NCBI GenBank assembly: GCA_900316025.1
Contig: ONBJ01000038.1
Location: 1-34,843 of the forward strand
Reading direction: 5' to 3'
Length of the DNA: 34,843 bases
Source: an uncultured Eubacteriales bacterium
Lineage (GTDB): Bacteria; Bacillota; Clostridia; Oscillospirales; Acutalibacteraceae
Positions 1-34,843 of the stretch are shown here, piece by piece; within the stretch, counting starts at the first letter, position 1, and every line of letters begins with the position of its first letter. Below the pieces are notes generated by a model that was given only the letters and a program-made list of their open reading frames with translations, was not told the origin of the DNA and did no database searches. A program made the position numbers and the translations under genes.

Positions 1-647
1 TTAGCGGCATCTCTCATCTTATTAAGACATTTCGTCTGAAAATTAACATCACCTACTGCAAGAACTTCATCCATTATCATTATTTCTGAATCAAGGTGAG
101 AAGCAACACTGAATGCCAGCTTTACAAACATACCGCTGGAATATCTTTTTACAGGTGTGTCTATAAATTCCCTTACTTCGGAAAATTCTATTATCTGCTC
201 CATTTTTGCATCTATTTCAGCTTTTGTCATACCGAGAATTGCACCGTTCATATATACATTTTCTCTTCCGGTCAATTCTCCACTGAAACCTGTTCCTACT
301 TCAAGCATAGATGTAATTCTGCCATACAAATCTATTTCTCCATCAGTAGGTGCAGTAACCCTTGACAAAATCTTCAGCAAAGTACTTTTTCCTGCTCCGT
401 TGCTTCCTATAATTCCTATAGCTTCGCCCTTGTATATAGTCAAATCAACTCCGTTAAGTGCCATAAATACGGTACCGTTGCTTCTTTTGTCCTCTCCTAT
501 AACAGAATTCGGGTCTTCCTTGCCTCTTACCTTAGCCCACCAGCTTTCCATATCGGCCTTCAGAGTTCCGCCTCCTATCTGACCCAGCTTGTACTTTTTC
601 CTGACCCCTGAAATCTTTATTGCAATTTCTCTGTTATTGTCTTCCAT
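1..647 (-). CDS. Polysaccharide/teichoic acid ABC exporter ATP-binding protein (Wzt/TagH type), partial
   Basis: This is the ATPase subunit of an ABC-2 exporter that moves lipid-linked surface polysaccharide or teichoic acid across the membrane. The ATG at 645-647 follows a GAGGT ribosome binding site. About 215 codons are present and the gene runs off the left edge, so the C-terminus is unseen. Visible motifs are Walker A GSNGAGKST (about residue 82), the signature YSSGM and Walker B IMIMDEV followed by LAVGD. About 30 extra residues precede the ALNGVDL strand, as is usual in Wzt-like ATPases. It starts 15 bases after the permease stop, so the two are surely co-transcribed. The substrate cannot be told from the ATPase; the absence of a visible C-terminal carbohydrate-binding domain only reflects the truncation. 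Confidence 0.93.
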   Translation of the reverse strand, partial: MEDNNREIAIKISGVRKKYKLGQIGGGTLKADMESWWAKVRGKEDPNSVIGEDKRSNGTVFMALNGVDLTIYKGEAIGIIGSNGAGKSTLLKILSRVTAPTDGEIDLYGRITSMLEVGTGFSGELTGRENVYMNGAILGMTKAEIDAKMEQIIEFSEVREFIDTPVKRYSSGMFVKLAFSVASHLDSEIMIMDEVLAVGDVNFQTKCLNKMRDAA

Positions 648-662
648 AGTAATATACCTCAC

Positions 663-1511
663 TCACACTGTATCCATAAACGTTCTCTCTACACGGTTAA
701 ATACTATTATTCCGAAAACTGCGACTATAACTGTAAAAATCCATGAAATCAGCAACGGCAGAAGTAATATCTCACCCTTACCCAAAAGTGCAAATCTGAA
801 AATCTCTATGCTGGGAGTTACAGGGTTATAAATGATTATATTTTTTAAAATTCCGTCGCTCAGCTGAGAAAGAGGGTATATAACCGGAGTTCCGTACATC
901 CACAGCGTCACGCCAAAGCCTACAAATACAGTCAAATCACGGTATTTTGTTGTAAAACTGGATATTATAATACCAAATCCCATTCCCATAATTCCAAGAT
1001 GTATCAGTGTAAACGGAAGTAAAACAAGTGCATACCAGTTTGGAGAAACCTCTCCTGTTATGACAAAATATATAAGGAAGCCAAAAACCATTAACAGCTG
1101 TATAAAAAAGCGTATTATTGCTGCCAACACATTTGAAATCGGCGTTGTCAGCCTTGGAAAGTATACCTTGCCGAAAACACCTGCATTACTTGTAAATGTG
1201 TTGGCATTTCCTGACAAACAGCCTGCAAAATAACCCCATAGCGAGTTAGTAGATAAATAAAACAGCATCTGAGGTATACCGTCAGTACTCATACCTATAA
1301 TTCCGCCAAAAAGAAAAGTATATACCACACTGCTTAAAAACGGATTTAATACAAGCCACAGAGGTCCGAGAACTGTCTGCTTATACGACAATGTAAACGA
1401 ACGCTTCGTAAAAAGCCATATCAAATCCCTGTATCTCCATACCTCTTTAAGCTTTAAATCAAACCATTTATGCTTTGAGGATATATGTATGTGATATTTT
1501 TCGTTAGTCAT
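663..1511 (-). CDS. Polysaccharide ABC-2 type permease (Wzm/TagG/RfbA type)
   Basis: Membrane subunit that pairs with the ATPase encoded just downstream. The protein is 282 residues with about six hydrophobic segments, an amphipathic N-terminal region (WRYRDLIWLFTKRSF) and the LGPLWLVLNP segment near residue 50 that is characteristic of the ABC-2 polysaccharide exporters. The length is typical of RfbA/TagG permeases. The start is ATG at 1509-1511. It follows the epimerase stop by 16 bases and precedes the ATPase start by 15, which is tight operon spacing. Together the pair would form a 2+2 exporter for an undecaprenyl-linked glycan assembled in the cytoplasm. Whether that is capsule, O-antigen-like glycan or teichoic acid cannot be decided from the window. 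Confidence 0.93.
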   Translation of the reverse strand: MTNEKYHIHISSKHKWFDLKLKEVWRYRDLIWLFTKRSFTLSYKQTVLGPLWLVLNPFLSSVVYTFLFGGIIGMSTDGIPQMLFYLSTNSLWGYFAGCLSGNANTFTSNAGVFGKVYFPRLTTPISNVLAAIIRFFIQLLMVFGFLIYFVITGEVSPNWYALVLLPFTLIHLGIMGMGFGIIISSFTTKYRDLTVFVGFGVTLWMYGTPVIYPLSQLSDGILKNIIIYNPVTPSIEIFRFALLGKGEILLLPLLISWIFTVIVAVFGIIVFNRVERTFMDTV

Positions 1512-1527
1512 AAAAATAATTTCTCCC

Positions 1528-2628
1528 TTATCTTTTTATACATTCAATAATATCCGCTATTCTTTTGCTTGCAAATCCGTCACCATACGGATTGACTGCA
1601 TTGCTCATTTTTTTATACTGCTCTTCATCATCAAGCAGCAGCCTGAAATTTCTGTATATTTCTTTTTCGTCCGTTCCCACAAGCTTCAGCGTTCCTGCTT
1701 CAATTCCTTCAGGTCTTTCAGTTGTATCACGCATAACAAGTACAGGCTTTCCCAAACTGGGTGCTTCCTCCTGTATACCTCCTGAATCCGTAAGTATAAT
1801 ATAGCTTTTGTTCATAAAATTATGAAAGTCTATAACATCAAGAGGCTCAATTATACGTATCCTCTCGTCATCACCAAAAACTTCATGTGCAATATTTCTT
1901 ACAACCGGATTTTTATGTATAGGATAGATTGCCCTTACATCGTCATATTCATCTATTACTTTCTTTATCGCACAAAACATATTACGCATAGGCTGTCCGA
2001 TATTTTCCCGACGATGTGCCGTAATAAGTATAATCCTTTTTCCCTCTATCCGCTCCAGTTCGGGATGCTTATAGTCATCTCTTACTGTAGTTTTCAGTGC
2101 ATCTATTACCGTATTTCCTGTTACATAAATTGTATCCGGATTTTTTCGCTCATTTATAAGATTTTTTCTTGACAGCTCGGTAGGTGCAAAATTAAAACGG
2201 CTGATAATACTGACACCACGGCGGTTAAACTCCTCCGGAAAAGGCGAGTAAATATCGTATGTTCTGAGTCCTGCTTCCACATGACCCACATCTATCTGCA
2301 TATAGAAACAGGCAAGTGCAGTTACAAACGTAGTTGATGTATCACCGTGTACAAGAACTATATCAGGTTTTTCCTTTTCCAAAATTGTTCGCATACCTTT
2401 CAAGACGCTCTCGGTTATATCGAACAGCGTTTGATTTTCCTTCATAACCGACAAATCGTACTTCGGAACTACTCCGAATGTTTCCAGAACCTGATCAAGC
2501 ATCTGTCGGTGCTGACCTGTTGTACAGACAACCGTTTTCAGTTTCTCCCTGGTTTCCAATTCCTTGACAAGCGGACACATTTTGATTGCTTCAGGTCTTG
2601 TTCCAAACACAACCATCACTTTTTTCAT
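1528..2628 (-). CDS. wecB: UDP-N-acetylglucosamine 2-epimerase, non-hydrolysing
   Basis: Interconverts UDP-GlcNAc and UDP-ManNAc, supplying ManNAc for cell-wall polysaccharide or teichoic acid linkage units. Family motifs are clear: GTRPEAIKMCPL at the N-terminus, HVEAGLRT, SPFPEEFNRR, TAHRREN, and the UDP-binding TDSGGIQEEAPSLGKPVLV near the C-terminus. I choose the ATG at 2626-2628 (366 residues). An in-frame GTG lies 12 bases upstream, but that GTG is itself the end of GGAGTG, which sits about nine bases before the ATG and works better as its ribosome binding site. The gene lies between a GT32 transferase and the ABC exporter genes, so it most likely feeds the same glycan pathway. The gene is also called mnaA. 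Confidence 0.95.
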   Translation of the reverse strand: MKKVMVVFGTRPEAIKMCPLVKELETREKLKTVVCTTGQHRQMLDQVLETFGVVPKYDLSVMKENQTLFDITESVLKGMRTILEKEKPDIVLVHGDTSTTFVTALACFYMQIDVGHVEAGLRTYDIYSPFPEEFNRRGVSIISRFNFAPTELSRKNLINERKNPDTIYVTGNTVIDALKTTVRDDYKHPELERIEGKRIILITAHRRENIGQPMRNMFCAIKKVIDEYDDVRAIYPIHKNPVVRNIAHEVFGDDERIRIIEPLDVIDFHNFMNKSYIILTDSGGIQEEAPSLGKPVLVMRDTTERPEGIEAGTLKLVGTDEKEIYRNFRLLLDDEEQYKKMSNAVNPYGDGFASKRIADIIECIKR

Positions 2629-2667
2629 TAAAATTTTCACTCCAAAGACCGAAAAATCATCTACTTT

Positions 2668-3438
2668 TTAATTTTTCTTTTTAATTTTTCTTTTTAATTT
2701 TTCGTACTTCTCTTTTCCGAGAATACCTGAAATAACTCTGTTAGGCAAATGAATAATCCCGTCAAATTTTCGTATCTTTCTCCATTTTTCCATTCGTTCC
2801 TGTTCTTCCCTGCTTCGCCAGCTGCCTGCAAACCAATGTATCGTGTATGTGTCACGTGTCTTTTTTAACTTACCCGACTCATAATCTATAGGACAAAAAT
2901 ATTCCTCAGGATAAATTGCAAAACCGTCTATAATCTGAAATTTATTGTTTTTCAGCAGCCCTTTATTTTCACAAATTCCCGTTATTATTGTTACATTTGT
3001 TACAGTATTCAATGTACCATCCTGATTTATAAATTCGATGTTATCATAATAAGCAAGCAATTCTTTAAAAAGAGGAAAATCTTTTTCAGACGCCATAATT
3101 CCCGTAGGAATATTAATACCGTCCTCAAAACCTGAAAATGCACGGTTATTCAGAAATTCATCAATAGGCTTTATAACCTCTACATCGGTATCCATATATA
3201 CTCCGCCGTAGTTTACCATAGCATAAAGCCTTACGTAATCGGTTATAAATGCCCATTTCTTATTTTCATAAGCCTGCCTTACATACAGTGGTGCAGAGGA
3301 TATATCAAAATTCTGCTCGTTCCATTCCATCAATTCATAATCCGAACAATACTTTTTCCAGCTTTCTATACATTTTTTTGCAAGCTCCGGCTTCTCTCCG
3401 TTGCCAAACCAGCAGTAATGTATTATTTTGGGTATCAT
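2668..3438 (-). CDS. GT32-type glycosyltransferase with DXD motif (capsular polysaccharide synthesis)
   Basis: First gene of the surface-polysaccharide operon. It is a 256-residue transferase of the Gly_transf_sug (OCH1-like, GT32) type. It opens with IPKIIHYCWFG, the usual family start, and carries ITDYVRLYAMVNYGGVYMDT, containing the metal- and nucleotide-sugar-binding DTD at residues 83-85. A conserved HWFAGSW follows in the C-terminal third. The tail is strongly basic (KLKRKIKKKN). The frame is open a further 31 codons upstream to 3531, but the ATG at 3436-3438 gives the conserved start and has an AGGGGTG site about 11 bases before it. The donor and acceptor sugars are unknown. A run of T-rich sequence near 2668-2700 encodes the lysine-rich tail. 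Confidence 0.88.
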   Translation of the reverse strand: MIPKIIHYCWFGNGEKPELAKKCIESWKKYCSDYELMEWNEQNFDISSAPLYVRQAYENKKWAFITDYVRLYAMVNYGGVYMDTDVEVIKPIDEFLNNRAFSGFEDGINIPTGIMASEKDFPLFKELLAYYDNIEFINQDGTLNTVTNVTIITGICENKGLLKNNKFQIIDGFAIYPEEYFCPIDYESGKLKKTRDTYTIHWFAGSWRSREEQERMEKWRKIRKFDGIIHLPNRVISGILGKEKYEKLKRKIKKKN

Positions 3439-3580
3439 ATTTATCTTTTCACCCCTGACAATATGCAAAACGATAACTGCCTTTATTTTAAATTCTGTAC
3501 AAAACCTGCTGCTAATCACATCATAACGCACTTATATATGATATGAAAAACAGGCTCAGATTTCAGCAGTACCGACATTG

Positions 3581-3609
3581 ATTTTATCATAAATCAGATA
3601 TCAATTCAA
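3581..3609 (-). promoter_or_regulatory. Candidate promoter of the polysaccharide operon (proximal)
   Basis: On the minus strand TTGAAT at 3604-3609 and TAAAAT at 3581-3586 are separated by 17 bases, and TGA immediately precedes the -10, making it an extended -10. It would drive the GT32-wecB-permease-ATPase operon. It is judged by eye from consensus matches. Confidence 0.55.
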
Positions 3610-3682
3610 GGATTTTAATTAAAATATAAATTTCCTCTGTTTTTATAAAAATTTTTTAAAACAGAAAATTTACACTGAACAC

Positions 3683-3710
3683 ATTGTACAATAACTCTGT
3701 TTTTATTCAA
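3683..3710 (-). promoter_or_regulatory. Second candidate promoter of the polysaccharide operon (distal)
   Basis: On the minus strand TTGAAT at 3705-3710 and TACAAT at 3683-3688 are spaced by 16 bases. It lies about 100 bases upstream of the other candidate, which would give two tandem promoters. The 417-base gap 3439-3855 otherwise holds only AT-rich sequence and the divergent heat-shock promoter. Confidence 0.4.
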
Positions 3711-3764
3711 CGTTAATTTTTTGCTTTACGGTGTACATTAACAATTATTTTACAAATACTATCC

Positions 3765-3793
3765 TTGACAAACAGTGCAATTAGTGGTAAATT
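3765..3793 (+). promoter_or_regulatory. Sigma-A type promoter of the hrcA-dnaK operon
   Basis: A perfect TTGACA at 3765-3770 is followed after 17 bases by TAAATT at 3788-3793. The expected transcript start, near 3800, falls right at the beginning of the CIRCE operator. HrcA bound there would block initiation or early elongation. Confidence 0.75.
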
Positions 3794-3802
3794 ATAAGCA
3801 AG

Positions 3803-3829
3803 TTAGCACTCAGCACTTAAGAGTGCTAA
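3803..3829 (+). promoter_or_regulatory. CIRCE operator (HrcA binding site)
   Basis: The sequence is TTAGCACTC at 3803-3811, nine bases, then GAGTGCTAA at 3821-3829, an exact match to the CIRCE consensus TTAGCACTC-N9-GAGTGCTAA. CIRCE is the known binding site of the HrcA repressor in Firmicutes. Its position between the promoter and hrcA implies autoregulation of the heat-shock operon. Confidence 0.98.
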
Positions 3830-3855
3830 CCAACACTGACAAGAGGTGGTAACTT

Positions 3856-4881
3856 TTGGAACTGCCCGCAAGAAAAAATAAAATTCTTAATGCTGTCGTT
3901 AAACAGTATATTTCCGCAGGTGAACCTGTAGGCTCTAAAGCCTTGCTCGGTCTGCTGGACTTTCCTGTTTCTTCAGCCACTGTCAGAAACGAAATGGCGG
4001 CACTGTCGGAAATGGGTTATCTCGTTCAGCCGCATACCTCAGCCGGAAGGATTCCCACTCAGCTTGGCTACAGATATTACCTCGACCATTCAATCGAGCC
4101 TGTTCAGATAGACCCCAGGGAACGCAGAGCCATTGACGATGCAATAAGTCTTTGTGCAGATGACCCCGAACATATTCTGAGCAAGGGTGCGGAGATACTT
4201 TCTCAGCTTACAGGATATGCAGCTCTCAGCACTACCCCACCTGCCGACAATACGACCATAGAGCGTATAAAGGTTGTTCAGGTAAGCCGACACACCTCAA
4301 TGATGGTTATGATAACATCTAAAGGTATGGTAAAAAACCGTCTTTTCAGATGTGACTATAATCTGGATTCAGATACACTTAAAGTTTTTGAGTTTACTCT
4401 GAACGATATGCTCTCGGGCGTAAGGCTTGACAGGATTACGCCTGCTTTTGTGCAGACCGTTGCCGTAACAAGCGGAGATGTTATGATACTTATGCCAAAA
4501 GCCCTTCTTTCTGTTATGGAGGCTGCAAGGGAAGCTTCGGTTATAAATATTGTAAGCTTTGGTCTTTCAAATCTGCTTCAGACAGGCGAATTCAATGTAG
4601 AACAACTGAAGGGAATATACAGATTTCTTCACGACAAGACAAGTCAGGAAAAGCTTCTGTTTGCAAAAAAAGGAAGAATTGCCACATATATTGGTACGGA
4701 ATCAAAAAATCCCGATATTTCTTCAACAGGCATAGCGGTTGCACATTACCCTATTCTGGGTGTGGAAGCCGGTGCATTTGCGGTAATAGGCCCTGTAAGA
4801 ATGGATTATACCGCTGCGGTTGCTTATGCCGACTATATTTCCCAGACGTGCGGAAGGCTTATTACAGAGCTTTTGGAATAA
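3856..4881 (+). CDS. hrcA: Heat-inducible transcription repressor HrcA
   Basis: Represses class I heat-shock genes by binding CIRCE; its folding depends on chaperonin in characterised species, so unfolded protein titration relieves repression. The product is 341 residues, normal for the family. The N-terminal winged helix carries ARKNKILNAVVKQYISAGEP and SSATVRNEMAALSEMGYL, followed by the HTSAGRIPT signature near residue 65. The C-terminal part is the GAF-like inducer domain. The start is TTG at 3856, preceded by AGAGGTGG at normal spacing, and no ATG fits. It is the first gene of the operon, directly downstream of a perfect CIRCE, and its stop lies only 15 bases before the likely grpE start. 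Confidence 0.97.
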   Translation: MELPARKNKILNAVVKQYISAGEPVGSKALLGLLDFPVSSATVRNEMAALSEMGYLVQPHTSAGRIPTQLGYRYYLDHSIEPVQIDPRERRAIDDAISLCADDPEHILSKGAEILSQLTGYAALSTTPPADNTTIERIKVVQVSRHTSMMVMITSKGMVKNRLFRCDYNLDSDTLKVFEFTLNDMLSGVRLDRITPAFVQTVAVTSGDVMILMPKALLSVMEAAREASVINIVSFGLSNLLQTGEFNVEQLKGIYRFLHDKTSQEKLLFAKKGRIATYIGTESKNPDISSTGIAVAHYPILGVEAGAFAVIGPVRMDYTAAVAYADYISQTCGRLITELLE

Positions 4882-4896
4882 GGATTGGTGATAAAA

Positions 4897-5469
4897 TTGA
4901 GTAAAAAAGAAAAAGAAAAAGATAATAAAAAAGATACGAACACCTCTGAAGAATTTACAGAGGAAACTTGCGAAAACAAAGAGGAAAACTGCGAAGAATA
5001 TCCGGAAAAAGAAGCGGACAACAGTGCTGTCGAAAAGCTGGAGCAGGAGCTTAAATCCAAAACCGATGCCTATTTAAGACTTGCCGCAGAATATGAAAAT
5101 TACCGCAAACGCTCAACCGCAGACAAGGCTCACATATATGCCGATGCTACTGCAAATGCTATAAAGGAGATACTTCCTATAGGCGACAGTCTTGATATGG
5201 CTGCAAAGTCCGTAGAGAACGCTCCAGAAGAATACAGAAAAGGCTTTGAGCTTATGTGCAGTCAGTTCAAGACCTCTCTTGAAAAGCTCGGTGTTGAAAC
5301 ATTCGGCGAAACAGGTGACACGTTTGACCCTAAGCTTCATAACGCTGTTATGAAAGTTGAGGACGAAAATCTTGGCGAAAACACTGTCGCACAGGTATTC
5401 CAGAAAGGCTATAAAAAAGGCGACAAAATCATAAGACACGCTATGGTTCAGGTTGCAAACTGCGACTGA
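4897..5469 (+). CDS. grpE: Nucleotide exchange factor GrpE
   Basis: Exchanges ADP for ATP on DnaK. The N-terminal ~45 residues are highly charged (Lys/Glu/Asp-rich, disordered), then a long coiled coil (EKLEQELKSKTDAYLRLAAE), then the conserved EYENYRKRS, and a C-terminal beta domain with the family motif FDPKLHNAVM and a VQKGYK-like segment (VFQKGYKKGD). There is no ATG start. In-frame candidates are TTG 4885, GTG 4888 and TTG 4897. I prefer 4897 (190 residues, MSKKEKEK...) because GGTGAT sits just upstream, while the others lie too close to the AAGGA at 4880-4884. Only the start is uncertain. Confidence 0.95.
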   Translation: MSKKEKEKDNKKDTNTSEEFTEETCENKEENCEEYPEKEADNSAVEKLEQELKSKTDAYLRLAAEYENYRKRSTADKAHIYADATANAIKEILPIGDSLDMAAKSVENAPEEYRKGFELMCSQFKTSLEKLGVETFGETGDTFDPKLHNAVMKVEDENLGENTVAQVFQKGYKKGDKIIRHAMVQVANCD

Positions 5470-5476
5470 TATAAAC

Positions 5477-5565
5477 CATAAAAGTTTTGATTGAACTTTT
5501 TCAAAAGTTCACGGTTTCCAAAGGCAGAGCCTTTGGTGGGATTTTTAAGGGCAAAGCCCTTAAAC
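5477..5565 (+). repeat. Three-hairpin dispersed repeat, copy 1
   Basis: It begins 7 bases after the grpE stop. The three hairpins are GAACTTT/AAAGTTC at 5493-5510, CCAAAGGC-AGA-GCCTTTGG at 5518-5536 and TTTAAGGGC-AAA-GCCCTTAAA at 5544-5564. The first hairpin differs from the other copies at several paired positions, yet pairing is kept. It lies between grpE and dnaK and in the direction of transcription. Confidence 0.9.
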
Positions 5566-5605
5566 AATAAAAAAACAACTCATTGTAAATATATTTTTCA
5601 ATTAA

Positions 5606-7507
<1,902 letters not shown>

Positions 7508-7546
7508 TTTATTAAAAAAATTATAGATTTTATTCATTTTATGTTG

Positions 7547-7552
7547 TATAAT
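7547..7552 (+). promoter_or_regulatory. Isolated TATAAT, possible internal promoter before dnaJ
   Basis: A perfect TATAAT hexamer lies 40 bases after the dnaK stop, but the sequence 16-18 bases upstream (TTATAG/TAGATT) is a poor -35. An internal promoter giving CIRCE-independent dnaJ-prmA-mrp transcription is possible but weakly supported. Confidence 0.25.
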
Positions 7553-7573
7553 GTAATCCGCTGATTCGGACTT

Positions 7574-7607
7574 AAACAGGGCAGGAGGTTTCTATTCTGC
7601 CCTGTTT
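7574..7607 (+). terminator. Stem-loop between dnaK and dnaJ (attenuator-like)
   Basis: The arms AAACAGGGCAG (7574-7584) and CTGCCCTGTTT (7597-7607) pair perfectly over 11 bp around a 12-base loop. The T tract is weak (TTTGGTT), so it looks more like a partial terminator or an mRNA-stabilising hairpin than a full stop. In other Firmicutes, hairpins after dnaK help make DnaK more abundant than DnaJ; the same role here is inference. Confidence 0.5.
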
Positions 7608-7640
7608 GGTTCAGATATTTAAAATCAGACCATATAAAAT

Positions 7641-7728
7641 CATAAAGTTTAGGTCAAGCCTTTCCAAAGGCTTGCGGTTTCCAAAGGCAGAGCCTTTGGT
7701 GGGATTTTTAAGGGCAAAGCCCTTAAAC
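7641..7728 (+). repeat. Three-hairpin dispersed repeat, copy 2
   Basis: Same family as 5477-5565. Stems are AAGCCTTT/AAAGGCTT (loop with CC), CCAAAGGC-AGA-GCCTTTGG and TTTAAGGGC-AAA-GCCCTTAAA. It ends about 10 bases before the AGGAGG of dnaJ and lies in the direction of transcription. Confidence 0.92.
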
Positions 7729-7751
7729 TCAACTGACAGGAGGCAATTAGT

Positions 7752-8903
7752 TTGGCTGATAATAAACGAGATTATTACGAAGTTATGGGTGTTCCCAAAG
7801 GAGCGTCTGATGACGAAATCAAAAAGGCTTTCAGAAAGCTCGCAAAACAGTATCACCCCGACCTCAACCCCGGCAACAAGGAGGCTGAGGCTAAATTCAA
7901 AGAGGTCAACGAGGCTTATGAGGTTCTTTCCGATAAGGATAAAAGAGCCAGATATGACCAGTTCGGTCACGCCGGCGTAGACCCCAGCTATGGTGCAGGT
8001 GCAGCAGGCGGCAGCCCCTTCGGTCAGGGTATGAATATAGATATTGATGATATTTTCAACAGCTTCTTCGGCGGCTTCGGCGGCACAGGCAGCAGACGAC
8101 AGAATCCAAATGCCCCCAGAAAAGGCTCAAATATCGAAACTACAATTATGATTTCTTTCGAGGAAGCCGCAAAGGGCTGTAAGAAAACCGTTACATACAC
8201 TAACGAAAGTGTCTGCAACGACTGCGGCGGCTCGGGTGCTGCAAAAGGTACTTCTCCTAAGGTATGCCCAAGCTGTCACGGTACAGGTCAGGTTATGGTA
8301 AATCAGAGAACCCCCTTCGGCAACATAAGAACTTCCCGTACCTGCGATGTCTGCAAGGGTAAGGGCAGAACTGTCGATACCCCTTGCCCTACCTGTCACG
8401 GAAGCGGCAGAAAACGTACAAAGCGTACCGTTGATGTTACTATACCCGCTGGTATAAACGGCGAAATTCTTCAGGTTTCAGGTCACGGAAACGCCGGTAT
8501 CAATAACGGCCCTTACGGCGACCTTCACGTCAGAGTTGAAGTAAGACCTCACCCCATATTTGAAAGAAAAGGCGATGACGTATGGTGTGAGCTTCCTATT
8601 ACCTTTACTCAGGCGGCTCTCGGTGCTGAGGTTACCGTGCCTACCCTTGACGGCAAGGTAAGCTACAGTCTGCGTGAGGGTACTCAGCCTAATGATGTCT
8701 TTAAGCTTAAAGGCCGTGGCATAACTCACATCGGCGGAAAAACAAGAGGCGACCAGTATGTCAGAGTTGTTCTCGAAGTTCCTAAACATCTCTCACCTAA
8801 ACAAAAAGAACTCCTCAAACAACTCGACGGCATTACCACAGATAAAAATTACGGCAACAGAAACGGCTTCTTCGATAAACTTAAAACTATGTTCGGAGAA
8901 TAA
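7752..8903 (+). CDS. dnaJ: Molecular chaperone DnaJ (Hsp40)
   Basis: Type I J-protein that delivers substrates to DnaK and stimulates its ATPase. It is 383 residues long. The J domain carries the HPD motif at residues 35-37. A Gly/Phe-rich linker follows (about 75-120, with [14 protein letters not shown]). The four zinc-binding repeats are all intact: [32 protein letters not shown]. Two C-terminal beta domains and a dimerisation end complete it. The start is TTG at 7752, nine bases after GGAGG; no ATG is available in frame. It sits downstream of dnaK but is separated from it by 244 bases containing a stem-loop and a repeat, so its level may differ from that of DnaK. Confidence 0.98.
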
Positions 8904-8935
8904 CTGCCGCCATACTTACGTATTTTTGCACGTCA

Positions 8936-9066
8936 GTGGCTATCAGCACAGGGCGGCTGCATACGACCTAAGACTTTGTCTTAGGTCATAAAAAGTGCGT
9001 AAGCACTTTTTATGCTTAATGAATTTATTCATTAAGCGTATGCAGCCGCCCTGTGCTGATAGCCAC
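8936..9066 (+). repeat. Cloverleaf inverted-repeat element A (30-bp outer stem, three inner hairpins)
   Basis: The outer arms at 8936-8965 and 9037-9066 are perfect reverse complements over 30 bases (left arm begins GTGGCTATCAGCACAGGGCG). The interior is fully used by three hairpins: 8965-8987 (GACCTAAGAC, loop TTT), 8988-9013 (ATAAAAAGTGC, loop GTAA) and 9014-9037 (GCTTAATGAA, loop TTTA). It lies 32 bases after the dnaJ stop and ends 34 bases before prmA. No ORF or known RNA fits. See elements B and C. Confidence 0.92.
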
Positions 9067-9100
9067 GTTTTATATAGCAACAAAAAAAGGATGTGTTTTT

Positions 9101-10021
9101 ATGGAATGGACGGAGGTTTCCGTAAAAGTTCCCGTTGAGCTTGTCGATATGGCAGGAGATATTGCTCAGATGGTCGTTCCCTACGGCATATATATTGAGG
9201 ATTACTCTATGCTCGAAAATGAAGTTCTTGAAATCGCCCACATAGACCTTATAGACGATGACCTTCTTAAAAAAGACCGCTCAAAGGGTATAGTTCATAT
9301 ATATATCAGTCCCGAAGATAATCCTCTTGAAGCCGTTGCCTTTCTGAAGGAGCGTTATGCCGAAAACAATATTCCGTTTGAAATAAGCATAACAGGCTGT
9401 GAGGAACAGGACTGGCTGAATAACTGGAAACAATACTTCCACCCTATTGAGGTAGGCGAAAAAATTCTTATACGACCTACATGGCGTGATAAGTATGACT
9501 CCAAGGACAGAGTTGTTCTTAACCTTGACCCCGGTCTTGCTTTCGGTACGGGTACTCACGAAACTACAAGGCTTTGTCTTGCTGCCATAGAAAAATATGT
9601 AACAAAAGACTGCGATATGCTCGATGTAGGCTGCGGAAGCGGTATTCTTTCGGTAGCGGCTCTTCTTCTCGGTGCGGAAAAAGCTGTCGGAGTTGATATT
9701 GACGAAATGGCCATAAAAACTGCAAGGGAAAATGCCGTTCTTAACGGTGTATCCGAAAAAATGACTGTCCTGAGCGGTAATCTCACCGATAAGGTAACAG
9801 GAAAATATGATATTATCGCCGCAAATATCGTGGCAGATGCAATCATTATGCTTTCAAAGGATATCAGACACTTTATGAAAGATGATTCCGTTTACATTAT
9901 GAGCGGTATTATAGATACAAGGGTTGACGATGTTCTCAACGCTATTGAGGACAGCTTCGAGATTGTTGAACAGCTTCTCGAAAACGGCTGGTACTGTCTT
10001 GTAGCCAAATCTAAAAAATAA
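9101..10021 (+). CDS. prmA: Ribosomal protein L11 methyltransferase
   Basis: SAM-dependent methyltransferase that trimethylates ribosomal protein L11. The protein has 306 residues from the ATG at 9101, which follows AAGGATG at good spacing and gives the family start MEWTEVSVKVP. The open frame extends 16 codons further upstream into the cloverleaf element, which I reject as coding. Motifs: DPGLAFGTGTHETTRLC before the SAM site, DVGCGSGILSVAALLLGA (SAM motif I), GVDIDEMAIKTA and the IAANIVADAI motif. The dnaJ-prmA order is common in Clostridia and Bacilli, and here prmA is presumably read through from the heat-shock operon unless the cloverleaf element stops transcription. Confidence 0.97.
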   Translation: MEWTEVSVKVPVELVDMAGDIAQMVVPYGIYIEDYSMLENEVLEIAHIDLIDDDLLKKDRSKGIVHIYISPEDNPLEAVAFLKERYAENNIPFEISITGCEEQDWLNNWKQYFHPIEVGEKILIRPTWRDKYDSKDRVVLNLDPGLAFGTGTHETTRLCLAAIEKYVTKDCDMLDVGCGSGILSVAALLLGAEKAVGVDIDEMAIKTARENAVLNGVSEKMTVLSGNLTDKVTGKYDIIAANIVADAIIMLSKDIRHFMKDDSVYIMSGIIDTRVDDVLNAIEDSFEIVEQLLENGWYCLVAKSKK

Positions 10022-10050
10022 AATTTTAATCTAAGATTGGAGAATTTTTT

Positions 10051-10890
10051 ATGAGTGAATGTTCACACAACTGCGAAAGCTGCTCAGAAAACTGCAGTTC
10101 ACGCACATCACCTGAGGATTTTTACGAAAAGCTTAATGCCTACAGCAGCGTTAAAAAGGTTATAGGCGTTCTCAGCGGCAAGGGCGGTGTCGGAAAAAGT
10201 ATGATTACCTCACTGCTTGCCGTACTCTTTAACAGAAACGGCTACAAGGTTGCTATACTTGATGCTGATATTACAGGTCCTTCCATACCCAAGGGCTTCG
10301 GCATTAACGAGCGTGCAAAAGGCTGTGAAGCAGGTATCATACCCGCAGTTACCTCAACCGGCATAGATATGATTTCAACAAATATGTTTCTTCCGAACGA
10401 AACAGACCCTACCGTATGGAGAGGTCCTGTGCTTTCGGGAACGGTCAAGCAGTTCTGGAGCGAAACTATCTGGAACAACGAGGACTATATGTTCGTTGAT
10501 ATGCCCCCAGGAACAGGTGACGTTACCCTCACCGTATTTCAGAGCATTCCTCTTGACGGCATTATCATAGTTACCTCACCGCAGGACTTGGTTTCTATGA
10601 TTGTAGAAAAAGCGGTAAAAATGGCAAACCTTATGAATATCCCTATTCTGGGCATAGTCGAAAACAACAGCTATTTTATGTGCGATAACTGCAATAAAAA
10701 GCATTTCATATTCGGCGAAAGCAAGGTAGACGAAATTGCAAAGCAGTATGGCTTCCCCGTTCTCGCAAAGCTTCCCATAGAACCCAAACTTGCAAAACTC
10801 ATAGACGAGGGCAATATAGAAGGCTTTGAGGGCGACTGGCTCAATGACGGCATTGAAGCTATAATAAAAGCTACCTCCGATACAAAATAA
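10051..10890 (+). CDS. Mrp/Nbp35-type P-loop ATPase, Fe-S cluster carrier
   Basis: ATPase of the Mrp/ApbC/Nbp35 group that carries and delivers iron-sulfur clusters. It is 279 residues long. The deviant Walker A GKGGVGKS is at 43-50, DADITGPSIP near 71-80, and the switch region VDMPPGTGD near 149-157. The paired cysteines C211 and C214 (CDNC) are the conserved cluster ligands of the family. In addition the N-terminus is cysteine-rich (CSHNCESCSENC at residues 4-15), resembling the extra N-terminal cluster site of Nbp35 proteins. There is no N-terminal DUF59 domain. The ATG follows TTGGAG. It lies 29 bases after prmA, suggesting co-transcription, and is followed by cloverleaf element B. Confidence 0.92.
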   Translation: MSECSHNCESCSENCSSRTSPEDFYEKLNAYSSVKKVIGVLSGKGGVGKSMITSLLAVLFNRNGYKVAILDADITGPSIPKGFGINERAKGCEAGIIPAVTSTGIDMISTNMFLPNETDPTVWRGPVLSGTVKQFWSETIWNNEDYMFVDMPPGTGDVTLTVFQSIPLDGIIIVTSPQDLVSMIVEKAVKMANLMNIPILGIVENNSYFMCDNCNKKHFIFGESKVDEIAKQYGFPVLAKLPIEPKLAKLIDEGNIEGFEGDWLNDGIEAIIKATSDTK

Positions 10891-10924
10891 TATCAGGATT
10901 TATCTTTCTGCCTCCGTCAGCACT

Positions 10925-11022
10925 GCGGCGATTGCAGACCGCTGCGGCATTTGCCGCAGTGAATTCAAGGCAAAGCCTTGAATTAGTCAAAAGCAAAGCT
11001 TTTGACTGTCTGCAATCGCCGC
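10925..11022 (+). repeat. Cloverleaf inverted-repeat element B (15-bp outer stem, three inner hairpins)
   Basis: The outer arms GCGGCGATTGCAGAC (10925-10939) and GTCTGCAATCGCCGC (11008-11022) pair perfectly. The inside is three hairpins: 10940-10961 (CTGCGGC, loop ATTT), 10962-10984 (AATTCAAGGC, loop AAA) and 10985-11007 (AGTCAAAAGC, loop AAA). The right arm runs into CCTTTTTT, so on the plus strand it could also end mrp transcripts. It is 34 bases after the mrp stop and shares the arm core GGCGATTGCAGAC with element C. Confidence 0.92.
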
Positions 11023-11024
11023 CC

Positions 11025-11059
11025 TTTTTTCAGAAATTTCTCTGAAATTTCTGAAAAAA
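11025..11059. repeat. Perfect AT-rich palindrome between convergent mrp and nadA
   Basis: TTTTTTCAGAAATTTC and its exact complement flank the triloop TCT, a 16-bp perfect stem. It lies between cloverleaf B and the nadA terminator. Its A and T runs supply the T tail for both neighbours, so it may serve as a bidirectional termination region for the convergent genes. Confidence 0.7.
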
Positions 11060-11092
11060 TATGCCGTATCATGCTTCGCACGATACGGCATA
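11054..11092 (-). terminator. Rho-independent terminator of nadA
   Basis: On the minus strand a 15-bp stem (11060-11092, triloop) is followed by ATTTTTT. The one plus-strand mismatch, A71/C81, becomes a G-U pair on the minus-strand RNA, which favours minus-strand function. It begins 19 bases after the nadA stop. Confidence 0.85.
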
Positions 11093-11110
11093 ACCGTAAA
11101 GCTGTAAATA

Positions 11111-12025
11111 TCAGCCTAACTCAATCATTTTATCTATACATTTTCTTGCTCTTACCATAGTATCATCATCAAGGATAATCTCCTCGCCGCCGTCACCTGC
11201 GACAGCGTGGTATACATCTACAAGCGTTGTTGCTTTCATATTGGAACAGATTAAGTCCTTTGACAGATTATAAAATTTCTTGTCGGGACACTGGTATGAA
11301 AGATGCTCCGTTATGCTTATTTCCGTACCTATTATAAACTCCTTTTTGTCGGATTTCTCCGCATAGTTCATAATAGCCGCTGTTGAACCTACAAAATCAG
11401 CCAGAGCCGTTACCGCAGGCTTGCACTCAGGGTGTACGAGAAGCTCTGCCTCAGGGTGAAGCTCCTTAGCCTTTCTTGCTTCTTCGGCACTTATTCTTGC
11501 GTGTGTAGGACAGCCTCCCTGCAAAAGCTTAAAGTTTTTCTCAGGTATCTGTTTTGAAACATAGTCACCAAGATTACAGTCGGGAATAAACAATATATTC
11601 TTTTCAGGCAGCTTCTTTACTATGTTCACCGCAGACGAGGACGTAACACATACATCACATACCGTTTTAAGCTCCGAAGTCGTATTTATATATGCAACCA
11701 CCGCATAGTCGGGATACTCTTTTTTAACGCTTTCTATAAGTTCCCTGTCCATCTGCTCAGCCATAGGACAGCCTGCCTCGGGATTAGCAAGATAAACCTT
11801 TTTCTCAGGTGAAAGCAGCTTTACCGTTTCAGCCATAAAACGAACGCCGCACATAACCACATTTTTATTTGAAGCCTTTGTTGCCATCAAACTAAGCTGA
11901 AAGGAATCCCCTGTAAAGTCGGCAACCTCGACAATCTCTCTTGCCTGATAGCTGTGTGCCAGAATACAGACATCATTTTCCTTTTTCATACGGATAATTT
12001 CCTGCTGAAGCTCACAAATATTCAT
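11111..12025 (-). CDS. nadA: Quinolinate synthase NadA
   Basis: 4Fe-4S enzyme that condenses iminoaspartate with dihydroxyacetone phosphate to quinolinate in de novo NAD synthesis. The protein has 304 residues, as is typical of the shorter NadA group. Visible motifs include LAHSYQAREIVEVADFTGDS near the N-terminus, VVMCGVRFMAETVKLLSP, NPEAGCPMA, YINTTSELKT, FIPDCNLG, HPECKPAV and the final GTE segment. Cysteines in CGVRF, PECKP and the C-terminal QCPDKKF region are cluster-ligand candidates. The ATG is preceded by AAAGGAG. The usual partners nadB and nadC are not adjacent. It stands alone with its own promoter and terminator. Confidence 0.97.
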   Translation of the reverse strand: MNICELQQEIIRMKKENDVCILAHSYQAREIVEVADFTGDSFQLSLMATKASNKNVVMCGVRFMAETVKLLSPEKKVYLANPEAGCPMAEQMDRELIESVKKEYPDYAVVAYINTTSELKTVCDVCVTSSSAVNIVKKLPEKNILFIPDCNLGDYVSKQIPEKNFKLLQGGCPTHARISAEEARKAKELHPEAELLVHPECKPAVTALADFVGSTAAIMNYAEKSDKKEFIIGTEISITEHLSYQCPDKKFYNLSKDLICSNMKATTLVDVYHAVAGDGGEEIILDDDTMVRARKCIDKMIELG

Positions 12026-12092
12026 TCTGAAAATCTCCTTTTAAGCATTGTAGCTTTGACACTATAAAAATTCAGATTTTTTCCGTAACTAT

Positions 12093-12121
12093 ACAATACA
12101 CGATAGTCAATATTTTGTCAA
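12093..12121 (-). promoter_or_regulatory. nadA promoter with overlapping inverted repeat
   Basis: On the minus strand a perfect TTGACA (12116-12121), a 17-base spacer and TATTGT (12093-12098) form a good sigma-A promoter about 70 bases upstream of nadA. An inverted repeat ACTAT-N10-ATAGT (12088-12107) overlaps the -10 and could be an operator. The regulator is unknown. Confidence 0.75.
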
Positions 12122-12177
12122 GTAAATATGTATTTCTTCTTCACATCACATTTATTTTTTAATAATCTCTCCTGCGG

Positions 12178-12212
12178 CAAAAAGCCCTCGCAGAAATTGT
12201 TCTGCGAGGGCT
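12178..12212 (-). terminator. Rho-independent terminator of ppdK
   Basis: The 13-bp perfect stem AGCCCTCGCAGAA / TTCTGCGAGGGCT (12183-12212, loop of four) is followed on the minus strand by TTTTTGCC. It starts 34 bases after the ppdK stop. Confidence 0.92.
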
Positions 12213-12246
12213 GATTTCAATATTAAGTTATTCTTCCGTTTTCAAA

Positions 12247-14889
12247 TCAAGCGTTCTTTTCTTTGATAGCAGCCTGTGCAGCAGCAAGTCTAGCTATAGG
12301 AACTCTGAAAGGAGAACATGATACATAGCTCAGACCTACGTTATGACAGAACTCAACAGATGAAGGATCTCCGCCATGCTCACCGCAGATACCGAGCTTG
12401 ATGTCAGGTCTTGTCTGCTTGCCGAGCTGAGCAGCCATCTTAACGAGCTTGCCTACGCCCTTCTGGTCGAGCTTAGCAAACGGATCTGACTCATAAATCT
12501 TTGTATCATAGTAAGCATCAAGGAACTTACCTGCGTCGTCACGGCTGAAGCCGAATGTCATCTGAGTAAGGTCGTTTGTACCAAAGCTGAAGAACTCAGC
12601 CTCTGTAGCAATCTCATCAGCTGTAAGAGCAGCTCTGGGAATTTCTATCATAGTACCAACCTTGTAAGTCATCTCAACGCCTGCCTCAGCGATAATCTTA
12701 TCAGCTGTAGCTGTAACAACGTCCTTAACGTACTTAAGCTCCTTAACCTCACCAACGAGAGGAATCATAATTTCAGGAACAATATTGTACTCAGGATTTT
12801 CTTTATTAACAGTAATAGCAGCATTGATAACAGCTGTTGTCTGCATTTCTGCAATCTCAGGATATGTTACAGCAAGACGGCAGCCACGGTGTCCCATCAT
12901 AGGGTTGAACTCGTGAAGTCCGCTGATGATTTCCTTGAGATGCTCAACTGTAATATTCATCTCACCTGCAAGCTCTACGATATCCTCTTCCTTTGTAGGA
13001 ACGAACTCGTGCAGAGGAGGGTCAAGGAATCTTACTGTCATAGGACGACCTTCCAGAACTCTGTACATTTCCTCAAAGTCACCCTGCTGCAAAGGCATAA
13101 TCTTTGCAAGAGCTGCCTTTCTCTCTTCAACTGTTTCAGAAACTATCATCTCACGGATAGCCTTAATTCTGTCGCCCTCAAAGAACATATGCTCTGTACG
13201 GCAAAGACCGATACCCTCTGCACCGAACTTAACTGCCTGAGCTGTATCTCTGGGATTATCTGCATTAGTTCTTACAACGAGCTTTCTTGCAGCATCAGCC
13301 CAACCCATAAATCTGTCAAAGTCGCCAACGATAGCAGCATCGGTAGTAGCGATAGCTTCACCATAGATGTCACCTGTTGAACCGTTAAGGGAGATGTAGT
13401 CGCCCTCTTTGATTGTCTGACCGCCGAGTGTGAAATACTTCTCTTCTTCGTTGAATGTGATTTCGCCGCAGCCTGATACGCAGCAAGTACCCATACCACG
13501 TGCAACAACTGCTGCGTGTGATGTCATACCGCCACGAACTGTGAGTATACCCTCAGCAGCGTTCATACCTTCGATGTCCTCAGGTGATGTTTCAAGTCTT
13601 ACGAGAACAACCTTCTCTCCGTTAGCAACCCAAGCCTTAGCGTCGTCAGCCGTGAATACAACCTTACCGCATGCAGCTCCGGGAGATGCAGCAAGACCCT
13701 TACCGATAGGTGTAGCCTTCTTGAGTGCAGCAGCATCAAACTGAGGGTGAAGCAGTGCGTCCAACTGCTTAGGCTCAACTCTGAGTACAGCTTCTTCTTC
13801 TGAAATCATACCTTCGTCAACGAGGTCAACAGCAATCTTAAGAGCAGCTGCTGCTGTTCTCTTACCGTTTCTTGTCTGGAGCATATAGAGCTTACCGTTT
13901 TCGATAGTGAACTCCATATCCTGCATATCTCTGTAGTGGTTTTCAAGATTTGTAGCAATCTGAACAAACTGATTGTAAACCTCGGGCATATCGTTAGCAA
14001 GCTGGTCGATTGTGCTGGGTGTTCTTACACCTGCAACAACGTCCTCACCCTGAGCATTGATAAGGTATTCACCGAAGAGCTTCTTCTCACCTGTAGCAGG
14101 GTCACGTGTGAATGCAACACCTGTACCTGAGTTCTCATTCAGGTTACCGAATACCATGGGCTGTACATTAACAGCTGTACCCCATGAATAAGGAATATCG
14201 TTCATTCTTCTGTAAACGTTTGCACGAGGGTTGTCCCATGAACGGAAAACTGCCTTTACAGCTTCCATAAGCTGAACCTTGGGGTCTGTAGGGAAGTCCT
14301 CACCCTTCTGCTCCTTGTAGTAAGCCTTGAAGAGTGTAACGAGCTTCTTCATATCGTCAACATCAAGCTCAATATCGTTCTTAACGCCCTTTTCAGCCTT
14401 AACCTCGTCTATGATAACCTCAAAACGCTTCTTTGAGATTTCCATAACAACGTCTGAGAACATCTGAATGAAACGACGGTATGAGTCATAAACAAATCTC
14501 TCGAATTTAGGGTCGGGATTGCCTGCGATAAGTCCTGCTGCAACCTCATCATTGATACCGAGGTTGAGAATGGTGTCCATCATACCGGGCATCGAAGCTC
14601 TTGCACCTGAACGAACAGATACAAGCAACGGGTTCTGTGTGTCACCGAACTTCTTCTCGTTGATTTTTTCAATTTCTGCCAATGCAGCATAAATCTGCTC
14701 CTGAATATCATCGGCAATCTTTCTGCCATCCTCGTAGTAACGAGTACAAGCCTCTGTTGAAACTGTGAAGCCCTGGGGAACAGGCATTCCAAGACGTGTC
14801 ATACCTGCTAAGTTAGCACCTTTACCGCCAAGCAGCTCTCTCATTGTTTCATTACCCTCAGAGAAAAGATAAACATACTTCTGGCTCAT
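12247..14889 (-). CDS. ppdK: Pyruvate, phosphate dikinase
   Basis: Interconverts pyruvate + ATP + Pi and PEP + AMP + PPi; in anaerobic Clostridia it commonly works in glycolysis with PPi. The protein is 880 residues, full length. The N-terminal nucleotide-binding domain begins with LLGGKGANLAGM (19-30) and includes SVRSGARASMPGMMDT. The central phosphohistidine domain has GGMTSHAAVVARGMG with catalytic His458 and the Thr456 that is the regulatory phosphorylation target in plants. The C-terminal PEP/pyruvate TIM barrel contains GLCRTEHMFF, MIEIPRAALTADEIA, FSFGTNDLTQMTFG and the catalytic-cysteine loop GICGEHGGDP. The start ATG follows AGGAGGT. It is monocistronic, with its own promoter and terminator. 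Confidence 0.99.
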   Translation of the reverse strand: MSQKYVYLFSEGNETMRELLGGKGANLAGMTRLGMPVPQGFTVSTEACTRYYEDGRKIADDIQEQIYAALAEIEKINEKKFGDTQNPLLVSVRSGARASMPGMMDTILNLGINDEVAAGLIAGNPDPKFERFVYDSYRRFIQMFSDVVMEISKKRFEVIIDEVKAEKGVKNDIELDVDDMKKLVTLFKAYYKEQKGEDFPTDPKVQLMEAVKAVFRSWDNPRANVYRRMNDIPYSWGTAVNVQPMVFGNLNENSGTGVAFTRDPATGEKKLFGEYLINAQGEDVVAGVRTPSTIDQLANDMPEVYNQFVQIATNLENHYRDMQDMEFTIENGKLYMLQTRNGKRTAAAALKIAVDLVDEGMISEEEAVLRVEPKQLDALLHPQFDAAALKKATPIGKGLAASPGAACGKVVFTADDAKAWVANGEKVVLVRLETSPEDIEGMNAAEGILTVRGGMTSHAAVVARGMGTCCVSGCGEITFNEEEKYFTLGGQTIKEGDYISLNGSTGDIYGEAIATTDAAIVGDFDRFMGWADAARKLVVRTNADNPRDTAQAVKFGAEGIGLCRTEHMFFEGDRIKAIREMIVSETVEERKAALAKIMPLQQGDFEEMYRVLEGRPMTVRFLDPPLHEFVPTKEEDIVELAGEMNITVEHLKEIISGLHEFNPMMGHRGCRLAVTYPEIAEMQTTAVINAAITVNKENPEYNIVPEIMIPLVGEVKELKYVKDVVTATADKIIAEAGVEMTYKVGTMIEIPRAALTADEIATEAEFFSFGTNDLTQMTFGFSRDDAGKFLDAYYDTKIYESDPFAKLDQKGVGKLVKMAAQLGKQTRPDIKLGICGEHGGDPSSVEFCHNVGLSYVSCSPFRVPIARLAAAQAAIKEKNA

Positions 14890-15023
14890 AGGATTATAGA
14901 TACCTCCTGAAAAATTTAATACAACGAATTTCCGTCAGTATAATCAGTACTCAAAATCCAAAGCACATAATATAAAAACAGAAAAGCGTATAATTGACTG
15001 ACTTTTATATAAGTCTGTAAGTT

Positions 15024-15052
15024 ATTATAGCAAATTATTTTATAAATTTCCA
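15024..15052 (-). promoter_or_regulatory. ppdK promoter
   Basis: On the minus strand TGC-TATAAT (extended -10, 15024-15032) has TGGAAA 17 bases upstream (15047-15052). The implied leader is about 130 bases. No riboswitch-like fold was recognised in it. Confidence 0.65.
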
Positions 15053-15207
15053 TACCTTTTCTGTAATTTATAATAAAAATTTCAAAAATTTACTTATTAA
15101 TGACTTTATTTCGTGAGAAAACAAACTAATTATAACCTTTGATTTTAATTATTTACTGTTAAAAACGATAAAATTAAAAAAAATATACATTTATATGTCG
15201 AAAACAC

Positions 15208-15235
15208 TTGAAAAAAATTATATCTATGCGATAAT
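15208..15235 (+). promoter_or_regulatory. Promoter of the glmU-like gene and prs
   Basis: TTGAAA at 15208-15213 and GATAAT at 15230-15235 are separated by 16 bases, with the start codon at 15319. The remaining AT-rich divergent gap 14890-15318 shows no ORF or RNA that I can support. Confidence 0.65.
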
Positions 15236-15318
15236 ATACATATGTGTCGGCAGTCGGGATTTACAGAACATATCCGCATTTTTTCCTGACTGCAATAAGT
15301 GTAACGGGAGGATTTTTT

Positions 15319-16086
15319 ATGTCTGAAAAATGTGCCTTAATTCTTGCCGGAGGCGAGGGCAAAAGAATGAAAGCCAATAAACCCAAAGCTCTTTCCCCTG
15401 TGCTTGGAAGACCTATGCTCGACTGGGTAATCGGGGCATTGATAGAAAGCGGTATCGGAGAAATATGCGTTGTAAAAGGCTATAAAAAAGAATATATAGA
15501 CGAACATCTGAGCAATATTCCCTATTATATAAGCTCTGTATTTCAGGCTGAAAGGCTCGGAACAGGTCATGCCGTAATGATTGCTAAGGATTTCCTCTTA
15601 CAGCACGGCGGAGATGTCATAATTCTTAACGGTGACGCTCCTTTTATGGACAGTGCTTCAATATCAAAGGCTTATGCACAACATAACAGCTCAGACAGCA
15701 GTGCTACGGTCATTTCCGCAAAAGTTGAAAATCCCACAGGCTACGGAAGAATAGTAAGAGCTGAGGACGGTTCTCTTATGTCTATCGTTGAGCAGAAAGA
15801 TGCAGACGAGGAAACCCTTGCTATAAACGAAGTAAATTCGGGTTGCTTCTGGTTCGATACCGCTGACCTTCTGAGTGTTCTGGACAAAATAAGTGCAAGC
15901 AACGCTTCAAACGAATATTACCTTCCTGATGCAATAAAACTTCTTCTTAGCGAGGGAAAAAAGGTAGGAGCTTATACGGCTGATTCCTCAGATACTGTTC
16001 TCGGAGCAAACGACCCTGAACAGCTTTCTGAGCTTAACAGAATAGCTTTGGCAGAATACGGTGAATTTCCGTATTTCGGTATGTAA
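15319..16086 (+). CDS. GlmU-type UDP-GlcNAc pyrophosphorylase, uridyltransferase domain only
   Basis: Nucleotidyltransferase of the NTP_transferase family most like the N-terminal half of GlmU (GcaD), which makes UDP-GlcNAc from GlcNAc-1-P and UTP. It has LAGGEGKRMKANKPKALSPV (signature loop with catalytic Arg/Lys), GTGHAVMIA, LNGDAPFMD, ATVISAKVENPTGYGRIVR and EVNSGCFWF, ending TVLGANDPEQL. It is only 255 residues: the left-handed beta-helix acetyltransferase half (about 200 residues in ordinary GlmU) is missing, and the stop is not followed by further coding sequence. The ATG at 15319 with GGGAGG is chosen over an open-frame extension to 15244. The adjacent prs gene supports the gcaD-prs identity. 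Acetyltransfer would have to be done elsewhere. Confidence 0.85.
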   Translation: MSEKCALILAGGEGKRMKANKPKALSPVLGRPMLDWVIGALIESGIGEICVVKGYKKEYIDEHLSNIPYYISSVFQAERLGTGHAVMIAKDFLLQHGGDVIILNGDAPFMDSASISKAYAQHNSSDSSATVISAKVENPTGYGRIVRAEDGSLMSIVEQKDADEETLAINEVNSGCFWFDTADLLSVLDKISASNASNEYYLPDAIKLLLSEGKKVGAYTADSSDTVLGANDPEQLSELNRIALAEYGEFPYFGM

Positions 16087-16134
16087 ATTTTATTACACCT
16101 TTGTGTAACTGAATATTTTTAGGAGGCTTTTCAA

Positions 16135-17094
16135 ATGAATTTTCATGGTAAGGACATTAAAATTTTCGCAGGCAGTTCTACTGAGTCTGTTGCAAAGGGA
16201 ATTGCTGACAGCTTAGGACTTCCCTTAGGTCAGTCAAAATGCTGTAAGTTCAGCGACGGAGAAATTTCCGTTTCCCTTAACGAATCGGTTCGTGGTTCAG
16301 AGTGCTTTATAGTTCAGTCAACCTGCAATCCCGTAAACGACAACCTTATGGAACTTCTGATAATGATTGACGCTATGAAGCGTGCTTCTGCTGCAAGAAT
16401 AACAGCAGTTATGCCCTACTTCGGATACGCAAGACAGGACAGAAAGGCTAAACCCAGAGATCCGATTTCGGCTAAGCTTGTAGCAGACCTTATCACAGTT
16501 GCAGGTGCTGACAGAGTTCTTACAATGGATTTACACGCTAATCAGATTCAGGGCTTTTTCAATATTCCCGTTGACCATCTCATCGGAGCTCCTATCCTTG
16601 CAGAACATATGAAAGAAATGGTCGGAGATAACCAGGACGATTACATCGTAGTTTCACCCGACCTCGGCTCTGTTACACGTGCAAGAAACTTTGCAAACAA
16701 AATAGGCTGCGGTATCGCTATAGTTGACAAAAGACGTCCTAAAGCCAACGTTTCCGAAGTTATGAACATTATCGGCGATGTTAAAGACAAAAAAGTTATC
16801 CTCGTTGATGATATGATAGATACAGCAGGCACTCTCTGCAACGCAGCTGCCGCTTTAATCGAAAGAGCCGGTGCAAAGAGCGTTACAGCCTGTGCTACTC
16901 ACGGTGTACTTTCAGGCCCTGCAATAGAAAGAATTCAGAACAGCGTTATTTCTGAGGTAGTACTCCTCGACACCGTTCCTGTAGAGGGCGAAAAGCTTAT
17001 CGATAAGTTTACCGTTCTTCCCGTAGCTCCTAAATTTGCGGAAGCTATTGAGAAAATTTACGAAGACCAGCCCTTAAACAGTATTTTCGGTTAA
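16135..17094 (+). CDS. prs: Ribose-phosphate pyrophosphokinase (PRPP synthetase)
   Basis: Makes PRPP from ribose-5-phosphate and ATP for nucleotide, His, Trp and NAD synthesis. The protein has 319 residues, class I length. Motifs: FAGSSTESVAKGIADSLG and FSDGEISV at the N-terminus, the flexible-loop region MPYFGYARQDRKAKPRDPIS, the metal-binding TMDLHANQIQGFF, VVSPDLGSVTRARNFA, and the PRPP-binding VILVDDMIDTAGTL. The ATG follows TAGGAGG. It lies 48 bases after the GlmU-like gene and is probably co-transcribed with it. PRPP made here is the co-substrate of Hpt encoded elsewhere in the window. Confidence 0.98.
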   Translation: MNFHGKDIKIFAGSSTESVAKGIADSLGLPLGQSKCCKFSDGEISVSLNESVRGSECFIVQSTCNPVNDNLMELLIMIDAMKRASAARITAVMPYFGYARQDRKAKPRDPISAKLVADLITVAGADRVLTMDLHANQIQGFFNIPVDHLIGAPILAEHMKEMVGDNQDDYIVVSPDLGSVTRARNFANKIGCGIAIVDKRRPKANVSEVMNIIGDVKDKKVILVDDMIDTAGTLCNAAAALIERAGAKSVTACATHGVLSGPAIERIQNSVISEVVLLDTVPVEGEKLIDKFTVLPVAPKFAEAIEKIYEDQPLNSIFG

Positions 17095-17109
17095 TTCCGA
17101 ATAATAAAC

Positions 17110-17198
17110 CATAAAGTTTAGGTCAAGCCTTTTCAAAGGCTTGCGGTTTCCAAAGGCGGAGCCTTTGGTCAGGATTTTTAAGGGTGAAACCCTTAAAC
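17110..17198 (+). repeat. Three-hairpin dispersed repeat, copy 3
   Basis: It starts 15 bases after the prs stop. The stems are as in copy 2, but the second loop is GGA instead of AGA. In the third hairpin the loop-closing pair has changed from C-G to T-A together (GGGT-GAA-ACCC). It lies immediately upstream of the broken HAD gene. Confidence 0.92.
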
Positions 17199-17221
17199 TC
17201 TCAAAAATAAAAATTCTCATT

Positions 17222-17250
17222 CCCTCCGTATATATTTCTCTTACGGAGGG
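17222..17250 (+). other. Hairpin covering the junction before the HAD remnant
   Basis: CCCTCCGTA (17222-17230) pairs with TACGGAGGG (17242-17250). No T tract follows, so it is not a classical terminator. It may still help end prs transcripts, and it ends exactly where recognisable HAD coding sequence begins. Confidence 0.5.
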
Positions 17251-18012
17251 ATTGGAACTCTGCTGAATGATGAAAAACAAATATCTGAAATCAACCAAAA
17301 AGCCATAGATTATGCCGTAAACAAAGGGATTATCATAATACCCTGTACAGGCAGAGCCATTCAGGGTATTACCAGATTTGAAACTCTGAAAAATCTCAAC
17401 TCCCTTGCCGTTGCGTATAACGGCGGTATGATAACCAATCTTAAAGACGGAAATATTGTATATCACTGTCCGCTTACAGAAGACGATGCACAATTTATAA
17501 TAAACAAAGGTATGGAGCTTGATACCAATATCTGCGTATGGATTGACAACAGGCTTTTCTGCAATAAAATAAACGCTCATACTCTCGGATACAGCAGGAT
17601 AAGTGACGTTCCCCCGATAAAGTTTGACAGCTTATCCGATATTTCCGACAAGTCAATTACCAAAGTCCTATGGTACGATGATGAACTCAGAATACAGAGC
17701 TTTCTTAAAAATATGAGAAAAAGCTTATCGCCGCAGGTGACGTGCTGTACTTCAAAGCCGTGGTTTCTGGAGTTTTTCAACAGCAGAACTTCAAAATCGC
17801 TGGCACTTGAAAAAATATGCGGATTTTACCGTATAAATCTCAGTGAGGTTATTGCCATAGGTGACGAACTTAACGATATAAGTATGCTGAAAGCGGCAGG
17901 ACTTTCCGTTGCAGTCGAAAACGCTGTTGACGAACTGAAATTTCAGGCTGACATAATAACGGCTTCCAACAACGATGACGGCTTTTCAAAACTTGTATAT
18001 GATTTCTTTTAA
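17251..18012 (+). pseudogene. Cof-type HAD phosphatase, 5'-truncated (motif I lost)
   Basis: The frame is open and clearly HAD (Cof/YbiV group, subclass IIB): GTLLNDEKQISEINQKAIDY, motif II as PCTGR, AVAYNGGM, motif III lysine in SKSLALEKI, and motif IV GDELNDISML followed by LSVAVENAVDEL. What is missing is the start: the catalytic DxDGT is represented only by GGIGT at 17245-17259, and there is no in-frame ATG, GTG or TTG before the ATG at 17428. That ATG would give 194 residues without the nucleophile and has no good ribosome binding site. The N-terminal ~10 codons appear to have been lost at a junction with repeat copy 3. I read it as a recent pseudogene; a sequencing error is the alternative. 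Confidence 0.75.
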
Positions 18013-18020
18013 GCACTATT

Positions 18021-18057
18021 AGAAAAAGCACTCTGGTTTTCTCAGAGTGCTTTTTCT
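18021..18057. terminator. Bidirectional terminator between HAD remnant and ftsH
   Basis: AGAAAAAGCACTCTG (18021-18035) pairs perfectly with CAGAGTGCTTTTTCT (18043-18057) around a 7-base loop. The A and T runs give a T tract on both strands, serving the convergent HAD gene (plus) and ftsH (minus). Confidence 0.93.
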
Positions 18058-18073
18058 GTATAATCATATAATA

Positions 18074-20203
18074 TCAGTCTTTGTCGATAAAGTCGTTAAG
18101 GTCATACTCAACGTCATTTTCTTCATCGTCCGTATCCTTTTCAAGACTCACAGGTTCACTGTACGTTCCTTTCATTATCTGCTCAAAGACATCACCGTTC
18201 ATTTTTTCGTGCTTTATGAGATACTGTGCTACTTCGTGAAGCTTATCCGTATACTTCGTGAGAATAGCCTCGGTTTTGCTGTAAGCTTCGGTGATAATCC
18301 TGCGTACTTCCTTGTCGATTTCCGCTGAGGTTTCCTCTGAAAACTCCTTGGCCTGACCCATATCCCTGCCTAAGAATACTTCCTGTCCGCCTGAGTAGTT
18401 TATAGGGCCGAGTGCTTCACTCATACCGTACTTTGTAACCATAGCCTTCGCCGTATCGGTAGCCTTTTCTATATCGTTTGAAGCTCCTGTCGAAATATCT
18501 CCTAAAATCAGAGCTTCGGCAACACGTCCGCCAAGACATACCACTATGTCCTCTTCCATAGTTTTCTTAGACCTGTAGCTCTTGTCCTCTGTCGGCTGAG
18601 GCATTGTATAACCGCCTGCAAGTCCTCTGGGAATAATCGATATTTCGTGTACGGGGTCTTGTGTGGGACAAGCATAGAATGCTATTGCGTGACCTGCCTC
18701 GTGATAAGCTGTGAGCTTCTTTTCGTTCTCTGACATTACTCTCGACTTCTTTTCAGAACCGACTACTACCTTCATCATAGCGTCCTGAATTTCCGTCATT
18801 GTTATGGCTTTAAGATTTTTCTTTGCTGCCTGCAAAGCTGCCTCATTCAGAAGATTTTCCAAATCCGCACCTGTAAAGCCTGCCGTAGTTCCTGCTATAA
18901 CCTCAAGCTTTACATCGGGAGCAAGCGGTTTGTCCTTTGCGTGTACCTTGAGTATCTCTTTTCTTCCCTTTATGTCGGGATAGTTTACTACTACCTGTCT
19001 GTCAAATCTTCCGGGTCGCATAAGTGCAGGGTCAAGTACATCGGGACGGTTGGTTGCGGCTATTATTATTATGCCCTCGTTTATTCCGAAGCCGTCCATT
19101 TCAACAAGAAGCTGATTGAGTGTCTGTTCACGCTCATCATTTCCGCCGCCTACTCCTGCTCCACGCTGACGGCCTACTGCATCTATTTCGTCTATGAATA
19201 TTATACAGGGACTGTTTTTCTTAGCCTGGTCGAAAAGGTCACGCACTCTTGACGCTCCCACTCCGACAAACATTTCAACAAAGTCTGAACCCGATATTGA
19301 GAAGAAAGGTACTCCTGCCTCACCTGCAACGGCTCTCGCAAGCAGAGTTTTACCTGTTCCAGGAGGGCCTACCAGAAGTACACCTTTGGGTATTCTTGCT
19401 CCGAGGGTGCTGAACTTGCTGCCGTCTTTCAGAAATTCCACTATTTCCTCAAGCTCTTCTTTTTCCTCGTCCGCACCTGCCACATCTTCAAATGTGGTCT
19501 TACGTTTTTCATCGTTGAGATTTTTTATCTTTGCCTTTCCGAATCCCATAGTCTTTGTAGGGTCGCCCATACCGCCTGCCATACGCTTCATTATATAAAG
19601 CCAGAACACAAGCATTATAACAACTAGGAAAATTGTGGGAATAATATCCAGCAGCCAGCTATTGTCGGCAGACCTGCTGTAGTCATAAAGCATAGGGGTA
19701 TCGGGATACTTCTCGTTATAGGCTTCTATAAGGTTAATTCCTTTTGTGTCGCCAAGGTCGCCCATAAGCGTTTTCCAGAATACGGAAACATCGGGAAGAG
19801 AGTATTCTATTATTGCACCGTTTGTCTTGTCGCCGTCCTTTGTGAGATTACCAAGACCTTTGTGCTTTGTATTAGGCTCTGTTTTTTTGATATTGCTGCT
19901 GTTCGTATTGCTGCCTATACCAAAAATGCTGTAAGCTCCGCTGTTGTTGTATACGACGTTGTTCTGTACCTTTGCATCGGAACGAAGCTGAAGCTGAAGC
20001 CTTCCTGAGTTGAAATCAAGCTGGAATGCCTTTACCTCCATACGCTGAAAATAACCCATAATATCAGAATACAGGTATCTTTCAGATGTCTTGCTGTTGA
20101 ATGCGAACACTACCATAAGTATGACCGCTACCGCAACGGCAAAAACAATCAGAAATCTTCCCATACCGCTGCCGGACGATTTCTTTCTGTTATCCTTACT
20201 CAA
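18074..20203 (-). CDS. ftsH: ATP-dependent zinc metalloprotease FtsH
   Basis: Membrane-anchored AAA+ protease that degrades misfolded membrane and regulatory proteins. The protein has 709 residues, longer than the usual 610-650. Transmembrane helices lie at about 15-35 and 184-206, leaving an extracytoplasmic domain of nearly 150 residues with an Asn/Ser/Lys-rich insert around 95-130. Walker A GPPGTGKT is at 279-286, Walker B IIFIDEID near 334-341, the second region of homology [20 protein letters not shown] near 383-402, and the zinc motif HEAGH at 501-505. The C-terminus is acidic. The start is TTG, seven bases after AGGAGTG. It is the last gene of the tilS-hpt-ftsH run, the classic Firmicutes order. 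Confidence 0.98.
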
Positions 20204-20266
20204 GCATTTTCACTCCTTAATGTAATTATTATTATCCGATTAACAAATATATTTCAAAAAAGTATT

Positions 20267-20818
20267 TTACTTTTGGTATATTTCCTCTTTAAGTACGCCT
20301 ATGAAGGGAATATTGCGGTAATTTTCGGCATAATCCATACCATAGCCCGCAACAAACTCGTCCTGCACGTCTACTCCCACATACTGTACATCTACCTGTT
20401 TTTTTCTTCTTGCGGTCTTGTTCAGCAGTGTGCAGACGCTTACCTTTTTAGCTCCCTTGTTTTTAAGGTGCTTTATTATAAAGCTTAGGGTTACTCCGCT
20501 GTCCACTATGTCCTCTACTATGAGAACGTCCTTGCCGAGTACGGAGTTGGATATATCCTTGAGAATATTTACTCTACCAAGAGTTTCTGTTCCCTTGCCG
20601 TAGCTCGAAACTGCCATAAAGTCTATTTCGCAGGGCAGCTTTATCTCTCTGAGCAAATCCGCCATAAACATTACGCTTCCTTTGAGCAGTCCTATTACTA
20701 CAAACTCCTTACCCGAAAAATCATCTGTTATTTTTCTTCCGAGTTCACTTACCATATCAGATATTTCTGCCGGTGTGAATAAAATCTCTTTAAAATCCTG
20801 TGTCTGCCCCTTAGCCAT
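20267..20818 (-). CDS. hpt: Hypoxanthine phosphoribosyltransferase
   Basis: Purine salvage: converts hypoxanthine (and usually guanine) with PRPP to IMP/GMP. The protein has 183 residues, normal for the family. The PRPP-binding motif is VLIVEDIVDSGVTL. Other family segments are VVIGLLKGSVMFMADLLREI, the flexible-loop region MAVSSYGKGTE and the base-binding end DEFVAGYGMDYAENYRNIPFIGV. The ATG follows AGGTGG. It is 9 bases from the tilS stop and 63 bases before ftsH. In Bacillus HprT interacts with TilS and is linked to ftsH control; the same physical order is kept here. Confidence 0.98.
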   Translation of the reverse strand: MAKGQTQDFKEILFTPAEISDMVSELGRKITDDFSGKEFVVIGLLKGSVMFMADLLREIKLPCEIDFMAVSSYGKGTETLGRVNILKDISNSVLGKDVLIVEDIVDSGVTLSFIIKHLKNKGAKKVSVCTLLNKTARRKKQVDVQYVGVDVQDEFVAGYGMDYAENYRNIPFIGVLKEEIYQK

Positions 20819-20827
20819 AATACCACC

Positions 20828-22198
20828 TTACAAATCCTTTTTACTTATCAGAACAACTTCCTTTGTACCGTCCTTTACGGACGCTTCCTGTGAAACTCCG
20901 AAGCCGTCAAGCCATATTACCTGATTTCCGTTTGCGATGAGAAGTATTTCATTTCTCTTTTCTGCCGGGATTTTTGCTTCATTGAAAAGCTTTCTCAGAG
21001 TTTTTGTAACGCCTCTTCCCCGTGGACGGAATCTGTCGCCGTCGGCACGTACTCTCAACTGAGTTTCACACCGTATTATATCACAATCAACGGCATTTTT
21101 TAATAATAATTTGTTAATATTCGCAATTTCGTCAAATCTTTGTCTTGTAAGGTATTGTACTATAATTTTTTGGTTATTAATTATAAACTCTGAATCTTTT
21201 TTTGAAAATAATATATTATTCTGAGTGTTTTCATTACTCTTTTTATATGCACGGAGTATTCCCTGAGATGTACTGCATATGAAGCCTTTGGGAAGTTCCA
21301 GTACTCCGTATTTTTCTGTAACCATACTCTGTAAAAGCCTTATATGACGCTCCTCGTATGAGCTGCACCCTGCTTCAGTCAGAACCTTTATTATGCAGTG
21401 CCGAAGTACGGTTTTATCGCACTTTTTCAGGTAAGAACAGTTGTATCCGATACCGTTTTTTACTGCTGCTTTTTCAAGGACTTCTGAAGCAAGGCTGTCG
21501 GCAAGATTAAGGTAATCGGCGGCTATATCGGAAAGACGTTTTATCGAATATTCAAACGAACTGTTTATTTCACGGAACACGGGTACGGCTATGTTGCGTA
21601 TTTTGTTTCGGTTGTATTCGTTTTGCAGGTTTGTTGAATCGGTTACATATATTATGCTGTTTTCCTTGCAGTATTCTTCCACCTGAGAACGTGTTATTCC
21701 TATGAGGGGGCGTATGATGTTTTCTCTCGACTTTGGTATTCCTGTAAGACCTTTAAGTCCTGTGCCTCGAACCGCATTGAAAATTACGGTTTCGGCTGAA
21801 TCGGAAAGTGTATGTGCCGTTGCGATTTTTCCGTTTTTTCCGCACAGCTTTTCAAAAAATTCATAGCGTATACGTCTGCCGCATTCCTCGCAGCTTTCCC
21901 CTGTTTTTTCGGAAATTGAGTTTATATCGGCACTGAGAACCTCGCATTTTATTCCAAGTGACGCACAGTATTTTTCTACAAGCTTCTGGTCACGGACTGC
22001 CTCATCTCCACGCAGATTGTGGTTTACGTGGGCGGCGATAATCTTCGCCGAAAAGCTTTCTGCGTGTGATACAAGAAAGTGGAGCAGACACATTGAATCT
22101 GCTCCTCCCGAAACTCCTGTTACAATTCTGTCGCCGTATGAAATCATATTGTTTTCTCTGACGGTTTTTAATATAATTTCCGCTGCATTACTGCTCAC
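20828..22198 (-). CDS. tilS: tRNA(Ile)-lysidine synthase
   Basis: Modifies the wobble cytidine of the CAU-anticodon tRNA-Ile to lysidine, which is essential for decoding AUA. The PP-loop motif SGGADS is at residues 30-35. The catalytic N-terminal domain continues through HVNHNLRGDEAVRDQ, GHTLSDS-like ATAHTLSDSAETV, GTGLKGLTGIP and IRPLIGITRSQVEEYC. The substrate-binding C-terminal part ends with RPRGRGVTKTLRKLFNEAKIP. The full length is 456 residues. The start is GTG, preceded by AGGAGG at six bases, and overlaps the dnaB end by 11 bases, indicating translational coupling. The adenylation and tRNA-binding parts both look intact. Confidence 0.97.
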   Translation of the reverse strand: MSSNAAEIILKTVRENNMISYGDRIVTGVSGGADSMCLLHFLVSHAESFSAKIIAAHVNHNLRGDEAVRDQKLVEKYCASLGIKCEVLSADINSISEKTGESCEECGRRIRYEFFEKLCGKNGKIATAHTLSDSAETVIFNAVRGTGLKGLTGIPKSRENIIRPLIGITRSQVEEYCKENSIIYVTDSTNLQNEYNRNKIRNIAVPVFREINSSFEYSIKRLSDIAADYLNLADSLASEVLEKAAVKNGIGYNCSYLKKCDKTVLRHCIIKVLTEAGCSSYEERHIRLLQSMVTEKYGVLELPKGFICSTSQGILRAYKKSNENTQNNILFSKKDSEFIINNQKIIVQYLTRQRFDEIANINKLLLKNAVDCDIIRCETQLRVRADGDRFRPRGRGVTKTLRKLFNEAKIPAEKRNEILLIANGNQVIWLDGFGVSQEASVKDGTKEVVLISKKDL

Positions 22199-23552
22199 GT
22201 CTGTCCTCCTGTGAAGTAAATCTCATAAATTCACCCTGCCAGTGAAGCTTTACTGTGTTTGTTTCTCCGTGACGGTTTTTGGCTACGATACATTCACCGC
22301 TGTTCATATCAGTATTTTCATCGTCCTTGCCGTTTTTGTCGTTATAGTAGCCCTCTCTGTAGAGGAAAAGTACTATATCTGCGTCCTGCTCTATTGAACC
22401 TGAATCTCTCAGGTCGGAAAGCATTGGACGGTGTTCCGCTCTCTGCTCGCTTGCTCGTGAAAGCTGGGAGAGTAATATTACGGGTACGTTAAGCTCCTTA
22501 GCCATACTTTTCAAGGCTCTTGTATTGTCGCCTACAATCTGCACAAGATTTTCGGTTCTTAATGTAGTTCCCATAAGCTGGAGGTAGTCTATAACCACAA
22601 GGTCTACGTCCTTTAAGCGTCTGAGCTTTGCCTTCATTGCGGGTACGGTCAGCATAGTTGTTTCGTCAAGATACATATTTGCCTTGCTGAGTATTTCGGC
22701 AGCCTCCATAAGTCTTGCCCACTCGTCATTGTTGAGCTTTCCCGAACGCAGCTTAGTGCCTTCTATAAGACCTTCTGTTGAGAGAAGTCTTGATACAAGC
22801 TGTTCCTTTGTCATTTCAAGGGAAAAAAATGCAACTTTCAGCTTTGACTTTGCCGCAACGTGTCTTGCTATGTTTAGGGCGAAGGAGGTTTTTCCCATAC
22901 CAGGACGTGCCGCAAGGAGTATGAGGTCGGAGCGGTTAAGTCCTGTTATAACTCTGTCGAGGTCGGATATTCCTGAGGGTATGGGTTTTGATTTGTCATC
23001 GTCGGGCGAATTTAGAGCGTCAAGTCTTGAAAGCGACTGATATATTACGCTTTCGATATGTTCAAGGCTTTGTATATCTGCTCCCTTGCGTATATCGTAT
23101 ATTCTGCGTTCTGCCGAATCGAGAAGCTGGGTTGAGGTATATGTTCCGTCCGAAGCGTCCTCGATTATATTTTTTGCGGCTATTATCAATGCACGGGTTT
23201 CGTAGTTTTCCTTTACGATATTTGCGTAATCTCTTACGTTGGTTGTAAAGGGGGTTGCGTTTGCAAGCTCGATAAAATAGCCCCTGCCCTCGTTCTGGTC
23301 GAAGGCAGGTTCTTTTTTAAGCTCGTTAAGCACCGTTACGGCATCTATTGCAAGACCTCTGTTATAGAGGTTAAGCATACAGTTGTAAATAAGTTTATGG
23401 TTTGATATATAGAAAAAATCCTTGTCGGGTATAAGCTCCGCTACCGTGTCCATACAGTCCTTGTCCATCATTACTGCACCGAGGACTGACTGCTCTGCTT
23501 TAAGGTCATAGGGCAGCTTCATACCGTCAAATAATTCAAAGCTTTCCGCCAA
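22188..23552 (-). CDS. dnaB: Replicative DNA helicase DnaB
   Basis: Hexameric helicase that opens the replication fork. The protein has 454 residues. The N-terminal domain starts PYDLKAEQSVLGAVMMD, the linker helix follows, and the RecA-like C-terminal domain has Walker A ARPGMGKT at 215-222, SLEMTKEQLVSRLLS, Walker B LVVIDYLQLM, and the DLRDSGSIEQDADIVLFL and KNRHGETNTVKLHW segments. The start is TTG; AAGGGTGA lies eight bases upstream, right after repeat copy 4. The rplI-dnaB order (often called dnaC in Bacillus) is conserved in Firmicutes. The gene overlaps tilS downstream. No intein is present in the P-loop, a frequent insertion site in this family. Confidence 0.98.
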   Translation of the reverse strand: MAESFELFDGMKLPYDLKAEQSVLGAVMMDKDCMDTVAELIPDKDFFYISNHKLIYNCMLNLYNRGLAIDAVTVLNELKKEPAFDQNEGRGYFIELANATPFTTNVRDYANIVKENYETRALIIAAKNIIEDASDGTYTSTQLLDSAERRIYDIRKGADIQSLEHIESVIYQSLSRLDALNSPDDDKSKPIPSGISDLDRVITGLNRSDLILLAARPGMGKTSFALNIARHVAAKSKLKVAFFSLEMTKEQLVSRLLSTEGLIEGTKLRSGKLNNDEWARLMEAAEILSKANMYLDETTMLTVPAMKAKLRRLKDVDLVVIDYLQLMGTTLRTENLVQIVGDNTRALKSMAKELNVPVILLSQLSRASEQRAEHRPMLSDLRDSGSIEQDADIVLFLYREGYYNDKNGKDDENTDMNSGECIVAKNRHGETNTVKLHWQGEFMRFTSQEDRREQ

Positions 23553-23574
23553 ATCAGCTCACCCTTCTTTTAGA

Positions 23575-23662
23575 GTTTAAGGGCTTTGCCCTTAAAAATC
23601 CCACCAAAGGCTCTGCCTTTGGAAACCGCAAGCCTTTGAAAAGGCTTGACCTAAACTTTATG
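23575..23662 (-). repeat. Three-hairpin dispersed repeat, copy 4
   Basis: Read on the minus strand it matches copy 2 almost base for base: AAGCCTTTTCAAAGGCTT, CCAAAGGC-AGA-GCCTTTGG, TTTAAGGGC-AAA-GCCCTTAAA. It starts 6 bases after the rplI stop and ends about 15 bases before the dnaB ribosome binding site, filling the whole gap in the direction of transcription. Confidence 0.93.
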
Positions 23663-23668
23663 ATTATA

Positions 23669-24115
23669 TTATTCTTCAGATACAACAACCCTTACCTTTG
23701 CTGTTATACCTGTGTACAGCTTTATTTCGGCATTGTATGTTCCGAAGCTTTTTATATCGGCATCAAGTGAGATTTTTCTTTTGTCAACATTTATGCTGAA
23801 CTGTCTTTTGAGTTCTGCGGAAATTTCCTTTGCCGTAACAGAACCGAAAAGCTTTCCGTTCTGTCCTGCCTTTGCTTTTATGTTTATGGACTGGTTTTCA
23901 AGCTTTGATTTTTCTCCGTTTGCTCTTTTCTTTTCCTCCTCGATTTTGAAAGCTTTGGAAGACTCTGCGTTTTTAAGCTCGCTCATAGCCTGTGCCGTAG
24001 CCTGCTTTGCAAGCTTCTGCGGAAGCAGAAAGTTTCTTGCGTATCCGTCTGAAACCTCCTTGAGTTCTCCTTTTTTGCCCTTTCCCTTTACGTCCTGAAG
24101 AAAAATAACTTTCAT
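23669..24115 (-). CDS. rplI: 50S ribosomal protein L9
   Basis: Binds 23S rRNA at the base of the L1 stalk. The protein has 148 residues, as usual. The N-terminal globular domain is [20 protein letters not shown] followed by [16 protein letters not shown], then a long charged connecting helix (about residues 45-75), then the C-terminal domain with [21 protein letters not shown] and [14 protein letters not shown]. The ATG at 24115 sits in a GAAATGAAATGAAATG tract with AAAGGA upstream. It lies between gdpP and dnaB, as in Bacillus (yybT-rplI-dnaC), with a three-hairpin repeat on each side. Confidence 0.98.
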
Positions 24116-24143
24116 TTCATTTCATTCCTTTCATTAATTTTCG

Positions 24144-24231
24144 GTTTAAGGGCTTTGCCCTTAAAAATCCCACCAAAGGCTCTGCCTTTGGATACCGCAA
24201 GCCTTTGAAAAGGCTTGACCTGAACTTTATG
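24144..24231 (-). repeat. Three-hairpin dispersed repeat, copy 5
   Basis: Minus-strand orientation, beginning 12 bases after the gdpP stop and ending 28 bases before the rplI start. It differs from copy 4 at only a few positions, all in linkers (for example GTAT for GTTT between hairpins 1 and 2). Stems are unchanged. Confidence 0.93.
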
Positions 24232-24243
24232 GTTTATATTTTT

Positions 24244-26265
24244 TCAGATGATTTTTTCTCTTTTTATGCCTGATACTTCGGAAGCATCGCTTTTTTCTTC
24301 CGCATCTTTTTGTTCCATTTCTGTGTTTTCTATTATGCTAAGGAGCATTGCTCTTGCTTTAGCCATAGTAACATCTTTGAGCTGTGCTCCTGCCATAGTA
24401 TGATGACCGCCGCCGCCCATCTGCTCCATAATAAGCTGTACGTTTACGTCACCTAGTGAGCGTGCGGAAATATTTACGCTGTCACCCTGCTTGTACATTA
24501 CAAATGATGCGGTAACGTTGCTTATGCTCAGCAAATCATCGGCTGCCTGTGCCGCTGTAACTCGCAAATCCTCATCGTTGTTGTCGTCCGAACAGGCTAT
24601 TGCACATTTGTTGAAAATTTCGGCTTCTGTAACAAGCTTGTATTTTGCCTTGTAGTTATCAAGTGAATTTGAGAAAAGACGTTTTACTATTACGGTATCA
24701 GCTCCGTGCTGTCTGAGATACGCTGCCGCTTCAAATGTGCGGACTCCTGTTTTTAATACGAAATTTTTGGTATCAAGCGTTATTCCCGCAAGAAGTGCGG
24801 CTGCTTCATACTGAGTAAGTCCCTTGTCGCCTATGTACTGTATAAGCTCCGTTGCCATTTCTGCCGCTGAAGATGCGTTAGGCTCGTGAAAGAATACAAG
24901 GGAATTTGATATGTGGTTTACCATCATTCTGTGGTGGTCTATTACAACTACTCTTGAAGCTTTTCTGTATACTTCCGCTTCCTCAAGAAAATCGGGTGAG
25001 TGAGTGTCAACTATTATCAGAAGTGTTCGGTCTGTCATAATGCTGAGAGCTGTATTGGGTTCTATGAACATATCTGCCTTGGATATTTCTTCCATAAAGC
25101 TTATCAGAGAACCTGCTACTGTACGCTCCTTTTTGACTACTATATGTGCAGGCTTTTTCATATCCTTTGTTATACTGCTCCAAAGTCCTATGCCTGTTCC
25201 TATGCAGTCTATGTCTGAATTGTGATGTCCCATTATGAGAACCATATCACTCGAACGTATCTGCTGTATCATTGAGCTTGCTATAACTCTTGTTCTTACC
25301 TTGTCGATTTTCTCAAATCCCTGAGATATTCCACCGTAAAAACGGTACTGATCCATAGTTTTTATTGCTACCTGATCTCCGCCTCGTCCAAGTGCCATAT
25401 CAAGGGCATTCCTCGACCACTGCTCGCACTGTCTAAGACTGTCGGCACAGCGTCCTATTCCTATAGAAACGGTAGGCTCACATATTACGTTTTCAAGCGG
25501 TATCTGCTTTACCTCGTCAAGAATTGAAAAATTATCGTCTGTCAGTGCGTCTATTATTCTTTCCTCGAAAATTATCATATATTTTCCGTTGGAAAGCTTC
25601 TTGTAAAGTCCGTTGAAACGTGCCGCCCATTTCTGGATTACGTTTTCAACATTTACGATTACATATGTTCTGTGCCTGTCGTCATCGTCCTCTTCAAACT
25701 CGTCTGCGTTGTCGAACTCAACAGTTGCCACAACGGGACGTGATTTCATATATTCATATGCTGTTTCCTTATAGTATGTATCGTCTATAAAGTAAAATAC
25801 GGAAACATCACTGTCAAGCGGACAGCCTATTACTGTATATCTCTTGTCGCCGTATACAACATCTGCTCCGTGAGAATCAAGTATGTGTTCGGGGGTTGTG
25901 TTCGGAATATAATGGTTTACGGAATCTCCCGAACAGTCTTTTCCTCCGCTCATAATCTCTCTGAAACATTTGTTGAACCATACTATACCATTGTGTGAGC
26001 CTGTTATTACTACGGGAACCTGAAAATCATTCAGATATTCAAAATTATCATCGCCCAGTCTTTCGGCTGCTTTTTTTATGGTCTTGCTTATATGTCTGTT
26101 GAAACGGCTTATGCCGACAAATACCAGCACTATTGAAATCAGTGCTATAAGCATTTCAGTGACAAAAACGTACAAATTCCACCGAAAGGAGAAAGCCGCC
26201 ATTGCAATTATTCCGACTGTGAACAGTATAAAAAACGGCGTGACCGTCCATACCTTCTTTTTCAA
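24244..26265 (-). CDS. gdpP: Cyclic-di-AMP phosphodiesterase GdpP (DHH family membrane protein)
   Basis: Hydrolyses c-di-AMP to pApA; it controls cell-wall and osmotic stress responses in Firmicutes. The protein has 673 residues. Two transmembrane helices lie at about 10-28 and 32-52, a PAS-like domain at about 80-165 (VVITGSHNGIVWFNKCF), and a degenerate GGDEF domain at about 175-300 lacking the GGDEF signature. The DHH domain has MGHHNSDID at 345-353, VDTHSPD near 419-425 and DHH at 443-445. The DHHA1 domain has GGGGHHTMAGAQ near the C-terminus. All metal ligands look intact. The start is TTG after AAAGGAGAG. It lies 58 bases from the rnj stop and just upstream of rplI. Confidence 0.97.
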   Translation of the reverse strand: MKKKVWTVTPFFILFTVGIIAMAAFSFRWNLYVFVTEMLIALISIVLVFVGISRFNRHISKTIKKAAERLGDDNFEYLNDFQVPVVITGSHNGIVWFNKCFREIMSGGKDCSGDSVNHYIPNTTPEHILDSHGADVVYGDKRYTVIGCPLDSDVSVFYFIDDTYYKETAYEYMKSRPVVATVEFDNADEFEEDDDDRHRTYVIVNVENVIQKWAARFNGLYKKLSNGKYMIIFEERIIDALTDDNFSILDEVKQIPLENVICEPTVSIGIGRCADSLRQCEQWSRNALDMALGRGGDQVAIKTMDQYRFYGGISQGFEKIDKVRTRVIASSMIQQIRSSDMVLIMGHHNSDIDCIGTGIGLWSSITKDMKKPAHIVVKKERTVAGSLISFMEEISKADMFIEPNTALSIMTDRTLLIIVDTHSPDFLEEAEVYRKASRVVVIDHHRMMVNHISNSLVFFHEPNASSAAEMATELIQYIGDKGLTQYEAAALLAGITLDTKNFVLKTGVRTFEAAAYLRQHGADTVIVKRLFSNSLDNYKAKYKLVTEAEIFNKCAIACSDDNNDEDLRVTAAQAADDLLSISNVTASFVMYKQGDSVNISARSLGDVNVQLIMEQMGGGGHHTMAGAQLKDVTMAKARAMLLSIIENTEMEQKDAEEKSDASEVSGIKREKII

Positions 26266-26323
26266 TAAAGCTCTCTCCTTTCTCTAGTAATTTATCTTTA
26301 AAAACATAGCTGAAGCAAAAATT

Positions 26324-28162
26324 TTATACTTCCATAATAATAGGCAGTATCATAGGACTGCGTCTTGTCTTGTTGAAGATATGTCTTGCTACATCTTCCT
26401 TTATCTTGTTTTTTATCAGATTCCATTCGTGTATATTCTTCATTGCAAAGCCCTGCAGTATCTCAAGCGATATTCTTCTTATCTCGTATATAAGCTCTTC
26501 GGATTCCCTTACGTATACAAAACCTCTGGATACCACATCGGGGCCGCTGAGAATATAGCCGTCCGATATATCGAGTGAGGCTACTATGATTATAAGTCCG
26601 TCCTGTCCGAGATGCTTTCTGTCCCTGAGTACTATGCTTCCTACATCGCCTACTCCAAGTCCGTCAACGAATATCATTCCCGATGCTACCTTTTCAAGCT
26701 CTTTCATTTCGCCCTTTTTAAGCTCTACCACGCTTCCAACATCACCCATAAATATATTGTTCTTGCTCATTCCAAGACTTTCGGCAAGCTCTGCGTGTTT
26801 TTTCAGATGCTTCTGCTCTCCGTGTACGGGTATGAAAAATTCAGGCTTTACAAGACTGTGTATTATTTTAAGCTCCTCCTGACAGGCGTGTCCCGATACG
26901 TGTACCTCGTACATCGACTCATATACTACTTCACAGCCACGCTTCAGAAGCTCGTCTATTACGTTTCCTACCGTCTTTTCGTTTCCGGGTATAGGGTTTG
27001 CGGATATTATTATAAAATCTCCGTTTCCTACGGCTACCTTTCTGTGTTCGGAATATGCCATTCTCGAAAGTGCTGACATCGGCTCGCCCTGACTTCCTGT
27101 TGTGACAAGTACAATCTGTTCGGGTGTGTACTCGTTTATAGTATCTATGTCAACTATAACGTTTTCGGGAACATCTATATAACCGAGGTTTGTCGCAACC
27201 TGCATATAGTTCAGCATACTTCTCCCCGAAAATGCAACCTTTCTGCCGTTGGCACTGGCACAGTTTATTATCTGCTGTATCCTGTTTACGTTCGATGCGA
27301 ATGTTGCTATTATTATTCTCTTGTTCTTCGCTCTTATAAACAGACTTTCAAAGCTTGCCTGTACCTTTGCTTCTGTCTTTGTATAGCCGGGTCGCTCCGC
27401 ATTGGTGGAATCCGCCATAAGGGCAAGTACTCCTTTTTTGCCAAGCTCCGCAAACCTTGTAAGGTCTATCATCTTTCCCGTTGCAGGCGTAAAATCTATT
27501 TTGAAGTCGCCTGTATGCACCAGAGTTCCTGCCGGAGAGTGAATTGCCACTCCTACAGAATCCGGTATCGAATGGTTTACGTGTATAAGTTCGATTTTCA
27601 TACAGCCGAGCTTTATTTCATCGCCTGCTCTTACCTCGTTTATCTTTGCAGAGGACATAAGATTATGCTCTTTAAGCTTGTTTTCTATAAGTCCTTTTGA
27701 AAGCGGTGTTGCGTATACGGGAATATTGCAGTCCTTGAGCAGATACGGCAACGCTCCTATATGATCTTCGTGTCCGTGCGTGATTACTATTCCTTTTATT
27801 TTATCTACGTTTTCCTTTACGTATGTGAAATCGGGAAGCACAAGGTCTACTCCCAGCATATCTCCGTCAGGAAATGCCATTCCGCAGTCAAGTATGAACA
27901 TATCTCCCTCACACTCAAACAACGTTATGTTCTTTCCTATTTCGTTAAGTCCTCCAAGAAATGCTATCTTTATGGACGGACTTTCTGTATGAGTATTTGG
28001 TGTTCTGCTTCCTCTTGTACCGCCCCTGTGCGTATGCCCTGTCTTTCTCGCTCCTTTGTTGTTTATATGCTTTCCTTTTGCACTGCCGCTGTTTTTTGAA
28101 TTAATTACTCTCCTGCCCTTGTTTCCGCCTTCGGCAGGAGCTTTCTTTATGCTGTTAGCCAC
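26324..28162 (-). CDS. rnj: Ribonuclease J
   Basis: Metallo-beta-lactamase/beta-CASP ribonuclease (endo- and 5'-exonuclease) for mRNA turnover and rRNA maturation. HGHEDH at residues 129-134 binds zinc; NHSIPDS, HTGDFKID and the beta-CASP segments (MADSTNAERPGYT, TGSQGEPMSALSRM, HVSGHACQEELK, PVHGEQKHLKKHAELA) follow. I start at GTG 28160-28162, seven bases after GGAGG; the TTG at 28168 is too close to that site. This gives 612 residues against about 555 in Bacillus RNase J1. The surplus is an N-terminal extension of about 63 residues, basic and low in complexity (Lys/Arg/Gly/Asn/His), possibly RNA-binding. It heads the long minus-strand run to ftsH. Confidence 0.95.
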   Translation of the reverse strand: MANSIKKAPAEGGNKGRRVINSKNSGSAKGKHINNKGARKTGHTHRGGTRGSRTPNTHTESPSIKIAFLGGLNEIGKNITLFECEGDMFILDCGMAFPDGDMLGVDLVLPDFTYVKENVDKIKGIVITHGHEDHIGALPYLLKDCNIPVYATPLSKGLIENKLKEHNLMSSAKINEVRAGDEIKLGCMKIELIHVNHSIPDSVGVAIHSPAGTLVHTGDFKIDFTPATGKMIDLTRFAELGKKGVLALMADSTNAERPGYTKTEAKVQASFESLFIRAKNKRIIIATFASNVNRIQQIINCASANGRKVAFSGRSMLNYMQVATNLGYIDVPENVIVDIDTINEYTPEQIVLVTTGSQGEPMSALSRMAYSEHRKVAVGNGDFIIISANPIPGNEKTVGNVIDELLKRGCEVVYESMYEVHVSGHACQEELKIIHSLVKPEFFIPVHGEQKHLKKHAELAESLGMSKNNIFMGDVGSVVELKKGEMKELEKVASGMIFVDGLGVGDVGSIVLRDRKHLGQDGLIIIVASLDISDGYILSGPDVVSRGFVYVRESEELIYEIRRISLEILQGFAMKNIHEWNLIKNKIKEDVARHIFNKTRRSPMILPIIMEV

Positions 28163-28325
28163 AAACAAACCTCCATTAATTTATTTATATGTATTTATAT
28201 GTAAAATTATCAAAAATAAGCTTCCTTATTATGTGTTGCAAACGGTGCCAAACACAAAGCGTTATTCTGAATAATTTTTTTACTTTATTAAATTTTTATA
28301 AAAAACGAACTCACATATTTATTAT

Positions 28326-28354
28326 ATTGTACTCTGTTTATCTGTCTGTGTCAA
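28326..28354 (-). promoter_or_regulatory. Strong promoter upstream of rnj
   Basis: On the minus strand a perfect TTGACA (28349-28354), 17 bases and TACAAT (28326-28331) form a near-consensus promoter. The leader to the GTG is about 160 bases, AT-rich, with no fold I recognise. RNase J genes are often self-regulated through the leader, but nothing here proves that. Confidence 0.82.
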
Positions 28355-28399
28355 GTTTATTGAAAATATTAACCACACCTTTACGCTCATACCATATAT

Positions 28400-28518
28400 G
28401 TCAGCGTTCCGACAGGGCGATTGCAGACAGTCACAAGCGTTGCTTGTGACGATAACCTTAAAAGGTTATCCGTCAGCGTAAGCTGACGTGTCTGCAATCG
28501 CCCTGTCGGAACGCTGAC
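28400..28518 (-). repeat. Cloverleaf inverted-repeat element C (30-bp outer stem, three inner hairpins)
   Basis: The outer arms 28400-28429 and 28489-28518 are perfect reverse complements over 30 bases (plus-strand left arm begins GTCAGCGTTCCGACAGGGCG). Inside are three hairpins: 28430-28450 (GTCACAAGC, loop GTT), 28451-28470 (GATAACCT, loop TAAA) and 28471-28488 (CGTCAGC, loop GTAA). It lies just beyond the lysA terminator and 46 bases upstream of the rnj promoter. The orientation is nominal because the element is palindromic. Confidence 0.92.
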
Positions 28519-28529
28519 TTTGAAGCAGC

Positions 28530-28566
28530 AAAAAACAGAAGCACATCAAAAAAACTGATATGCTTC
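28530..28566 (-). terminator. Rho-independent terminator of lysA
   Basis: On the minus strand an 11-bp stem with one G-U pair (28538-28566, 7-base loop) is followed by TGTTTTTT. It begins 33 bases after the lysA stop and separates the clpX-lysA run from rnj. Confidence 0.85.
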
Positions 28567-28599
28567 CGTTCAGATGATTATTTTGTTAATTTATAAATC

Positions 28600-29904
28600 T
28601 TATAAATCAAGGTCATTCATAACTATATCCTGATATGTTTCTCTCTTTATTATAAGTCTTGACTTGCCGTCCTTTACCATTACCATTGCCGGACGGGGAT
28701 TTCTGTTATAGTTCGATGCCATTGAATAATTATATGCACCTGTTGACAGAACTGCAAGAATATCTCCTGTTTCAGCCTTTGCAACCATTGTATCCTTCTG
28801 AACAAGGTCTCCGCTTTCACAGCATTTTCCTGCTACCGTAACCTTATCATCGGGTTCTTTGTCGGCTTTGCAGGCATTTACTACGGTATATGCCGAACCA
28901 TAGAGGGCATAACGTATATTATCGGTCATTCCGCCATCTACGGATACATATGTTCTCACATTCGGTATCTCTTTTCTTCCGCCTACCGTATACAGTGTTA
29001 TTCCTGCTTCTCCTACCAAAGACCTGCCCGGCTCTATGTATATGAACGGAACCGGTATGTTATGCTCCTCCGCCTTTGCCGTTACTGCCTTTGAAACTGC
29101 ATTCATATAATTATCGTATGCTGTCGGATTATCCGCAGATGTATACATTATTCCGAAACCACCGCCGAGATTAAGCTCACTTATAAGATGTCCTGTCTGC
29201 TTCTTTATGTCGCTTATGAAATCCATCATAACCTCTGCCGCAGATACAAACGGGTCTATGTCAAATATCTGTGAGCCTATGTGACAGTGCAGCTCGGTAA
29301 GCTCGACATTCTTAAATTCAAACGTCTTTTTAACAGCCTCCATAGCTTCGCCTGTTTCCAGTGCAAATCCAAACTTTGAGTCAATCTGTCCTGTTCTGAT
29401 AAAATCATGTGTATGTGCGTCTATTCCCGGCTTTATACGCATAGCAATTTTTACAGTCCTGTTTCTTTCCTCCGCAAGACTGTTAAGACGCTCCAGCTCA
29501 TAAAGATTATCCACAACTACTCTGCCTATGTTGTATTCAAGAGCCATTTCAAGCTCCTCATCAGTCTTGTTGTTGCCGTGGAACTGTATCTTCTCCGCAG
29601 GAAAGCCTGCCTGCATTGCCGTGTAAAGCTCTCCGCCTGAAACAACGTCAAGTCCCATATTTTCGCTCATTGCAAGCTGTACCAGTGCCTTGCAGCTCAG
29701 TGCCTTGCTCGCATAAAGCGGAAGTCCGTTTCCGTTATAGTACTTTTTCATCGAATTTACATACGACCTGCATGTATTTCTTACAGTATCCTCATCTATC
29801 ACATAAAGCGGTGTGCCATACTCCTTTGCAAGCTCCACCGTATCGCAGCCGCCTATTGTAAGATGTCCTTTTTCGTTTACATTCAAACATTCACTTACAA
29901 ACAT
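28600..29904 (-). CDS. lysA: Diaminopimelate decarboxylase
   Basis: PLP enzyme converting meso-diaminopimelate to lysine, the last step of lysine synthesis. The protein has 434 residues. The fold-type III barrel carries the PLP lysine K67 in YASKALSCKALVQLA, then GLDVVSGGELYTAMQAGF, ELHCHIGSQIFD, LNLGGGFGIMY, the phosphate-binding EPGRSLVGEAG, and in the C-terminal domain the active-site CCESGD and STGAYNYSMASNYN segments. The ATG follows AAAGGAAA. Specific residues (CESGD, YNYSMASNYN) favour LysA over arginine/ornithine decarboxylases. It lies 54 bases after engB and ends with its own terminator, closing the clpX-lon-engB-lysA cluster. Confidence 0.97.
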   Translation of the reverse strand: MFVSECLNVNEKGHLTIGGCDTVELAKEYGTPLYVIDEDTVRNTCRSYVNSMKKYYNGNGLPLYASKALSCKALVQLAMSENMGLDVVSGGELYTAMQAGFPAEKIQFHGNNKTDEELEMALEYNIGRVVVDNLYELERLNSLAEERNRTVKIAMRIKPGIDAHTHDFIRTGQIDSKFGFALETGEAMEAVKKTFEFKNVELTELHCHIGSQIFDIDPFVSAAEVMMDFISDIKKQTGHLISELNLGGGFGIMYTSADNPTAYDNYMNAVSKAVTAKAEEHNIPVPFIYIEPGRSLVGEAGITLYTVGGRKEIPNVRTYVSVDGGMTDNIRYALYGSAYTVVNACKADKEPDDKVTVAGKCCESGDLVQKDTMVAKAETGDILAVLSTGAYNYSMASNYNRNPRPAMVMVKDGKSRLIIKRETYQDIVMNDLDL

Positions 29905-29958
29905 TTTTTCATTTCCTTTCCTCTTATAAAGTACCGAACACGGTCATTATACAGCATA

Positions 29959-30555
29959 TCAGCCGCAGTTTTCAATACATTCTGCAATATATCCCCTTAT
30001 TTCTTCCGCTCCCTCGTTCTTTACCGCCGAAAAAGGAAATAATTTTATATTATCCGCATATTCTCCAAGCAAAGCTTTCATCGCTTCGTACTGCTCTGTC
30101 TGCTGTGTTTTTTTCAGCTTGTCCTTCTTCGTCATAACAACTATGAACGGAATTTCCGACTTTACCAGAAATTCTATCATTCCAAGGTCATCAGCAGTAG
30201 GCTTATGACGCATATCTACTATCTGTACCACAAGTGCCAGCTTCCTTTTCTGAGAAAAATATCCCTCTACAAGCTCTCCCCAGCGTACCTTTTCTGCGTG
30301 GGATACCTTTGCATAGCCGTATCCGGGCAAATCTACCAGATTGAAGCTGTTGCCTACTCTGAAAAAGTTTATTGTCGCTGTCTTTCCGGGCTGACTGCTC
30401 ACCCTTGCAAGTGCTTTTCTGTTTACAAGCTTATTTATAAGTGAGGATTTCCCCACATTTGACCTTCCCGAAAATACAACCTCTGGCAAATCACTCTCCC
30501 TTAGCTGAGATGCCTTGCCTGCCGTATATAAAAACTCTGCATTTGAAAAGTTCAT
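29959..30555 (-). CDS. engB: Ribosome biogenesis GTP-binding protein EngB (YsxC/YihA)
   Basis: Essential small GTPase for 50S subunit assembly. It is 198 residues from the ATG at 30553-30555, which gives the family start MNFSNAEFLYTAGKASQLRE and has AGGGGG seven bases before it; a GTG six codons upstream is less likely. G motifs: G1 GRSNVGKSSL, the G2-region QPGKTATINFF, G3 VDLPGYGYAKV, G4 TKKDKL, and G5 near FSAVKNEGAEEI. It follows lon, as in Bacillus (lonA-ysxC). The 254-base gap from lon is filled by a three-hairpin repeat and a MITE-like element. Confidence 0.97.
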   Translation of the reverse strand: MNFSNAEFLYTAGKASQLRESDLPEVVFSGRSNVGKSSLINKLVNRKALARVSSQPGKTATINFFRVGNSFNLVDLPGYGYAKVSHAEKVRWGELVEGYFSQKRKLALVVQIVDMRHKPTADDLGMIEFLVKSEIPFIVVMTKKDKLKKTQQTEQYEAMKALLGEYADNIKLFPFSAVKNEGAEEIRGYIAECIENCG

Positions 30556-30584
30556 AATTCTGCCCCCTGTCACTCAAAGCCCTA

Positions 30585-30709
30585 AGAGCCTGTTTAATAT
30601 CCTTCCACACGCATCTTTTTGGCATATTTTGCCGATAACTGCGTCAAAAATGCTCGGAATACGTCAGTATTCCTGTGCTTTGCATATGTCAAGATACTAA
30701 ACAGGCTCT
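30585..30709 (-). mobile_element. MITE-like inverted-repeat element between lon and engB
   Basis: The ends AGAGCCTGTTTAATATC (30585-30601) and GATACTAAACAGGCTCT (30693-30709) pair at 16 of 17 positions. The interior holds smaller dyads: GGAATAC-GTCA-GTATTCC, and GGCATATTTTGCC nested inside GCAT-TTTTTG / CAAAAATGC. It has no ORF. It looks like a small non-autonomous element; I do not know its parent transposase. It lies 30 bases upstream of the engB start. Confidence 0.7.
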
Positions 30710-30721
30710 AAAGCTTAAAAA

Positions 30722-30807
30722 CATAAAGTTTAGGTCAAGCCTTTTCAAAGGCTTGCGGGTCGAGGGCAGAGCCCTCGTCAGGATTTTTAAGGGTGAAACC
30801 CTTAAAC
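30722..30807 (+). repeat. Three-hairpin dispersed repeat, copy 6 (divergent, opposite orientation)
   Basis: This is the only copy running against the adjacent genes: its 3' end lies 2 bases from the lon stop. Hairpin 1 is standard. Hairpin 2 is CGAGGGC-AGA-GCCCTCG, with two paired A-T positions changed to G-C on both sides. Hairpin 3 has the T-A loop closure seen in copy 3. Confidence 0.9.
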
Positions 30808-30809
30808 AC

Positions 30810-33233
30810 TTACGGAAATATCTTTTCGGTAATTACGGGAACGGAATCCAGCTTTTTCACAAGCTTGCTTTTCTCGTCCTTTTCGGCAGGCATAAGTGCT
30901 GCTTCAAGAACCTGATCTATACCCGAAACAGGTCTGAACTCCAGAGCTGACTTTACAACAGGGTCTACCTCATACAAATCCGAAACATTTCCCTCAGGTA
31001 TTATAACAGTCTTTATTCCTACCCTGTATGCCGCCATACTCTTTTCCTTTAGTCCGCCTATGGGAAGTACCCTTCCTCTGAGCGTTATTTCGCCCGTCAT
31101 AGCTACATCTCTTCTTACAGGTCTGTTCGTGAGTGCCGAGATTATAGCCGTAGTCATCGTTATACCTGCTGACGGCCCGTCCTTAGGCACTGCACCTTCG
31201 GGGGCGTGAATGTGAATATCATTCTTCTGGTAGAAATCAGCGTCAAACTTCATCTTGTCCGCCATTGTTCTCGCACAGCTCAGAGCTATCTTTGCCGACT
31301 CCTTCATAACATCTCCCAGCGAACCCGTAAGCTCGATTTTTCCCGTACCTTTAAGCAACGCTACTTCTATAGGCAAAGTAGTTCCGCCAACAGCAGTCCA
31401 AGCAAGACCGTTCACAACTCCTACCATATTTTCCTTCTCTATGGTTTCGGGCTTGTACTTTCTAGGACCGAGAAAATCTTCCATATTTTTAAGCGTAACC
31501 GAAATTTTATACTCCTCGTCCTCAACTATATGCACCGCTGTTTTCCTGAGGAGGTCATTTATCCTTCTTTCAAGATTTCTTACTCCTGCTTCTCTTGTGT
31601 AGCTGTCTATGAGGTCATAGAGTGCATTTTTCGTTATCCTGAACTGACTTGCCTTTATTCCGCTGTTTTTGAGCGACTTCGGAACAAGATGCTTCTGTGC
31701 TATATTGAATTTTTCCTGACGTGTATAGCTGTCGATATGTATTATATCCATTCTGTCCAGCAGCGGTTCGGGTATTGCGGAATAGTCGTTCGCCGTAGCT
31801 ATGAACAGTACCCTGCTGAGGTCATACGGCAGATCTATATAGTGGTCTGTGAACGAATTGTTCTGCTCGCTGTCAAGAACTTCAAGCAAAGCCGATGTCG
31901 GGTCACCCTTGTAGTCGCTGCCCAGCTTGTCTATCTCGTCAAGTATCATTACGGGATTTGAAGTTCCTGCAAGCTTTATGGCATTCATTATTCTTCCCGG
32001 CATTGAACCCAGATACGTTCTTCTGTGTCCTCTTATTTCGGATTCATCGTGTACTCCGCCAAGTGCTATACGCTGACATTTTCTGTTTATCGCCTTTGCT
32101 ATCGACTGTGCTATAGATGTTTTTCCAACTCCGGGAGGGCCTACAAAGCAAAGTATCTGTCCCTTTACGTCAGGCGAAAGCTTTCTCACCGCAAGAGCTT
32201 CGATTATCCTTTCCTTTACCTTTGAAAGTCCGTAATGGTTTTTCTCCAGAATATTCTTTGCATAGTCTATGTCAATTACTTCTTCATCAAAAGTATTCCA
32301 CGGCAGTTCCAGACAAACGTCAAGGTATGAGCGTACCACATTAGCCTCCTGCGAACCGAACGGCAATGCCGCAAGCTTGTCGCATTCCCTCATAAGAACC
32401 TTTTTCACATCGTCCGCAAGCTCCAGAGAATTTATTTTGTCAACATATTCCTTGACATCTCCGTCAAAATCATCTGCCATATTCAGCTCTTCTTCTATGA
32501 CCTTGAGCTGCTCCCTGAGATAATACTCCCTCTGATGCTCGTCTATTCTTTCACGGGTCATTCTGTGTACGGAATCCTCAACCTCAAGAATGAAAATCTC
32601 GTCCGTAAGATGTGCTATCAGAGCTTCCATACGCTCGTCAACCTCTGCCGCCTCGAGTATTTCCTGCTTCATTTCGTATTCCATTCTTGTGTTGCTTGCG
32701 ATATAGTCACACACCTTGCCCGTATCCTTGGTTGTGGCTACCTTGTATATTATATCGGGCGGAAATTTCGGAACTACCGACAGATACCTCTCAAACAAAT
32801 CCTTGAGCGACCTCATAAGACCTATTTCTATCGAACTGTCTGCGTGAATATCCTCAACACGGCTTACCATTCCCGTGAGATACTTCTTCTTTCTTTTTCC
32901 CTCCGATAAAACCTTTGCACGGTATTTACCCTCTATTACAACACGTATTATATTGTCAGGCTGTCTTACTATCTGCTTTATTTCCGCAACTACTCCCGTA
33001 CTGTACAAATCATCTACTTCGGGACTGTCTATTGCAGTATCAATCTGTGCAGATACAAATATTTTCTGGTCGGTTTCCATTGCCTTTTCTATGGCAAGTG
33101 CGGAAATCTTCCTCCCTACATCAAAATGCAGCAGCATCTCGGGAAATACTACCATACCCCTTAATGCCAGAACAGGCATTTCCTTTGCTTCTTCAGCTAT
33201 TTCGGTTTCTTCGTTATTCTTTTTCATTTCCAT
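30810..33233 (-). CDS. lon: ATP-dependent serine protease Lon
   Basis: AAA+ protease that degrades damaged and regulatory proteins in the cytoplasm. The protein has 807 residues, normal for LonA. The N-terminal LON substrate-binding domain (about 18-220) begins PVLALRGMVVFPEMLLHFDV. A coiled-coil helical region follows (REYYLREQLKVIEEELN). Walker A GPPGVGKT is at 365-372, with RIALGGVHDESEIRGHRRTY and MILDEIDKLG after it. The S16 protease domain carries the catalytic Ser688 in KDGPSAGIT and Lys731 in GGLKEKS. The start ATG lies 11 bases after GGGAGG. Order clpX-lon-engB matches Bacillus clpX-lonB-lonA-ysxC except that lonB is absent. Confidence 0.98.
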   Translation of the reverse strand: MEMKKNNEETEIAEEAKEMPVLALRGMVVFPEMLLHFDVGRKISALAIEKAMETDQKIFVSAQIDTAIDSPEVDDLYSTGVVAEIKQIVRQPDNIIRVVIEGKYRAKVLSEGKRKKKYLTGMVSRVEDIHADSSIEIGLMRSLKDLFERYLSVVPKFPPDIIYKVATTKDTGKVCDYIASNTRMEYEMKQEILEAAEVDERMEALIAHLTDEIFILEVEDSVHRMTRERIDEHQREYYLREQLKVIEEELNMADDFDGDVKEYVDKINSLELADDVKKVLMRECDKLAALPFGSQEANVVRSYLDVCLELPWNTFDEEVIDIDYAKNILEKNHYGLSKVKERIIEALAVRKLSPDVKGQILCFVGPPGVGKTSIAQSIAKAINRKCQRIALGGVHDESEIRGHRRTYLGSMPGRIMNAIKLAGTSNPVMILDEIDKLGSDYKGDPTSALLEVLDSEQNNSFTDHYIDLPYDLSRVLFIATANDYSAIPEPLLDRMDIIHIDSYTRQEKFNIAQKHLVPKSLKNSGIKASQFRITKNALYDLIDSYTREAGVRNLERRINDLLRKTAVHIVEDEEYKISVTLKNMEDFLGPRKYKPETIEKENMVGVVNGLAWTAVGGTTLPIEVALLKGTGKIELTGSLGDVMKESAKIALSCARTMADKMKFDADFYQKNDIHIHAPEGAVPKDGPSAGITMTTAIISALTNRPVRRDVAMTGEITLRGRVLPIGGLKEKSMAAYRVGIKTVIIPEGNVSDLYEVDPVVKSALEFRPVSGIDQVLEAALMPAEKDEKSKLVKKLDSVPVITEKIFP

Positions 33234-33244
33234 CTCGTTATTTT

Positions 33245-33263
33245 CCTCCCTTGACCTTGGAGG
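33245..33263 (-). promoter_or_regulatory. Possible ribosome-binding-site hairpin before lon
   Basis: On the minus strand CCTCC (33259-33263) can pair with the GGAGG (33245-33249) that serves lon. An alternative hairpin, TGACCT-CCA-AGGTCA (33252-33266), would free the site. The two folds exclude each other, so it could be a translational switch. The stems are short and this may be chance. Confidence 0.3.
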
Positions 33264-33347
33264 TCAGGCTACAGGAATTACACCTAACACTCTCTTTTCA
33301 TAACCGTACCTTCAATAAATCTTCATAAGCATTCATAAATTATCAAA

Positions 33348-33379
33348 CAAGGCTGTAACCGTATTCAGTTACAGCCTTG
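33348..33379 (-). terminator. Terminator-like stem-loop after clpX
   Basis: A 12-bp perfect stem (AAGGCTGTAAC / GTTACAGCCTT plus a closing pair, 8-base loop) lies 17 bases after the clpX stop. The tail on the minus strand is GTTTGAT, a weak T tract, so partial read-through into lon is plausible. No convincing separate lon promoter was seen in the remaining ~110 bases. Confidence 0.65.
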
Positions 33380-33395
33380 AACAAAACACCTGTTG

Positions 33396-34724
33396 TCAGG
33401 AAACGTCTTCCTTCTTTCCACGTTTTCTCTGTTCTTTTTTGCCGTTTTCATCATACATAAGAGATTTTCTCTCGATATTTCTTATAATGGTCACGGCAGA
33501 CGGGTCATTCACTGCTTCGGCAGTTATTATAACCTTCTCTATGGTTATATCTGACGGTACTGTGAACATAAGATCCATCAGTATATTTTCCATAATGGAA
33601 CGCAGACCTCTTGCTCCTGTATTTTCTTTGCCTGCTTTCTCTGCAATAGCCTTCAATGCACCTTCTTCAAATTCAAGATCTACGTTATCAAGCTTGAATA
33701 TATTCTGATACTGCTTTACAAGTGCATTCTTAGGTTCTGTAAGGATTTTTATAAATCCCTGCTCATCTATCGCATTAAGGTGAGTTATTACCGGAAGTCG
33801 TCCTATAAGTTCGGGGATAATACCGTACTTGACAAGATCGTGAGGAATAATATTTTTCATCCAGTCCGTTTCCTGACTGAGCTGAGCCTTTGATTTCACA
33901 TTCGCACCAAAACCTATTGAGGAATCGGCTGTTCTATGCTCCAGCATTTTTTCAAGACCGTCAAAAGCTCCTCCGCAGATAAAGAGTATATCCTTTGTAT
34001 TTATCGGTATGCACTCCTGCTGAGGGTGCTTTCGTCCACCCTGCGGCGGCACGTTCGCAACCGTACCCTCCAGTATCTTCAGCAGAGCCTGCTGTACACC
34101 CTCTCCGCTTACATCTCTTGTTATAGAGGGGTTCTCCGATTTCCTTGAAATCTTGTCTATCTCATCTATATATATTATTCCCTTTTCGGCACGTTCCACA
34201 TCAAAATCCGCCGCCTGAATAAGCCTCAGCAGAATATTCTCCACATCTTCACCGACATATCCTGCCTGTGTGAGCGTTGTTGCATCGGCTATTGCAAAAG
34301 GTACTTTCAGTATCTTTGCCAGCGTCTGTGCCAGAAATGTCTTTCCCGTTCCTGTAGGGCCTATCATCAGAACATTGCTTTTTACAAAATCCGTATCTCT
34401 GCCTTTGCCGTAACGTATTCTTTTGTAGTGATTGTATACGGCAACACTGAGCGTCTTTTTAGCATCGTCCTGACCTACAACATATTCGTCAAGCTTTTTC
34501 TTAATCTGTTCCGGCTTCATCAAGGCATTCTTATCGCCGAACAAATCGCTGTAATCTTCCATAAAGGACTGATTTTCAAGAATTTCATTACACTGCCTTA
34601 CACAGTCCTCACATATGAAAACTCCGTTGCCGCTTATTATTCTTCCTGTTTCGTTATGGGTTCTTTCACAAAACGAACAGCGTAAAGGAGCACCTGATTT
34701 TTTTCTGTCGTCCCTGCCTGCCAT
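33396..34724 (-). CDS. clpX: ATP-dependent Clp protease ATP-binding subunit ClpX
   Basis: AAA+ unfoldase that feeds substrates to ClpP. The protein has 442 residues. The N-terminal zinc-binding domain has Cys16, Cys19, Cys38 and Cys41 (CSFC...CEDC). Walker A GPTGTGKT is at 122-129, the pore motif [11 protein letters not shown] follows, then Walker [11 protein letters not shown]. The IGF loop (SSIGFGANV) that docks ClpP is present, so it should work with a ClpP encoded outside the window. RLPV in the sensor region and the [19 protein letters not shown] helix are typical. The C-terminal ~15 residues are Lys/Arg-rich. The ATG follows GAGAGGAG. The usual upstream neighbours (clpP, tig) are replaced by an IS200/IS605-like end. 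Confidence 0.98.
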
Positions 34725-34737
34725 ACTGCAGCTCCTC

Positions 34738-34843
34738 TCATAACTGTGACATACTCCCGCCGCTTACGCTAACGCTTAGAAGCGGGGGCTTCTCGTTCAA
34801 GTACAGCAGTCTGTACAGTATCAGCGAGCTAACCCCGTGTGTC
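34738..34843 (-). mobile_element. 3' end of IS200/IS605-type tnpB and element right end (partial)
   Basis: Read on the minus strand the last 106 bases are an open frame ending at the TGA 34738-34740. The 34 visible residues begin THGVSS and end with NEKPPLL and GGSMSQL, resembling the tails I know from gut-Firmicute TnpB (OrfB) proteins. The last part overlaps a hairpin (CCCGCTT pairing with AAGCGG/GCGGG, about 34754-34786) of the kind found at IS605 right ends. TnpB is the RNA-guided nuclease ancestral to Cas12; its guide RNA normally covers this end. Only the tail is inside the window, and recognition is from memory of the motif, so identity is moderate. The end lies 13 bases from clpX. Confidence 0.55.

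Follow-up and report, generated by a model that had tools for sequence, protein, structure and literature searches.

Dispersed three-hairpin palindromes in intergenic gaps of two uncultured sister species, and the joint change of their paired arms

The window (the whole 34,843-nt stretch of DNA analysed here) carries a palindromic element, A, behind a gene that we take, from its translation, to encode a DnaJ-like protein and ahead of an open reading frame that is presumably PrmA-like (Table 1). This frame more probably begins at an ATG at 9101 than at the GTG inside the element. The arms of A (8936-8965 and 9037-9066) are 30 nt each and 100% complementary, as an earlier note on this DNA had stated in describing a 30-bp perfect outer stem; the consistent count in the predicted fold is 29 bp, because the 30th pair competes with the basal pairs of the first and third hairpins. 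Folded as DNA or as RNA, the outer stem is predicted to enclose hairpins of 10, 11 and 10 bp, and the three back-to-back hairpins with loops TTT, GTAA and TTTA and a junction without an unpaired base, described in the same note, are thereby reproduced. The fold has z-scores of -18.9 (DNA) and -19.2 (RNA), and its stability was equalled by 0/200 shuffles as DNA and 0/200 as RNA.

Table 1. Positions of element A and its neighbours, of elements B and C, and of the three-hairpin copies in another genus (window coordinates unless a locus is named)
Feature	Position	Strand	Remarks
Gene upstream of element A	7752..8903	+	stop ends 32 nt before outer arm, 49 nt before core
Element A, left outer arm	8936..8964	.	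29 bp paired; core GCGGCTGCATAC = 8953-8964
Element A, hairpin 1	8965..8987	.	10 bp, loop TTT
Element A, middle hairpin	8988..9013	.	11 bp, loop GTAA
Element A, hairpin 3	9014..9037	.	10 bp, loop TTTA
Element A, right outer arm	9038..9066	.	from complementarity and fold
ORF downstream of element A	9053..10021	+	listed GTG start falls within A
Element B	10925..11022	.	core stem GCGGCGATTGCAGAC / GTCTGCAATCGCCGC; hairpins 10940-10961, 10962-10984, 10985-11007
Element C	28400..28518	.	30-bp perfect outer arms; hairpins 28430-28450, 28451-28470, 28471-28488
Three-hairpin copies, genome G034	L429:12033, L429:15123, L451:8565		both interior orientations

Two further elements in the window had been credited with the same four-stem plan, and both do parse to an outer stem with three hairpins. 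Element B lies between convergent genes and element C between two minus-strand genes; the hairpins of C (9, 8 and 7 bp) are shorter than those of A. In the sister species (G005) of the organism from which the window comes (G000; 2.08 Mb in 98 contigs), the gap orthologous to that of C is without the element, and a B-like copy, of which the left part was read, stands on the nadA side, where the intergenic DNA is about 2 kb longer. The dnaJ-prmA gap of G004, a further genome of the genus, is likewise without an element. Directly 3´ of B, at window positions 11025-11093, two more perfect hairpins (TTTTTTCAGAAATTTC... and TATGCCGTATC...GATACGGCATA) precede a nadA-like convergent gene.

The elements belong to a large family. 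A pattern of paired outer cores is found in 53 copies in G000 and in 0 when reversed as a control, and the core 10-mer GCGATTGCAG has 144 sites per strand in G000, 144 and 149 on the two strands of G005, and 0-4 per strand in the four other genomes of the genus (G001-G004). Among 100 listed core sites in G000, 92 form 46 inverted pairs and 8 stand single, from which we estimate about 130 copies in this genome, or about one per 15 kb. This arrangement sets the core apart from a DNA uptake sequence, a short word that occurs in many copies, many of them unpaired. The single core 10-mers among the 100 (C5:10481, C7:2685, C16:62958, C18:6336, C24:29384, C25:2139, C29:49693 and C34:9977) are possibly relics, copies altered on one side, or the termini of some longer parent element. 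The chance palindromes that the earlier note had named as a refutation, unique and unlinked, are not what is seen: there are more than 100 copies per genome with a shared plan.

The paired pattern was sought in 98 genomes, of which 79 have a completeness of at least 90% with contamination no higher than 5%, and was present in 2, G000 and G005, which are also the only 2 of the 6 genomes of the genus to have it; absence elsewhere refers to the paired pattern in these 98 genomes. A broader scan of contigs, using the pattern without forced pairing, gave at least 119 matching stretches, and among those listed real copies occurred only in stretches of G005. A scan of viral contigs (115 stretches) gave one real copy, at L164:11215-11307 on a contig filed as viral (IMG/VR) and identical to the G000 copy at L264; this contig may represent a prophage, or host DNA filed in the wrong place. 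A phage or plasmid element was considered and set aside, the typical copy L264 being without a match in 50,697 phage and 72,556 plasmid records.

A 12-bp core stem enclosing three hairpins, with gaps of 0-3 unpaired bases, was found in 100/100 parsed copies (50 from G000 and 50 from G005) by a parser that itself searches for three hairpins, and a search free of sequence is the weightier test. Such a layout search gave 49 matches in stretches of G000 and 52 in stretches of G005, chosen around copies, with no match in G001 or G004 (140 kb each), nor in any of the four sets after shuffling. With wider settings it returned 56 (G000) and 64 (G005) three-hairpin structures, 1 and 1 with two hairpins, and 0 and 0 with four, and since two- and four-hairpin layouts are nearly absent, exactly three hairpins is the rule. 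The repeated unit is a cloverleaf core of about 96 bp, or about 150 bp with flanks, and its core word is GCGATTGCAG(AC). The long outer stem of A and C is not general: the family element has a core stem of 12-13 bp, a further 17 perfect pairs past the core occur in 2/100 copies (A and C), 84/100 extend by 0-2 pairs, and the flanks pair on average no better than re-paired controls, A and C excepted. One of the stems is broken by a bulge in two copies (L265:6305 and L276:2515).

Within this plan the hairpins vary in sequence and keep their pairing. The outer 8-nt arms of the three hairpins exist in 31, 55 and 45 distinct forms, and each arm pairs with its own partner at 98.7, 98.1 and 97.3% of positions, compared with 63.9, 51.0 and 49.8% when arms are swapped between copies. 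Together with the many double changes between species described below, this bears out the proposal of a structure-conserved family. The inner hairpins had been called almost unrelated, which is true of A compared with B and C; across the family they fall into recurring, related types, namely K (AAAAGC-rich), an AT-rich middle type and a GC-rich type. Interiors are found in both orientations (29 K5 and 44 K3), and a GGCTTCGC-like tail flanks the K side of 31 copies and the opposite side of 6, while 56 have it on neither.

The copies lie mostly in the space behind genes. By gap type, 117 copies (100 placed by pattern and 17 by structure, with gene positions from a purpose-made ORF caller) divide into 94 co-directional, 14 convergent and 4 divergent, with 5 at locus edges. 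Divergent gaps are rare among them (4/112 copies vs 54/333 gaps from these loci that measure 100 nt or more, a background that includes the copy-holding gaps; p = 0.0003). In the 94 co-directional gaps the median distance is 38 nt from the upstream stop to the start of the core and 71.5 nt from the end of the core to the following start codon, and in 77/94 the stop is the closer of the two gene ends. An ordinary intrinsic terminator does not account for the family, as there is no clear U-run excess downstream: TTTT lies within 40 nt downstream in 30/79 copies and upstream in 24/79, and TTTTT in 17 vs 13. Individual copies may nonetheless be terminators.

Between G000 and G005 the element is present or absent at orthologous sites, whether by gain or by loss. 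In addition to the site of C, 17 further G000 sites were followed in G005: the element is there at 9 and probably at 1 (L277); 4 sites (L261, L278 and both L268 sites) are empty by eye; 1 has a one-armed relic with a single core arm (L276:3541); and of the remaining 2, L274 is at a contig end and L276:2515 has one flank aligned and no element in 260 nt. Terminal inverted repeats on a short unit, a high copy number, and presence or absence at orthologous sites (C and the 4 further empty G005 sites, judged by eye) are features that the family shares with MITEs. One alternative is that the family is a non-autonomous transposon maintained by its own mobility, without a host role, its hairpins being needed by the transposase or a single-stranded DNA intermediate. 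The inverted core ends, the dispersal, the empty sites in G005 and the restriction to two of six genomes of the genus speak for it; the diversity of the paralogues in their outer arms speaks against it, and no target-site duplication was seen by eye at C and the 4 further empty sites, where the unit borders are blurred. A Y1/RAYT-type mover was sought through PF01797 (Y1_Tnp), the only transposase type looked for: it has no match in G000 or G005, which also counts against a purely mobile element, none in G003 and G004, and matches in G001 and G002.

The evolution of orthologous copies weighs further on this point. We compared 42 copies between G000 and G005, made up of 32 initial pairs, 9 found by gene flanks, and A. 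Of the initial pairs, which could be checked by eye, 31/32 come from loci fetched by core pattern or neighbourhood, with a bias towards intact cores, and a few loci with unusually similar flanks were kept (L276:10002, 98.7%; L272, 95-96%). Element A may serve as an example: aligned by eye with its G005 copy, it has six paired changes, of which three fall in the core, two in the outer arm and one in the middle hairpin, in addition to two one-sided changes and altered loops. Over all copies, counting the pairs of the best-scoring G000 stems and setting aside 24 gapped pairs, 1,130/1,207 stem pairs are unchanged, 47 (3.9%) have new bases on both sides that still form Watson-Crick pairs, and 30 are one-sided or non-Watson-Crick in one species. 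The both-sided changes far exceed the 3.2 expected if the arms were independent. In total 77/1,207 stem pairs (6.4%) are changed, vs 51% expected at the rate of 4-fold sites, and the two species differ at 30% of 4-fold sites, 36% of loop sites (107/298) and 20% of flank sites. Stems are therefore constrained and loops free, since stems change so much less than loops and 4-fold sites. Core sites differ at 4/720, a figure to be read with the core being the search handle and four unaligned core sides dropped. If the family were kept by mobility only, fixed copies should decay like their flanks, whereas their stem pairs have changed far less; this, with the points above, makes the purely mobile reading unlikely in our view.

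The earlier note had concluded that selection acts on the fold, arguing from self-complementarity. Covariation alone is no proof of this, because the scarcity of G-T pairs, the inverted loops and one inverted interior suggest that paired changes can also come from DNA template switching. The conclusion can nevertheless be drawn by another route, from stems that evolve far more slowly than loops, flanks and 4-fold sites. The note's proposals of a four-way junction recognised by a protein, or of a structured RNA, are conjectural. A small control of ordinary hairpins compared between the species (17 mapped, 65 unmapped) changed mostly on both sides too (double changes, 10 vs 3), which counts against the interpretation preferred below.

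Several features of the copies suggest that template switching has taken part. During replication, template switching has been reported to produce multi-base compensatory changes and loop inversions in rRNA hairpins, according to the sections available to us (PMC8794818), and homogenised arms with inverted spacers are likewise tied to it in what we have of a second account (PMC8604942). Of the double changes, 20/47 are transversions, without a wobble intermediate, and 27/47 are transitions, somewhat more than the 42% at 4-fold sites (p = 0.04), the pattern that stepwise change via G-U would give. In one of the 42 pairs (G000 L270:6982 vs G005 L305:10241) the flanks are alike and the interior is inverted as a whole. 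The sides taken by the GGCTTCGC-like tail and the scarcity of internal G-T pairs point the same way. Exact loop inverses account for 9/67 changed loops, where shuffling gives a mean of 4.4 and 33/2,000 shuffles reach 9, so that the support for loop inversion from exact inverses is only moderate; these loop counts omit hairpins with unequal loop lengths (17/126). For the first 32 pairs, the 49 changed loops divide into 24 nearer the inverse, 15 nearer the direct sequence and 10 equally near. Loop inversion is not commoner in hairpins with a double change, where inverted and direct loops number 7 vs 7, compared with 13 vs 14 in those without, in a comparison that omits 37/126 hairpins of unequal length.

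Pairing could in principle be no more than a by-product of this mutational process, template switching keeping the arms identical without any selection. The double changes, the loop inversions and the one interior inversion would all follow from it, and the process itself is described for rRNA hairpins in the portion of the source at hand (PMC8794818). It predicts, however, near-neutral change in the stems, and what is seen is 3.9% double changes per pair, set against the much higher figures for 4-fold and flank sites. Purely mutational upkeep is disfavoured by this low stem divergence, and we consider it very improbable.

Another reading concerns the chemistry of the pairs. At 2,336 internal positions of the sense strand there are 1 G-T, 2 A-C and 3 other mismatches, and in a control of 36 terminator-like hairpins (424 positions, taken from four genomes' loci, with a rule for internal mismatches near but not identical to that for the elements) there are 13 G-T, 2 A-C and 7 others, so that internal G-T pairs are scarce in the elements (1/2,336 vs 13/424, p = 3e-10). 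A coarser sense-strand count that takes in the basal pairs of hairpins gives 11 G-T, 8 A-C and 28 others in 2,511. The near absence of internal G-T pairs and the similar numbers of G-T and A-C would be expected if a nucleoid or recombination protein, for instance an HU- or RuvA-like one, bound the elements as cruciforms or four-way junctions, with selection on Watson-Crick DNA arms; the recurrence of the core GCGATTGCAG, nearly invariant between orthologues though itself the search handle, and the occurrence of both interior orientations agree with this. Yet the bias towards 3´ positions and the avoidance of divergent gaps suit transcripts better, and the lack of G-T pairs is equally explained by template switching. 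A role as protein-bound DNA junctions is therefore, to our minds, improbable.

The interpretation that we prefer, and in which our confidence is about even, is that of a MITE-like intercistronic palindrome that spread in an ancestor, whose hairpins have since been selected, in a role read from their location, and whose arms are rewritten by template switching. The spread of the copies would date to the ancestor shared by G000 and G005, and hairpins once placed would have been kept by purifying selection. Judging from its position, the element may be transcribed in the 3´ part of mRNAs, where its row of hairpins would hinder 3´ exonucleases or read-through from one operon gene to the next; a comparable barrier role has been proposed for REP/BIME elements. 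A mutation in one arm might be copied to the other arm via template switching on the DNA hairpin, which would change both sides in one step, possibly invert the loop and leave few G-T pairs. Selection is added to template switching here because template switching alone cannot explain the slow stems. A bolder version, tentative and in our estimate rather doubtful, is that the elements are self-proofreading palindromes: four-way junctions all along the chromosome, their arms rewritten by template switching and cruciform inversion and their plan held by selection. Whether paired arms change in two steps through a weak pair or in one copying event is an old question, and with more than 100 copies per genome and orthologues in a sister species the route becomes measurable in a bacterium. 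On the side of function, the ends or the stability of many transcripts in the two uncultured species may depend on this large intercistronic repeat behind their genes.

Repeats that fold and are scattered behind genes are already known; new here are the fixed three-hairpin plan, the copy number and the visible rewriting of arms. The claim that no element with this layout had been described agrees with our searches of open-access papers, which leave out most subscription journals and gave none. The window has 0 gathering-score matches in Rfam (the best weak match near A has E 0.35 and 23.8 bits vs a cut-off of 57), which speaks against a known Rfam family, the other refutation proposed at the outset; ARAGORN detects 0 genes in the window, and a tRNA or tmRNA cloverleaf was discarded. 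The bcr1-bcr3 repeats of the Bacillus cereus group (bcr1 is listed at 167 and 147 bp) belong to another lineage, and a three-hairpin plan with variable paired arms is not reported for them in the parts of the source available, so that they are set apart by description (PMC2267715). From the same partial source, Efa-1 of Enterococcus faecalis and ERIC are, like the present family, repeats for which folding is predicted on both strands; Efa-1, of 163 bp, has two adjacent stem-loops and ERIC one long stem-loop, in contrast to three hairpins inside an outer stem here (PMC2267715). REP and REPIN elements with their RAYTs are palindromic and extragenic like this family, and roles in supercoiling, termination and mRNA stabilisation have been hypothesised for REPs, as given in the accessible portion of a paper on them (PMC3733652). 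The REPs of that account are 20-40 bp long and GTAG- or CGTC-tagged (PMC3733652), while this family has the core GCGATTGCAG and no Y1_Tnp match in G000 or G005; membership in REP/RAYT was rejected on the unit of about 96-150 bp with its core GCGATTGCAG(AC) and without a GTAG/CGTC-tagged palindrome of 20-40 bp. The template switches in rRNA hairpins resemble the changes proposed here, a single copying event giving inverted loops and compensatory changes at several bases, and differ, as far as the available extract describes them, in being a mutation pattern in rRNA genes and not a repeat family of more than 100 copies per genome (PMC8794818).

The plan recurs in another genus. The layout search, run on 515 kb of stretches from 38 more genomes of the family, each of a different genus, gave two copies, both in G034, and a third came from a pattern search with longer gaps on 10 genomes and was also recovered by the layout search (Table 1). 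The G034 copies have the core GGCGAGC, with variants, and their hairpins differ from those of the G000/G005 family, although the middle hairpin has TTTCAAGG in common with several copies of that family. No copy was found in five congeners of G034 (20 kb each), and the pattern matches in two of these congeners and in G014 do not, judged by eye, represent folded copies. If true, the same plan with another core and largely other hairpins in the genus of G034 would mean that the plan is kept and not the sequence.

Two other structures were noticed beside the family. A second dispersed palindromic repeat occupies intergenic gaps, with tandem hairpins like CCAAAGGCTCTGCCTTTGG and CAAGCCTTTGAAAAGGCTTG followed by GACCTAAAC; it lies in the window at about 7611-7970, 17074-17580 and 30675-30950, where it is visible as repeated peptide strings in ORFs, and has clear copies in L257 near 7141-7213 and in L284 near 3694-3767. 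In L254, near 4067-4140 and outside the listed copies, three perfect hairpins adjoin one another and are identical in G005; they are perhaps a further copy with a different outer stem.
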